From Desulfobacula sp. (GTDB lineage: Bacteria > Desulfobacterota > Desulfobacteria > Desulfobacterales > Desulfobacteraceae): a stretch of DNA of 64,000 nucleotides. The stretch covers positions 1 through 64,000 of the forward strand of contig NZ_JABZFL010000002.1 in assembly GCF_014237455.1 (NCBI RefSeq), in the 5' to 3' direction. The notes below the pieces were generated by a model. That model made no database searches. It was not told the DNA's origin and saw nothing but the letters and a program-made list of their open reading frames with translations. The translations under genes were made by a program, and so were the position numbers. Positions 1 to 64,000 of this stretch are shown in pieces; position 1 is the first letter of the stretch; every line of letters begins with the position of its first letter.

Positions 1-2
1 CC

Positions 3-95
3 GCGCTGGATGATAATTTTACATTACTTTGCCCGCCAAGTGGCAAACTGGTTAATAATTCCATTGTAGCCGCTCTGTTCCGGCTAGTGGCATGA
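3..95 (+). CDS. C-terminal end of an upstream CDS (partial; ...LDDNFTLLCPPSGKLVNNSIVAALFRLVA*)
   Basis: Open frame from the window edge to TGA at 93-95; protein-like composition. Confidence 0.35.
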   Translation, partial: ALDDNFTLLCPPSGKLVNNSIVAALFRLVA

Positions 96-196
96 TGCTT
101 TTATGGGAAACTTCAGTTAAAGATATTCTTTTCTTTTGTCTGGGATTGCCTGTCTGAAGAGTTGCATAATATTGATTTTTATGGTTTATCACAGTC

Positions 197-2323
197 ATGA
201 AAAAAAGATTTTATTCTCCAAAAAGACCCTATAAAAAATCAGAACACCGGCCGGACATAAAACCAATGAAGCCGGGTTCTGACAAATCTTTAAGACATGT
301 GTTTGAAAAAATAGGAACCCCGGATCAAAATCAGTTCAGACCTGACCCGTTTCAAATTCAAGCCCTTAAAGCGATAAAGCAATCTGACTGCCTGGTAACA
401 GCCCCCACAGGCAGCGGGAAAACATGGATCGCTGAGCAGGTTGCCCGGAAAATAATGCAGCAGAAAGGAAAGGTCTGGTACGCCACCCCTTTAAAGGCGT
501 TGACCAATTCCATTCATGCTCAGTTTTCAAAGCTTTTCGGTAAAGAAAATGTCGGCATTCTCACTGGCGATATTAAAGAAAACACGGATGCCGCAATTGT
601 TATCGGTACTACAGAGATCTTACGGAACCAGCTTTATGATGCCATGCATACCGGTGAAAATTTAACCTTTGATCTGATTATTCTGGATGAAGCCCACTTT
701 CTTGGAGACGAACAGCGAGGCGTGGTCTGGGAAGAAATCATGATCTATCTGCCGGTTCGAATCCCTTTGCTGTTACTGTCGGCAACCATTGGAAATCCGT
801 TTCAGATCGCAAAATGGCTTGAATCTATCAGGGGGAAAAAATGCCATGTCATAGAAGAACATAATCGCCCCGTCCCCCTTTTCCCGCTTTTTTTGCACCC
901 TTCCGGGACCCTGTTCCCTTTGATGCAAAAAAAGATCAAGGGTAAAAAACAAATTCTTCATAAAAAAGTATTTAAATTTGATCATACTAAAAGACCCCGG
1001 ATGTCATTTGCCGGAAAACTTCCTCCATTTGGAGACATTCTTCGCATCCTGGATAGATATCATCTGTTGCCGGCCATATTTTTTCTAAAATCAAGAGCCG
1101 AATGTGATCAGGCCATAAAACTTTGCAATTCAAATTTGTTATCCAGAAATCCGGAAAAAAAAGAGGCTTTGTTTAACAAAATCAATGAACTTACCTCAGG
1201 CAATCCGCATCTTGCAAACCACAACCAGCGCAAATACCTGGAACAGACAGCCACAGCCTCCCACCACAGCGGCCATCTTCCGGCATGGAAGGTAGTGGTT
1301 GAAACCCTTATGGCAGACGGGTTGCTGGATGCCATGTTTGCCACATCCACAGTGGCGGCAGGTGTCAATTTCCCTGCGCGGTCTGTTGTCGTCCTGAACT
1401 CTGACCGGTTCAACGGGGTAGAATTCATGCCGTTAACCCCCAGTGAATTTGCCCAGATGTCGGGCAGGGCCGGAAGAAGGGGAATGGATAACATTGGATT
1501 TGGAATTATTTTACCCGGCAAGTTCATGAACTTAAAACATGTTGCAACCTTGAACAACGCCCCGCCCTCAGATATAGAAAGCCAGATAACCATCAATTTT
1601 TCCATGGTTTTAAACCTGTTGCTGTCCCATACACCGGATCAGATAAAACCGCTTCTTGAAAAATCATTTGCCTCCTATCTCATCCTGTCAGAAAAGAAAA
1701 AAGGGGGAAAAGCAAGGAAAAAATTCGGCCCGGATCTTGAATTTCTCTGGCTTGATTTTATAGATCACATGGACTTTCTGGCCGAAGAAAATTTTGTTAC
1801 CGATAACGGAAAACTCACTGAGGATGGCCTTTGGGCTTCAAAACTGAGACTTGACTCTCCGCTCCTGGTGGCCCAGAGTATCAGGGAAAATCTCTTGCCA
1901 CAGACTGATCCTGCTTTATTGGCTGCCATTATTGCTTCCTTTGTCAATGAAAAAGAATTTACAGATGACCCGTTATACAATAAAGCCCTGCCCAAACGAT
2001 TAAAGGAAGCCTTTCTGAATGCAAGGAAAGGATTAAAACCATTTGCCATTAAATTGCTGAAAAAGGGGTTTGATGCACCCAACCTGTTTATTCAGCCAAG
2101 CCTGCTGCTCTATTCCTGGGCTCATGATGAACCCTGGGAAAATCTGGTCACCCAGTCAGATTTTGCAGAAGGAGATTTTGCTCGTTTGATTTTAAGAACC
2201 GGTGAAAACTTAAGACAGATATCAAAATTGGAAGAGAGCTTCCCTGTTATTGCCAAAACAGCAAAAGATGCGATAGTGTGTATATTGAAAGAACCGGTTG
2301 TGACGTTTTCCAGTGAAACTTAA
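197..2323 (+). CDS. Ski2-like DEAD/DEAH-box helicase
   Basis: Walker A TAPTGSGKTW, DEAH box, SAT motif, QMSGRAGRRGMD motif VI. Confidence 0.9.
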   Translation: MKKRFYSPKRPYKKSEHRPDIKPMKPGSDKSLRHVFEKIGTPDQNQFRPDPFQIQALKAIKQSDCLVTAPTGSGKTWIAEQVARKIMQQKGKVWYATPLKALTNSIHAQFSKLFGKENVGILTGDIKENTDAAIVIGTTEILRNQLYDAMHTGENLTFDLIILDEAHFLGDEQRGVVWEEIMIYLPVRIPLLLLSATIGNPFQIAKWLESIRGKKCHVIEEHNRPVPLFPLFLHPSGTLFPLMQKKIKGKKQILHKKVFKFDHTKRPRMSFAGKLPPFGDILRILDRYHLLPAIFFLKSRAECDQAIKLCNSNLLSRNPEKKEALFNKINELTSGNPHLANHNQRKYLEQTATASHHSGHLPAWKVVVETLMADGLLDAMFATSTVAAGVNFPARSVVVLNSDRFNGVEFMPLTPSEFAQMSGRAGRRGMDNIGFGIILPGKFMNLKHVATLNNAPPSDIESQITINFSMVLNLLLSHTPDQIKPLLEKSFASYLILSEKKKGGKARKKFGPDLEFLWLDFIDHMDFLAEENFVTDNGKLTEDGLWASKLRLDSPLLVAQSIRENLLPQTDPALLAAIIASFVNEKEFTDDPLYNKALPKRLKEAFLNARKGLKPFAIKLLKKGFDAPNLFIQPSLLLYSWAHDEPWENLVTQSDFAEGDFARLILRTGENLRQISKLEESFPVIAKTAKDAIVCILKEPVVTFSSET

Positions 2324-2339
2324 ATTAAAGGAGACTATA

Positions 2340-2717
2340 ATGAAACAGATTTTTTCAAAAAAAGCCCCTGCTGCCATTGGCCCGTACTGCCATGCCATTG
2401 TCCATAACGATATGGTATTCTGCTCCGGACAGATCCCCCTTGATCCTGAAACCATGGAGATTGTGGGAACCGATATTGAAACGCAGACAAATCAGGTCAT
2501 GAAAAATATTGAGGCTGTATTATCAGAAGTTGGTACAAGCCTGGATAAGATTGTAAAGGCCACCATCTTTCTGGATACCATGGATGATTTTTTGGGGATG
2601 AACAAGGTATATGAGGCATGTCTTGCGGGCCACAAACCTGCAAGATCCGCATTTGAAGTGGGAAGGCTGCCAAAGGATGCCCTTGTTGAGATAGAGTGCA
2701 TTGCTGTTATTGAATAA
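2340..2717 (+). CDS. ridA: RidA family (YjgF/YER057c/UK114) protein
   Basis: MKQIFSKKAPAAIGPYCHA...FCSGQIPLDP...VEIECIAVIE; start ATG at 2340 preferred over 2313. Confidence 0.9.
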   Translation: MKQIFSKKAPAAIGPYCHAIVHNDMVFCSGQIPLDPETMEIVGTDIETQTNQVMKNIEAVLSEVGTSLDKIVKATIFLDTMDDFLGMNKVYEACLAGHKPARSAFEVGRLPKDALVEIECIAVIE

Positions 2718-2730
2718 GGAATTTTAAAAA

Positions 2731-4413
2731 ATGACCCGGGATACAAAAAAAGTGATCTATTCCATGATCAATGTGAGTAAATTTCATGGTCAAAAACAGG
2801 TGCTCAAAAATATCTCCCTGTCCTATTTTTACGGGGCAAAAATCGGAGTCCTGGGGTTAAACGGCTCTGGTAAAAGTTCGTTGTTAAAAATATTGGCTGG
2901 CCTTGATACTGAATTTCCCGGCGAGACAATCCTTTCCAAAGGATTGACCGTGGGTTTACTTGAACAGGAACCCCTTGTTGACAGCCAGAAGACGGTTAGA
3001 CAGATTGTTGAAGAAGGGGTTAAAGAGACCGTTGCCCTGTTAAATGAATATGAGAAAATCTCAGAAGAATTTGCCAATCCCATGTCTGATGATGAGATGG
3101 ACAAGCTCATCGAAAAACAGGGAAAAATCCAGGAAAAGCTGGATCATATGGATGCCTGGGACCTTGATTCCAAACTGAAAATGGCCATGGATGCATTGCG
3201 GTGTCCCGCCGGGGATACGCCGGTCAATATAATTTCGGGTGGTGAAAAAAGACGGGTTGCCCTTTGCAGGCTGTTACTGCAAAAACCTGACATTCTCTTA
3301 CTGGATGAACCCACCAACCATCTTGATGCCGAATCTGTGTCCTGGCTTGAAGAACATTTAAGCCGGTATGAAGGAACTGTTATTGCCGTCACCCATGACC
3401 GGTATTTTCTGGACAATGTAGCCGGATGGATTCTTGAGCTGGACCGCGGAGAAGGAATCCCCTGGAAAGGCAATTATTCTTCATGGCTGGATCAAAAACA
3501 AAAACGGCTGGCCACTGAGCAGAAATCAGATTCCAAACGTCAGCAAACCCTTCAAAGGGAGCTTGAATGGATCAATATGTCTCCCAAAGGCAAACGGTCC
3601 AAATCAAAGGCCAGGATCAAGGCCTATGAGGAGCTTTTAAAAAAGGATGTCAAAGACCAGGAACGTACTATGGAAATATTCATTCCGCCAGGTCCAAGAC
3701 TTGGAGAAAAGGTCATTGTGGCTAAAAATATTTCCAAGGCTTTTGAAGACAAGCTCTTGGTCGAGAATATGAACTTTGTCATCCCCCCGGGCGGAATCGT
3801 TGGTGTTGTCGGACCCAATGGAGCCGGTAAAACCACACTCTTCAACATGATCACGGACAAAGAAAAACCCGACTCGGGAACAATTGAACTGGGTCAGAGT
3901 GTCAAGCTTGCCTATGTGGATCAGGAAAGAGATACTCTTGATCCTGACAAAACGATTTTCGAAGTGATCTCAGGTGGAAACGATAAAATACTCATTGGCG
4001 GCAGAGAATTGAACTCAAGAGCCTATGTGGCAAAATTCAATTTCTCCGGATCTGACCAGCAAAAAAAGGTGAAAGATATCTCCGGGGGTGAAAGAAACCG
4101 GGTCCATCTGGCCACCATGCTGAAACAGGAAGCCAACCTTTTGTTATTGGATGAGCCCACCAATGATCTGGATGTCAACACCCTGCGGGCATTGGAAGAA
4201 GCCCTGGAAAACTTTGCCGGATGTGCCGTTATTATCAGCCATGACAGGTGGTTCCTGGACCGTATTGCCACTCATATCCTGGCCTTTGAGGGAGACAGTC
4301 AGACCCTGTTTTTTGAAGGATCATATTCCGATTATGAAAAAGACCGGGAAAAACGACTTGGGATAAAGGTGGGTCAACCAACCCGGATAAAATACCGGCA
4401 ACTCACCAGGTGA
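2731..4413 (+). CDS. ettA: ABC-F ATPase, EttA-like energy-dependent translational throttle
   Basis: Two ABC domains (GLNGSGKSS, GPNGAGKTT; two LSGGE-like ISGGE), no TM, about 560 aa. Confidence 0.9.
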   Translation: MTRDTKKVIYSMINVSKFHGQKQVLKNISLSYFYGAKIGVLGLNGSGKSSLLKILAGLDTEFPGETILSKGLTVGLLEQEPLVDSQKTVRQIVEEGVKETVALLNEYEKISEEFANPMSDDEMDKLIEKQGKIQEKLDHMDAWDLDSKLKMAMDALRCPAGDTPVNIISGGEKRRVALCRLLLQKPDILLLDEPTNHLDAESVSWLEEHLSRYEGTVIAVTHDRYFLDNVAGWILELDRGEGIPWKGNYSSWLDQKQKRLATEQKSDSKRQQTLQRELEWINMSPKGKRSKSKARIKAYEELLKKDVKDQERTMEIFIPPGPRLGEKVIVAKNISKAFEDKLLVENMNFVIPPGGIVGVVGPNGAGKTTLFNMITDKEKPDSGTIELGQSVKLAYVDQERDTLDPDKTIFEVISGGNDKILIGGRELNSRAYVAKFNFSGSDQQKKVKDISGGERNRVHLATMLKQEANLLLLDEPTNDLDVNTLRALEEALENFAGCAVIISHDRWFLDRIATHILAFEGDSQTLFFEGSYSDYEKDREKRLGIKVGQPTRIKYRQLTR

Positions 4414-4422
4414 TGATTTAAT

Positions 4423-5307
4423 TTGAAACCATCCATATTAAATAAAGGGATCGCGCAAATCCATATTGCCGTTTTCCTTTTCGGATTTGCAGGGCTTTTC
4501 GGCAAATTTTTGTCCTGCAGCCCCCTTTATATTGTCCTTGGAAGAACCTCTTTTGCTTCCATTGCACTCTTTATATTTTCACGATTTTTTTCAAAAACCG
4601 TATTGTTTGCTTTTGGTAAAAAAGAAATTTCTTTTTTCATTTTCCAGGGAATCCTTCTGGCGGTTCACTGGTGGAGCTTCTTTCTTTCCATTCAGATTTC
4701 AAGTGTGGCTGTAGGGCTTGTCACCTTTTCCACATTTCCTTTATTTGTGACGTTTTTAGAACCCCTGTTTTTCAAAGAAAAGCTGAAAACAATAGATATT
4801 TTTATCGCCGGTGCTGTTTTTGTCGGCATTCTTCTTGTTATCCCGAATTTTGATTTTTCAAACAATATCACCAAAGGCGGATTTTTCGGGATCATTTCCG
4901 GATTTACCTTTGCACTCTTATCCCTTGTAAACAGGAGAAATGCAAGAATCTCCGATTCTATTGCCGTGGCATTTTATCAAAACCTTTTTGCGGCCATCTT
5001 TTTGGTTTTGCCAATCTCGACCCTGAAAGTTGAACCTCCGCAACTCTCCGATCTTCCCAATCTCATCTTTTTAGGCGTTGTTTGCACAGCCCTTGCCCAT
5101 ACATTATTTATAAAATCACTGACCTTTATAAGGGCACAAACCGCAGCCGTCATTGCAGGGCTTGAACCGGTTTACGGAATCATTCTTGCTTTTTTCATGC
5201 TCAATGAAATACCCCAGGCAAGAACCCTTGTCGGAGGTTTGATTATCATCGGCACAACCATTCTTGCCGGCCGCCTAAGTCGTGAGAAGGAGGGTAAGCG
5301 GAACTGA
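4423..5307 (+). CDS. EamA/DMT family transporter
   Basis: Hydrophobic about 10-TM protein with paired EamA-like halves; TTG start. Confidence 0.8.
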   Translation: MKPSILNKGIAQIHIAVFLFGFAGLFGKFLSCSPLYIVLGRTSFASIALFIFSRFFSKTVLFAFGKKEISFFIFQGILLAVHWWSFFLSIQISSVAVGLVTFSTFPLFVTFLEPLFFKEKLKTIDIFIAGAVFVGILLVIPNFDFSNNITKGGFFGIISGFTFALLSLVNRRNARISDSIAVAFYQNLFAAIFLVLPISTLKVEPPQLSDLPNLIFLGVVCTALAHTLFIKSLTFIRAQTAAVIAGLEPVYGIILAFFMLNEIPQARTLVGGLIIIGTTILAGRLSREKEGKRN

Positions 5308-5370
5308 CAGCTGATTAGCAAAAGCATTTTTTCTCGCCGGATATCAATGTCCGGCTCCAAAGGAAATACC

Positions 5371-5396
5371 GATAAAATTTACTGATAAAATTTACT
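5371..5396. repeat. Two tandem copies of GATAAAATTTACT
   Basis: Exact 13-bp direct repeat in the intergenic region upstream of cfa. Confidence 0.7.
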
Positions 5397-5523
5397 TGAA
5401 ATCCGGGTAATTTTTGCGATAGAATAAGGCATACTTCAGAAGCTGGATGAACATCATTTGAAAAATTAAGCGAAGAGACGATCTCAACCTGATTATTTTT
5501 ATTAAATCCATTATCAGATATAG

Positions 5524-6654
5524 GTGGACGGTATGAATAATAAAAAGGAAAAGAAAACATTCTTTAGTTTAATGGAGGCCGCAGGAATTACAGTCAACGG
5601 AGACAAACCCTATGATATCCAGGTCCATCATGATAAATTCTTTGAGCGTGTTCTACAACAGACCACACTGGGGCTTGGAGAATCTTACATGGACCAGTGG
5701 TGGGAGTGCAAGGCTCTTGACCAGTTTATTGAAAAAATATTTTGCGCCAAACTGTTGAGCAAAATACAACAGGACTGGGCCACAACATGGAACATATTTA
5801 AAGCCAAGACTTTTAATCTGCAAAATACCAGGCGCGCTTTCATAGTCGGTAAAAAACATTATGATATCGGTAATGATCTTTACCGGAAAATGCTGGATAA
5901 ACAAATGCAGTATACTTGCGGCTACTGGAAGGATGCCAAGATCCTTGAAGCAGCCCAGGAAGCCAAGCTTTCAATGATTTGCAGGAAACTGAGACTTGAG
6001 CCTGGAATGGAAATTGTTGAGCTGGGGTGCGGGTTTGGCGGGTTCGCCAAATATGCTGCGCAAAACTATGGCGTCAGGGTGACAGGATTTACCGTGTCAA
6101 AAAAACAGGTTGAATTCGGGAAAAAGCTGTGCCAAGACCTGCCGGTTGAGACCCGGCTGGATGACTTCAGGAAGGCATCCGGGCTCTATGACCGGGTTGT
6201 TTCCATCGGACTGATGGAGCATGTAGGATATAAAAATTACCGGACATATATGAAACTGACAAACCAATTATTAAAAGATGACGGTATTGCCTTTGTTCAC
6301 ACCATTGGAAGCAATATCAGCCGCAGAACATGTAATCCATGGACCACAAAATATATTTTTCCCAATTCAGTGCTGCCGTCTATTGCCCAGTTGGGAAAGG
6401 CCATGGAAGGATTATTTGTCATGGAGGACTGGCATAATTTCGGGGAAGATTACGATAAAACCCTCATGGCCTGGTACAAGAATTTCAGACAGGCATGGCC
6501 GGAATTGAAAAATAAATACGGGGAGCGATTTTTTAGGATGTGGGAGTACTATCTTTTAAGCTGTGCCGGGGGATTTCGATCCAGAAGAATGCAGTTATGG
6601 CAGATAGTCATGACCAAGCCCGGAAAAACCAGGCCGGATTGCCGGATCTCATAA
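5524..6654 (+). CDS. cfa: Cyclopropane-fatty-acyl-phospholipid synthase family
   Basis: HYDIGNDLYRKMLDKQMQYTCGYW, VELGCGFGGFAKYAA SAM motif. Confidence 0.9.
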   Translation: MDGMNNKKEKKTFFSLMEAAGITVNGDKPYDIQVHHDKFFERVLQQTTLGLGESYMDQWWECKALDQFIEKIFCAKLLSKIQQDWATTWNIFKAKTFNLQNTRRAFIVGKKHYDIGNDLYRKMLDKQMQYTCGYWKDAKILEAAQEAKLSMICRKLRLEPGMEIVELGCGFGGFAKYAAQNYGVRVTGFTVSKKQVEFGKKLCQDLPVETRLDDFRKASGLYDRVVSIGLMEHVGYKNYRTYMKLTNQLLKDDGIAFVHTIGSNISRRTCNPWTTKYIFPNSVLPSIAQLGKAMEGLFVMEDWHNFGEDYDKTLMAWYKNFRQAWPELKNKYGERFFRMWEYYLLSCAGGFRSRRMQLWQIVMTKPGKTRPDCRIS

Positions 6655-6666
6655 AGCTTTATTTGG

Positions 6667-7620
6667 ATGATAGAATCTAAAATAATTGTGGTCGGCGGGG
6701 GACCGGCAGGTTCGGCATGCGCAAGGTCCTTGAGACGGGCAGGTCTTGATACCCTGATCCTTGACAAAAAGTCGTTTCCGCGCCAAAAGACCTGTGCCGG
6801 ATGGGTAACTCCAAAGGTATTCAAAACCCTTGATTTAAATCCAAAAACCTATCCCCATACCCTGAACCGGTTTAACCGGATTCATTTTCATCTGTTCGGT
6901 ATAGAATTTCCTGTCAGAACATGCCAGTATGCTATCAGAAGATATGAGTTTGATGAATGGATGATCTTGCGTGCCAAAGTTCCTATTTACACCCATAAAG
7001 TGAAGCTAATCAGAAAGCACAAGGGATATTATATCATTGATGATACATACCAATGCAGATACCTGGTGGGTGCGGGCGGCACCCACTGCCCTGTTTATAA
7101 AAAATTTTTCGGCAAGACAGCGCCAAGGCCAGCAAAGGCAATAATTTCAGCAGTTGAAAAGGAATATCAATGCAATTTTTCAGACAACAGATGCCATATC
7201 TGGTATTTTGAAAACCGGCTGCCGGGATATGCCTGGTATCTGCCAAAGGGCAACGGGTGGTTGAACATCGGAATCGGCGGAAAGTTTTTAAAATTAAAGA
7301 AGCAAAACAGGACCATCATGGATCACTGGCATCTTTTTGCTAAAAAACTTGTAAAGCTTTCCCTGATAAAACAGGCACCCCACGACCCCAAAGGGCACAA
7401 TTATTATTTTTTTCATAAAACTCATACCTACAACAGGGACAATCTGTTTATCATTGGAGATGCTGCAGGGCTATCAACCCTGGACATGGGAGAAGGGATA
7501 CATGCCGCCATTAAAAGCGGGATTATGGCAGCAGATGCCATTGCAAATCATAAACAATTCATGCCCCATGGTTTGACAAAATTCAGCCTGCCCGGTATTT
7601 TTCTGACAAAAAATCATTAA
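6667..7620 (+). CDS. Geranylgeranyl-reductase-family FAD oxidoreductase
   Basis: VVGGGPAGSACARSLRRAG; FIIGDAAGLSTLDMGEGIHAAIKSG. Confidence 0.8.
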   Translation: MIESKIIVVGGGPAGSACARSLRRAGLDTLILDKKSFPRQKTCAGWVTPKVFKTLDLNPKTYPHTLNRFNRIHFHLFGIEFPVRTCQYAIRRYEFDEWMILRAKVPIYTHKVKLIRKHKGYYIIDDTYQCRYLVGAGGTHCPVYKKFFGKTAPRPAKAIISAVEKEYQCNFSDNRCHIWYFENRLPGYAWYLPKGNGWLNIGIGGKFLKLKKQNRTIMDHWHLFAKKLVKLSLIKQAPHDPKGHNYYFFHKTHTYNRDNLFIIGDAAGLSTLDMGEGIHAAIKSGIMAADAIANHKQFMPHGLTKFSLPGIFLTKNH

Positions 7621-7685
7621 AACTTACGGTCTACAAACCTCTTTGTCGTAATATTGTATCAGGGATGCTTATTTAAAAAAGCCCT

Positions 7686-9554
7686 TTAATACCTTCCTAA
7701 AATTCTAAGATTTTCCGATCTCTCCTGAAGTTTTACCATGACAGGTGCAAGGTCAGGGTGTTCAATGTCAGCTTCAATATCTACATAGAACATGTATTCC
7801 CAAGGCTTCCCAAGCATGGGGCGTGATTCCAGCTTGACAAGATTGATTTGATATTCTGAAAACACCTTCATCACTTCAAATAACGCTCCCGGCTTATGAC
7901 CAGTGGAAAAAATAATGGATGTTTTACTTACTTTTTTATGGCCTTTGATCTCTTTGGCAATAATGGCAAACCTTGTGTAATTCCTTGGATTGTCTTCAAT
8001 AGACTCTTCAAGGATATTCATATTAAAAATCTTTGCAGCCATGGTTGATCCGATAGCTGCAGCCTGTTTGTCATCGGAATCTTTGACGTGCCTCACTGCA
8101 CTGGATGTGGCCTTTACCGGTATCAGTTCAATATCAGGATATTGGTCCAGGTAATTTTTGCATTGGGAAAATGCCGGAGGCGGCGCAAGGATTTTTTTGA
8201 TATCATTTTTTGAAACATTTTCATGGACAATTAATGCGTGTTTAATCCTTATGGTAATCTCTCCGATTATTTTGAGATCATATTCCTGGAGCAGATCAAA
8301 ATTCTCATGGATGGACCCGGAAAGAGAATTTTCCAGCGGAATAACGCCATATTGACAATTTCCGGTTTGGACTCCATGAAAAATATCTTTAAATGTTTTC
8401 ATGGGGACAGGGGTAACCTCTTCACCGAAATAACCAAGGCTTGCCTTATGGCTGTAAGCACCATATTCGCCGATAAAGGCGGCTGTATTTGAATCTTCGA
8501 CTTTGGTATTATTGATCATTTCTGATTTTTTCAAATAATCGAAATCAAGCTGTTTACCGACGACCGGTGCAATCACATAGATATCCCGGGTCAGTTGACC
8601 AAACTGTTCCGGATAAAGGCTCTGGGGCCCGTCTGAAAGCGCATGATCCGGATCGTTGTGAACTTCAATCATAAGGGCATCCGCCCCTGCTGCCACGGCA
8701 GCCCTTGCCATGGGGCTTACTTTTTCCCTGATGCCGGTTGCATGGCTTGGATCAATGATAATGGGCAGATGGGTCAATTGTTTCAGGACCGGAATGGCGG
8801 ATAGATCCAGTGTATTTCTTGTATAAGGCTCAAAGGTCCTGATGCCTCTTTCACAAAGAATAACATTGTTGTTGCCTCCTGCCATAATATATTCTGCAGA
8901 CATCAGCCATTCCTGGATTGTAGAGGCAAGTCCCCTTTTCAGCACAACCGGTTTATCCATGCGGCCGACACATTTTAAAAGCTCAAAATTCTGCATGTTA
9001 CGAGCACCGATCTGAACCACGTCAACATATTTCATCATCAAATCCGCCTGGGACACAGATGTGATTTCCGTGACCACGCCAAGTCCTGTCTTTTCCCTGA
9101 CATCAGCCAGAATTTTCAAGCCCTCTTCTTCCAGTCCCTGAAAGGAGTATGGCGAAGACCTGGGTTTATATGCACCCCCCCGAAAGAGAACAGCACCATA
9201 TTTTTTAACCTCTTTTGCAATGGTCATGGCCTGGTCATGGCTTTCAACGGCACAGGGCCCTGCCACAATGACAATCCGGTCTGCCCCCACTACAACATTA
9301 CCGATTTTCACCTTGGTATCTTCTGATTTAAACTCCCGGCTGACAAGCTTATAGGATGTTTTTATCGGGACAACATCAGCAACCCCGTCTATTTGTTTAA
9401 ATTCATCCAGGCTCTTTTTGGTTTTGCCGATGATTCCGATTATATTTCTGCCCGCATCCATTATTTCACGTGTGATACACCCTTCATCCGAAATCATGTT
9501 TTTAATTTTGTCTTTCTGGTTTTGAGTAATGTTGCTTTCAAGTACAAGAATCAT
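7686..9554 (-). CDS. Bifunctional DAHP synthase (KDOPS-like AroF) / prephenate dehydratase with ACT domain
   Basis: [34 protein letters not shown] (DAHPS) followed by [27 protein letters not shown] and an ACT domain (PheA). Confidence 0.9.
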
Positions 9555-9584
9555 TTTCTCTCTCCTGTTAAATTACATAAAAAA

Positions 9585-9611
9585 AGGCCCCGGGGAATTT
9601 TTCCGGGGCCT
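9585..9611 (-). terminator. Intrinsic terminator B (AGGCCCCGG...CCGGGGCCT + U7) in the aroF-pheA leader
   Basis: 9-bp perfect arms followed by a T-run on the minus strand, before the gene start. Confidence 0.85.
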
Positions 9612-9620
9612 GAAAACTAA

Positions 9621-9656
9621 AAAACCCCGGGTGGCTTAATGTCCACCCGGGGTTTT
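9621..9656 (-). terminator. Intrinsic terminator A (AAAACCCCGGGTGG/CCACCCGGGGTTTT + U-run) in the aroF-pheA leader
   Basis: 14-bp perfect inverted repeat with 8-nt loop and T-tract on the minus strand. Confidence 0.9.
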
Positions 9657-9677
9657 ATTTAACTAAAAAATAAAACG

Positions 9678-9755
9678 TCACACCGGATGAACGCTCCTAA
9701 AAAAGAAAAAGAAGCGTCCAAAATTAAAATTGTTTATGTGTGTCATTTTATTCAT
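9678..9755 (-). CDS. pheL: Phe attenuator leader peptide MNKMTHINNFNFGRFFFFFRSVHPV
   Basis: 25-codon ORF with 7 Phe codons, five consecutive (TTC TTT TTC TTT TTT), just upstream of the terminators. Confidence 0.85.
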   Translation of the reverse strand: MNKMTHINNFNFGRFFFFFRSVHPV

Positions 9756-9778
9756 TTTTTTAACCAAAATTTTTAAGC

Positions 9779-9807
9779 ACTCTACAGATCATTTCAATTC
9801 TTGTCAA
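9779..9807 (-). promoter_or_regulatory. Sigma-70 type promoter TTGACA-17-TAGAGT for the aroF-pheA leader
   Basis: Consensus -35 at 9802-9807, 17-bp spacer, -10-like TAGAGT at 9779-9784, 24 bp upstream of the leader ATG. Confidence 0.65.
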
Positions 9808-9822
9808 TATCAAAAATTAACA

Positions 9823-12090
9823 CTAAAATTCATGTTTCTTGAAATAGTCATAAACCGCTGCATTCGTACACACTTCATAATATTTTCTATCGGTCATGGC
9901 AATGAGACCAAGATCATGTTCATGAACATTCGGAATGATACCCTCCCGGATGATCAGCCATTGATTTCGACCGGTAACAGTGGGAAAAATCCCTGTAAAA
10001 AATTTTATTTTTTCCGATTGAATCTTTGGGATAACGCATTCAACCGGCTTGAGCCTGATCTCCTGGGATAATTTATTAAAGGCCGAGGGATGAAGTTCTA
10101 TCCCATTGACATTGTATCGCCTGGAAATATCATCGGATGTGGCAACCACATCCTCGTTGGACGCAGTCTGAAAAACATAATTGTTAAACGGTGTATCCAT
10201 GGAATCCATAATTTTTCTGGCGGCCTTGGAGCACCCTGACAAACGGTCTGCCATATTGATGGCGGATGAGATCATAATCTGAAAGTCACCATCAAAAAAA
10301 AGGGTTGGCTGACCCTTCCGGAACGTAATCCCGATACCCACTTCCAGAAAGGGAAAATCATATTTTCTATTTTTACGATTATATTGCTGTATGATCAGAA
10401 GAATATGTGTGGCAAGGCCGCATGCCCTGGCGATACTGTACCACCCTTCCGGACTTTCTTGTCTTTCATAGATTCCCAGAATCATGGCATCCCCTTCAAC
10501 AAAGACCTTGAAAGCCCCATATTCGGGAATAATCTCTGTTATGGGATCAAACATGTTAAGGCTGAAATAGGATGCGGGATTCAATCCCTGCTCTTTCATT
10601 TTGTGGACAATATCCGTGGATCCTCTGATATCAACCTTTAATATGGTGTGGCTGATCACCGGCTTTTCTTCGGTGGTTGATTCATGGGAAAGGAGAAATT
10701 CGTAAAGGGTGTTGTTTACCCTGGAAAGTCGAATATGATTTTCCTCCTTCACGAGATAAACAAGCGCCATGGCCCTCTCCAACAGCTTGAAATTTTCAAA
10801 ATCCCTGTGATAACGAAAAAATCCTTTGAAAAACCGTATCAGGTATGCCTCTTTTTGTGAGGTCCGCAAACCTTTAATACGCTTTTGACACCGTTTCAAC
10901 GATCTCGCGGAAAAGGGGACCTGATTAATTTTTGCCAACCGCTTGAGACGGTTTATACTAACTTTTCTGGTGCCGGGAACTATCATAAACTGTAAAATAA
11001 CCTGGGGAACCAGGGGAGGACAGTACTCCGGATAGACCGATCTTATCTCATAGGACGCACAGATTCTTTCCACCACCCCGGAAGATTTAAGTTTTTTATA
11101 AAAAAACCGCAACATCCGGTGCTGTCTTTGGGCCATCTGCCTGAGGGCCTTCAATTCTTTCCTTTTTTTACCCTGTTTTCTCTGTGCCCTGTACAATTCT
11201 CTGGTGGAAACAAAATCAAAAAGGAGGTCAACATTTCCAATCTGTTTTATCCAGGCGTCCACCTGTTTATCACTGACCACACCCCCTGTCCCATGATCTT
11301 TTGAACCCTTTTGGGAAAGACCGGGTCTGCCCATGGAGCGCAAATGTTTTTTAATGCTGGATAGCAACAGATCGTACTTATCCGCGTCATCAATGCGCTG
11401 ACCCGGAAGAATATCATAGGTGTCGATCATGAAATAATCATTATTTTTTTCGATATGTAAAAAGGGATTTAAAAACAGATCTTCGGGCAAAATACTATCC
11501 ATACCGAAATTTGACTTCCGAATACCATTCAGTTCCTTTTGATCAACATCATTTATATGCTCAAAAATAATTTTCCCAGTGGCCCGGATGATTGGGTCTT
11601 TATTCAGCAGAATTTCAGAAAGCTCTGCCTTCAAAACAACGGCATCATCCATATAGAAACGTCCGGAATTCTCCTTTTCCCGGATCAACAATCGGATAGT
11701 GGCAATAAATTTATCATAACAGACCGCGATTCCCTGAATCAGCATCTTGGCAACCGCTGTTCGGGCAATGTAATCCACTTGTATTTCCCGCTCCGCCTTT
11801 GCACGGTTAATGGCAGAAAGCATCACCTCACGGTAACTGTTTTTAAATTGATTCTTCTCAACAGCACCGCTTCCTTTTCCGGCGATTTCCCTGCCTTTTC
11901 CGGGCATGGCATTATCTTCTATGGTATGTAAAATAAACTGGTCTGAAACCTTGCAGAAGGTGTCGCTCAAATATACGTCATATCTGTTGTTGTCCACACC
12001 GGGTGTTAATCGATCCAGAGAAAAGGATATGGCATACTCTGTCACCGGGAATTGATCCAGACTGGGTATTTTGGAAGGCCAGACGCTCAT
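9823..12090 (-). CDS. Class III nucleotidyl cyclase-domain protein
   Basis: ILKVDIRGSTDIVHKM, VFVEGDAMI metal-site motifs, SSAINMADRLSG; start at MSVWPSK (12090), immediately after the stop of the preceding gene. Confidence 0.7.
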   Translation of the reverse strand: MSVWPSKIPSLDQFPVTEYAISFSLDRLTPGVDNNRYDVYLSDTFCKVSDQFILHTIEDNAMPGKGREIAGKGSGAVEKNQFKNSYREVMLSAINRAKAEREIQVDYIARTAVAKMLIQGIAVCYDKFIATIRLLIREKENSGRFYMDDAVVLKAELSEILLNKDPIIRATGKIIFEHINDVDQKELNGIRKSNFGMDSILPEDLFLNPFLHIEKNNDYFMIDTYDILPGQRIDDADKYDLLLSSIKKHLRSMGRPGLSQKGSKDHGTGGVVSDKQVDAWIKQIGNVDLLFDFVSTRELYRAQRKQGKKRKELKALRQMAQRQHRMLRFFYKKLKSSGVVERICASYEIRSVYPEYCPPLVPQVILQFMIVPGTRKVSINRLKRLAKINQVPFSARSLKRCQKRIKGLRTSQKEAYLIRFFKGFFRYHRDFENFKLLERAMALVYLVKEENHIRLSRVNNTLYEFLLSHESTTEEKPVISHTILKVDIRGSTDIVHKMKEQGLNPASYFSLNMFDPITEIIPEYGAFKVFVEGDAMILGIYERQESPEGWYSIARACGLATHILLIIQQYNRKNRKYDFPFLEVGIGITFRKGQPTLFFDGDFQIMISSAINMADRLSGCSKAARKIMDSMDTPFNNYVFQTASNEDVVATSDDISRRYNVNGIELHPSAFNKLSQEIRLKPVECVIPKIQSEKIKFFTGIFPTVTGRNQWLIIREGIIPNVHEHDLGLIAMTDRKYYEVCTNAAVYDYFKKHEF

Positions 12091-12091
12091 T

Positions 12092-12463
12092 TTAAAGCCT
12101 GAATTCTTCTTTGCAGTGGTCACAAAAAGAAGTGGCCAGCATTTGTTTACAGTGAACACACTTATCCGATAGATAGCGTTTCTTGCCCTGCATCTTATCA
12201 CAATCGGGACAATGCCAGTCTTTGTGTGTTGAAACAAATTTGTTACAATTGGGACATTTGACGGGAACTTTCCTGAAAACCAGATAAAAAATTCCTGAGC
12301 CAATAAAAAACGGGCCCAATAATTTAAATTGAAGCGTTGTTGCAAACTGATCAAATTCTGCCGAGCCGGAAAGAATAACCCATAGCAAAAAAAAGATGGC
12401 TGTGATTGCAAGAAATTTAAACCGAAAATGAAAAAAAACACTTTTTAATGGTTTTTCCTCCAT
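12092..12463 (-). CDS. Small membrane protein with C-terminal zinc ribbons
   Basis: Two hydrophobic segments, then CPNCNKF, CPDCDK, CVHCKQ, CDHCKE. Confidence 0.65.
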   Translation of the reverse strand: MEEKPLKSVFFHFRFKFLAITAIFFLLWVILSGSAEFDQFATTLQFKLLGPFFIGSGIFYLVFRKVPVKCPNCNKFVSTHKDWHCPDCDKMQGKKRYLSDKCVHCKQMLATSFCDHCKEEFRL

Positions 12464-12562
12464 GTTTTGTAAGCTCCTTATTCCTTTTTATTTATTTTAA
12501 TAAAAACTTTATTTTACTTGTTCTTTCAGTGTTTGAACCATTCTTTTCATGCCTTCTTCCTG

Positions 12563-14395
12563 CTAAATTATTCCAAAAAGCGGTCCACCCTTTTTTCCCA
12601 ATGCATCCACTTTTTCTACCACTTTTTTATCAGATACCAATGGATCGGCATGAAAGGGTTTTATTCTGGCATCTATAATTAAGGGCGGGTTACACGCCCA
12701 GTGTTTGAACAGGATTTTTTCATTGACCCCGTAAATGTCATGGGAAGGGTTTGATCTTAAAAAAGTTACCCATAAAAAATTTAAAAATGATTTGGCTGCA
12801 AAATCGGCATCATCCACCACCACAAACAGGGGCAGTGAGTCTAAGTCAGTTTGAGTCTGCAAGTACTTTTTCAACCGATTAATTTGTATTTTGCCTTTTG
12901 GATATGTTTTAAAACGGGGTCCTTCAAGCACTACCATGCCCGGCGCAGCAATTTTTGGGTGTACAAATTCCTCAGGCAAAGAAAAATTCTGTGAGAATTC
13001 AATTTTCAAGTGGCGTCTTTTTTCACCTGCCGCTGCAATCACCAGTTTGGAGCCCTGGTTTATGTCCCTGGTGGAATAATCAAGGGTGTCCATGGTTGTT
13101 TTTGTGAAAAAATGGAAATCAGACGCAAAATCAATTCGTTCAAGCATATGGATAAAAAATGCTTTTTCGTCCTTCACGTTCAACTCGGGGTTGTCTTCGT
13201 GAGCACAGATCATCAGATATTTTGCCAAAGATAACTGACCCGTACCCAGAATCCTGCTGGCATGGGTTAACAATTCCCTTGGCACCCTTCTTTCATAAGG
13301 GACATACCGCTCATGGGCTTTGACAAGAAGCAGGGGGTGAACCCCTGCATCATCTACTGCATTCACGGCAGTAACGCCCGGGATGCTGTCTGGAATCGCC
13401 GATCTTGTGATCTCATGGATCAATCTGCCAAAATTGGAATCTTCCTGTGGAGGACGGCCCACCACAGTAAAAGGAAAGATGGCATCTTTCCTGTGATAGA
13501 CAGATTCTACCTTCACATACGGATACTCGTGTTCAAGGGAATAGTAGCCCAGGTGGTCGCCAAACGGGCCTTCTCTTTTTGTTTTCCCCGGAACAACGAT
13601 TCCCGTGATACAAAAATCCGTATCCGCAGAAATCAAATAATTATTTTTATTGGCATATTTAAAATTCTTACCGGCAAGCGCTCCTGCAAAGGCAATTTCA
13701 GGAAGGCCTTCCGGGAGCGGCATAACAGCAGCCAGTGTATGGGCAGGCGGCCCACCGATAAAGATGCTGACCCGCAAAGCCTGATTTTTCTCAAGGGCCT
13801 TTTTATGGTGATTACCGACGCCCCGGTGCAATTGATAATGAAGACCGATTTCTTTGCCTGAATCATAATCATTTCCTGAAACCTGAATCCTGTACATGCC
13901 CAAATTTGAACTAAAAATAGAATCTTTTTCAGGATCTTTGGAAAAGACCTGGGGCAACAGGATAAATGCCCCGCCATCCTTTGGCCAGCATTTAATCATG
14001 GGAAGATCCTGAATATGGCATCTATTTTTCAGAACTTTGGGGTTGGATATTTTCAAAGGCAGTGAATGGTATACTGCCGGTAGAGCTTTCAATATTTTCC
14101 CGGGAGATTTAAAAACCGATCCCAAGTCTGATTTAATATTGACGAGGGCTTTTACAGACGCCAATTGGGGTTCAAAAATTTTAAGCGTTCGCTCCCATGT
14201 GCCGAACAGGTTTGATACAGCAGGAAATTTACTATTCATGACATTGGCAAACAATACTGCCGGTCCATTGGCATTAAATACTCTTCTTGTGATCTCAGCC
14301 ATTTCAAGGTCAGGGTCAACCCGATTGTGAATTTTTACGAGTTCACCCTGTTTTTCCAAGACGTCTATGCAGTGCTTAAGGCTTGAAAATTTCAT
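12563..14395 (-). CDS. UbiD family decarboxylase
   Basis: Full-length UbiD-like protein: EKQGELVKIHNRVDPDLEMAEITRR, KTKREGPFGDHLGYYS. Confidence 0.9.
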   Translation of the reverse strand: MKFSSLKHCIDVLEKQGELVKIHNRVDPDLEMAEITRRVFNANGPAVLFANVMNSKFPAVSNLFGTWERTLKIFEPQLASVKALVNIKSDLGSVFKSPGKILKALPAVYHSLPLKISNPKVLKNRCHIQDLPMIKCWPKDGGAFILLPQVFSKDPEKDSIFSSNLGMYRIQVSGNDYDSGKEIGLHYQLHRGVGNHHKKALEKNQALRVSIFIGGPPAHTLAAVMPLPEGLPEIAFAGALAGKNFKYANKNNYLISADTDFCITGIVVPGKTKREGPFGDHLGYYSLEHEYPYVKVESVYHRKDAIFPFTVVGRPPQEDSNFGRLIHEITRSAIPDSIPGVTAVNAVDDAGVHPLLLVKAHERYVPYERRVPRELLTHASRILGTGQLSLAKYLMICAHEDNPELNVKDEKAFFIHMLERIDFASDFHFFTKTTMDTLDYSTRDINQGSKLVIAAAGEKRRHLKIEFSQNFSLPEEFVHPKIAAPGMVVLEGPRFKTYPKGKIQINRLKKYLQTQTDLDSLPLFVVVDDADFAAKSFLNFLWVTFLRSNPSHDIYGVNEKILFKHWACNPPLIIDARIKPFHADPLVSDKKVVEKVDALGKKGGPLFGII

Positions 14396-14401
14396 AATTG
14401 A

Positions 14402-15784
14402 CTATTGGGCATAACCCCATTCTTTCAACCGGTTATATGCATACCTGGAATATTTATTGGGTTGATAATTAATCTTTTTCAAATATAGCATGTAGTTATT
14501 TGCTGCAGGGTCATTGTCACCTTTCTTATCAAGGCAATATCCCTTGTAAAAGGTCATTTGCGGGTTGCCCGGCAAAAGCTCATCACATTTAGAAAAATTT
14601 TGATAGGCCTTCCCATATTTTTTAAGCTCACTGCTTGCAATCCCCGCAATATAATAACCCTGGGCTTCTGCGGGATACAGCTTTTTCGCCGTGTTGGCAT
14701 ATGCCAGGGCCTTTGCCGGTTTTTTCCTGAGCATCAGGCATTTGGACATTAAGATATGAGCCGTATAATCATACTTTAATTTATGGATCGATTTTTTAAA
14801 CGTATTCTCAGCTTTGTCATACTCCTTTTTGACCAGATGCTTTTCTCCCTGCTGCAAAAGTTCTATGCCTTCTTTTTTAGCCCGTAAGAAAGCAATGTTA
14901 TCCATATATCTTTCTCGATTCAACGGATAATCTTTTGTCTGCCGGTAAACCCCTTTTTCTCTTTGAACCGCAGAACTTAGCCGTTCCACACTCATTGGAT
15001 GGGTTGAAAAAAGCACCTGGGCAGAACCCGGGCTTTCTTTGTGCAGAGAGTCAAGCATTTCCATGAGTCCGACAAACCCTTTGGAAGGGTAGCCTGCCTT
15101 AACCATATACTCATTGCCAAGATAGTCTGCTTCTCTTTCATTATCCCGGCTGTACCTGGATAAAAGTAATCCCTGGCCCAGCATGCCAAGCTGTTGCGTC
15201 AGTTCACCAACCCCAGACCCATGGGAACTTGCTGCAATGGATAAGCCGCTCACAAGCATTGAAGAAAGCCGTCCTTTGGAGATCTGTTCTGCCATATGCC
15301 TTGCATTGATATGTCCCAGCTCATGGCCTAACAAAGAGGCCAGTTGCGCCTCATTGTCAAGTTTCAATAAAATTCCTCTTGTTACAGCAATGGAGCCTCC
15401 GGGGAATGCATATGCATTAATATAGGTTGCATTCACACAGTGAAAATTATACGGCATATCCGGCCTGTGAACATTTGGCAGCAGTCTTTTGCCAACGTCA
15501 GATACATATTGATTAATTTTAGCATCCCGGGTAATGCCGTAATCTGAAGAAAACTGAAAAGATGACTGCTGCTTATCGATCCCGATCTCCTGCTGTTTGG
15601 AAACCATCATCAATTGTTTTTTTCCTGTGACAGGGTCAACACCACACCCGGTGAAAAATATCGGGCCTGCAATGGATGCAGACATAAAGGCCCCATATTT
15701 TAAAAACAGCCTTCTTGAAATTGGGTTCTTAGATATTGAATTATTCATTTTCCTATTGCAAATCCTATCCTTTGTTCTGTCCAT
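14402..15784 (-). CDS. M48 family metalloprotease with TPR tail (BepA-like), lipoprotein-like N-terminus
   Basis: HELGHINARH, EREADYLG, STHPMSVERL, C-terminal TPR-like repeats. Confidence 0.9.
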   Translation of the reverse strand: MDRTKDRICNRKMNNSISKNPISRRLFLKYGAFMSASIAGPIFFTGCGVDPVTGKKQLMMVSKQQEIGIDKQQSSFQFSSDYGITRDAKINQYVSDVGKRLLPNVHRPDMPYNFHCVNATYINAYAFPGGSIAVTRGILLKLDNEAQLASLLGHELGHINARHMAEQISKGRLSSMLVSGLSIAASSHGSGVGELTQQLGMLGQGLLLSRYSRDNEREADYLGNEYMVKAGYPSKGFVGLMEMLDSLHKESPGSAQVLFSTHPMSVERLSSAVQREKGVYRQTKDYPLNRERYMDNIAFLRAKKEGIELLQQGEKHLVKKEYDKAENTFKKSIHKLKYDYTAHILMSKCLMLRKKPAKALAYANTAKKLYPAEAQGYYIAGIASSELKKYGKAYQNFSKCDELLPGNPQMTFYKGYCLDKKGDNDPAANNYMLYLKKINYQPNKYSRYAYNRLKEWGYAQ

Positions 15785-15802
15785 CAGTTTATAAAAACGG
15801 GA

Positions 15803-16081
15803 CTAATGCGTTTTCAAAAACAGACTGATAATCAAAAAAATAATACCAAGGCCAAGTAAAAAACAAAAAAACGGCAGCTCATAAATCAGAAAATCGAGTG
15901 AATTTTGTACAAAGACAACGTCTATCACCCCTATAATGGCCTCAGAATTGTCTTCTCCGATCATTTTTGAAATCGTTAAATCAACCCAGAAGTTTTTGAT
16001 TTCCATAAACTTTGAGATGCCGGTGAAAAGCCCCACAAAAAAGCCTGCCAGCAAGGAATAAATCCCAAGTCTTGTCATCAT
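15803..16081 (-). CDS. Small two-TM hypothetical membrane protein
   Basis: ORF with two hydrophobic segments adjacent to the M48 gene. Confidence 0.5.
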   Translation of the reverse strand: MMTRLGIYSLLAGFFVGLFTGISKFMEIKNFWVDLTISKMIGEDNSEAIIGVIDVVFVQNSLDFLIYELPFFCFLLGLGIIFLIISLFLKTH

Positions 16082-16110
16082 TTTCTTTTTTCCTTATTCC
16101 TGAATTTTTA

Positions 16111-16169
16111 AAAATAGTTTGATGCTGCCTCAATATATTCTGCAAGTATTGCTCAAGTCAAACTATTTT
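16111..16169. repeat. 12-bp perfect inverted repeat AAAATAGTTTGA...TCAAACTATTTT
   Basis: Exact complementary arms 16111-16122 and 16158-16169. Confidence 0.7.
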
Positions 16170-16464
16170 CCCCGAGGCAATCGCATGCAGCGCAAAAACA
16201 GCTTAATATTATCTGTAAAAAACACCATATTTTAAATGATTGTTTTGCATTAGGTGGCAAACCCAGATCCGGATTTGATGTATAATTTCAATATCGCTTT
16301 ACAGGGCATTTAGATATTGCTAAATATATTTTTAAATTATTCTACAATTATCTGAGGTTGGATATCATTCATATTGAAAAAAACTTACGTCGTTAATTGC
16401 AACGGTCTATCATACCCGCTGAATTTAAAATTTGAGTGGGAGTTTTTATGAGGAGCACAACAGA

Positions 16465-18015
16465 ATGGCAAAAAAAAAAGCAGACGATCAGCCTTTTGAA
16501 AAAACTCTCTGGCTGACAGCAGATAAACTGCGCAAGAACATAGATGCCTCAGAATACAAACACGTTGTTATGGGGTTGATTTTTCTCAAATACATTTCAG
16601 ACTCCTTTGAAGAGCTTTATGCAAAACTTATCGAAGGAAAAGGAGAATATGAAGATGCCAATCCGGAAGACAAGGATGAATATAAGGCAGAAAGTATTTT
16701 CTTTGTTCCTGAAACCGCCCGGTGGAGCTATCTTGCCGCCCATGCAAAACAACCGGATATTGGCAAGCGGATTGATGATGCCATGGTCGTCATTGAAAAA
16801 GAAAATCCAACACTTAAAGGTGTTCTGCCCAAAGAATTTGCAAAACCCAACCTTGACAAGCAGTCCCTTGGTCAGCTCATCGATCTTGTCGGCAAAATTG
16901 CCCTTGGCGATGCCAAAAGCCGTGCCAAAGATGTTCTAGGACGGGTGTATGAATATTTCCTCGGTCAATTTGCCTTGGCAGAAGGAAGAAAAGGGGGACA
17001 GTTTTACACCCCTGAAAGTATTGTTCGGCTGCTTGTAGAGATGTTGGAACCCTATGAAGGAAGAGTTTTTGACCCGTGTTGTGGCAGTGGCGGTATGTTT
17101 GTCCAGAGTGAAAAATTTATTGAAAACCACCAGGGGCGACTGGATGACATTTCTATTTACGGCCAGGAGAGCAATCAGACAACCTGGCGGCTGGCAAAGA
17201 TGAATCTTGCCATCAGAGGAATTGATGCGTCCAATGTTAAATGGAACAATGAAGGCTCTTTTCTCAAAGATGCCCACCCCGATCTTAAATCAGATTACAT
17301 TATTGCCAATCCCCCGTTTAATATGAGTGACTGGTCAGGCGATCTTCTTTTGGAAGACAGCCGCTGGCAATACGGTACGCCCCCAAAAGGGAATGCCAAC
17401 TTTGCCTGGGTCCAGCATTTCATCTATCACCTGGCTCCCACGGGCATGGCCGGATTTGTTCTGTCCAATGGGTCTCTTTCTTCCAATACCGGGGGCGAAG
17501 GCAGCATCCGAAAAAAAATTGTGGGAAACGATCTTGTGGACTGTATTGTCATGCTGCCCACCCAGTTGTTCTACAACACCGGCATACCCGCCTGCCTGTG
17601 GTTTTTAAGCCGTTATAAAAACGGCAATAAAAACAGAAACCGGAAAAACGAGGTTCTCTTTATGGATGCCTCGGACATGGGATATATGATAGACCGTCGC
17701 AACCGGGCTTTTGATTATGAAAAGGATATCCTGAAAATTGCCCGAACCTATCATGACTGGAAATCAGCAGACGTCGGTGTCTATAAAGATATCAAAGGAT
17801 TCTGTAAATCTGCTGATATAGATGAGATTATCAAGCATAAATTTGTTCTAACCCCGGGAAGATATGTGGGGATTCCAGATGAAGTAGATGACGGCATCCC
17901 TTTTGAAGATAAAATGAAATCCCTGACCGGGCAGTTAAAAGGACAGATGGAAGAAGCCCAAACGCTTGATATTGAAATTAAAAAACAGCTCTCCAAGATA
18001 GGGTTTGAGATATGA
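16465..18015 (+). CDS. hsdM: Type I restriction-modification system methyltransferase HsdM
   Basis: [36 protein letters not shown]; start MAKKKADDQ. Confidence 0.95.
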
Positions 18016-19040
18016 CAAAAAAACCGGTTGAAACCTCCTACCACTCCCTGGTCGGTGATATTGGAAAACTCCTGGAACAAGGACGCACCCAGGCCATAAA
18101 AAAGGTTAACGCCATTTTAGTGGACACGTATTGGCAGGTGGGAAAAAGTATTGTGGAATTTGAGCAGGCCGGCTCCCTGAAGGCTGAGTACGGAAAAGAA
18201 CTTATGGTCCGATTGTCAAAGGACCTGAAAAACAAGTATGGCAAAGGGTTCAGCCGCTCAAATCTTCAATACATGCGTCTTTTATATGTCCATTACCCAA
18301 AACGCCAGACACTGTCTGGTAAATTGAGCTGGTCCCATTATGTTGAACTGCTATCCATCTCCGATGATGCGGGCCGTTCTTTTTATGAAAAACAATGCCT
18401 GTCAGACACCTGGTCGGTCAGGGAACTCAAACGCCAGAGGAACGCCTCTTTGTTTGAACGTATTGCCTTAAGCCGGGATAAAAATCAGATTGCAGCTCTT
18501 TCACAAAAAGGCCAGACGATCGAGGCCTCAAAGGACATCATCAAAGATCCCTATGTGTTTGAATTTCTGGATATCCCGGAGCATGTTCAAATTGGTGAAC
18601 GATCATTGGAAAATGCGCTCATTGACAAACTGGGGCATTTTCTTCTGGAACTGGGTAAAGGCTTTGCCTTTATCGGACAGCAATATCGAATGACTCTGGA
18701 CAACACCCATTATTATGCGGATCTGGTTTTTTATCACCGCATCCTCAAATGCTTTGTCCTCATTGACCTGAAGAGTGGTAAAGTCAACCATCAGGACATT
18801 GGCCAGATGAACCTTTATCTCAACTATTTCAAACGTGAAGAAAACATGGCCGATGACAAAGAGCCTATCGGTATCATTCTGGCGGCTGATAAGGATGAAA
18901 TTCTGGTTGAATATGCCACAGGGTCCATTTCCAATCAGCTTTTTGTATCCAAGTATCAGCTCTACCTGCCTGACAAGCAACTGTTGGAGGAAAAATTGCG
19001 ATTGTTTATGAAACAGCAGGAGATGAATGATGAGATCTGA
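18012..19040 (+). CDS. DUF1016/YhcG-type PDDEXK nuclease domain protein
   Basis: [57 protein letters not shown]. Confidence 0.9.
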
Positions 19041-20253
19041 TATTGGTAAAGATATAAGCGATTGGGAAGAAAAAACCTTAGGCGATATTATAACCTTTCA
19101 ACGAGGGCATGATTTGCCAAAAACCAAATTTAAAGGTGGACAATATCCAATTATTGGGTCGAATGGTATTATTGGGTATCACAACGAATTTACAACAAAA
19201 GAGAATGGGATAACTATTGGCCGAAGTGGGAGCATAGGAAACCCCTTTTTTCATAGAAAAAGGTTTTGGGCTCATAATACCACATTATATGTTAAAGAAT
19301 TCCATAATAGTGATCCAAAATTTGTATATTATTTTTTAACACAATTAAATTTTCAAAGTTTGAATTCTGGAAGCGCTGTGCCATCTTTAAACAGAAATTA
19401 CATACATCCTTTTCCGATAAGGGTGCCAAATTTGTCCGAACAAAAAAAAATCGCTAAAATTCTATCGTGTATAGATTCAAAAATCGGCAACCTCCAGCAA
19501 CAAAACCAAACCCTTGAAAAAATCGCCCAGACCCTTTTTAAACAATGGTTTATTGATTTTAATTTCCCGGATGAAAATGGGAAACCCTATAAGGATAATG
19601 GCGGGGAGATGGTTGGATCGGAATTGGGGGAGATTCCGCAAGGTTGGAATACAAGAAAGATACTTGACCTTGTTACCGTGACAGATTTCGTCGCAAACGG
19701 TAGTTTTAAATCTTTAAAAGAAAATGTGACAACGTATGATGCTGAGAACTTTGCAATGTACGTAAGACTTGTCGACTATAATAAAGGGTTTACAACAAAT
19801 TTAAAATATGTTGATAATTTTTCATATAATTTCTTAAAAAAATCAAAATTGCATGGTGATGAGGTTATTATTTCAAATATTGGAGCTAATGCAGGCACAG
19901 TATTCAGACCGCCATCATGGTTAAATATACCAATGACATTGGGAAGTAATTCGATTATGTTTTTTTCTAAAGATTACACTGAATATCTTTATCATTATCT
20001 TTTCACAAATATTGGTAAACATACGTTGCATTCCATAATAGGAGGAAGTGCACAACCCAAATTTAATAAAACTGATTTCAGAAATATTGAATTGATTATT
20101 CCTGAAGATGGTTTGGTATTGAAATTTAACAAAATAGCAATACATATAAGAGATAAGATTTTTAATAATAATGGCCAAATCCAAACCCTAACCAATACCC
20201 GCGATACCATGCTACCCAAACTCATGTCCGGTCAAATCAGGGTCAGTGACTAA
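19027..20253 (+). CDS. hsdS: Type I restriction specificity subunit HsdS
   Basis: Two TRDs; IAKILSCIDSKIGNLQQQNQTLEKIAQTLFKQWFIDF; TRDTMLPKLMSGQIRV. Confidence 0.95.
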   Translation: MMRSDIGKDISDWEEKTLGDIITFQRGHDLPKTKFKGGQYPIIGSNGIIGYHNEFTTKENGITIGRSGSIGNPFFHRKRFWAHNTTLYVKEFHNSDPKFVYYFLTQLNFQSLNSGSAVPSLNRNYIHPFPIRVPNLSEQKKIAKILSCIDSKIGNLQQQNQTLEKIAQTLFKQWFIDFNFPDENGKPYKDNGGEMVGSELGEIPQGWNTRKILDLVTVTDFVANGSFKSLKENVTTYDAENFAMYVRLVDYNKGFTTNLKYVDNFSYNFLKKSKLHGDEVIISNIGANAGTVFRPPSWLNIPMTLGSNSIMFFSKDYTEYLYHYLFTNIGKHTLHSIIGGSAQPKFNKTDFRNIELIIPEDGLVLKFNKIAIHIRDKIFNNNGQIQTLTNTRDTMLPKLMSGQIRVSD

Positions 20254-20888
20254 TGGAAAAACTCAGGGACACCATATCCACCTATGATGCCTGGGAAGGC
20301 TTAAGCACCTATATCAATCGGATTGAAACTTTTCTTGAAAGTGATTTTATTTCCTCAGTTGAAAACGGCAAAGCCCTGATCGAATCCATCTGTAAAACCA
20401 TTTTATCCAAAACTTCTGAACCCTATGGAGAGACCGACTCCATCAACAAACTGGTTTCCAGAACCCTGAAACACCTGGGGATCTTTGCAGAAAACCAGAT
20501 TTCAAAATTTGGCAGCGGCATGGTAACGGCCATGCAGAATCTGGGAGAGTTAAGAAACAACCATGGAGAGACCTCCCATGGAAAATCAATCGATGAATTG
20601 AAGAACAATAAGCTTGAGAAACTCAGCGCAGCTTTTCTGGTCAATTCCATTGAGGTGATGGCTGTTTTTCTCATTGAATATTATGAAATTGAATTTCCAA
20701 ATAAAAAAAACAAGAAAGAAGAGAAAATTGACTATTCTGAGTTTAATGAATTCCTGGATGATGAATATGGAGATGTCGATGTAATAGGCATTCCTTATCC
20801 CACAAGCGAAGTCCTGCTTTCTGTGGACACCACTGCATATGGTGTGAAATATCAGGAATATCTGGGAGATTTGGATGAAACTATCTGA
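20253..20888 (+). CDS. Abortive infection family protein (Abi_C-like)
   Basis: NGKALIESICKTIL...LGELRNNHGETSHGK pattern of Abi_C proteins. Confidence 0.8.
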   Translation: MEKLRDTISTYDAWEGLSTYINRIETFLESDFISSVENGKALIESICKTILSKTSEPYGETDSINKLVSRTLKHLGIFAENQISKFGSGMVTAMQNLGELRNNHGETSHGKSIDELKNNKLEKLSAAFLVNSIEVMAVFLIEYYEIEFPNKKNKKEEKIDYSEFNEFLDDEYGDVDVIGIPYPTSEVLLSVDTTAYGVKYQEYLGDLDETI

Positions 20889-23800
20889 AAACAAAATTGA
20901 ATCCTTTGCCATTGAGCTGTTCCGACAGGAGGCTTATGAATATGTTTACGGCCCTACCATGGCACCGGACGGGGAAAAACCGGAACGAGCCTCTTATACG
21001 GAAGTTATTTTAAAAAACAGGCTCACCCATGCGGTGAATATGTTGAACCCGTCCATCCCGGATGCTGAAAGGCTGCAGGCTATCCGGGAAATCTCCACAA
21101 TGGCCTCCCTTGATCTGGTCAACACCAACGAAATCTTTCACACCTTTTTGACCAATGGAATAGAGGTTGAGTATCAAAAAGATGGGGACACACGGGGGGA
21201 CAAGGTCTGGCTTGTTGATTTTGATACACCTGAAAACAATGAGTTTTTGGTGGTGAACCAGTTCACCGTGACAGAAGAAAATGTTAACAAACGGCCGGAT
21301 ATTGTCCTGTTTGTCAATGGTCTGCCTTTGATTGTTATGGAACTGAAAAATCCGATTGATGAAACTGCAACCCTTACCACGGCATACAAGCAGCTTCAGA
21401 CCTATAAAACAGTGATTCCTTCCCTGTTTGTCTTTAACAGTTTATTGGTGATTTCAGATGGTTTGGATGCCCGGGTCGGTTCTTTGTCTTCAGGATTCAA
21501 CCGTTTTTCCGCCTGGAAAACAAAGGACGGGAAAATTGAAGCCTCAAAGCTTGTTAACCAACTGGAAATCCTGATCTGCGGTATGCTCAATAAAAAGACC
21601 CTTCTGGATCTGATCCGGTATTTTACTGTGTTTGAAAAATCCGGAAAAGAGGATTCTAAGACCGGTATGACCATGGTTCAGACCGAGAAAAAGATCGCCT
21701 ACTATCATCAGTATTTTGCTGTAAACAAAGCGCTTGAGTCCGTTATCAGGGCTTCTTCAGCAAGGCCTGCAAATGAACTGGCTGTAAGAGAAGAGCCTGC
21801 GGTTTATGGTCTTCCCACGGTCCAAAATCAGAAAAAAGGGGACAGGAAGGGCGGCGTAATCTGGCATACCCAGGGAAGCGGTAAATCCCTGAGCATGGTC
21901 TTTTTCACCGGTAAATTGGTATTGACACTGAATAACCCTACAATAGTGGTTATGACCGACAGGAATGATTTGGATGACCAGCTTTTTGACACCTTTGCTG
22001 CATCCCGGCAGTTGCTGCGACAGGACCCGGTTCAGGCAGAGAACAGAAATGCACTCCAGGAACTGTTAAAGGTGGCTTCCGGTGGGATCGTGTTTACAAC
22101 AGTTCAAAAATTTTCACCTTTAAATGGAGAAGCCATATACCCACTGCTATCGAACCGGTCCAATATTGTGGTCATTGCAGATGAGGCCCACCGCAGCCAG
22201 TACGGGTTCAAAGCAAGAGAAGTGGATATAAAAGATGAGAACGGCAATGTGACCGGGAAAAAGACCCTTTACGGATTTGCCAAATATATCCGGGATGCCT
22301 TACCCAATGCTACCTTCGTCGGATTTACGGGTACGCCGGTGGAACTTACAGATAAGAATACCCCTGCGGTATTTGGAAACTACATTGATATTTATGATAT
22401 TTCCCAGGCGGTAAAAGACCGCGCCACCGTTAAAATTTATTATGAAAGCAGACTTGCCAGGATCAAGATTGATGAAGAAGGTCAAAAAATGATTGATGAA
22501 CTGGATGAAGATCTGGAGAAAGAAGATATATCAGCCACGGATCAGGCAAAGGCCAGGTGGACCCGAGTGGAAGCCATTGTGGGATCAAAGGACCGGGTGG
22601 CCCATATTGCTAAAGATATGGTAACTCATTTTGAAGCGCGACTTTCCGTGTTTGAAGGCAAGGCCATGATTGTTGCCATGACCCGACGGATTGCTGTTAA
22701 ACTTTATGAAGAAATTATTAAGCTTAAGCCTGAATGGCACAGCACTGATCTTGATAAAGGGGCTATCAAGGTTGTGATGACTGCCTCGTCATCGGACGGC
22801 CCGAAGATGGAAAAACACCATACCAGCAAGACCCAACGACGGCGTTTGGCAGACCGGTTCAAAGATCCGCAAGATTCACTTAAGATTGTTATCGTCCGGG
22901 ATATGTGGCTCACCGGATTTGATGCGCCGTGTCTACACTCCCTTTATATTGACAAGCCCATGAAGGGTCACAGCCTGATGCAGGCAATTGCCAGGGTAAA
23001 TCGGGTGTACCTTGACAAACCCGGCGGTTTAATTGTGGATTATATTGGAATTGCCTCTCATTTGAAAAAGGCGCTCTCTTTTTATACGGCCAGCGGGGGG
23101 AAAGGCAAGCCCACTGAAACCCAGGAAGATGCCACCAATTTGATGCTTTCAAAGCTTGAAACAATTGAACAGATGTTGGAAAAACTACCCTATGGCACTT
23201 ATTTCTCTACCGATATGAAAGAAAAATTATCCATCATCCTTAAAACAGAAGAATATATTCTCGGGTTGGATAATGGAAAAGACAGGTTTGTCAACGAAGT
23301 CACTGCCCTTTCAAAAGCCTTCTCCCTTTCCATTCCTTCGGATGAGGCCATGGATATCAAAGAAAAAGTTTCTTTTTTTCAGGCGGTAAAAGCAAGGCTT
23401 CAAAAATTTGGTATCAGAGAAGGCGCAATGACCTCCGATGAAATTGGAACTGCTATTCGCCAGGTCATTGACCAGGCGGTTGTTTCTGAAAAAGTGATTG
23501 ATATCTTTGATGCAGCCGGGATTAAAAAACCCGACATCTCAATATTGTCTGATGAATTCATGGATGAAATCAAAGGCATGGAACATAAAAACCTTGCCCT
23601 TGAGCTATTGAAAAAACTTCTCAACGATGAAATCAGATCCAGGAAAAAAACCAATCTTGTCCAGAGCAGAAAGCTTTTAGACCTTTTGGATACCGCAGTC
23701 AAAAAATATCAGAACGGGCTTCTGACTTCCACAGAAGTCATAGAAGAATTGATCAAGCTTGCCAAGGATATTAAACGAGCTGATCAACGGGGCGAAGAGC

Positions 23801-24102
23801 TTGGTCTATCAATCCATGAACTGGCATTCTATGATGCCCTGTCCCAGAATCAAAGTGCCCGTGATGTCATGGGAACAGATAAGCTGCGGGAGCTTTCCGC
23901 AGTGCTGGTGGAAAAAATTAAAAGCAATGTCACCATTGACTGGAATATAAAAGAGAATATCAGGGCTAAAATGAAAGTCATTGTAAAGCGATTGCTGCGT
24001 AAATACGGCTATCCCCCTGATATGCAGGCTCTTGCAACAGAAATGGTATTAGATCAGGCAAACCTGTTTTCAGATTTTCATGTAAATGGCGGTAACTTAT
24101 GA
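20875..24102 (+). CDS. hsdR: Type I restriction endonuclease subunit HsdR
   Basis: PDIVLFVNGLPLIVMELKNP nuclease motif, HTQGSGKSLSM, DEAHRSQYG, GFTGTP. Confidence 0.95.
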   Translation: MKLSENKIESFAIELFRQEAYEYVYGPTMAPDGEKPERASYTEVILKNRLTHAVNMLNPSIPDAERLQAIREISTMASLDLVNTNEIFHTFLTNGIEVEYQKDGDTRGDKVWLVDFDTPENNEFLVVNQFTVTEENVNKRPDIVLFVNGLPLIVMELKNPIDETATLTTAYKQLQTYKTVIPSLFVFNSLLVISDGLDARVGSLSSGFNRFSAWKTKDGKIEASKLVNQLEILICGMLNKKTLLDLIRYFTVFEKSGKEDSKTGMTMVQTEKKIAYYHQYFAVNKALESVIRASSARPANELAVREEPAVYGLPTVQNQKKGDRKGGVIWHTQGSGKSLSMVFFTGKLVLTLNNPTIVVMTDRNDLDDQLFDTFAASRQLLRQDPVQAENRNALQELLKVASGGIVFTTVQKFSPLNGEAIYPLLSNRSNIVVIADEAHRSQYGFKAREVDIKDENGNVTGKKTLYGFAKYIRDALPNATFVGFTGTPVELTDKNTPAVFGNYIDIYDISQAVKDRATVKIYYESRLARIKIDEEGQKMIDELDEDLEKEDISATDQAKARWTRVEAIVGSKDRVAHIAKDMVTHFEARLSVFEGKAMIVAMTRRIAVKLYEEIIKLKPEWHSTDLDKGAIKVVMTASSSDGPKMEKHHTSKTQRRRLADRFKDPQDSLKIVIVRDMWLTGFDAPCLHSLYIDKPMKGHSLMQAIARVNRVYLDKPGGLIVDYIGIASHLKKALSFYTASGGKGKPTETQEDATNLMLSKLETIEQMLEKLPYGTYFSTDMKEKLSIILKTEEYILGLDNGKDRFVNEVTALSKAFSLSIPSDEAMDIKEKVSFFQAVKARLQKFGIREGAMTSDEIGTAIRQVIDQAVVSEKVIDIFDAAGIKKPDISILSDEFMDEIKGMEHKNLALELLKKLLNDEIRSRKKTNLVQSRKLLDLLDTAVKKYQNGLLTSTEVIEELIKLAKDIKRADQRGEELGLSIHELAFYDALSQNQSARDVMGTDKLRELSAVLVEKIKSNVTIDWNIKENIRAKMKVIVKRLLRKYGYPPDMQALATEMVLDQANLFSDFHVNGGNL

Positions 24103-25349
24103 AAAATAAAAACACGAAGAACAAAGACCCTCTTATCAGCATGCTTAATGCTGCTTCTAAAGATGATTTAATTGAACTGATTAAAGAATTGATGGGAACC
24201 GATCTGTCAATTCGTAGAATTTGTATCAATCATTTAAAGGAAAAAGTCACAGTAAGCTCATCTGTAACTGCTGATGCTGATTCTTCTGTGGCACTGACAC
24301 TTTGGCATGAAGTCGAGCCTGAATTATCAGAACTTGATGAATATGGGGGCGGTGATTACAGCTTGATGGAAGATGTAGGGGAAGGCTTGTATGAGCTGTA
24401 TAAAAAGCTCAAGGAGGTAACCTTAACTGATGAAGACAGGTATGAGCTACTAAATGAAGTGATGTCTTATATTGAAAGCGGCAATGCGGGAATGGACGAC
24501 AGCTTGTATGACATAGCTTATGCTTTATGTAAAAATGATGAAAGCTTAAAAGAGTTGGCAGAACGATTTGAAAACCTTAAGCGAGATTGGCCTATAGAAA
24601 ACGCAAGAGGTATATACAGGAGAATCGGGGAGCATAAAAAATATCTTGAACTTCGTTTACTCGAAATGAAGTATGGTATGGACTATTATGACTTAGCTTC
24701 ATATTATTGGGAGACTGGAGAAAAATCAAAAGCTGTTGAAACTGCTCAAAAAGGTATGAAATTTGGTCAGGGCAGAATGGATGAGCTTAAAATATTCCTG
24801 GCTGAAAGAGCAAAGGAAGCAGGAGATCGCGATACATACCTGGAATATTATTTTTCCCAGAAAACAGACAGCCTTACCTTGTCTTCATATAAAGAAATCA
24901 AAAAGGAATGCAAAAAAGAAGAGTGGGGAAAATATGAACCAAAGCTCCTTAAGATAATGAAAAAAAATTTTAATATCCAGGCCGTAAAAATTCATCTGTA
25001 CCGGCAGGAATATGAAGCAGCTCTTCAATACTTCAAGAAGGATAGAAGATTGTCTTATTATGGCTCCCATGAGGTATTTTCTGTAGCAGAAGAACTTGAA
25101 AATCGATATCCGGAACAAATCCTCAGGTTTTATAAATTATTTGTTGGCAATCTTAATACATCTGCAACCAGAAAAACCTATTCAGAAAATGCTGTTGCAG
25201 TTGCAAGAGTTCGACGGGTTATAGTGGATGTTATGGAAAAAACAGATAAATGGAAAAAATACGCATTACCAATAAAATTAAACAACGATAGAAGACCCGC
25301 CTTTCAGGATGAATTTGAAAGGGTTATCCCTGATTGGAAGAGCTTATAG
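24099..25349 (+). CDS. TPR-like repeat protein resembling the C-terminal part of SWIM zinc-finger proteins
   Basis: Alpha-helical repeat composition; ATGA overlap with hsdR; no SWIM motif seen. Confidence 0.5.
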   Translation: MKNKNTKNKDPLISMLNAASKDDLIELIKELMGTDLSIRRICINHLKEKVTVSSSVTADADSSVALTLWHEVEPELSELDEYGGGDYSLMEDVGEGLYELYKKLKEVTLTDEDRYELLNEVMSYIESGNAGMDDSLYDIAYALCKNDESLKELAERFENLKRDWPIENARGIYRRIGEHKKYLELRLLEMKYGMDYYDLASYYWETGEKSKAVETAQKGMKFGQGRMDELKIFLAERAKEAGDRDTYLEYYFSQKTDSLTLSSYKEIKKECKKEEWGKYEPKLLKIMKKNFNIQAVKIHLYRQEYEAALQYFKKDRRLSYYGSHEVFSVAEELENRYPEQILRFYKLFVGNLNTSATRKTYSENAVAVARVRRVIVDVMEKTDKWKKYALPIKLNNDRRPAFQDEFERVIPDWKSL

Positions 25350-25362
25350 AGAACTGGAAATA

Positions 25363-25944
25363 ATGAAAAAATCAAACGCTATTGAAAAGAGCAGCACCTG
25401 GATGGAAAAGCTGTTTAAATGGATCTTTTCCATTTTAGGCTGGACAATATCAGGCACGGCTCCAGATAAAAAAAAATATATTATCATTGTTGCACCCCAT
25501 ACATCTAACCTTGATTTTTTTCTTGGGGTTGCAGTTAGGTTCGCTGTTGGGTTGAAAGCAAATTTTATGGCCAAGGAAATTTTATTTCAACCACCATGGG
25601 GATGGATTTTTTATAAGTTGGGTGGATATCCAGTGAAACGAAACAAGCACTACAACCAGGTCGATTATATCGTTAAAATTATAAATGAAACGGATCGATT
25701 TGTTTTGGCAATCGCACCGGAAGGAACTCGTTCAAACCCAGGGCAATGGAAAACAGGGTTTTACTGGATTGCAAAATTAGCAAGGATACCCATTGTGATG
25801 GTCTCTTTCGATTACGCTAAAAAAAATGTCGTCTTTTCAGAGCCTTTTTATACAACCGAAAATATGGAAGAAGATTTTTCAGTAATGAAAACCTTTTTTA
25901 AAGGAGTGAAAGGGGTCAATCAAGTTTTTTATAACATGGGTTAG
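25363..25944 (+). CDS. 1-acyl-sn-glycerol-3-phosphate acyltransferase (PlsC-like)
   Basis: APHTSNLDFFLG (HX4D-like), APEGTRSNPGQWKTGF. Confidence 0.85.
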   Translation: MKKSNAIEKSSTWMEKLFKWIFSILGWTISGTAPDKKKYIIIVAPHTSNLDFFLGVAVRFAVGLKANFMAKEILFQPPWGWIFYKLGGYPVKRNKHYNQVDYIVKIINETDRFVLAIAPEGTRSNPGQWKTGFYWIAKLARIPIVMVSFDYAKKNVVFSEPFYTTENMEEDFSVMKTFFKGVKGVNQVFYNMG

Positions 25945-27881
25945 GCTGATTTGGATTCCTCCTGTTTTTTTTCCAGAACAACATGCTTTTCCCCGTTTTC
26001 AGGTGTTGCCCCGGCATACGTCTTGGCAATATTGGCAGAATACAATAACACCTGTTTCATCAGGTCCATGAGTTCCAGGTGGATTTCAGTGGTTGCAATG
26101 GATTCCTCATTTTTCAGAACAATCCGTTTTAGATGCCTTGCCCGGTATTTTGATTCCAGATCCAGATATTTTCTTTCTTTTTTCATGATATGAAATGCCA
26201 GTTTGGGGTTTGTTTCTTTAAAGGCCGCTTCAAGGAATCTGATTTGTTTTGACACCTTGCCATGGTAGATGAGCAATTCTTCTTTTCCGGCAAAGGAAAA
26301 ATCAAATTTAAGCTGCTTCTTTTTGGCAATCAGGGGCACCATATTTCTATGGATGATATCCCCCATGCTTTCCATATCCTTTACAATGGAAACCATTCCA
26401 AAGGCTTCCTCTGCCTGCTCCTTTGTAATATTTCCCTGGGCAATATGGGTAAGATAAGCACTTATTTTCTCTTCCAGAAAATCTATTTTCCTCTCACGCA
26501 TATCAAGACCCTGAAGCAGGGTAAGGTCTGGAAAGACAGCATCCCTTTTTGGAATTTCTTTGAGCAGAAGCTGTACGTCCTCACCAGCACCTAATTGACG
26601 CAACATATATTTTTCATCGGAAAGAAAGGGAATGATGATCGCATCGAGCATCCGGCCCAAAATCTTTGCTATACGAGCTATTTCAGCCCGGGCCAGATCA
26701 ATGGCAAGGGAGGGGGTCTCCAGCATGGCCTCTTCAATATACCATGTGGCAAGTTCCTGGGATTTGGGTTTTATTTTTTTAGGATAGATAAAATAAATAA
26801 TTTTAGAAAAAAAACTGATAAAAGGTAGAAAAAACAGTCCCAGGCTCACATTGAACAGGGTATGGGCGTTGGCCAGCTGCCGTGCGGTTCCGGAATTAAA
26901 TTTATCAGCCAGCGCCCGGATAAGATCGGCAAACTGGGGAATCCAAAAAATAAACAGGCATACCCCGGCAAGCTTAAACATAATGTGGGCAATGGCCACT
27001 CGTTTGGCCTCCCTGGACGCCCCAATTCCTGCGAGGGCCGCGGTAACACATGTGCCGATGTTGGCGCCGAAAATAACAGGGATGCCGCCTTCAAGAGTAA
27101 TAAGGCCCTGCTGAGCCAGGACTATGAGCACACCGGTTGTGGCGCTGCTGCTCTGGACAATGGCGGTAAAGGCTGCACCAAAGACAATACCCATGAAAGG
27201 AGTTTCCAGATCCTTCATAAGGTCAATGAATGCGGGATAAGTACGGAGGGGTTTCATAACATCGCTCATCAATTTCATTCCAAAAAAAAGAATGCCGAAT
27301 CCCAGAAGAATATCTCCCACAGATTTTATTTTTTCTGTTTTGCCGAACATTTTTATAAGAAATCCAATTGCCACCATCAGCAGGGCATAATCAGTGAGTT
27401 TGAATGCAATCATCTGGGCGGTAATAGTGGTACCGATGTCAGCCCCCAGTATAACCCCCATGGACTGGGCCAGATTTAAAAGACCTGCCTGGACAAAGCT
27501 GACCAGCATTACCGTTGTGGCGCTGCTTGACTGAATCACCATGGTAACAAAAGCACCCACAATAAGAGCAATAAACCGGTTACGCGTGAGGGAGGCGAGG
27601 ATGGAGCGCATTTTATTGCCTGCCGTAGTTTTCATGCCATTGCTCATCTTTTCCATTCCATATAGAAAAAAAGCAAGGCCCCCGGCAAGGCCGATGAAAA
27701 TATCTGTCCAGGAAAAATCTCCGGGTCCTGCTGCCCCGGCCCCGGCAATGGATACAGGCAGAAACCATAACAATGCTATCCCGGCTGTCGCCTTTATAAC
27801 AAGACGTCGAGACAGGAAGCCATCTGGAATCGGTCTGTTTTTATAATTGCCTGATTTGATATTTTCAGGGGTTATTTTCAT
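25941..27881 (-). CDS. Na/Pi cotransporter family protein with PhoU-like C-terminus
   Basis: Duplicated QSSSATT motifs, GANIGTT/GANIGTC; start chosen at MKITPENIK. Confidence 0.9.
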   Translation of the reverse strand: MKITPENIKSGNYKNRPIPDGFLSRRLVIKATAGIALLWFLPVSIAGAGAAGPGDFSWTDIFIGLAGGLAFFLYGMEKMSNGMKTTAGNKMRSILASLTRNRFIALIVGAFVTMVIQSSSATTVMLVSFVQAGLLNLAQSMGVILGADIGTTITAQMIAFKLTDYALLMVAIGFLIKMFGKTEKIKSVGDILLGFGILFFGMKLMSDVMKPLRTYPAFIDLMKDLETPFMGIVFGAAFTAIVQSSSATTGVLIVLAQQGLITLEGGIPVIFGANIGTCVTAALAGIGASREAKRVAIAHIMFKLAGVCLFIFWIPQFADLIRALADKFNSGTARQLANAHTLFNVSLGLFFLPFISFFSKIIYFIYPKKIKPKSQELATWYIEEAMLETPSLAIDLARAEIARIAKILGRMLDAIIIPFLSDEKYMLRQLGAGEDVQLLLKEIPKRDAVFPDLTLLQGLDMRERKIDFLEEKISAYLTHIAQGNITKEQAEEAFGMVSIVKDMESMGDIIHRNMVPLIAKKKQLKFDFSFAGKEELLIYHGKVSKQIRFLEAAFKETNPKLAFHIMKKERKYLDLESKYRARHLKRIVLKNEESIATTEIHLELMDLMKQVLLYSANIAKTYAGATPENGEKHVVLEKKQEESKSA

Positions 27882-28142
27882 CGTCTTCCCCTTTATTGAT
27901 CCAGATTTCGCCTGGACCGCCTGTTCCCATCGCCACGGTGCCGGAGTTTTGGATACCATTGATGTTTGATGTGAAAAATATATTTTCTACTATTTTTATT
28001 GAAAATAAAGAATAAAGTCAATAAATGATCAGCACTCCCTGCTCGATGCTAAACCCCTTCCACTTGCAATAACCCTGCTATTTTCCGGCGTAAGACTTTT
28101 ATTTGCCAATCCTTTATGATAAACCCTATCCATATTACTGCT

Positions 28143-29729
28143 ATGGCAAATGAAAATATATTAAAAAAAGTGGGCGTTGCATCCTTTATCATGATGGCAT
28201 CTGTATTTGCCAGTCGTGTAATCGGTGTTTTCCGTGAAATGGCAATTGCAAATTTCGGCGGTATAAAAGCCGGGGTTGATGCCTATCAGATTGCGTTTAT
28301 CCTTCCTGAAATCCTTAACCATATTGTTGCAAGCGGTTTTCTGTCTATCACCTTTATTCCGATATTTGCCCACTATCTTTCCTTGAACAGGGAAGATGAC
28401 GGGTACAAAGTGTTTTCGATTATCATGAATGGGTTTGGACTTCTTCTTATAGGGTTTATTCTGATCACGATGATGTGGGCACCAAAGTTTGTCCATATTT
28501 TTGCCCCCGGCATTCAAGATCCCCATACGTTTGCCCTTGCTGTAAAAATGACCCGGATTATCATTCCTGCTCAATTTTTCTTTTTCAGCGGCGGACTGCT
28601 TATGGCTGTTCAGTTTGCAAAAGAAAAATTTTTCATCCCTGCCCTCGCTCCTTTGATATACAATTTAAGTATTATTCTGGGCGGACTTATTCTCGGCCCT
28701 TTCATGGGCATGGAAGGATTTGCCTGGGGAGTCCTTGCCGGAGCATTTATTGGTAATTTTGGACTTCAGCTGCTGGGGGCCAAAAAACTGGGGCTCAAAT
28801 ACTCTCCTATAATAAGCTTTACTCATCCTGATCTGATAAAATACATTACACTCACACTGCCTTTGATGATAGGTCTTACCATGACGTTTTCAACGGAAAT
28901 CCTCTTAAAATTTTTCGGGTCCTATTTGAATGAAGGCAGTATTGCTGCCATGAATTATGCCCTCAGGGTGATGTTTGTTCTTGTGGGACTTTTCGGGCAG
29001 GCCATTGGAATTGCATCATACCCCTTCATGGCAAAACTTGCCCAGAAAGGTGACATTTTTGAATTAAACCGTCTGTTAAACAAAACATTAAAATTTATTT
29101 TTCTTGTCATTCCCTTTTCTGTGCTTTTTATTGTTTTAAGCCATGAAATCGTGACGATTCTTTTTCAAAGAGGACAATTCGATGCTCAGGCGACCTTGAT
29201 AACTGCAGGGATTCTGCCGTTTTTCATGGTGGGCGCCTTTGCATTTTCAGCTCAAAATATGGTGTCAAGGGGATATTATGCCATTCAAAACACCCTTTTC
29301 CCCGCCATTTTTACAACTCTCTGCGTTGCAGTTACCCTTCCCTTGATTTTCTTTTTCATGAAAACGATGGGGGCCAAAGGAGTGGCATTAGGCTTATCGC
29401 TGTCTGTTATCATTCAGGCAGTTGTCCTGTTTGAATGCTGGAACAAAAAAAGTTCAAATACTGAAAAAAAAGACGTCTATCTGTTTTTCCTTAAAATGAT
29501 CCCGATCAGCTTCATCATTGGATCTATTCTTTTTATTTCCGCTGTTGGCTTGAGGAATTTCATTGATCATTCCACACTTTTGGGTTCTTTTACGATTGCC
29601 TGCCTTATCGGAATTGAATTTTTGTCTTTGTTTTTTGTAACAGGGTTTATGTTTAAAATTCAGGAGATTCTTATTCTCTATGAAAATATTTTTAAAAGGC
29701 TTTTCCCATGGATACAAAAGCACAAATAG
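28143..29729 (+). CDS. murJ: Lipid II flippase MurJ
   Basis: MATE/MVF family: ASVFASRVIGVFREMAIANFGG; 14-TM profile. Confidence 0.9.
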   Translation: MANENILKKVGVASFIMMASVFASRVIGVFREMAIANFGGIKAGVDAYQIAFILPEILNHIVASGFLSITFIPIFAHYLSLNREDDGYKVFSIIMNGFGLLLIGFILITMMWAPKFVHIFAPGIQDPHTFALAVKMTRIIIPAQFFFFSGGLLMAVQFAKEKFFIPALAPLIYNLSIILGGLILGPFMGMEGFAWGVLAGAFIGNFGLQLLGAKKLGLKYSPIISFTHPDLIKYITLTLPLMIGLTMTFSTEILLKFFGSYLNEGSIAAMNYALRVMFVLVGLFGQAIGIASYPFMAKLAQKGDIFELNRLLNKTLKFIFLVIPFSVLFIVLSHEIVTILFQRGQFDAQATLITAGILPFFMVGAFAFSAQNMVSRGYYAIQNTLFPAIFTTLCVAVTLPLIFFFMKTMGAKGVALGLSLSVIIQAVVLFECWNKKSSNTEKKDVYLFFLKMIPISFIIGSILFISAVGLRNFIDHSTLLGSFTIACLIGIEFLSLFFVTGFMFKIQEILILYENIFKRLFPWIQKHK

Positions 29730-30463
29730 TCGCCCAAAAAATTAAAACATCAAAACACCTGGTTGTCTTTACCGGCGCCGGTATCTCAACGGAAAGCGGA
29801 ATATCCGATTACAGAAGCCAGGGAGGCATATGGGATAAATTTAAGCCCGTATACTTTGATGAGTTCATGTCTTCTGAGGAATCAAGGATCAGATATTGGG
29901 AACAGCGGCTTGATATGGAAAAAAGCCTGTCTGTTGCCAAACCCAATAAAGGCCATATGAGCATAGCTAAATTACATGAGCTTGGAATTTTAAAGGCACT
30001 CATCACCCAGAATATTGACGGACTGCATGAAGCATCAGGGATTCCAAAAGAAAAAATTATCGAGCTTCATGGCAATACCCGGCGCGTCAGATGTATGAGC
30101 TGTAAAAAGCTGATCTCCTGGGAAAAGGCCCAGGCAATGATAGATGCCGGAGACAAGGCGCCTGTTTGTTCGTGTGGCGGTTTTCTTAAGCCGGACACGG
30201 TTTCTTTTGGCCAGGCCATGCCGGTTGAAGGAACCCAAAGGGCTGCCACGCTGTCATCAAAAAGTGATGTCTTTATTGTAGTGGGGTCCACACTTCTGGT
30301 ACAACCGGCAGCTTTGATGCCTGAATATGCGAAAAATTCAGGTGCCTTTCTTGTCATCATCAACCTTTCTGAAACACCCTACGATAAAATGTGTGATGTT
30401 CTTATCAGGGGAAAGGCAGGAGATGTCTTAAAAAAAATTATGGGGCAGGTTATCTCTGAATGA
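29708..30463 (+). CDS. cobB: Sir2 family NAD-dependent protein deacylase
   Basis: GAGISTESGISDYR, TQNIDGLHEASG, CxxC...CSCGG. Confidence 0.93.
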   Translation: MDTKAQIVAQKIKTSKHLVVFTGAGISTESGISDYRSQGGIWDKFKPVYFDEFMSSEESRIRYWEQRLDMEKSLSVAKPNKGHMSIAKLHELGILKALITQNIDGLHEASGIPKEKIIELHGNTRRVRCMSCKKLISWEKAQAMIDAGDKAPVCSCGGFLKPDTVSFGQAMPVEGTQRAATLSSKSDVFIVVGSTLLVQPAALMPEYAKNSGAFLVIINLSETPYDKMCDVLIRGKAGDVLKKIMGQVISE

Positions 30464-30475
30464 AGACAACAATTT

Positions 30476-33364
30476 TCATAAATTAACTGGGACTCTGACC
30501 TGATTGCCAGACTTGTTTTTAAACACCAGGAACTGATTTTCTTTTCCATACAGATATAAATCGCGGGTGACTTTTACATCCTGTTTGCAATACTCAATTA
30601 TCTTATCAATCCTGCCCTGCTCCCACCATTTGAGAGCCATCAGGCCGTCGGCACTCTTGCCGCACCCAAGAGTCTGTGATGCTAAATGGTCAAGAGAAAG
30701 CCGATACCCTAATCTTTCATGAACTTTTATCAGGATGTCCAGGGTGGGAAGCGAAAAAAAATCAAAGTCTGACAAGCCGGATAATACTTTATAGTCAAAC
30801 TGAATAATATTAAAACCAATTACCAGGTCTAATTTTTGAAGGTCTTGACAAAGTGATTCCATATCTTTCTGGAGATATTCCTGGTACGTATCGGTTTTTG
30901 AATCATAGAGTATGGCACAGCTGACCCCCATTTTTTCAGCCTTGTTCCACCCGCCAACCTCTTTGGCAGATCTTCTGGTTTCTATATCAAGGACCCCATA
31001 TCGCAAATTATCTTTATGGATTGTTTTTGAATCAAACTCTGATGTTTCTTCAGACATGGATTCAACATCTGGTTCATTGATTTTATAAACCGTTTCTTTT
31101 TCTTTACCGGATAAAATCATCTCAAGAATCTTTAAAGATGACAGCTTATCAATGGGCCGGTTTCCAGACCCGCATTTGGGAGAATGCACACAGGCCGGGC
31201 ACCCTGTTTCACAATCACACGATTGGATGGCGTCAAAGGTTTTTTCAAGAAACTCTTGCGAGTGTTCAAATGCCTGCTTGGAAAATCCAAGGCCACCTGG
31301 AACACCGTCATATATAAACACGGCCGCTTTCTCTGTCTGGGAATGAAAGGGGGTGGAGATTCCCCCCAGATCATTTCTATCCGTCATCACGAGCAAGGGC
31401 ATAATCCCTATGGCGGCATGCTCCAATGCATGAATCCCGCCCATAAAATGCATCCGGTCAGACTCAATTTTATCCCTGACATAATCGGGGATTTCGATCC
31501 AGAGGCCCTGGGTCTCAAACTCAAGTTTTGGCAAATCCAATGGTACGATACCTATGGATTTCTGATTAGACACAAGCCGTCTGTCATACCCTGTTACCTG
31601 TTCGGTAATTCTTAATTCTCCAAACCCGACCCTTGTGCCTTTGACCCTGCACGAATCAATCTGTTTAATAATCTTTGTAGATTTTGAAGAGCGTGCCTTT
31701 GTAAAATAATGCACATCTTTTCTCTTTGCTTCAACACTCCCCTTTTCATGGTCAAACCGGGAGATGATATAAGATTCTCCCCTGTGCAGGTAGACGGCGC
31801 CTTCATGGGTTTCAAAATAGGATCTGTGCTTATCAATCTCGCCAAGAATTTGTTTGGTCTTCTCAAGGAAAATGGGAAGACTTTTTCCGGTTCCTCTCAA
31901 ATTGACATTCCTGTGGGGTGATTTCCTCGCTGCATACCACATGTCTCCCTGGCGGCTTCTTAAAAGTCTGCCGGAATACTCCAATTTTGATATGGCTTTT
32001 TGAATCGTCTTATCATTTAAGAACGGTTCAAACCGATCCAGGCTCAACTCTGCTGCTGCACACTCCAGGTGCTGTTTTAAGATGACCCTGTTCCGGGGAT
32101 TGATAATTGCCTTTTCAGGCGGCATATTAAAAAAAACATCCGGGTGATTGATAAAATATTGATCCAGCGCATCTTCATGAGCTATGAGTATCAATGCCGA
32201 ATCCTTGCCATCCCTGCCGACACGGCCGGCTCTCTGCCAGGTTGACATGATGGTCCCGGGATATCCTACCAATATACACAGGTCGAGATTTCCGATATCA
32301 ATCCCTAATTCCAGGGCACTGGTGGACACCACAGCTAAAAGCTCTCCTGTGGCAAGTTTTTTTTCAACGGATCGTCTTTCCTCTGGTAAGAACCCTGCCC
32401 GATAGGCACTGATCCTGTCTGAAAAAGAGGCGGCTCTCCGGGATGCCCAGATCGCAATCAGTTCTGTAATTTTTCTGGATTTTGTATAACAAATCGTCCT
32501 CAAATTCCTGTGAACAGCCGAATGAATCAGGGCAATCGCTGTCTTTGCAGCCCCTTCAAGTCCTCTCATTAAAATAACATCTTTTTTCCCTACAGGAGAG
32601 CTTGAGTCATCCACGACACGGACATCAAGACCCGTTAACTTTTGGGCCAGAGATGCCGGATTTGCAATGGTGGCTGAACAGAAAATAAACACGGGACTTG
32701 CCCCGTAAAGACGGTAGATCCTTTGAAGTCTTCTGAACACCCATGCCATGTTGGAGCCCATGACACCCCGATAGGTATGGACTTCATCAATGACAATATA
32801 TTTTAAATTTTTGAAAAAATCCTCCCACAAATGGTGGTGGGCCAGCAGGGCTAAATGAAGCATTTCCGGATTTGACAGCAGAATATGAGGCAATGCCTTT
32901 CTGATTTTTGATTTTTGATAGGAGGAGATGTCCCCGTCATATACGGCAGCCTTTAATTTCGGAGCGGCTGTATTTTCTATCCCTACAGCGGTCAGCAAGT
33001 GTTGAACCGTATCCAGCTGATCCCTCGCCAGCGCTTTTAAAGGAAACAGATAAAGGGCATGGGATTGTGGATTTTCAATAAGCTTGTCTATCACGGGGAG
33101 GTTATATATAAGACTTTTACCGCTGGCCGTAGGTGTCGCAATAACAGTGTGAATGCCATTACGAATCATCTCTATGGCTTTTTTCTGATGCCTGTAAAGC
33201 CGTTTAATACCTAAAAATTTCAGTATGAATGACAGATTGTTTTTCAGTTCAGGATCGGCAGAAGCAAAAATTGCCTCTCTGGGCGGAAGGGTTCTGTGGC
33301 AGACAATATCCCCTGCAAACCCTTTATAATTTTTCAGGGATTGAATATATTCATCCAGACTCAC
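30476..33364 (-). CDS. MrfA-like DEAD/DEAH helicase (DUF1998 zinc domain) fused to C-terminal DEDD exonuclease domain
   Basis: PTASGKSL, DEVHTYRG, RAGRVGRDG, CDCETGCPACVHSPKCGSGN; then VLDIETRRS, IGFNIIQFDYK, YCKQDVKVT. Confidence 0.9.
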   Translation of the reverse strand: MSLDEYIQSLKNYKGFAGDIVCHRTLPPREAIFASADPELKNNLSFILKFLGIKRLYRHQKKAIEMIRNGIHTVIATPTASGKSLIYNLPVIDKLIENPQSHALYLFPLKALARDQLDTVQHLLTAVGIENTAAPKLKAAVYDGDISSYQKSKIRKALPHILLSNPEMLHLALLAHHHLWEDFFKNLKYIVIDEVHTYRGVMGSNMAWVFRRLQRIYRLYGASPVFIFCSATIANPASLAQKLTGLDVRVVDDSSSPVGKKDVILMRGLEGAAKTAIALIHSAVHRNLRTICYTKSRKITELIAIWASRRAASFSDRISAYRAGFLPEERRSVEKKLATGELLAVVSTSALELGIDIGNLDLCILVGYPGTIMSTWQRAGRVGRDGKDSALILIAHEDALDQYFINHPDVFFNMPPEKAIINPRNRVILKQHLECAAAELSLDRFEPFLNDKTIQKAISKLEYSGRLLRSRQGDMWYAARKSPHRNVNLRGTGKSLPIFLEKTKQILGEIDKHRSYFETHEGAVYLHRGESYIISRFDHEKGSVEAKRKDVHYFTKARSSKSTKIIKQIDSCRVKGTRVGFGELRITEQVTGYDRRLVSNQKSIGIVPLDLPKLEFETQGLWIEIPDYVRDKIESDRMHFMGGIHALEHAAIGIMPLLVMTDRNDLGGISTPFHSQTEKAAVFIYDGVPGGLGFSKQAFEHSQEFLEKTFDAIQSCDCETGCPACVHSPKCGSGNRPIDKLSSLKILEMILSGKEKETVYKINEPDVESMSEETSEFDSKTIHKDNLRYGVLDIETRRSAKEVGGWNKAEKMGVSCAILYDSKTDTYQEYLQKDMESLCQDLQKLDLVIGFNIIQFDYKVLSGLSDFDFFSLPTLDILIKVHERLGYRLSLDHLASQTLGCGKSADGLMALKWWEQGRIDKIIEYCKQDVKVTRDLYLYGKENQFLVFKNKSGNQVRVPVNL

Positions 33365-34272
33365 AAAATGCTCTTCCCTAATGCGGAGAGCGTCAATTCC
33401 ACTGCCAGTTCTGCTGTTTTATTGGCAACATCCAGGATCGGATTAATCTCAACCAGATCCATTGAGGTGATTTTACCCGAATCTGCAAGAATCTCCATTA
33501 AAAGATGGGCTTCCCGGTAAGAAATCCCTCCGGGAACCGGTGTTCCCACTCCAGGTGCTTCAACAGGATCAAGCGCATCCATGTCTACAGTCAAATGGAT
33601 TCTTTTTAAATGAACAAACTTCATCAGGGCTTTGTTGGCAACAGAACTGATACCCTGCTCATCAATATCCCGCATGGTAAATACGGTAACACCTGATTTT
33701 TTAAACCTTTCTTTCTCACTTGCATCCAGATCTCTTTGACCGATCATCACCACATTGTCAGGATGAATTTTTGCGCCGGGCCGGCCCACATTGACCAGAG
33801 AGGCGTGGCCTTCCCCGATAAGCGCAGCCAGCGGCATCCCATGGATATTTCCGGAAGGAGAGGTCTTCGGTGTATTGAAATCCCCGTGGGCATCAATCCA
33901 GATAAGCCCTGTGGGCTCATCGTTTGTGACAGCAGCAACCGTTCCCACTGCAATGGAGTGATCTCCGCCGATAAATAAGGGAAAGTGTCCTTTTTTAACA
34001 ACCGCTTTACCCACTTTATATATGGACTCACAGATCAGGGTAATTTCTTTTAAATATTTATCTTCATCAATACCCTCGTCATCCTTGCCGATACTGGCAT
34101 CGAAATCCCGGATGGGAATACGGATATCCCCTGTATCAACGACTTCGTGTCCCAAAGACCTGAGCCTTGGAATCAATCCTGTATACCTGACGGCCGCAGG
34201 TCCCATGTCAACCCCGCGAAGCAGCTGTCCGAAATCCATAGGAACCCCGATAATACTGATTTTTTTTGCCAT
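33361..34272 (-). CDS. rocF: Arginase
   Basis: GGDHSIAVG, WIDAHGDFN, VDMDALDP, PGVGTPVPGG. Confidence 0.93.
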   Translation of the reverse strand: MAKKISIIGVPMDFGQLLRGVDMGPAAVRYTGLIPRLRSLGHEVVDTGDIRIPIRDFDASIGKDDEGIDEDKYLKEITLICESIYKVGKAVVKKGHFPLFIGGDHSIAVGTVAAVTNDEPTGLIWIDAHGDFNTPKTSPSGNIHGMPLAALIGEGHASLVNVGRPGAKIHPDNVVMIGQRDLDASEKERFKKSGVTVFTMRDIDEQGISSVANKALMKFVHLKRIHLTVDMDALDPVEAPGVGTPVPGGISYREAHLLMEILADSGKITSMDLVEINPILDVANKTAELAVELTLSALGKSIL

Positions 34273-34327
34273 TGAAATTACTCCTTAAAGATTATTTCCC
34301 GGCTTGACAGCTCATATAGCATAGAGT

Positions 34328-35068
34328 ATGAAAACTATTCAACAAAAAGATAAACCTTCACACGTTTTCAGGAGCGCCTCATACATGACACAAAAGTACG
34401 AAATCAAAACAAAACAAACCATTGATACCATTAATCATTTGCTGGATAACGGGATAAAAAAAATCAGTGTAATTATCCGTCATTCCGAAAGATTATTCAC
34501 ACAAGAGCCAAAGCTGGAACCCTTCATGGGATTAACAGATGCCGGTAAGGAGTTTGCCGTTGATTTTGGCACCACCATTCGATCAAGACCCTTGCCAAAA
34601 TTATCTTCCAGTTTTCTGGGAAGATGTATTGAAACTGCTTTTCTGATTGATAAAGGGTACACCAATAAAAACAACCGGGCCATCGATCATAATTGCACAT
34701 ATGATATGCTGGCACCTTTTTATGCAAAGGATACCCAGAAAATCATTCACCATATTAAAAAGGACGGAAATAAAAATTTTTTACGGAACTGGTTTGATAA
34801 CCGTATTGATGAAAATATTATGGAAAACCCGGAAAGGACATCAGACCTTTTAACTGAATTTATGATTGAACAAATAAAAAATCTCACAGAAAACCAGATT
34901 GCCATCTGTGTCTCCCATGACTGGAATATTTTCCCTTTAAAAGAATTTAAACTGGGGCTTAAACATGAAACGGCAGGGGATGTGGGTTACCTTGACGGGA
35001 TTATTTTTTTTGAAAAAAAAAATCAATACTATATTACAAGCTACCAGGCAAGCCCGGTAGTATTGTAA
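34328..35068 (+). CDS. Histidine phosphatase family protein
   Basis: IIRHSERL...GLTDAGK, late CVSHD motif. Confidence 0.7.
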   Translation: MKTIQQKDKPSHVFRSASYMTQKYEIKTKQTIDTINHLLDNGIKKISVIIRHSERLFTQEPKLEPFMGLTDAGKEFAVDFGTTIRSRPLPKLSSSFLGRCIETAFLIDKGYTNKNNRAIDHNCTYDMLAPFYAKDTQKIIHHIKKDGNKNFLRNWFDNRIDENIMENPERTSDLLTEFMIEQIKNLTENQIAICVSHDWNIFPLKEFKLGLKHETAGDVGYLDGIIFFEKKNQYYITSYQASPVVL

Positions 35069-35135
35069 TAAATGAAATATAGGGAGGACCTGAAGAAAAC
35101 ATCTTAATCAGATCATCCCTTTGACTGGATAAAAC

Positions 35136-36068
35136 TCAAACGACCGGTCTTGGCAGTACTTTTGCCCGTTCGGCAATTTCAGGAACCTTGTGTTCCCATT
35201 CAATAGCCATCATGTGGACACCTGCCACCCCTTCCATTTCCTTGAATTCTTCGACCTGTTCCAAAGCAAAACGTATGCCTTCTTCTGCCTGGTCTCTTTT
35301 ATCCACGCTTTTAAGACGCTTGATCAGGGAATCCGGGATGTCCATGCCGGGGACAAATCTTGACATGAAATTTGCCATGCCTGCATTTTTCATGGGGGTT
35401 ACCCCTGCCAGGATATAGCATTTTTCATGGAGCCCCATGTCCACGACTTTCTTCATGAAATCCCTGAACTTGTCCATGTTGAAGATACACTGGGTCTGGA
35501 TAAAATCAGCTCCGGCCTCTAGTTTATTGGCAAGCCTGTACACCCTGTACTCATAAGGATCGGCAAAGGGGTTGCAGGCAGCGCCGATAAACATTTTAGG
35601 CGGGACATCAATATCTTCATCATTCATGAATTTTCCTTCATCCCGCATTTTCTTTACCAGTGCAATGAGCTGCATGGAATCAATATCATGAACATTTTTT
35701 GCCTGGGGGTGGTTGCCGAATGTCTGATGATCACCGGAAAGACAGAGCATATTTCTAATACCCAGTGCGTGGGCGCCCAGTATGTCGCTCATAATGGCCA
35801 GACGGTTTCGATCCCTGCAGACCATCTGAAAATTGGGCTCAAGCCCTTCATCAACCATTAGCTTTGATGCGGCAAGAGAAGACATTCTCACAACGGCAGT
35901 CTGGTTATCGGTTATATTGACGGCATCCACATTGCCTTTCAGATATTGAAATTTTTCTGTAAGATGCTCCACATTGGCACCCTTTGGTGGACCGCATTCT
36001 CCTGTAAATGCGAAATGCCCGGCTTTCAGAACCTTTTCAAGATTACTTCCTGATTTAAGCTCACTCAT
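35136..36068 (-). CDS. metF: Methylenetetrahydrofolate reductase MetF-like
   Basis: FTGECGPPKGANVEHL; ADFIQTQCIFNMDKF; GVTPMKNAG. Confidence 0.85.
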   Translation of the reverse strand: MSELKSGSNLEKVLKAGHFAFTGECGPPKGANVEHLTEKFQYLKGNVDAVNITDNQTAVVRMSSLAASKLMVDEGLEPNFQMVCRDRNRLAIMSDILGAHALGIRNMLCLSGDHQTFGNHPQAKNVHDIDSMQLIALVKKMRDEGKFMNDEDIDVPPKMFIGAACNPFADPYEYRVYRLANKLEAGADFIQTQCIFNMDKFRDFMKKVVDMGLHEKCYILAGVTPMKNAGMANFMSRFVPGMDIPDSLIKRLKSVDKRDQAEEGIRFALEQVEEFKEMEGVAGVHMMAIEWEHKVPEIAERAKVLPRPVV

Positions 36069-36089
36069 TTTGGTTCTCTCCTTTGTGTT

Positions 36090-36767
36090 TTAAATATTTC
36101 CCTGAACCAGTTCTTCCCTGATGCTTCTTCTCGGACCGCCATCCCTTGCCGTTCTCCAGTCTTTAATGCCTTTTACACCGATGAGATCTTCCAGTTGTCC
36201 TGCATCCATTTTCTTTCTGACAATGGAATCCCAGATACATTCAGTATCCTTGTTGATTTCGCAAACGCCATTGGATGAACCGCCGCAGGGGCCATTTAAA
36301 AGACTTTTTGCACATCTGGCAACAGGGCACAGGCCGCCGAAATTATGGATGGCACAGGTACCACAGCCTGCACACCTTTCTTCCCAGACTCCGTGCTGGG
36401 TGGCACCACCAAAAAAGGTGGTGTTAACACCCGGATAAAAAGTCTGGTCTTTGTACATTTCAGATAAAAACTGAGGCCCGACGCCGCAGGCAAGGGAAAT
36501 TACTGCATCATAGTCATCTACTATATCACTGATCCCTGCCACATATTCGGTGTCGCACTGCCTTTCCAAAACATGAATATCAATATCAATGTCGTTTCCT
36601 TCTTTCTTCCTGGCAATTTTCATTGAAGATGCCAGTATTTCAACTTCCTTTAACCCGCCGACATTGCAGACAGTCACGCACCCTTTGCATCCGGCGATGA
36701 GAATCTTTTTATTATCTTTAACCATCGCTAATATCTCTTGAAGAGACTTCCGATCTGCTACTATCAT
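36090..36767 (-). CDS. metV: Methylenetetrahydrofolate reductase C-terminal/MetV-like Fe-S/zinc protein
   Basis: GCKGCVTVCNVGG; CAGCGTCAIHNFGGLCPVARCAKSLLNGPCGG. Confidence 0.85.
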   Translation of the reverse strand: MIVADRKSLQEILAMVKDNKKILIAGCKGCVTVCNVGGLKEVEILASSMKIARKKEGNDIDIDIHVLERQCDTEYVAGISDIVDDYDAVISLACGVGPQFLSEMYKDQTFYPGVNTTFFGGATQHGVWEERCAGCGTCAIHNFGGLCPVARCAKSLLNGPCGGSSNGVCEINKDTECIWDSIVRKKMDAGQLEDLIGVKGIKDWRTARDGGPRRSIREELVQGNI

Positions 36768-36806
36768 GATTCACCTCTATCTTTTTTAAGTTCTTTGACT
36801 TTGATT

Positions 36807-37235
36807 TCACGCCGCATGAGTGCTCTTAACCGGAGTGGGTCCCAACTCCCTGATTTTGTCCACCACCTCAATGGCAATCTCGGCAAACCGTGCCCCCTGT
36901 GCTGAAGAAAGATTATACATCTCCACCCTTTCAGGCTCAATACCCAGTTCTGTCAGGGTTTTTTTCACGTACTCAACCTTTCTTCTGGCCTTAAGATTAC
37001 CTTCTATGTAATGACACTCGCCTTCAAGGCATCCGGCCACGTATACACCGTCCGCTCCATCTTCAATGGCATTGAGCAAATGAAGGATATCCACCCTTCC
37101 CGTGCATGGCACTTGAATAACTTTTATGTCAGCAGGATAGGATAGTCTCATGGAACCTGCCAGGTCCCCGGCTGCATAAGCTCAGTATTGACAGCAAAAT
37201 GCGATGATTCTGGGTTCAAATTCTTGGGTCATCAT
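36807..37235 (-). CDS. mvhD: Hydrogenase iron-sulfur subunit MvhD-like selenoprotein (in-frame UGA = Sec18)
   Basis: Reading through TGA at 37182-37184 gives MMTQEFEPRIIAFCCQYUAYAAGDLAGSMRLSYPADIKVIQVPCTGRVD; GGAGG SD before ATG; hairpin with bulged U downstream. Confidence 0.88.
37152..37167 (-). promoter_or_regulatory. Candidate bacterial SECIS stem-loop of mvhD
   Basis: GGACCT-GGC-AGG-U-UCC hairpin 14 nt after UGA with bulged U. Confidence 0.6.
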
Positions 37236-37249
37236 TAACCTCCGTTGCT

Positions 37250-37311
37250 GGGGTCAGGCTTGCATTGTTGCGTTATTGGGTTCAATAATGCAACAATGCA
37301 AGCCTGACCCC
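37250..37311. repeat. 62-bp near-perfect palindrome GGGGTCAGGCTTGCATTGTTGC...GCAACAATGCAAGCCTGACCCC (REP/RAYT-like element)
   Basis: 22-bp perfect arms, then one G-T position and 6 further bp; 4-nt loop. Confidence 0.85.
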
Positions 37312-37324
37312 GTCTATTTATGGT

Positions 37325-40300
37325 TTATGCCTCTTCAAAAAGTGCATCCGTCTTTGCCATAATCTGCTGATCTGTAAAATGATTCAGTTTGATTGCCTTA
37401 CCCGGACATTCCGCCACACAGGCGCCGCATCCATGACACTCGGATGCATCAATCTGAGCATACCCATCTGCATGGATATAGGGAATTCCATAAGGACAGG
37501 TTCGAACACAGGTCAAACAAACCGCACATTTTTCAGGCGTGACCTCTGCCACAACACCGCCGACCATCAAGGAATCCCTGGAGAGAATTGTCATGGCCCT
37601 GGCAACAGACGCTCTTGCCTGTGCAATACTCTCTTCAATGGGTTTGGGATAATGGGCCAGACCCGCTACAAACAAGCCGTCTGATGCAAAATCCACCGGC
37701 CGGAGCTTTGCATGGGCTTCCACAAGGAAGCCTTCATCGTTTGTCGGCACTTTGAATTTTTCAAACAGTTTCTTATTATCGCCCGGAACAACCCCGGATG
37801 CCAGTATGACCATGTCAGGACGAATGGTTACCGCCATCTGTAGAACGTGATCAATAACGGATAACTCAAGCTCCTTGTTGGAATTTTCTCTCAAATTCGG
37901 CATTTTTTCCAGATCATACCGGATAAAAAGAACACCTATATCCCGCGCCTTCTGGTAGAGGTCTTCTCTGAAACCATATGATCTGATATCCCGGTAAACC
38001 ACATAGACTCTCTTTTTATTGTCCATCATTTTAACCGCAATGGCACTTTTCAGGCTGTGGGTACAGCAGACCTTGCTGCAGTAAGGATTTTCATTATTTC
38101 TGGATCCAACGCACTGAATAAAGACAATGGCCTTTGCTTTTTCAATTCGTTCATCACCTTCCCGCAGAGCCGCATCCATATCCAGATGGGTCAATATATC
38201 CGGATGGTCGCCGTAGAGGTACTCTTGAGGCTTGTATTCCTTTCCCCCAGTAGCAAGAATGACAGCCCCGTGTTCAACAATTGTCTGTTGTCTGTTCCCA
38301 TTGGTTCCATTGCTTTTTATGGTGGTAACAAAATTCCCCATAGAGCCAGTAAAAGAATCCACTTCGGAATCAAAGTACAGATTTATGGACTTGCTGACAT
38401 TGGTTTTATCAATAAGATCCTCAAGGTAATTCTGTATTTTTTCTCCCTGCCAGGTGGTATTCAGACTCCTGGCAATTCCGCCAAGCTGCGCAGTATTTTC
38501 AACCAGGTGAACATCAATGCCCTGGCTGGCTGCGACAAGAGCCGCTTCCATGCCAGCCACACCGCCGCCCACCACAAGAACAGATTTTTTAATATCCAGA
38601 CTGACCTGGTGCAAAGGCTCCACAAAAGCAGCTTTTGCCACAGCCATTCGAACCAGATCCTTTGCTTTTTGTGTCGCTTTTTCCGGCTCTTTCATATGGA
38701 CCCAGGTATTTTGATCCCTGATATTGGCCATCTCAAACAGATATTTGTTCAGACCCGCATCCCTTATTGTCTCCTGAAACAGGGGTTCATGGGTTCTGGG
38801 TGAACAGGATGCCACCACCACCCGATTGAGCTTCTGCTCTTTGATCACCTCTTTCATATGATCCTGGGCATCCTGGGAACAGGTAAACAGATTGTCCTCT
38901 ACATGGACGACCCAGGGAAGCGTTGCCGCATAGTCCCTGACTGCAGGCACATCAGCAATTCCACCGATGTTGATGCCACAATTACAGACAAATACACCGA
39001 TACGGGGATTTTGACCTGAAAAATCGTTCTCAGGTGGCAGCTCTTTTGTTTTCGTCTCGCTCCATCTGCCGTCCTTCAATGCCATGGATGCTGTTGCGGC
39101 TGCGGCTGATGCCTCCATGACAGAGGCGGGAATATCCTTGGGTTCCTGAAAGGTTCCACAGACATAGACACCTTTTTTACTGGTACAGACCGGAGACAGA
39201 TTATCGGTCCGGGCAAAGCCGTGATTATTGAGTTCTATGCCCATTTTGTCTGCAAGTCCCTGAGCATCTTTGTTCGGTGCCAATCCTATGGAAAGAACGA
39301 CCATATCAAAAATTTCTTCAACGGTCTTTCCTGCCTCGCTGGAGTAAACAATTCTGTATTTATCACCGGGTTCTGGAAAAACAGAATGAATTCTGGACCT
39401 GACGAACCGAACCCCGCTGTCATCCTGGGCCCGGATATTGTATTTGTCAAATTCTTTTCCATGGGTTCTCATGTCCATAAAAAAGATGGCGGCATCCAAT
39501 CCCTTGTCACTGTGTTCCTTTGCGATGACAGCCTGTTTGTTGGCATACATGCAGCAGACACCGGAGCAATAAGAATGATCCCCCGTGTTGATATCCCTTG
39601 AACCCACACACTGGAGCCAGGCAATCTTTTTGGGTTCCACATGATCGGAAGGCCTCACAAGGTGACCGGCATAAGGACCGGATGCTGACAGGATTCTTTC
39701 AAATTCCACACTGGTCATAATATTGGGGCTGTGTCCGTAGCAGTATGAAACCATCTGGGTGGGTTCAAAAGGTGCAAACCCCGGGGAAAGAATAATGGCA
39801 CCCACGTCAATAGTATGCCTCATATCTGTCATGGAATGATCCACAGCCTTTGCAAGACAGGCGTCCACACACTGCATACACTCGGAGCAGTATCCACAGT
39901 TCAGGCATCTTGCCGCTTCTTTTTGGCCCTCTTCCTCGCCATATCCAAGTTCCACCTCATTAAAATTACCATCCCGTTTTGCCACCGAAAGCTCCGGCAT
40001 CTTATACCGGCTTTCCTTGGCCATGTCTTCGGTTATCGGACGGAATTCAGGATTTTCAACCACCGGAAGCTGTCTGCCTTTTTCCATATCCAAACCTTTA
40101 AAATATTTAACTATGGATTCAGCCGCTTCCATTCCGGCTGCAATGGCACCAATGGCAACGCCCGGACCTGTCTGGACATCACCACCTGCAAACACCCCTT
40201 CTTTGTCCGTGGCAAAGGTGACGGGATTAACCTCTGTTGTGTTCCATTTGCTAATCTTCAAACCGGCAAGATCTTCTAACGCAGAAAGATCCGGGCGCTG

Positions 40301-41767
40301 ACCGATAGCGGGAATGAGCTGATCCATTTCAATGTCATATTCACTGCCCGGCATGGGAACAGGACGCCTTCTGCCGGAAGAATCCGGCTCACCCAGTTCC
40401 ATTTTAATGACCCTTAAGGCCTTGACATGGCCGTTTTCTTCAATGACTTTCTGGGGGGCTGCAAGATAAGTAATCTTAGCACCTTCGTCTTCTGCAGCAC
40501 AGATTTCCTCTTCCCAGGCCGGCATTTCTTTTCTTGTCCTTCGGTACAGAATGGTGACGTCTTCCGCACCCAGTCGAACCGCAGATCTTGCCACATCAAT
40601 GGCCACATTGCCGCCACCGATAATGCAGACCTTTTTGCCGACCGTTGTTGTTCCGGTCAGGTTAAGTTCTCTTAGGAAATCAACCCCCTGGCGGACCCCT
40701 TCAAGATCTTCACCCGGAATGCCAAGTTCGATACCTCTGTGAGCACCAAGGCCCAGAAAGACCGCATCATAGCCGTCAGTCATAAGGCTGTCCACGGTAA
40801 AATCCTCGCCAAGGCGGGAATTCAGCTTGAGCTCAACCCCTAAGTTGGTGACAACCTCTATATCCTTATCAAGGACTTCTCTTGGCAGGCGGTGAGCAGG
40901 GATGCCGACCCTGAGCATACCACCAGCCTGGGACAATGCTTCAAATATGGTGGCATCAACCCCCTGCTTTGCCAGGTGATAGGCAGCGGATAGCCCGGCA
41001 GGACCGGAACCGATGACAGCCACTTTTTTGCCGATCTTTTCCGAACATTTAATTTCCACTTTTCTTGCATCAAAACTGTCTGCTGCAAGACGTTTCAAAT
41101 CCCGGATGGCAACCGGTTCGTCCACCTGGCAACGTCTGCAGGCATCTTCACATTCATGGGGGCAGACCCGCCCTAAGACTCCCGGCAGCGGGAGCTGTTC
41201 CATAATAATTTCCAGGGATTCTTTGTATTTGCCCTCTTTGACCATCTGGACGTACCCTTGCACATTCAGTCCGGCAGGACATGTCAAACGACACGGGGCC
41301 TTATCTTTTTTCTCTATGGCATAGCCCGATGGCATTGCCTGAGGATATAGTTTGAATGCGGCTTTTCTATCCTGAAGTTCTTCATCAAACTGGCTGGGAA
41401 GCTCAACCGGACACACATCAGAGCATTCTCCGCAGGCTGTACATTTATCAAGATCAATAAACCGTGATCTTTCCTTTAATTTAACCGTAAAATCCCCTTC
41501 TTCCCCCGTGACTTCTTCAATTTCGGTCATGGTCAAAAGCTCAATATTGAGATGACGTCCTGCTTCAACAAGTTTTGGGGATATGATACACATTGAGCAA
41601 TCGTTTGTGGGAAAGGTCTTATCCAGTTGCGCCATTGTTCCGCCAATGGCTGTATTTTTATCTACGAGGTATACAAAATATCCTGAATCCGCCAGATCCA
41701 GGGATGACTGAATACCTGCTATGCCGGCACCGACTACCATTACCGACCCTCTACCTTTTTCGGCCAT
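37325..41767 (-). CDS. hdrA: HdrA-like electron-bifurcating flavoprotein with internal GltD/NfnB-like domain and second HdrA module
   Basis: VVGAGIAGIQ, CTACGECSDVCP, GSGPAGLSAAYHLA...IGGGNVAIDVARSA, VFVCNCGINIGG, VVGGGVAGMEAAL, C-terminal 2x[4Fe-4S]. Confidence 0.85.
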   Translation of the reverse strand: MAEKGRGSVMVVGAGIAGIQSSLDLADSGYFVYLVDKNTAIGGTMAQLDKTFPTNDCSMCIISPKLVEAGRHLNIELLTMTEIEEVTGEEGDFTVKLKERSRFIDLDKCTACGECSDVCPVELPSQFDEELQDRKAAFKLYPQAMPSGYAIEKKDKAPCRLTCPAGLNVQGYVQMVKEGKYKESLEIIMEQLPLPGVLGRVCPHECEDACRRCQVDEPVAIRDLKRLAADSFDARKVEIKCSEKIGKKVAVIGSGPAGLSAAYHLAKQGVDATIFEALSQAGGMLRVGIPAHRLPREVLDKDIEVVTNLGVELKLNSRLGEDFTVDSLMTDGYDAVFLGLGAHRGIELGIPGEDLEGVRQGVDFLRELNLTGTTTVGKKVCIIGGGNVAIDVARSAVRLGAEDVTILYRRTRKEMPAWEEEICAAEDEGAKITYLAAPQKVIEENGHVKALRVIKMELGEPDSSGRRRPVPMPGSEYDIEMDQLIPAIGQRPDLSALEDLAGLKISKWNTTEVNPVTFATDKEGVFAGGDVQTGPGVAIGAIAAGMEAAESIVKYFKGLDMEKGRQLPVVENPEFRPITEDMAKESRYKMPELSVAKRDGNFNEVELGYGEEEGQKEAARCLNCGYCSECMQCVDACLAKAVDHSMTDMRHTIDVGAIILSPGFAPFEPTQMVSYCYGHSPNIMTSVEFERILSASGPYAGHLVRPSDHVEPKKIAWLQCVGSRDINTGDHSYCSGVCCMYANKQAVIAKEHSDKGLDAAIFFMDMRTHGKEFDKYNIRAQDDSGVRFVRSRIHSVFPEPGDKYRIVYSSEAGKTVEEIFDMVVLSIGLAPNKDAQGLADKMGIELNNHGFARTDNLSPVCTSKKGVYVCGTFQEPKDIPASVMEASAAAATASMALKDGRWSETKTKELPPENDFSGQNPRIGVFVCNCGINIGGIADVPAVRDYAATLPWVVHVEDNLFTCSQDAQDHMKEVIKEQKLNRVVVASCSPRTHEPLFQETIRDAGLNKYLFEMANIRDQNTWVHMKEPEKATQKAKDLVRMAVAKAAFVEPLHQVSLDIKKSVLVVGGGVAGMEAALVAASQGIDVHLVENTAQLGGIARSLNTTWQGEKIQNYLEDLIDKTNVSKSINLYFDSEVDSFTGSMGNFVTTIKSNGTNGNRQQTIVEHGAVILATGGKEYKPQEYLYGDHPDILTHLDMDAALREGDERIEKAKAIVFIQCVGSRNNENPYCSKVCCTHSLKSAIAVKMMDNKKRVYVVYRDIRSYGFREDLYQKARDIGVLFIRYDLEKMPNLRENSNKELELSVIDHVLQMAVTIRPDMVILASGVVPGDNKKLFEKFKVPTNDEGFLVEAHAKLRPVDFASDGLFVAGLAHYPKPIEESIAQARASVARAMTILSRDSLMVGGVVAEVTPEKCAVCLTCVRTCPYGIPYIHADGYAQIDASECHGCGACVAECPGKAIKLNHFTDQQIMAKTDALFEEA

Positions 41768-41782
41768 TTGGATACCTCCTTT

Positions 41783-43069
41783 TTATAGTCCCACTTCAGC
41801 CAGATCCGGCCCAAGATAGGTTCGTTCCGTGTCAGCAAGTACACCCATGGCAAGGCATATGATCGTCCACAAATGAACCACATGGTAATTGCCGCCATAA
41901 TGTTCGCCAATATCTTCAATCTGAGCGTGACAATTATGGCAGGGTGCGATCACATAATTTGCACCGGTTACCGCTATCTGAGTAAATTTTGTTCTGCCAT
42001 AGGCCCTTCTCTGATCGGGAAATCCGGCCTGCAAAGCACCGCCGCCGCCGCCGCAGCAATAATTGTTATCCCGGTTGGGGACAGTATCAATAAAATTTTC
42101 TTCGCCCACAGCAGTTTTAACAACAAATCTTAGATCATCTACAATTTTATTAGACCCGGTTTTTCTTCCGATATTGCAGGGATCCTGAACTGTAAATTTG
42201 GCTTTGATATCTTTATTCCAATCAGAGTTGACTTTCAGCTTACCCTCTCTGATCCACTGTGCATACAGCTCGATAATGGTTATCAATTCAAACTTATGAG
42301 GTATCTTGAATCTGCGCAATCCCTCCAGGATTGCAAAGTATGAATGCCCTCACTCAGTATTGACCACAAGAGGGCTTTTTAAATTATTGTCCACATGGTG
42401 AGCAAACTCCTCTATTATGTATTTCCATCCCTCATTATCGGCCAAAAACATGCAGTAATTTTCTCCAGCCCACATCACTGAAGGATATGTCCAATCCGCC
42501 CCCACTGTGTGAAGAATTTTCCATAAAGGCCCCATTTCCTCAGGTTCTGTCACCGGTTCTCTTGAATTCTGGTTGAGTGCCATTACAGCACCAACTCTGT
42601 CCACCGAGACCTGTAAATCCTCAAATCCCGGATGCTCTTCCCTGATTTCCTCGGCCACGTCCAGTACAGTGAATTCAAAATCATCCTTTGCAGCTCCCAT
42701 GGCACTGCCGGTTCTGATATGCTGATCACATGAGCCAAGAATTCCTTTGGGCCGCTTTTCCCTGGGAACGCTTGCACGCAGATTATAAATCAATGCCGGC
42801 ACATTAATTTTCATGGGGCAGGCTGACACACAACGTGCGCACATACTGCAAACCCATTTCCAATCGGTTTTCAGCACTTCATCATCCATCCCTAAGTTCA
42901 GCATTCTAATGAGCTTTCTGGGATCCATGCCAAACTGTTCTGATGCGGGACATCCACCCGTGCAGGTCCCACATGTCAGACAAAGATCAAAGTTCGCTTC
43001 CGGCACCTTCGATAGAACCTCATCTTTAAACTCAATGTCAAGTTCATCAATCTTAATTGCCTCTGCCAT
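41783..43069 (-). CDS. HdrC/HdrD-like Fe-S protein with CCG domain; selenoprotein (in-frame UGA = Sec240)
   Basis: ORFs 42350..43069 and 41783..42319 are in the same frame separated by one TGA; read-through gives LVVNTEUGHSYFAILEGLRRFKIPHKFE, matching the ECGH motif; NYCCGGGGGA and PCHNCH downstream. Confidence 0.87.
42316..42334 (-). promoter_or_regulatory. Candidate bacterial SECIS stem-loop
   Basis: GCAATCC-UGGAG-GGATTGC, 7-bp perfect stem beginning 15 nt after UGA. Confidence 0.55.
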
Positions 43070-43083
43070 TTTAAAATTCTCCC

Positions 43084-43962
43084 TTATCTTAATTTGGCTG
43101 CATTCAGATACTGCACCAGATTATCAACGCCGCCGATGGTAATAATATGAACCCCCTGGCAGATATCTTTCAGGCTGTTTACAGTATCGGCAAAAAGCTC
43201 CATGCTTGCCTTTTTTTTATTCGGTGTTTTCATCAGGTTCTGGATAACCCACTCAGGTACAAGTCCGGATTTAAAATGGCGGTTCAAAAATTTGCCCATC
43301 CCTGCTGTTCTCAAAATCATGACTTCAGCAATGACAGGGACTTTAAAAGGTTCAACCTGCTTCATGAACCTGGCAAACTGATCCACATCAAAAATAGGCG
43401 TCGTTAAAAAATACCCCGTACCCACATTCATCATGTCTTCCATTTCTTCCATGCCGCGTTTTGGCATGTTTTTTCCCCAGGGTGTTTCAATGCCGGATCC
43501 CAAGACAAAATCAATCTTGCTGTCAAGCTCTTTTCCTTCAATAGTCACCCCTTGTTTCAAGTGATCCATAACCGATCCCAATTTTCCTGAATCAACATGG
43601 AAGAACATTGACTCCTGGAGTGTATCTCCTGCAATCCTGTAGTCTTCCGTAAATACCAGAAGATTTTCAACACCGGTCTCATGGGCAGTTGTCAAATCTT
43701 TTTGCAGCTGGAATCTATTTTTATCTCTTGTAGTGGTCTGGTAAATCGCATTCAAATTATTCTCTTTTAAAAGGCCACAGGTTTTGATGGTGTCACTCAC
43801 AACACCTTCAAGTTCTATTTCCGAAACAGCTACCCCATCCACACGGCCTTTTACCCTGCTAAGGCTATCAATAATAACCCCGGGTTCTTCATCACCGAGG
43901 GGAACCTGTAATTCGGACGTCACAACAAATCTCTTTTTTTCCAAAGATTCCTTTAAATTCAT
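43084..43962 (-). CDS. Second MetF-like methylenetetrahydrofolate reductase paralogue
   Basis: Similar layout to 35136..36068: VTSELQVPLGDEEP, DKNRFQLQKDL, ...AEVMILRTAGMGKFLN. Confidence 0.7.
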   Translation of the reverse strand: MNLKESLEKKRFVVTSELQVPLGDEEPGVIIDSLSRVKGRVDGVAVSEIELEGVVSDTIKTCGLLKENNLNAIYQTTTRDKNRFQLQKDLTTAHETGVENLLVFTEDYRIAGDTLQESMFFHVDSGKLGSVMDHLKQGVTIEGKELDSKIDFVLGSGIETPWGKNMPKRGMEEMEDMMNVGTGYFLTTPIFDVDQFARFMKQVEPFKVPVIAEVMILRTAGMGKFLNRHFKSGLVPEWVIQNLMKTPNKKKASMELFADTVNSLKDICQGVHIITIGGVDNLVQYLNAAKLR

Positions 43963-43976
43963 GATTTGCCTCCTTT

Positions 43977-44549
43977 TTATTTTAATCCGAGTAATTTGGC
44001 CACTTCATCCTTAAGCTTGGGCAGGGGCAATGGCTTTGAAAAACAGACATCCGCACCGTTCTCTTTCATCTGCGCGAATTTATCATCATCCAGATATGCA
44101 GATAATACGATAATTTTAGTGTCTTTTGTTTTCTCGTTGGTCTTAATTTTTTTACAGACTTCATACCCTTTGATATCAGGCATCATAATGTCAAGAATCA
44201 AAAGGTCAGGATTAAAATGGTTCACCTGAAGTCCGGCTTCGAAACCATCCGAGGCGGAAAGAACCTCATAATTAAATTCATCTTCCTCCAGAGCCTGTAC
44301 AATTGACTCAACAATGATCATATCATCGTCCACAACCAGAATCTTTTTCCTGGCGCCTTCATCTTTTTCCTCAGGGATAGGGATCCCCTGGCTTCTCATA
44401 AAGGTTTCAAGATCAGATTTTTTTATCCTGCGATGTCCGCCAACAGTACGATACGCTTTAATGTGTCCGGCTTCCACCCAGTTGATGATGGTTTTAGACG
44501 AAACATTACAGTGTTTGCTTGCGGTGAATACAGTCAACGTGTCTTCCAT
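43977..44549 (-). CDS. Response regulator with N-terminal MerR/excisionase-type HTH and C-terminal REC domain
   Basis: FTASKHCNVSSKTIINWVEAGHIKAYRTVGGHRRIKKSDLETFM; KILVVDDDMIIV...LLILDIMMPDIKG...IIVLSAY. Confidence 0.88.
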   Translation of the reverse strand: MEDTLTVFTASKHCNVSSKTIINWVEAGHIKAYRTVGGHRRIKKSDLETFMRSQGIPIPEEKDEGARKKILVVDDDMIIVESIVQALEEDEFNYEVLSASDGFEAGLQVNHFNPDLLILDIMMPDIKGYEVCKKIKTNEKTKDTKIIVLSAYLDDDKFAQMKENGADVCFSKPLPLPKLKDEVAKLLGLK

Positions 44550-44580
44550 AACACCTCCTCATTTTAAAGATTTTAGAATT

Positions 44581-44664
44581 ATAGTTATTATAGTTATTAT
44601 ATATAATTTACTTTGTCAAGTAATAAAAAATAAATATAATAACTATTATAAGCATAATAACTAT
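44581..44664. promoter_or_regulatory. Four copies of ATAGTTATTAT (two direct, two inverted) flanking a -35-like TTGACA
   Basis: Exact 11-mers at 44581, 44590 (+) and 44636, 44654 (reverse complement). Confidence 0.75.
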
Positions 44665-44875
44665 TGCGATCAAAACAAAGAATACCCGCTGTCACAAAGG
44701 CTTTCAACAAATCGTGAAGATAAAATATCAATACAGGATAAAAAAAATATTTTAGCATCCTGATATTTTTTTTAAAAAAATTTCAGGGCGTTGGAAAAAA
44801 AATTGAAAGACCGGGCGAAAAATCAGGGTGAGCGAAAGTAACTTTTTTATGTTCACCTTCTTACCCGTTCAGGTT

Positions 44876-45036
44876 GGTTCGCCTTTCCGTCGCTGGATGG
44901 AATGCCTTGACAGGCTCTATGTCGGGCTGCACTTGTGGCGGAAAAACTCGCTACGCTCAAACAGTTCCCGCCACTTAGCGTTACGCTCGACAAAGCCTGT
45001 AACAAGACGTCCCAAAATACTCCGTAAAGGCGAACC
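44876..45036. repeat. 161-bp palindromic element with 11-bp perfect terminal inverted repeats
   Basis: GGTTCGCCTTT at 44876-44886, AAAGGCGAACC at 45026-45036; nested complementary blocks GACAGGCT.../...AGCCTGT and TGGCGG/CCGCCA. Confidence 0.75.
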
Positions 45037-45139
45037 TTTTTCATAATCGTCTTTTTTGTTACCGGTTTAACCGCAAAATACATCCCATAATAAGTGATAA
45101 AGTACCAAAAGAACATTGTAAACGGTATTAAAATGTATT

Positions 45140-45523
45140 TCATTTTATTAATCTGTGAATTTTGGTTGTCCAAAGGTTAATAACAAATTCATATTGCTTC
45201 TTTGACATGCTCTCTTGTGCTATTTGTAATTTTTCAATCAAGCTATTTGCATCCTCACTCGATTTCATTATTTCGTTAAATATTTCAAATGAATCTATTT
45301 CCACAAATTTTTTATATCCATCAATTTGATGCTGAGTAAGTAGACCGTTATTTAGCAAGTCGATAATACCGACTTCCTCTATCTCTCGGAAAAGAGATTT
45401 CTCAAGAGTTTTCACTTCACCGGTAGGGATACATAGTAAGAACTCTACATTATTTTTTTCTTCTATGAATAAAAAATACTTACCCGATTGATTATTCTTG
45501 CATGCATGTTTTAGGCCGTTCAT
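45140..45523 (-). CDS. Hypothetical protein (127 aa), third gene of a TA-like operon
   Basis: ORF directly downstream of the DUF4258 gene, same strand. Confidence 0.55.
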   Translation of the reverse strand: MNGLKHACKNNQSGKYFLFIEEKNNVEFLLCIPTGEVKTLEKSLFREIEEVGIIDLLNNGLLTQHQIDGYKKFVEIDSFEIFNEIMKSSEDANSLIEKLQIAQESMSKKQYEFVINLWTTKIHRLIK

Positions 45524-45528
45524 GGTTC

Positions 45529-45786
45529 TTAATCCCCTTTTTTATGATAAACGGTTATGACTTTATCCTTTACTACTAACACCGCTTTGTTTGCTGCCTT
45601 ATCAAGGCGATTAGCCAATTTCTTTAATTGTGCCTGTAGTTTAAGTTTATCTTTTTTGTTGATCTTATATTCAATCGCTCCTCCAGGTCTTGATGTTGGT
45701 TTGCCGAGTTGAAAAATCAAATCGATAATGTCTTCTGAGATACCTCTTTGTTGACATCTAATTATGGCATGTTTTGTAATATTCAT
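45529..45786 (-). CDS. DUF4258-like small protein, putative toxin
   Basis: ITKHAIIRCQQRGISEDIIDLIFQLG...VITVYHKKG. Confidence 0.65.
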   Translation of the reverse strand: MNITKHAIIRCQQRGISEDIIDLIFQLGKPTSRPGGAIEYKINKKDKLKLQAQLKKLANRLDKAANKAVLVVKDKVITVYHKKGD

Positions 45787-45814
45787 GATATTTTCTCCGA
45801 ATAATTATTTATTT

Positions 45815-46420
45815 TTAAGACTGACTGAAATCATCAGGGTCTATTAAAACACCATCTTCCAGCTTTGATTGAATCGCCATTTGGAGATTTTGAATTATGA
45901 CGATAATCAGACCAAATCTTTCAAGTATTGGGTCATCGTTTCTAAGTAGGCATTCAAGTTTATTTTCAATATCATCAGCCTTCTGCACAAAATCAGATAT
46001 AATTGAATACGCCTTTTTTTCTTTTTTTCTTTCAATTTCTGTAACAGAATCTAAGAGAGCTTTGTAAATTAAAATTATTCTTTCAACTACTGAATCTCTT
46101 GATAACTTAAACTCTTCTGATTTTTTATTGAATATACGCAGTGCTCCTTTACTTATGACAAAAGTTTTTCGTATCAATTGTACGGAAGAATCCTTATTGA
46201 TTTTTCTTGTAGTATTCGATTGAAAATCGGAAATAGAATCGATTATATTGTCAATACATATAAGATCGAACAATTCCTTGGGTCTTATATTGTGTGTTTC
46301 CAAGAGCTTATTCAAAACATTGATACATTTATTGCTTAACTTAAACGTTGTGCGAACAGACTTTTTATCAGCGAGGTTTCTAATTTTTGGAAAATTAGAA
46401 ATTTTTTGATCATTTTTCAT
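45815..46420 (-). CDS. Protein with two ribbon-helix-helix-like segments, putative antitoxin/autorepressor
   Basis: SVRTTFKLSNKCINVLNKLLETHNIRPKELFDLIC and LIRKTFVISKGALRIFNKKSEEFKLSRDSVVERII. Confidence 0.5.
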   Translation of the reverse strand: MKNDQKISNFPKIRNLADKKSVRTTFKLSNKCINVLNKLLETHNIRPKELFDLICIDNIIDSISDFQSNTTRKINKDSSVQLIRKTFVISKGALRIFNKKSEEFKLSRDSVVERIILIYKALLDSVTEIERKKEKKAYSIISDFVQKADDIENKLECLLRNDDPILERFGLIIVIIQNLQMAIQSKLEDGVLIDPDDFSQS

Positions 46421-46455
46421 GATATATCCTCCGATTAGGTAAATGATTATATCAA

Positions 46456-46484
46456 AAAATAATGATTCGTTTTGGATTTGTCAA
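46456..46484 (-). promoter_or_regulatory. Promoter TTGACA-17-TATTTT for the RHH/DUF4258 operon
   Basis: Consensus -35 at 46479-46484 and -10 at 46456-46461. Confidence 0.6.
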
Positions 46485-46747
46485 TAACTTTTTTGCATCT
46501 GATGCATTTTTATAATATTATCCTATAAAAGTAATCTCCAAGGGTTATTCAAATTCCTTGGGGTGGAGGAAGGCTATTGAAAAAATATCAATAAAACAAT
46601 GGCCTTGATTGACTTAACTATTTTGTTTTGGCAGCGTCAATGATATTCCAAAGACGGTCAAGTGCAGATCAGCTTTTTGAAAAAAGAGGGGACCTTACGG
46701 AGTTCGCTCTTTTTCCTATGTGAAGAAAATATAAGGCTCCCATGAAT

Positions 46748-46999
46748 TTATCCTGTTTTATGTAATTCTAATTCTATAGTGGTAACTTCATGTTTTCTTT
46801 TCGTCTCTTTAAAAATGCGTTTTATTTTTTTCACGAGACTTTCTGATGAGTATGGTGGTCCTGTGTTTAAAATTTTTCTGATAGCATTCCTGGTAATTTT
46901 ATATTCAGTACATTCGGGACATTTTACAAAATTACCGTCATACCCATCAGGACGCTCAACTATTTTTGCAATAGTTCTGCATAAGTAGCATGGTTTCAT
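46748..46999 (-). CDS. Small zinc-ribbon-like hypothetical protein
   Basis: CYLC...CPEC; no other motif. Confidence 0.45.
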   Translation of the reverse strand: MKPCYLCRTIAKIVERPDGYDGNFVKCPECTEYKITRNAIRKILNTGPPYSSESLVKKIKRIFKETKRKHEVTTIELELHKTG

Positions 47000-47373
47000 T
47001 GATTTTTCCTTTAATTTAAGGGTTAAAATTAACCATAGAATAAACTAAAACCCCCTGCCTGTATACTAGTTCAAAGACTGAAATAGAAATGTATTTTGGT
47101 ACATTTGCATCTGTCTCTTTATAGCTCAACGATCTTTCACAAAATCCACTTGATACATACAAAAACAGAGCCAAGATCTTATCCCGATATTCATTTTAAT
47201 TGGAGATTAGCATAACCAAAGCTAAAAGAGCTTTTTCAACTTACGTCAGTAACCATATTCGATTTAAAAAAAGGTTGGATTTACCATGATTATGGGTAAA
47301 AATACAGATGCCCAATCAACGATTCCCTGCAAGCATGCCTCGGCCGGGTTAAAGCAAAATTATCATTTACAGC

Positions 47374-49197
47374 TTATTTACGGACGATGGGAAGCATGAT
47401 GGCGAACTTTGTCCATTGTCCTTCTTCAGATTCAACTATTATGTCTCCGCCATGGTCTTTAATAAAACCATAGCAGACAGAAAGCCCGAGCCCCACTCCC
47501 TGAACACTCTCTTTTTTGGTGGTAAAAAAAGAATCAAAAATCTTTTTCACATGCTCGGGTTTTATACCTGTTCCCGTATCCTGGATAATGACAAAGAGCT
47601 TCCCGGCAGCAACCTCAGTGGATATATCAAGGCTTCCACCATCCGGCATGGCATACATGGCATTGGAAAACATATTGATAAATACCTGACGCAATTGATC
47701 TCTGGATGCTATAATAGCGCCTGGATCCTCAACAAGATCGAGGCTTACTTTTATACTGTTTTCCCTGAACCGTTTTTCATATAACATCATCAGTTCATCA
47801 ATAATCACATTAATATCTATCTCTATACGTTTGTCCTGATCCGGCTTTGAAAAAGAAAGCATTTTTTTCAACATATCCGCCAACCGCTCAATCTCAGACA
47901 AAGACATATCCAAAAGTTTTCGCCTCTTGTTTTCAGGAGAAATTTCGGTTTTCATCAATTCAAGGGTGTTCATAATGCCAAACAAAGGGTTGTTCAGTTC
48001 ATGGGCAATCTGGGAAGTAAGCCTTCCCATGGCGGCGAGTTTTTCAGATTGGAGCAGATGTTGCCTGGCTTCGCTGAGCTCTCTTTCTGCCTGGTACTGC
48101 TCCTTTAAATCGGCAAATATTGCTACAGATGCCAGTTCATCCCCTTTTTCATCATAAAGGATACTGGCAGAAAGATTTCCCTCGATCAGATCTCCATTTT
48201 CCTTTTTAAAGTTCAATAGATAGGAATTCAGCTTACCTTTACCCCCAAACTTTTCATCTCTTATCATTCCCATGACATTTTTAGCCACTTTACTGGAAAA
48301 AATCTGCTGTATACTCATTTTTCCAACCACTTCGTCGGCATCAAGTCCGAAGATATCTTCAGACCCCTGGTTCCACAGCTTGATAACCCCCCTCATATCC
48401 ATCGCCATAATAGCATTAGGGGAACATGAAATAATCTTATCCAAAAAATCATGGGCTTCTTTTATCTGATTTTCACTTTTTTTTCTTCGGGTCTGATCGA
48501 CAACAATCCCTTCATAACCAAGGATCACCCCTTTGGGATCATACCGGACATTACTGGTTAAAAGAATATGAAGTATGTGCCCGTTCCGTCTTCTCCACCT
48601 TACTTCATAATCAACAACCCGGCCTTTTTTTTCTATAATTTCAGTGTACTTACGCCTGTCATCGGGACTTAAATAGACATCTCTTGCAAGATCAAGCGAA
48701 AGAAATTCTTCCTTATCCTGATACCCAAGCATCTTTAACAGCGCAGGATTGACATCAAGGAATCGCCCTTTTTTACTGCTGACAAATACCCCGCATCCGG
48801 CATGTGAAAAAAGTCTTTGATAGCTTTCTTTAGAGGCTTTTAGTTTTTCCTCCTGCAGTACGTTGTGAGTAATATCACGGTAGATGGAAAGTTTTGATTT
48901 GGTTCCGTCCTGATTGACTACCGGAAGCTCTGACAGGACAAATATTTTATCAAGGGATTCAATATAGACCTCACTGTGATGCGTTTCATTATTAATAAAA
49001 ACCTCATCGTATTTACACCAGTCGCAAGGGGTATCAGATCCGATCAATACTTCATGACATTTCTTCCCGATCCCTTCGCCAAACAATTCTTTCATGAATT
49101 TATTCATGTATTCAACGGTATAATCCTCGTTGATAATGTAAATACCATCTTCAAAAACATCCAGTGCATCCAAGAGCCTCGGGGTGTGTTCGGCCAT
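47374..49197 (-). CDS. Multi-PAS sensor histidine kinase
   Basis: PAS segments; MGRLTSQIAHELNNPLFGIMN H-box; GTGIKPEHVKKIFDSFFTTK, GLGLSVCYGFI. Confidence 0.93.
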   Translation of the reverse strand: MAEHTPRLLDALDVFEDGIYIINEDYTVEYMNKFMKELFGEGIGKKCHEVLIGSDTPCDWCKYDEVFINNETHHSEVYIESLDKIFVLSELPVVNQDGTKSKLSIYRDITHNVLQEEKLKASKESYQRLFSHAGCGVFVSSKKGRFLDVNPALLKMLGYQDKEEFLSLDLARDVYLSPDDRRKYTEIIEKKGRVVDYEVRWRRRNGHILHILLTSNVRYDPKGVILGYEGIVVDQTRRKKSENQIKEAHDFLDKIISCSPNAIMAMDMRGVIKLWNQGSEDIFGLDADEVVGKMSIQQIFSSKVAKNVMGMIRDEKFGGKGKLNSYLLNFKKENGDLIEGNLSASILYDEKGDELASVAIFADLKEQYQAERELSEARQHLLQSEKLAAMGRLTSQIAHELNNPLFGIMNTLELMKTEISPENKRRKLLDMSLSEIERLADMLKKMLSFSKPDQDKRIEIDINVIIDELMMLYEKRFRENSIKVSLDLVEDPGAIIASRDQLRQVFINMFSNAMYAMPDGGSLDISTEVAAGKLFVIIQDTGTGIKPEHVKKIFDSFFTTKKESVQGVGLGLSVCYGFIKDHGGDIIVESEEGQWTKFAIMLPIVRK

Positions 49198-49254
49198 GAC
49201 ATATCTCCTTTAAAATAAATGATAATTAACTAAATACTTGCCACCCTGTTTTTT

Positions 49255-49322
49255 GTCAAGGACAGGGACCTTGACTGAACATCAGGAAGGCTTTTCCTTG
49301 ACACTTTGAATCAAGGAAAAGT
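49255..49322. promoter_or_regulatory. Four TCAAGG half-sites in two inverted pairs; second pair overlaps a TTGACA promoter element
   Basis: GTCAAGG-N7-CCTTGAC at 49255-49275; CTTTTCCTTGA-N9-TCAAGGAAAAG at 49291-49321. Confidence 0.65.
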
Positions 49323-49379
49323 ATATAAACGCTGTTGTTTGATAGCAGGATATCTGAAAATGATTGAAAAGGAGTATTA

Positions 49380-50291
49380 ATGAAAGATCATTACATACCT
49401 GAAAATAAATTTCCCATTGAGATTGATCGGAACATATTTATACTGGGTAATTATTTTTTCAATCTCTTTCTAATTATCGGCAACAGACACTCCGCACTGT
49501 TTGAAGTGGGTATCTCAGCTGTCGTTGATACGGTGATCAACCAATTGGAACTTCTTGATATCGATCCGGATTTTATCATTTCCTCCCATCCCCATTCCGA
49601 CCATATCACAGGACTGCCAGGCCTTGCCCAAAGATATCCAAAGGCCCGAATTGTTTCAGCAGCGGGGGCAAAAGAATTTATTGAACATCCCAAAGCCGGA
49701 CCTTTGCTGTTCAAAGAGGACATATTCATGTCAAAAAGCCTGGCTATCCATAACATCAAACCCGGCAGACCTTCATTGGAAAAAATTCCAAATCTTGCCG
49801 GATCAATGGTTGTTCATGACAAACAATCAATAGACCTTGGCCGGATCACATTGGATCTGATCAAAATCAAAGGCCATTCCCCTGGAAACCTGATCGGGGT
49901 TTTAAACGAAAAAAGAATCCTATTCTGCTCCGACAGCCTTGGCTTTCATTTTCCAGGCAGAGGATATCTCCCGTTATTCTTCACCCATGCCGATTCATAT
50001 CTTTCAACCCTTGATTTTATTAAGGAATTTAACCCTTCCATTATCTGCCCTGCACATCAGGGCCCTTTGTCGGGGAAAGCTGCGGCAACGGGCATTCAAG
50101 AATCCCTGGACATTACACTCAACACCATTAAAAATATAAAGCTGTCGACTCTTTCCGGTAAAACGCTTGCCAGGGACATATTTAAGAAAAGCTATAAAGA
50201 TGAGTTTGCCCTTTATACAGTAGATAATATTAAAAACTGTGCCGCCCTGATTGTAAAGAGGGCAAAAGAGTCTAAAATCAACTTTAGTTGA
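49380..50291 (+). CDS. MBL-fold metallohydrolase
   Basis: SSHPHSDHITGLPGL; KIKGHSPGNLIG. Confidence 0.9.
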   Translation: MKDHYIPENKFPIEIDRNIFILGNYFFNLFLIIGNRHSALFEVGISAVVDTVINQLELLDIDPDFIISSHPHSDHITGLPGLAQRYPKARIVSAAGAKEFIEHPKAGPLLFKEDIFMSKSLAIHNIKPGRPSLEKIPNLAGSMVVHDKQSIDLGRITLDLIKIKGHSPGNLIGVLNEKRILFCSDSLGFHFPGRGYLPLFFTHADSYLSTLDFIKEFNPSIICPAHQGPLSGKAAATGIQESLDITLNTIKNIKLSTLSGKTLARDIFKKSYKDEFALYTVDNIKNCAALIVKRAKESKINFS

Positions 50292-50325
50292 GGTACTAAA
50301 AAACCAAGACGGGAAAAATAATTTT

Positions 50326-52647
50326 ATGCGTCGTGTAAAGCTATCCCCTTTCTCATCAAACCAAATATCAGAATGGTTGATACACTATAACAAGTTCATC
50401 ATGTGGTGTTTGATTTTGATGACTCTACTTTTTATCATACCTGCTTCTCAATTGCGGATAGATGCTTCTGGTGTTTCTTTCAGTGCGACTGATTCTGAGG
50501 AATACAAAGATTATCTATCATTCATTGAAACTTTTGGGACAGATGAATATATAGTCTTAGCTATTCAAAATAGTCTAACCATCACTGATCCTGAACTAAA
50601 AAAAAGAGTGAATAGGGTTAATGAAGAACTCAATTCCATAGATTCTATTTTAAAGGTTATTGATCTTGGAACGATGGAATCGTCTAATCTATCCAGACTA
50701 ATCAGCACCTCTCATTTCTGGGATGAAAAAATCCTTTCTGATTCCCTACATATTATTCCCGGACTCAATCGACTGATTTCCAAAGATATGAAAACCCTCG
50801 CATTTATTGTAAGAATCGACAATGAAAAACTCAATGGATTTCAATTGGAAAAGAACCTCAAGCAGATGAAACAAATTGTTGTCAGTGCTTTTCCTGAATA
50901 TCCCCGTTGTTATGCTGCAGGAATTCCTGTCCTAAGAGCTGCTTTTGAACGGTATAATCTTATGAATGCTCTTATTTTTGGATCACTCGGTCTGCTATTT
51001 GGAACCCTAATTGCTTTTTACCTTTTTAAAACCATGAGGGCCGGAATGATGGTCATGCTGGCAAGTTTGGGTTCTCTGATATGGACCCTGGGAATCATGG
51101 GCGTTTTCGGAATTGAGTTAAATCTTGCTACAGGTCTAAGTTTTGGATTTATCCTTGTTGTTTCTACAACGACGGTTTTTCATATTGTCTCAAAATATTT
51201 TCAATCGTTGAAAGATTATTCAAAAGACGTTGCACTGCAAAAGACATTTGAAATAATTATACGTCCTTGTTTTATGTGTGCTTTAACCACCTCAGCCGGA
51301 TTTCTTAGTTTGACAATAAGTCCTGTTAAAATGGTTTGCCAGGCCGGCATCATTATTTCCATTGGAGTGATGATGGCTTTTCTATTGGCCTTAGCGATCA
51401 CATCCTTTTGTTTGCCAAGATATTTTATATCTAATCATAGGGTCCATCCTAAAACAGAAGGAGATTTTATAGATCGGATTGTCAAAGAGTACCTAACCAT
51501 AGGCTTCAAAAAACCTGGCATAATAGTATTGGCAGGGATTTTATTTTTCATTATCATGGCATCAGGAATTCCTAAAATCCAAGCTGTAAAACATTTAACA
51601 AATCCCGTCATTAAGAGCACACGAGAAGCTAAAGACCTTGATTTTATTGAGCAGCATATCTCTACTGGTTACTCTTTTTCCATTATTTTAAAATCCCAGG
51701 ACAAGAGTTTTGATTATAGAAAATTCTGGTACAATCTTTATCAATTTGAAAACACTTTGAAGTCCATCCCTGGCATTCAAAGCGTTGAATCGTTGACACC
51801 TCTTGTCTTTCGCCTATCCCTCGGATTGTCCCCTTCTGGTGTGATGCCGGAATTTGTATTCCGGCAGCTTGTGTCCCAAGATTCTGAAAATGAGATGATG
51901 AAATCCTATTTTGATCCGATTTCAAAAAGCCTTAGATTGATTATCCATATAAAAAATCATTCATCAGATCAAATAGAAGCTATCCTTAAACAGGTTAAAA
52001 ATAAAGCTGAACACACCTTTTCTCAAGGAATAGAGGTCGCCCTATCCGGCCAATTGATCATGCTTAGATCACAAACCGCAGATCTGGTCTCATCCCAACT
52101 AAAAACATTGTTTTGGGCACTATTTGTTATTACCGTCTTAATGATGATCCAGCTTAAATCTTTTGTTCTTGGTTTGCTGAGTTTGATTCCCAATCTGTTT
52201 CCCCTTATCACAATTTTTGGAATAATGGGTTGGTTTCATATCCCCCTTGATCCGTTAACCATATTTGCTGCTGTAATCTCTTTCGGATTATCCGTGGATG
52301 ATTCCATTCATTACCTAACAGAATTAAAAAGAAAAATGATGCATTTAAAAGAGACCAGCAATGTTCACGAGTGTTTGTCAACAGCCTACTACAAAACATC
52401 CCGTGCTCTTGTTTCAACAACTGCTGTCCTTTTCTTATCTGCTATGGGGTTACTTTTTTCTTCATTCCAGCATGTTTTTTCCCTGGGGTTGTTAATTTCT
52501 TCAGCATCAATCGTTGCGCTGGCTGGCGATCTTATGTTTATGCCTGCTATTGTTATAATGTCCGACCCTCTATCTTCTCTACTATCATCTGAACTTAAAA
52601 TACAAAACAAAGGAATTAAAAATAACCATAATGAACCCCTTTTATGA
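50326..52647 (+). CDS. MMPL/RND-family exporter
   Basis: Duplicated 12-TM architecture; GLSFGFILVVSTTTVFH and GLSVDDSIHYLTELKR. Confidence 0.9.
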   Translation: MRRVKLSPFSSNQISEWLIHYNKFIMWCLILMTLLFIIPASQLRIDASGVSFSATDSEEYKDYLSFIETFGTDEYIVLAIQNSLTITDPELKKRVNRVNEELNSIDSILKVIDLGTMESSNLSRLISTSHFWDEKILSDSLHIIPGLNRLISKDMKTLAFIVRIDNEKLNGFQLEKNLKQMKQIVVSAFPEYPRCYAAGIPVLRAAFERYNLMNALIFGSLGLLFGTLIAFYLFKTMRAGMMVMLASLGSLIWTLGIMGVFGIELNLATGLSFGFILVVSTTTVFHIVSKYFQSLKDYSKDVALQKTFEIIIRPCFMCALTTSAGFLSLTISPVKMVCQAGIIISIGVMMAFLLALAITSFCLPRYFISNHRVHPKTEGDFIDRIVKEYLTIGFKKPGIIVLAGILFFIIMASGIPKIQAVKHLTNPVIKSTREAKDLDFIEQHISTGYSFSIILKSQDKSFDYRKFWYNLYQFENTLKSIPGIQSVESLTPLVFRLSLGLSPSGVMPEFVFRQLVSQDSENEMMKSYFDPISKSLRLIIHIKNHSSDQIEAILKQVKNKAEHTFSQGIEVALSGQLIMLRSQTADLVSSQLKTLFWALFVITVLMMIQLKSFVLGLLSLIPNLFPLITIFGIMGWFHIPLDPLTIFAAVISFGLSVDDSIHYLTELKRKMMHLKETSNVHECLSTAYYKTSRALVSTTAVLFLSAMGLLFSSFQHVFSLGLLISSASIVALAGDLMFMPAIVIMSDPLSSLLSSELKIQNKGIKNNHNEPLL

Positions 52648-53146
52648 CTTTTTAAATAAAAAAAACCAATATTGCTTTAATAATTCCTGGGATATTGATG
52701 CACCTATAGGATTGATTTGGGATGAATTGATCAACTATAAGCAATGGCCTTTTTGGTGTGATGGGCTGGAAAGAATCGAGCAACTTGATGAATTTGACCA
52801 TCTTCAGATAGGAAACAACATAAGATCTACTTGGAAAGGTCTTCTTCCCTATAGTATTACGTTTGATTCCGCCATAAAGGATTTTATGCGATATTCATTT
52901 TTATCCTTCACTGTAACTGGTGATTTGCGTGGAGAAGGACTTTGTTCCCTTTTGCCTTCTCAAAATAACACTACCGTCAATTTCATTTGGAAAGTTTCAC
53001 CCACTCAATTATGGATAAAGATGAGTTCTCCATTTGCGAGAACTATTTTCATAGAAAATCATAATTATATAATGGAACAAATCATCTCGGGATTTACACG
53101 CATGATTGTCCAAAAAATCTCCTCACGGGCTCCGACGGATATTTGA
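52631..53146 (+). CDS. SRPBCC family protein
   Basis: SWDIDAPIGLIWDELINYKQWPFWCDGLERIEQL. Confidence 0.7.
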   Translation: MNPFYDFLNKKNQYCFNNSWDIDAPIGLIWDELINYKQWPFWCDGLERIEQLDEFDHLQIGNNIRSTWKGLLPYSITFDSAIKDFMRYSFLSFTVTGDLRGEGLCSLLPSQNNTTVNFIWKVSPTQLWIKMSSPFARTIFIENHNYIMEQIISGFTRMIVQKISSRAPTDI

Positions 53147-53294
53147 GTGTCCATTCTCATACTCAAAAATTTTTCTGCTCAAGCGATGCAAATATGTGAT
53201 ATATGATTAATAAAATTAGAGCTTGGTTTTTCTGTTGGCTGTCCAAACGATAGGATCCACCGTAGGTTTTTAAAAAAATCAAATACCGCTTTAA

Positions 53295-54065
53295 TTGTTA
53301 ATCCAGGAAAAAGGAGAAAACATGTCTGAAACAAAAACCGATAATACTCAAATCGCTCTTGTAACAGGTGCCAGTAGAGGGATTGGAAAAGCAATAGCCA
53401 AGGCTCTTGCCAAAACCGACCGATTTGTATATCTAAATTTTAATTTAAACCGGGAAAAAGCAGACACAACTCTGAAAGAAATTATCAGCAGCGGAGGGAA
53501 TGGAGCTCTTCTTCAGTTTGATGTCACCAATCAGGAGGAATCTGAAAAAGCCATTGAAAAAATCATTAAGGAACAAGGGAAAATCGATATTTTAGTAAAC
53601 AATGCCGGCATCAGGGATGACAAGCTCATGGTCAGGATGAAAAAAACAAATTGGCAAACCGTTCTGGATACCAACCTGACAGGTTTTTTTAATGTCACAC
53701 GGCTTGTCGTCAAAAACATGCTGCCAAAACGGTTTGGAAGAATTATCAACATATCTTCAACATCAGGCCAGATCGGACAGGCGGGTCAGGTGAATTACTC
53801 TGCATCAAAGGCGGGTCTTATCGGAGCAACCAAGGCACTTTCCCGTGAGATTGCAAAAAGGAATATCACTGTAAATTCAGTAGCACCGGGCTTTATTGAA
53901 ACCGAAATGATTAAGGGGTTGTCTTTGGAAAAAATCGCGGACACCATACCGGCAGGCAGGCTTGGCAAGCCTGAAGAAGTTGCCGCAACTGTTCTTTTTT
54001 TATGTTCAAAAGACGCTGGATATATTACCGGCCAGGTGATTGGTATTAATGGAGGAATTCTGTAA
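53295..54065 (+). CDS. fabG: 3-oxoacyl-ACP reductase (SDR)
   Basis: VTGASRGIGKAIAKAL, NNAGIRDD, YSASKAGLIG. Confidence 0.9.
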   Translation: MLIQEKGENMSETKTDNTQIALVTGASRGIGKAIAKALAKTDRFVYLNFNLNREKADTTLKEIISSGGNGALLQFDVTNQEESEKAIEKIIKEQGKIDILVNNAGIRDDKLMVRMKKTNWQTVLDTNLTGFFNVTRLVVKNMLPKRFGRIINISSTSGQIGQAGQVNYSASKAGLIGATKALSREIAKRNITVNSVAPGFIETEMIKGLSLEKIADTIPAGRLGKPEEVAATVLFLCSKDAGYITGQVIGINGGIL

Positions 54066-54135
54066 AATATATCGGAAAGGTACCGCCGGTATTGTCAGCA
54101 CACCGACACTGATCCTGGCAAAATACGGGTTTCAA

Positions 54136-55026
54136 CTATTTGCTATTGTATCGTCCGGTCTTTCTCAGGGTTAAATACACATTCCCGGTAAAAATCAGGA
54201 ACGCTCCTGTCCATCCGGAAGCCGAAAGGGCCGGGTCCATTGCAATAACAGGACCTAACACGGCTGCCAGCAGAATCCGGGTTGAAGAAATAATACCCCC
54301 TTCAATGGCGGTCACATATTTAAAACCAAGGGTAATCAGGTATTGCCCCACAATGGCAGAGAATGAACAGAAAAAAAGATATTTCAATTCTGAGTATTGG
54401 GGCAGATGCATCTTATTAAAAAAGAAGATAAAAATTAGTACAGACCCAAGGCCAAACAGGAAAAACAAAATGGTTTCCGTATCATGCATCTGCCTTGAAA
54501 GATTAAGGTACATAATGGCAATGGCCGCGCTGATCCCCGATGCCAGCGCCCATAAAGAATCCATATTAAAGCTCATTTTTCCAGGCGCTAAAATCAACCA
54601 GACCCCTGCAAATGCAAAAACAACAATAAGGATTGCAATGGCATCCCGCTGTTCCTTTAAAAAAATCCATGAAAAAATTGCGATAAACAAGGGATAGGTC
54701 ATATTTAAAATATTGGCCTGGGCCACGGATGTTAAATCAACCCCTTTAAAAAAACAGTATACTGCAACACAGTTGGCAATCGTCCTGCCAATTAGATACC
54801 GTTTTTTTTTAACTCTGATTCTCTTCTTTTTGAGGGCTACCAGGATCAACACACTGATAAATCCCAATAAAAATCTTGCAAACACAAAAGAAGCGGTATC
54901 GATCTGCAACCCTTTGATCCGTGCCCACTTGATAATGACTGTGGCCAGGTAAAAAAAGAAGGCCGAACCAAAAACACAGATGCATCCAATCAATACCTTT
55001 AAATCAAATTGAAACTTTTCCTGCAC
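54136..55026 (-). CDS. EamA/DMT family transporter
   Basis: About 10-TM EamA-like protein. Confidence 0.85.
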   Translation of the reverse strand: MQEKFQFDLKVLIGCICVFGSAFFFYLATVIIKWARIKGLQIDTASFVFARFLLGFISVLILVALKKKRIRVKKKRYLIGRTIANCVAVYCFFKGVDLTSVAQANILNMTYPLFIAIFSWIFLKEQRDAIAILIVVFAFAGVWLILAPGKMSFNMDSLWALASGISAAIAIMYLNLSRQMHDTETILFFLFGLGSVLIFIFFFNKMHLPQYSELKYLFFCSFSAIVGQYLITLGFKYVTAIEGGIISSTRILLAAVLGPVIAMDPALSASGWTGAFLIFTGNVYLTLRKTGRYNSK

Positions 55027-55243
55027 TGTTTAAAGTTCCTTAGTGTGCTTGAATAACAAAAGATTTTCTATAAACCATTTAGAGTGGTTTAGCAAATCAT
55101 TCCCCGGATTTTTTTGTTTCATTTGTCCCGATTTGGGATTTATTATCAAACAAAAATTTGAAATTGCCAATTGCTCCTGAAATTGTTAGGCTCTAGTGGT
55201 AATCCATGCTGCCTTTGGTTCAACGACTTAAAAAGAGAAAAAG

Positions 55244-56386
55244 ATGGAAAAAGACAACCCTACATTTAACAAAGAAATCCTTTCTTTACGGACCCATATT
55301 GATCACATTGATTCGCAGATACTTTCCCTTCTTTCTCAACGCCAGGCCCAGGTTGAAAAAGTGGTCAAATTAAAGAAAAAGCACTATATTCCGGTGTATC
55401 ATCCTGCAAGGGAGGAAGATCTGATTTCAAAACTTCGAATTCAGGCCGGAAAAGTAAATATAGATCCTGATTTTATGGAAGACCTTTACCGGGTGATTTT
55501 AAAGCAGTCACGCGTCAAGCAGACCGACCAGATGGAGCACAAAGGTGTCAGGCCGAATGCCAGAATATTAATTATCGGCGGTGCCGGTCAGATGGGACGA
55601 TTTTTTGGTTCACTCTTTCAAAAATCCGGTTATGAAGTTAGAATCCTTACGGAAGAGGACTGGGATAAAGCAAAAAAACTTTGCAAAGATATTGACCTTT
55701 GCCTTATCTGTGTCCCCATTGAAAAAACCGAAGATATTATTGAACAGATTGCACCATTTCTTGAACTCAAAACCATTCTTGCCGATCTGACCAGCATCAA
55801 AGCGGGACCATTGAAAAAAATGCTTGGATCCCATCCAGGCCCCGTGACAGGACTTCATCCTTTGTTTGGTCCTACCACAGGCTCTCTTGACAAACAGATC
55901 ATTATTGTCACCCCGGGAAGAGATTCGGATCGCTGCCAGTGGCTGGTGGAACAGCTCACCCTCTGGGGTGCCGTTATTGTCCGGTCGAAGGCCAAAGACC
56001 ATGATGAAATAATGGGAATTGTTCAGGCATTGCGCCATTTTGCCACTTTTAGTTTTGGACAATTTTTATATGAAAAGCATGCCCGCATTGAAAGTACCCT
56101 TGAATTTTCAAGCCCGATTTACCGCCTTGAGCTGGGGATGGTGGGAAGGCTGTTTGCCCAGGACGCTCCTCTTTATTCTGAAATTATTTTTGCAACAAAG
56201 GAACGACGACGTCTTTTAAAAGACTATATTGCATCCTTGAATAACCATCTTGAGATGTTGGAAGCCAATGATAAGCATCTTTTTATTAAAAAATTCAATC
56301 ATATCGCCAACTGGTTTGGCCCCTTCAGTGAACAGGCCATGCGGGAAAGCACCTTTCTGATCGACAAACTGATCGAAAGATTTTAA
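55244..56386 (+). CDS. tyrA: Chorismate mutase / prephenate dehydrogenase
   Basis: N-terminal AroQ-type LRTHIDHIDSQILSLLSQRQAQVEKVVKLK, then GGAGQMGRFFGSLF Rossmann and HPLFGPTTGSL. Confidence 0.9.
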   Translation: MEKDNPTFNKEILSLRTHIDHIDSQILSLLSQRQAQVEKVVKLKKKHYIPVYHPAREEDLISKLRIQAGKVNIDPDFMEDLYRVILKQSRVKQTDQMEHKGVRPNARILIIGGAGQMGRFFGSLFQKSGYEVRILTEEDWDKAKKLCKDIDLCLICVPIEKTEDIIEQIAPFLELKTILADLTSIKAGPLKKMLGSHPGPVTGLHPLFGPTTGSLDKQIIIVTPGRDSDRCQWLVEQLTLWGAVIVRSKAKDHDEIMGIVQALRHFATFSFGQFLYEKHARIESTLEFSSPIYRLELGMVGRLFAQDAPLYSEIIFATKERRRLLKDYIASLNNHLEMLEANDKHLFIKKFNHIANWFGPFSEQAMRESTFLIDKLIERF

Positions 56387-56397
56387 TAGATTTTAAT

Positions 56398-57744
56398 TTA
56401 GCTTTTTCCATATTGTTTTAATTTTTTTAACAGGGTTTTCCTTGTGATACCAAGCCTTCTGGCAGCTTCACTTTTATTGCCGCCGGCCGATTCAAGGGTG
56501 GAAAGAATGGCTTTCTCTTCTATCTGTGAAAGCCTGATATTCCCAAAATCCGTCCCGGCATCAATATTGCCAACTATGTTTGCCTTCATAAACGAAAGGT
56601 CTTCCAGGCAGATATAATCGGATCTGGCAAGGACGACGCCTCTTTCCACACAATTCATCAATTCTCTGACATTGCCTTCCCATTCATACCGGATCATGGC
56701 ATCCATGGCATCAGGTGAAAAGCCTTTGATATCCCGTTTGTTTTTCTTTGAAAACATTTCTAAAAAATGCAACGCAAGGGTTGGGATATCTTCCTTCCTC
56801 TCCCTCAAGGGTGGAACTTCAACAGTCACAACATTCAGCCGGTAGTATAAATCCTGACGAAAGCTTCCCTGCTCGGACAATTTTTTTAAATCCTTATTGG
56901 TTGCGGCAATAATCCTCACATCTGTTTTAATGTTTTGATCACTTCCCACGGGTGTGATTTCTTTTTCTTGGATCACCCTCAACAGCTTTACCTGCATGGC
57001 AAGACTCATTTCACCGATTTCATCCAATAGAATACTGCCCTTGTCTGCCAGTAAAAATCTTCCTTTTCTTTTCTTATCCGCACCGGTGAACGATCCTTTC
57101 TCATGGCCAAAAAGTTCGGACTCAAGCAGGGTCTCTGTAATAGCGGCACAATTGATCCTTACATACGGATAATCTTTTCGTGAAGAATTAAAATGAATGG
57201 CAGATGACACCAGTTCTTTACCGGTTCCCGATTTTCCCATTACCAGGACATTGGCATCGGTCGGTGCCACCATGTGGATGGTGTCCATCAAAGAGAGTAT
57301 GGCAGGGCTTTTTCCGATGATGTCATGGGCAAAGGACTGCTCCTTTAACCGGGTCTTCAAATGCCTGTTTTCCGTTTTCAAAGAAATGCTTTCAAAGATA
57401 CGTTCAATCGTCAGTTTCAGCTTATCAAAATCCAATGGTTTGGTCAGATAATCATAGGCACCGATTTTCAAGGCATTTACGGCTGTATGAACGGATGAAT
57501 AGGCCGTCATGATAATCACAGGCAGGGAAGGATTATAGGTTTTAATCAGCTGCAACGCTTCCATCCCGGACATTTTCACCATTTTCATATCCATCAGAAC
57601 AATATCAAAGGGCTGTTCTTTTACCATTGCAACGGCAGTTGTCCCATCATCTGCCAGATGAACATCAACTCCCCAGTCCGCCATCAAAGTTTTGAGCATT
57701 CTGGCATGGGCTGCATCATCGTCAACCACAAGTATCTTTTTCAT
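56398..57744 (-). CDS. zraR: Sigma-54-dependent response regulator (ZraR/NtrC-like)
   Basis: REC + AAA+ (GKSGTGKELVSSAIH, ESELFGHEKGSFTGADKK) + FIS HTH. Confidence 0.93.
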   Translation of the reverse strand: MKKILVVDDDAAHARMLKTLMADWGVDVHLADDGTTAVAMVKEQPFDIVLMDMKMVKMSGMEALQLIKTYNPSLPVIIMTAYSSVHTAVNALKIGAYDYLTKPLDFDKLKLTIERIFESISLKTENRHLKTRLKEQSFAHDIIGKSPAILSLMDTIHMVAPTDANVLVMGKSGTGKELVSSAIHFNSSRKDYPYVRINCAAITETLLESELFGHEKGSFTGADKKRKGRFLLADKGSILLDEIGEMSLAMQVKLLRVIQEKEITPVGSDQNIKTDVRIIAATNKDLKKLSEQGSFRQDLYYRLNVVTVEVPPLRERKEDIPTLALHFLEMFSKKNKRDIKGFSPDAMDAMIRYEWEGNVRELMNCVERGVVLARSDYICLEDLSFMKANIVGNIDAGTDFGNIRLSQIEEKAILSTLESAGGNKSEAARRLGITRKTLLKKLKQYGKS

Positions 57745-57761
57745 TTGTCTTTTTTATCCTT

Positions 57762-59540
57762 TTATAAAACAGGCAGATTGATAATGAAACACGTACCCTT
57801 GCCTTTTTTGCTTTCCACACGGATGCTGCCATTAAGGTTTTCAATGATCCGGTGAACGATTGAAAGCCCAAGCCCCGTACCGCTGGGCCGGGTGGTAAAA
57901 TAGGGATCAAAGATCAGATCAAGGGATGCCTTGTCAATCCCAATGCCATTATCCATGATTCTTATTTCGATTCGTCCATCCTCCACAGCATCCTGCACCT
58001 GAATTTCTAATTTTCCTCTGTCTCCCAGTGCATCTATGGCATTAATATATAAATTTAAAAAAACCTGGTTCATCCGGTCCGGGTCCGTGTGAATTACAGT
58101 TTTTTCTGTATCAATATTGACCTTTGTTTCAATTGTCTTCTGATCCAGATCATGGTGAACCAATCTTAAGGAGTGGGTAATCAACTCATTGATATCCACT
58201 TGTTTTTTTTCAATCGCCATGGGTTTTGAAAACTCAAGTAACTGGGTAACGGATCGGTTGATACGTTCTACCTCCTTGACCATAATCCGGGCGGTTTCCT
58301 TATCAGCAGCATTATCTTCATACCGTTTGCCAAAATAGGTTGCAAATCCTTTAATGGAACTCAAGGGGTTTCTGATCTCATGGGCAACACCTGCTGCAAG
58401 ATTTCCAATTGCTGCAAGCCGCTTGTTTGTCTCCACCTGTTTTTTAAGCGCTTTAATCTGGGTCAGATCCCGGAAAAGAAATAAAAATCCCATGACTTCA
58501 CTTTCACTCTCCTTGATAGGGGATGCAATGATATCCAGCCGAACCTCATGGTCGGGATCAATTGCAAGATTGATCTCCCGGTTTAAAACCCCTTGAGATA
58601 TTTCCATTTCCTGTATCAATTCAATCATTTGCGGGAAGGGTTGCGTCAGATCCCCTCCCAGGATATCTTTTGCTGCTTTATTCATGGATGTGATTTCATG
58701 GTCAGAATTAAGGGTAATCAGTCCCGAGGGCATGTTCTGGATCACATTATCAGAAAATGCCTTTACCTGAGTCAAGGATGCTTTTGCAGACCGGTACGCC
58801 TGGAAGACAAACAAGGCAACCATACCAACACATCCCAATATAAAAAAGAGAATACCCCTCCAGACAGTCTCTTTTAACAGCCTGTCCCGGGCAATCTTCT
58901 CCCTCTCCATGGAAAGCCCGGCAAAAATATAATGTTCCGCCATTTCAGACATTTTACCTTCCCGGCTTTGAAGATAAGGCCGGCTCCAGTCCAAAATTCC
59001 CCTTTCAGTATTCTGCTGATCTGACAAGTCCTCAACCCGTAACTTTGACATCCTGTCCATCCGGGTGTGCCCGCGCATGGGTCGGGACCTGATCGGTACA
59101 AACCGCTTGAACACTTCAAAAATTTGCATCTGATCTTTTTGCAGTCTTATCCTGTTATAGACCAAAGCAGTATCTTCATTCATCTTTGCAGTCCCGGGCA
59201 TGGCATCAAAAGTTAGTCCCACCATGGCGGCATCCGAGTGTGCCAGTATCCGGCCGTCCCTTGATGTAATCATCATATAGATAACTTCGGGCTGCAACGA
59301 GGTCTCCAGAAGCATGGCCTGGATTCTTTTTGCACCCCATCGCATGGTGAACATTCCGGTTCTTGTCCCAGCCTCAAATGTTCTGATTAAAGAGGTTCCT
59401 TTTTCCAAAAGCCTTTGAGTGAAGAATTCCTTTTGTTTTTCGAGCCTGTCAAGGGTCATGAACGTAAAGATCGGCAAGAGGATCAATAAAACACCAATGA
59501 GAAATAAAGGGGATACCAATGGAAGATTAAATTTTTTCAT
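57762..59540 (-). CDS. zraS: Sensor histidine kinase (ZraS-like)
   Basis: Periplasmic sensor, PAS, LAAGVAHEIRNPLSSIKGFATYF, GTGLGLSIVHRII. Confidence 0.9.
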   Translation of the reverse strand: MKKFNLPLVSPLFLIGVLLILLPIFTFMTLDRLEKQKEFFTQRLLEKGTSLIRTFEAGTRTGMFTMRWGAKRIQAMLLETSLQPEVIYMMITSRDGRILAHSDAAMVGLTFDAMPGTAKMNEDTALVYNRIRLQKDQMQIFEVFKRFVPIRSRPMRGHTRMDRMSKLRVEDLSDQQNTERGILDWSRPYLQSREGKMSEMAEHYIFAGLSMEREKIARDRLLKETVWRGILFFILGCVGMVALFVFQAYRSAKASLTQVKAFSDNVIQNMPSGLITLNSDHEITSMNKAAKDILGGDLTQPFPQMIELIQEMEISQGVLNREINLAIDPDHEVRLDIIASPIKESESEVMGFLFLFRDLTQIKALKKQVETNKRLAAIGNLAAGVAHEIRNPLSSIKGFATYFGKRYEDNAADKETARIMVKEVERINRSVTQLLEFSKPMAIEKKQVDINELITHSLRLVHHDLDQKTIETKVNIDTEKTVIHTDPDRMNQVFLNLYINAIDALGDRGKLEIQVQDAVEDGRIEIRIMDNGIGIDKASLDLIFDPYFTTRPSGTGLGLSIVHRIIENLNGSIRVESKKGKGTCFIINLPVL

Positions 59541-59819
59541 TTTTTTTCTTTTTTATACCCGTTATACTTTAGTTGTTTCTCAATATATTTAATTATACCA
59601 AAATTAGATTAGAAGCAAAAACAATACCATGGGGAGAACGCCTTTGTTTTAAGGATCATTGATTTCCAGGCATCATGGTTCTGGATATTTTATATACACC
59701 TGGATACATTGCCCTGAGTAAAAAGTATACAATACCACAGATTTAATAACAACGCCTTATCATTGTATAATTTTAAATATGTGTTGTAAATTCAATGTGT
59801 TGAAAAATATTTTTCACCT

Positions 59820-59835
59820 TGGCACACCCCTTGCT
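59820..59835 (+). promoter_or_regulatory. Sigma-54 promoter TGGCAC-N5-TTGCT
   Basis: Exact -24/-12 consensus 66 bp upstream of the Spy/ZraP-like ORF (ATG at 59901). Confidence 0.9.
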
Positions 59836-59888
59836 GTATTATGTTTCAACAATGATCAAAAAGATCAATTAACAAACTAAACTTTAAA

Positions 59889-60395
59889 TTGGAGATTATT
59901 ATGAAAAAATCAATTATTATTATCAGTTCACTTCTCATGGTTGCACTTGTATCAGGAAGCGTATTTGCATGGGGCCCGGGCAAAGGCCGGGGAATGGGTT
60001 ACAATTCTAATCAAGACTGTCCGCGATATGGAGGCCAAAGCGCCTTCAATGACTTGTCCCAGGATCAGAGAAATCAACTGGGCAGCCTTCGCCAGGTATT
60101 TATTGATGACACCTATGAGGCCAGATCTGCAAAATTTGCAAAACGGCAGGAAATGAGAATGCTCATGGAGACATCCAACCCGGACAGGGCCAAACTTGAA
60201 AAATTATCCCGGGAAATCACAGACCTGCAAAAACAGGTGAGAGACAAACGGATCGATTTTCAGTTGGGCGCAAAAAAAATCTCGCCTGAACTTGGTATGG
60301 GCAGAGGATTCGGACAAGGTCGCGGCAAATGGTCAGGAAAAGGTGGCCAGAGAGGGTTTCAGGGACAGGGAAACAACTGCTATTATAACAATTAA
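59889..60395 (+). CDS. zraP: Periplasmic Spy/CpxP/ZraP-like heavy-metal sensor chaperone
   Basis: Signal peptide; LSQDQRNQLGSLRQVFIDDTYEARSAKFAKRQEMRMLMETSNPD; true start probably MKKSIIII at 59901. Confidence 0.85.
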   Translation: MEIIMKKSIIIISSLLMVALVSGSVFAWGPGKGRGMGYNSNQDCPRYGGQSAFNDLSQDQRNQLGSLRQVFIDDTYEARSAKFAKRQEMRMLMETSNPDRAKLEKLSREITDLQKQVRDKRIDFQLGAKKISPELGMGRGFGQGRGKWSGKGGQRGFQGQGNNCYYNN

Positions 60396-60419
60396 GCTCT
60401 AATCTGATTTACTTTATAA

Positions 60420-60453
60420 CCGCCCGGAACGATGGAACCATCGTTCCGGGCGG
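60420..60453 (+). terminator. Intrinsic terminator downstream of zraP
   Basis: CCGCCCGGAACGATGG-AA-CCATCGTTCCGGGCGG followed by TTTGTTT. Confidence 0.85.
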
Positions 60454-60458
60454 TTTGT

Positions 60459-61268
60459 TTATGCTTCCTCAAGCGTTACATGATTTTTCAACACACCGAT
60501 CTTCTCAACTTTTGTTTCCAGCACATCACCCGGCCCAAGATAAACAGGCGGTTTTCTGGCAAAACCTACCCCGCTTGGTGTTCCCGTTAATATAAGGGTG
60601 CCCGGCACCAGGGTGGCTGACTCGGATAAATATGAAATTATTTGGGCCACCGAAAAAATCATATCACTGGTGTTGCTTTTCTGCATGGTATTGCCGTTTA
60701 ACACACATTCAATGTCAAGGGTATTGGGATCCGTCAACTCATCCGGTGTCACAATCCAGGGACCAAAGGGACAGAAGGTGTCAAAACTTTTCCCCTTTAC
60801 CCATTGCCCTCCGCCGCTATGCTTCTGCCATCTCCTGGCGGATATATCATTTGCACAGGTGTATCCCAGGACATGATCAAGCGCCGTTTCCGGTGAGACA
60901 TTCCTGGTATTTTTTTTGATGATCACGGCAAGCTCAACCTCATAATCCACTTCCGGAATTTTTACACAGGAGGCCGGAATCCTGACATTATCCAGGTGGC
61001 CTGCGGCTGCACTGATATTTTTCATAAACACTATCGGATATTTCGGCAATGCCATCCCGGTCTCTTTGGCATGCAGTTTATAATTTAACCCGATACAAAA
61101 GATAACACTGGGTAAGATGGGGGTTAAAATTTTTTTAACCGGTTTTCTTTTCCCCGTGTTGGAAAAATCAGTATAAATGTCCCCCTCAATTACAGATGCA
61201 CTCTCATTATCAAAGTCACAACCCGTATAAATTTTATTGTCATCACTTTCAAACCTTAGGATTTGCAT
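60459..61268 (-). CDS. Fumarylacetoacetate hydrolase family protein
   Basis: FCIGLNYKLHAKETG, EVDYEVELAVII, GYTCANDISARRWQ, LTGTPSGVGFARKPP. Confidence 0.93.
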   Translation of the reverse strand: MQILRFESDDNKIYTGCDFDNESASVIEGDIYTDFSNTGKRKPVKKILTPILPSVIFCIGLNYKLHAKETGMALPKYPIVFMKNISAAAGHLDNVRIPASCVKIPEVDYEVELAVIIKKNTRNVSPETALDHVLGYTCANDISARRWQKHSGGGQWVKGKSFDTFCPFGPWIVTPDELTDPNTLDIECVLNGNTMQKSNTSDMIFSVAQIISYLSESATLVPGTLILTGTPSGVGFARKPPVYLGPGDVLETKVEKIGVLKNHVTLEEA

Positions 61269-61366
61269 GTTTATTTTCTCCTGGTATTCATATATACGTT
61301 TAAATCATGAATTGCTTTTTTACTTTATTAAAATCATTGTCTTAAAAAATCAAGGCCCTTTAGCCA

Positions 61367-62227
61367 ATGAGCCGAAATTGGGAAAAATTATTGACAGGTC
61401 TTTCTGCCAAAAAAGCAGATTTAATCATCCTGATTTTAACATCTCAAAAAATTGAAACCCGTGTTGAACGGAAAAACAATTCATTTGATGTCCTTGTAAC
61501 TCATGCGGACATGGAAAAAGCCCTCATCATGATTAAGACCTATTATAAAGAAAATAAATTTTTCAGGCTTAAACAGCAGTTACAGGAAATCCCCATATCC
61601 TCATTTAAATCATATACTGCTTTTTCCATCATGGGACTGCTCTGGCTTATCCATGCGCTATGTCTTCAATATCATATCCACGAGGACATGATACTGAAAT
61701 ATGGAGCCTCCGCCCTTTTTATTCTCCAGGGAGAGGCATACAGAGCCATTACAGCCCTGTTTTTACATTCAGATACCCGGCACCTTGCAGGGAATATGGC
61801 AGGCATGCTCATTTTCGGAGCACCCGTGATCACCCTTTCCGGATTTGGTGTGGGGCCTTTTATGCTGCTGTTTGCCGGTACCCTTGGCAATCTTATCAAT
61901 GCCCATCTTCACAAAACCGCCCACCTTTCCATTGGCGCCTCCACAGCCATCATGGGAGCGGCAGGCCTTCTTGTGGCATTCCAGATAACGCAAAAGTTCC
62001 GCCTCAATCATCTGATGCCCATATTTGCCGGTGTCGTGCTGATTGCCATGTTCAGCCAGGGAGAGAATACAGATGTGTGGGCCCATATTTTTGGATTTTT
62101 CAGCGGGCTTGGCTCCGGTGTTATTTTCTTTCCCCTGAACAGGATATTTCGATTTCCAAAAAAAGATCTGATCGCCCTATTCATCACCATCTTTATTATT
62201 GCCTCCGCTCTCCTGGCTGCAACTTAG
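61367..62227 (+). CDS. Rhomboid family intramembrane serine protease
   Basis: LFLHSDTRHLAGNMAGM, SIGASTAIMGAAG, WAHIFGFFSGLGSG. Confidence 0.88.
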   Translation: MSRNWEKLLTGLSAKKADLIILILTSQKIETRVERKNNSFDVLVTHADMEKALIMIKTYYKENKFFRLKQQLQEIPISSFKSYTAFSIMGLLWLIHALCLQYHIHEDMILKYGASALFILQGEAYRAITALFLHSDTRHLAGNMAGMLIFGAPVITLSGFGVGPFMLLFAGTLGNLINAHLHKTAHLSIGASTAIMGAAGLLVAFQITQKFRLNHLMPIFAGVVLIAMFSQGENTDVWAHIFGFFSGLGSGVIFFPLNRIFRFPKKDLIALFITIFIIASALLAAT

Positions 62228-62335
62228 GTGAACAATCCAGCAGATCCAATACCATTTGTGTTTCTAAAACCATTGTGCTACAGGGTTGCGAAGCCTTCTC
62301 TAAAATAAGCTGCGTGGATGGGAGTATGAAAAAAA

Positions 62336-63085
62336 ATGGCTGTAAAAGGAAATGATTATACCGTTATGACCCTGAATCTCAGGTTCGGTCTTGCCGATGA
62401 TGGTGATAATTCATGGCAAAACCGGAAACAATTGTTTACTGAGCTGCTCAAGCGTTATCCGTCAAGCTTTCTTGGAATCCAGGAATCCAACCATTTCCAA
62501 ACTAGATTTTTAGTGCGGCATTTATGTGATCATCATTTCATTGGCTGGTACAACCTTTCAAAGGAATGGTGGCAAAGCAACCTTATCTTTTATCACAACA
62601 CCTGGGAGTGCCTGAAAAGCAAACATTATTTTTTAACTACGACACCGGATATCGAATCCAAGATGCCAGGCAGCAAATGGCCCCGGCAATGTGTTATAGG
62701 GCTTTTCCAAAACGCATCCCGCAGGATTATTATTGCAAACACACATTTTGATTTTGCAGAATCTGTTCAAGAAAAAAGTGCATCACTGATGATCGGGTTC
62801 CTGGCTGAATTTCCAAAAGACTGCCCTGTAATCATCACTGGAGATTTCAATTCAAATCCAGGAGGCAAAGCCCATGCTGTTTTCCAGGCAAACGGCTTTT
62901 CCGAAGCATTTGACAATCAGCATTCAACCACATTCCACAAATTCACCGGCGAAGCAACCCTGGACCACATTGACTGGATATTATATCGCGGCAATATAAA
63001 AATTATCCGTAAAAAAATTATCACGGACTCATTTTCCGGTCGGTACCCATCAGACCATTATCCGGTTATGGCGGTTTTTTCATAA
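62336..63085 (+). CDS. Endonuclease/exonuclease/phosphatase family protein
   Basis: MTLNLRFGLADDGDNSW, GIQES, ITGDFNSNPGG, SDHYPVMAVF. Confidence 0.9.
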   Translation: MAVKGNDYTVMTLNLRFGLADDGDNSWQNRKQLFTELLKRYPSSFLGIQESNHFQTRFLVRHLCDHHFIGWYNLSKEWWQSNLIFYHNTWECLKSKHYFLTTTPDIESKMPGSKWPRQCVIGLFQNASRRIIIANTHFDFAESVQEKSASLMIGFLAEFPKDCPVIITGDFNSNPGGKAHAVFQANGFSEAFDNQHSTTFHKFTGEATLDHIDWILYRGNIKIIRKKIITDSFSGRYPSDHYPVMAVFS

Positions 63086-63294
63086 GTTATTTTTCAGATA
63101 TACCTGGGCCGGGTCCTGGTCTTTTCATAAAATTCTTCGATTATCATTTTAATTTCCATACGATTGGCCTGATCTGAAAAGTTAGTTTAATTCATTTCTT
63201 TTTAATTCTGTAATATGATAAGACTCTCCTGTAGTTTGATCCATTTATCATTTAATTTTTACAAAACCAGTATTGATGAATATTGGAGGAATAT

Positions 63295-64000
63295 ATGAAA
63301 AAAACAACCCCAAACATCCTGATTCTAGGGGGAGGCGTTGCTGGAATGGCTGCAGCGCAAACCTTTTCTGATCAGGATGTTGCTGTACACCTGGTGGAAA
63401 GAGAGAGCGCTCTTGGCGGGCATGCTGCCATGTGGGCCTGTATGGCAACTGATACCTGTCAAAACTGCGGTGCCTGCCTCAGTATTGAAATGGCAGATCA
63501 GGTTCAAAAACAGGAAAATGTTATTTCACACCTTGATACCATTGTTGAAACCATTAATAAGGCCAAGCAAGGGTATAAGGTGATTTTAGAAAATAAAGAG
63601 ACGTTCAATGTAGAAAAAATTATCATGGCCACAGGATTTTCACTCTTTAATCCTGTTCAGATAAATTCTCTTCACTATGATGAATATAAAAACGTGATCA
63701 CCACGGCTGAGTTGAACACTATACTGCAAAAGGAGACACTTTCCGGGTATTTTAATGGGAAGCCCGATCCCAAAATTGCCTTTATCCAGTGTGTGGGTTC
63801 CCGAAACCGTGAACAGGGCAAAGATTTTTGTTCCCAGGTATGCTGCAAGATATCCATGCGCCATGCCAACAAGCTTACCCATCTTTTTCCTGAGTCCGAC
63901 ATCACACTCTTTTACATGGATCTTCAAATCATTGGAAAAGAAGTAAGACCCCTGTTCAAAACGCTTTCCAAAAATATTGCCCTGGTTCAGGGAGTTCCTG
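63295..64000 (+). CDS. HdrA-like FAD/Fe-S oxidoreductase (partial, runs off the window)
   Basis: Manual translation from ATG at 63295: MKKTTPNILILGGGVAGMAAAQTF...CQNCGACLS...IAFIQCVGSRNREQGKDFCSQVCCKISMRHA, no stop to 64000; absent from the ORF track. Confidence 0.85.
   Translation, partial: MKKTTPNILILGGGVAGMAAAQTFSDQDVAVHLVERESALGGHAAMWACMATDTCQNCGACLSIEMADQVQKQENVISHLDTIVETINKAKQGYKVILENKETFNVEKIIMATGFSLFNPVQINSLHYDEYKNVITTAELNTILQKETLSGYFNGKPDPKIAFIQCVGSRNREQGKDFCSQVCCKISMRHANKLTHLFPESDITLFYMDLQIIGKEVRPLFKTLSKNIALVQGVP

Follow-up and report, generated by a model that had tools for sequence, protein, structure and literature searches.

Organization of the locus

The window (the whole 64,000-nucleotide stretch of Desulfobacula DNA that was analysed) carries on its minus strand a gene for a DAHP synthase-prephenate dehydratase-ACT fusion protein, preceded by a promoter-like site, a short Phe-rich ORF and two hairpins that end in U-tracts. 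The fusion protein matched the Pfam families DAHP_synth_1 (1e-81) and PDT (6e-59) along with DAHP_snth_FXD and ACT, and as these are enzymes of the Phe pathway, its control by Phe makes sense. All the elements of the locus were read on the minus strand and are given below from the promoter to the gene.

9779..9807, minus strand: sigma-70-type promoter TTGACA-17-TAGAGT (TTGACA 9807-9802, 17 bp, TAGAGT 9784-9779)
9678..9755, minus strand: leader peptide ORF MNKMTHINNFNFGRFFFFFRSVHPV*, 25 codons with 7 Phe (ATG 9755-9753, TGA 9680-9678)
9711..9719, minus strand: segment 1 GGACGCTTC, forming 9 bp with segment 2 in pause hairpin 1:2, of which it is the 5' arm
9683..9697, minus strand: segment 2, of which GGAGCGTTC (9697-9689) pairs with segment 1 and GTTCATCCGG (9692-9683) with segment 3
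9641..9652, minus strand: segment 3 CCCCGGGTGGAC, with the core CCGGGTGGAC (9650-9641), kept in the parsed loci
about 9656-9619, minus strand: predicted terminator A, hairpin 3:4 plus U-tract
9625..9635, minus strand: segment 4 GCCACCCGGGG, 3' arm of terminator A and putative partner of segment 5 when antiterminated
9619..9624, minus strand: U-tract of terminator A, 6 U
9611-9579, minus strand: predicted terminator B, hairpin 5:6 plus U-tract
9603..9611, minus strand: segment 5 AGGCCCCGG, 5' arm of terminator B, pairs with 9630-9622
9585..9593, minus strand: segment 6 CCGGGGCCT, 3' arm of terminator B
9579..9585, minus strand: U-tract of terminator B, 7 U
7686..9554, minus strand: DAHP synthase-prephenate dehydratase-ACT fusion gene, 622 aa (Pfam)

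The promoter, the leader ORF with its seven Phe codons, the segments and both terminators were all found where the original prediction had placed them, and the pairing of 9 bp including two G-U that it had proposed between segments 4 and 5 was borne out on reading the sequence. Its bulge in hairpin 1:2 proved unnecessary, as GGACGCTTC (9719-9711) and GGAGCGTTC (9697-9689) form 9 bp with two G-U. The first codon of the Phe run falls inside segment 1, and the leader stop codon lies just beyond segment 2. The fusion gene starts at 9554, about 25 nt past the U-tract of terminator B; being situated downstream of the sole promoter-like site and so close to the gene, terminator B must be disarmed for expression. 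Upstream, the attenuator adjoins an 872-aa ORF on the minus strand (9826-12441), whose stop codon lies about 16 bases before the -35 box and which had no Pfam match at E 0.001.

We consider the locus to be most probably a ribosome-mediated, Phe-responsive transcription attenuator in which two intrinsic terminators follow one another, placed before a fused DAHP synthase/prephenate dehydratase gene.

Conservation among Desulfobacterales

The fusion gene was present in 146 of the 390 sampled Desulfobacterales genomes at the chosen cut-off, the protein of the closest relative (locus L002) being 98% identical to that of the window. Systematic parsing of the stretches upstream of 139 orthologues in the order recovered the complete layout of leader, six segments and two terminators in 126 of them, a recurrence that indicates more than chance. 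Among the unparsed loci, L021 and L014 are cut by contig ends, with both hairpins still apparent in L014, while in L117 the hairpins are visible and the leader falls outside the retrieved stretch. The Phe leader is absent from ten of the 139 upstream regions; a strong terminator is also missing from nine of these, and the tenth (L018) is a decayed copy, which suggests that leader and terminators are gained and lost together. In the final 250 bases before the gene at L018 (genome G033) the Phe run is gone, and what is left of segments 3 and 6 has merged into one weaker hairpin.

The leader peptides of the relatives follow the consensus F-GRFFF(x)FR-VHPV, seen also as ...F-GRFFF(S)FR-VHPV(V), in the same frame in 109 of 120 loci, mostly with 4-9 Phe codons each and with a stop codon that in most loci ends 5 to 8 bases beyond segment 2; Desulfospira joergensenii also has a Phe leader (L225). 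The relatives thus share the small leader ORF, with repeated codons for the amino acid made by the pathway, that is expected of a ribosome-mediated amino-acid attenuator. The form of the promoter is kept as well, a TTGAC-16/18-TA site preceding 100 of 110 orthologous leaders where shuffles would give 2.75. Beyond the order, the strict leader pattern was not found in a sample of 395 genomes of the phylum, where its matches were confined to the window's genome and two others of Desulfobacterales. Many of the matches in a scan of named genomes (Streptomyces and others) lacked the leader and terminators and were rejected as chance.

Strength of the two predicted terminators

For 103 of 121 loci, as for the window, the stem of hairpin A is GC-rich, has an energy of about -24 to -26 kcal/mol and runs straight into U-rich sequence; in the remaining 18 its U-tract is weak or missing (L026, L089, L122, L133, L135 and L136 among them). 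The U-tract of terminator B is found in nearly all relatives, and the few low counts, on inspection, were parsing artefacts. The "fail-safe" wording of the original prediction is only half right: B is the more constant of the two terminators and A the variable one.

In those 18 loci the 3:4 hairpin is unlikely to terminate well by itself, and with the U-tract of B kept (as in L026, L122, L133, L136 and others) the layout is that of the his operon. It could be argued from them that B is the sole functional terminator throughout, with 3:4 acting as a protector hairpin against basal readthrough and its U-rich tail being incidental; however, the textbook intrinsic terminator at A in the window and those 103 loci makes this explanation rather unlikely. 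Under the favoured reading of two terminators in series, the coming and going of the first U-tract between lineages would provide natural one- and two-terminator versions of the same switch.

Coevolution of the alternative pairings

Coevolution was assessed by a swap test, in which native partners were set against foreign ones from other families by their duplex energy, whole families being permuted among 17. All the predicted pairings stood out (1:2, z -3.7; 2:3, -5.9; 3:4, -8.4; 4:5, -3.8; 5:6, -11.4), while the control pairings were flat (3:6, z -0.1; 2:5, +1.9; 1:4, -0.1; 2:4, +0.1) and linker controls likewise gave no signal in the family swap test. The mutually exclusive pairings 2:3 and 3:4 both coevolve with segment 3 common to both, as befits an attenuator, and the covariation in 2:3 and 4:5 that had been proposed as a check on orthologous leaders is present in both.

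For the linking pairing 4:5, coevolution at the level of families was significant (P = 5e-5) and stable with fixed-length cores, with any family dropped and when a single locus stood for each family (mean z -3.1). In 102 distinct rows its nine consecutive pairs are 92% paired in register; a shift by one base lowers this to 67%, and shifts by two to four bases to 13-45%. Some of these pairs have changed on both sides, families f9, f37, f41 and f45 having U-A in place of C-G. At the level of sequence comparison, the data show that this linking pairing has been kept by evolution in more than 120 related bacteria. The original prediction was to be given up if relatives lacked the Phe ORF or the 4:5 complementarity; both are there, and the idea survived.

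A simpler account would hold that the locus is a standard four-segment Phe attenuator with B as an ordinary back-up, the 4:5 complementarity being incidental to the C-rich 5' arms and G-rich 3' arms of the two hairpins. GC-rich terminators do cross-pair anyway, the mean 4:5 energy being -18.0 kcal/mol for native and -16.3 kcal/mol for swapped partners. It also weighs against the domino reading that segment 4 of the window's genus, like that of a few more, would pair better with many of the foreign segment 5s than with its own. Moreover, the genus-level test of 4:5 inside the window's own family gave only a trend (P 0.07), perhaps as the sequences there are too alike. Against this account, 4:5 coevolves at the family level whereas 3:6 does not, the pairing drops steeply on a slide of one base, the U-tract of B is retained where that of A is weak, and a terminator B left without regulation after the promoter and before the gene would hold the gene off; we regard this account as quite improbable. 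The other hairpins of the window were also considered as a null set, but as the scan returned only 19 of them, mostly weak, and missed B itself, this comparison carries little weight.

A duplicate origin of hairpin B, kept like A by gene conversion and complementary to it without selection for pairing, would fit the likeness of segments 3 and 5 (CCCCGGG in both) and of 4 and 6, but it predicts coevolution of 3:6 equal to that of 4:5, and with the observed 3:6 values flat (z -0.1 and +0.05) it was rejected as highly improbable. The reading of a two-stage "domino", in which releasing the first terminator also disarms the second, is supported by the conservation of the layout and by the coevolution of 2:3 and 4:5.

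Folding and proposed mechanism

Folding ensembles were computed with ViennaRNA parameters, and the values below are means over 120 leaders, computed rather than measured. With segment 1 covered and the transcript extending through segment 3, the antiterminator 2:3 forms at 0.96; when segment 4 is added, the equilibrium prefers 3:4 (0.91). For a transcript ending after segment 5, covering of segment 1 gives 2:3 at 0.59 and 4:5 at 0.57, compared with 0.13 and 0.18 in the free RNA, and in the complete transcript the equilibrium returns to 3:4 (0.88) and 5:6 (0.94). With segments 1 and 2 both covered, as in the translated state, 3:4 and then 5:6 form at 0.97 and 0.94. For the window's leader taken by itself, the ensemble of the transcript that stops after segment 5 contains 4:5 at only 0.12, although 2:3 together with 4:5 is the minimum-energy fold.

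With segment 1 masked, a check proposed in the original prediction, the shift to 2:3 and 4:5 appears after segment 5, but at equilibrium the complete transcript favours the terminators. Antitermination must therefore be kinetic, and as the balance of folds changes with each added segment, the antiterminated path would depend on the order of synthesis. The computed series is consistent with the domino.

The dynamics in the cell, the role of Phe and termination at A and B are inferred, and can be envisaged as follows. When charged tRNA-Phe is plentiful, the ribosome would reach the stop codon and cover segment 2, whereupon 3:4 (terminator A) would form and halt RNA polymerase, and any polymerase escaping A would meet 5:6 (terminator B). 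If the ribosome is released or translation is absent, 1:2 would form and both terminators would fold. When tRNA-Phe is scarce, the ribosome would stall in the Phe run over segment 1, allowing segment 2 to pair with 3 and leaving segment 4 single-stranded; the free segment 4 could then capture segment 5 once it is synthesised, and segment 6 would emerge partnerless. A single stalling event would in this way defeat both terminators, with 4:5 serving as a lock on 2:3 as well as a block to B.

Related leaders in the same genome and elsewhere

The same Phe leader was also found before single DAHP synthase genes (L233, L234, L236 and L267); at L267 a chorismate mutase-prephenate dehydratase-like gene comes next. 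In L197 and L254, an ACT-pair protein is encoded behind this leader and its tandem hairpins, followed in turn by a DAHP synthase gene; this protein, assigned to Pfam ACT_8 in L197, may be a detached regulatory subunit of DAHP synthase.

The window's genome has a second DAHP synthase gene (contig C95, L142) with a Trp-rich leader, MFLYIETN...PLWRWWRKNTCSSSLP, including ..PLWRWWRK.., followed by two tandem terminators with complementary inner arms. By prediction, this leader is a second, independent tandem-terminator attenuator in the genome. Its relatives are L146, L147, L150, L152-L155, L160 and L164, and automatic parsing worked for about ten of the sixteen Trp leaders. The N-terminal residues FLYIETN are conserved in close relatives though they lie outside the RNA segments. 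The DAHP synthase leader of L146 combines Phe, Tyr and Trp (DYFFRFYCW) and might respond to more than one aromatic amino acid. The genome's pheA, a chorismate mutase-prephenate dehydratase-like gene (contig C109, L143), has its own Phe leader MVTVDKFFTFFWYFFKILHSLW with a single terminator and is the four-segment counterpart in the same genome; L145 likewise has a separate Phe leader and a single terminator before such a gene.

On the whole, it seems likely that the tandem-terminator leaders represent an attenuator class spread across Desulfobacterales, in which one stall defeats two terminators through the conserved 4:5 lock, with Phe and Trp leaders in one genome and a first-hairpin U-tract that varies among lineages. 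Leader-peptide control of aromatic amino-acid synthesis would thereby be extended to an order of sulfate reducers, one genome of which holds three distinct predicted attenuators. Attenuators in general have to be designed against basal leak. This family joins an extra hairpin to a late stop codon and has a further terminator as well, and some of its natural variants lack the first U-tract. It thus offers a natural set for comparing the effects of stop-codon position, protector hairpin and tandem termination on leak and dynamic range.

Comparison with known systems

Identity with a known Rfam family was considered and rejected, as the window had no match at the gathering score and a relaxed search gave weak matches only. 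The trpB motif (RF04312) resembles the leader in its two successive hairpins and terminator tail, but its matches were sub-threshold, the best having 43.5 bits against a gathering score of 59; in five loci, no Phe leader family was among the Rfam matches up to E 5.

The Phe attenuator of the E. coli pheA/pheL type has four segments and one terminator. It shares with the present locus the Phe-rich leader, the 1:2/2:3/3:4 logic and the control of prephenate dehydratase, and differs from its six segments and two terminators. The original prediction compared the locus with this type only; the six-segment alternation of his and the tandem terminators of erm(K) are already known, and the design is less unprecedented than claimed. 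Searches covering few subscription journals found no paper on tandem-terminator amino-acid attenuators, nor any on Phe attenuation in Desulfobacterales. An amino-acid attenuator whose middle and last hairpins would both be terminators, joined by a conserved 4:5 pairing, was not found described in these searches and appears to be a new variant.

In the macrolide-resistance attenuator erm(K), two adjacent Rho-independent terminators are controlled by a stalled leader ribosome, as described in PMC4335068. The likeness lies in a leader ORF with a pair of neighbouring intrinsic terminators behind it, predicted here from sequence alone; the difference lies in antibiotic stalling and a resistance gene there and an amino-acid biosynthesis gene here.

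The closest parallel in segment logic is the his operon of Salmonella, for which a six-segment alternation is established, B:C with D:E against E:F, the default being A:B with the terminator E:F (PMC4046918). Its leader has an extra hairpin between the pause hairpin and the terminator, and in a published model that also counts pheA among attenuated genes, this hairpin and a late stop codon were each proposed to lower basal readthrough (PMC1183508). Common to his (Salmonella/E. coli) and the present locus are a run of regulatory codons in the leader, six segments and the stalled state 2:3 with 4:5, indicated here by complementarity and coevolution. The differences are His codons and the histidine operon there versus Phe codons and the DAHP synthase-prephenate dehydratase gene here, and one terminator (5:6) there versus, here, an additional U-tract at 3:4 in the window as in 103 of 121 loci. 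Only a minority, L026 and L133 among them, have the single-terminator form of his. Compared with his, the window's leader stop past segment 2 corresponds to the other strategy for low basal readthrough (PMC1183508), alongside the extra hairpin.
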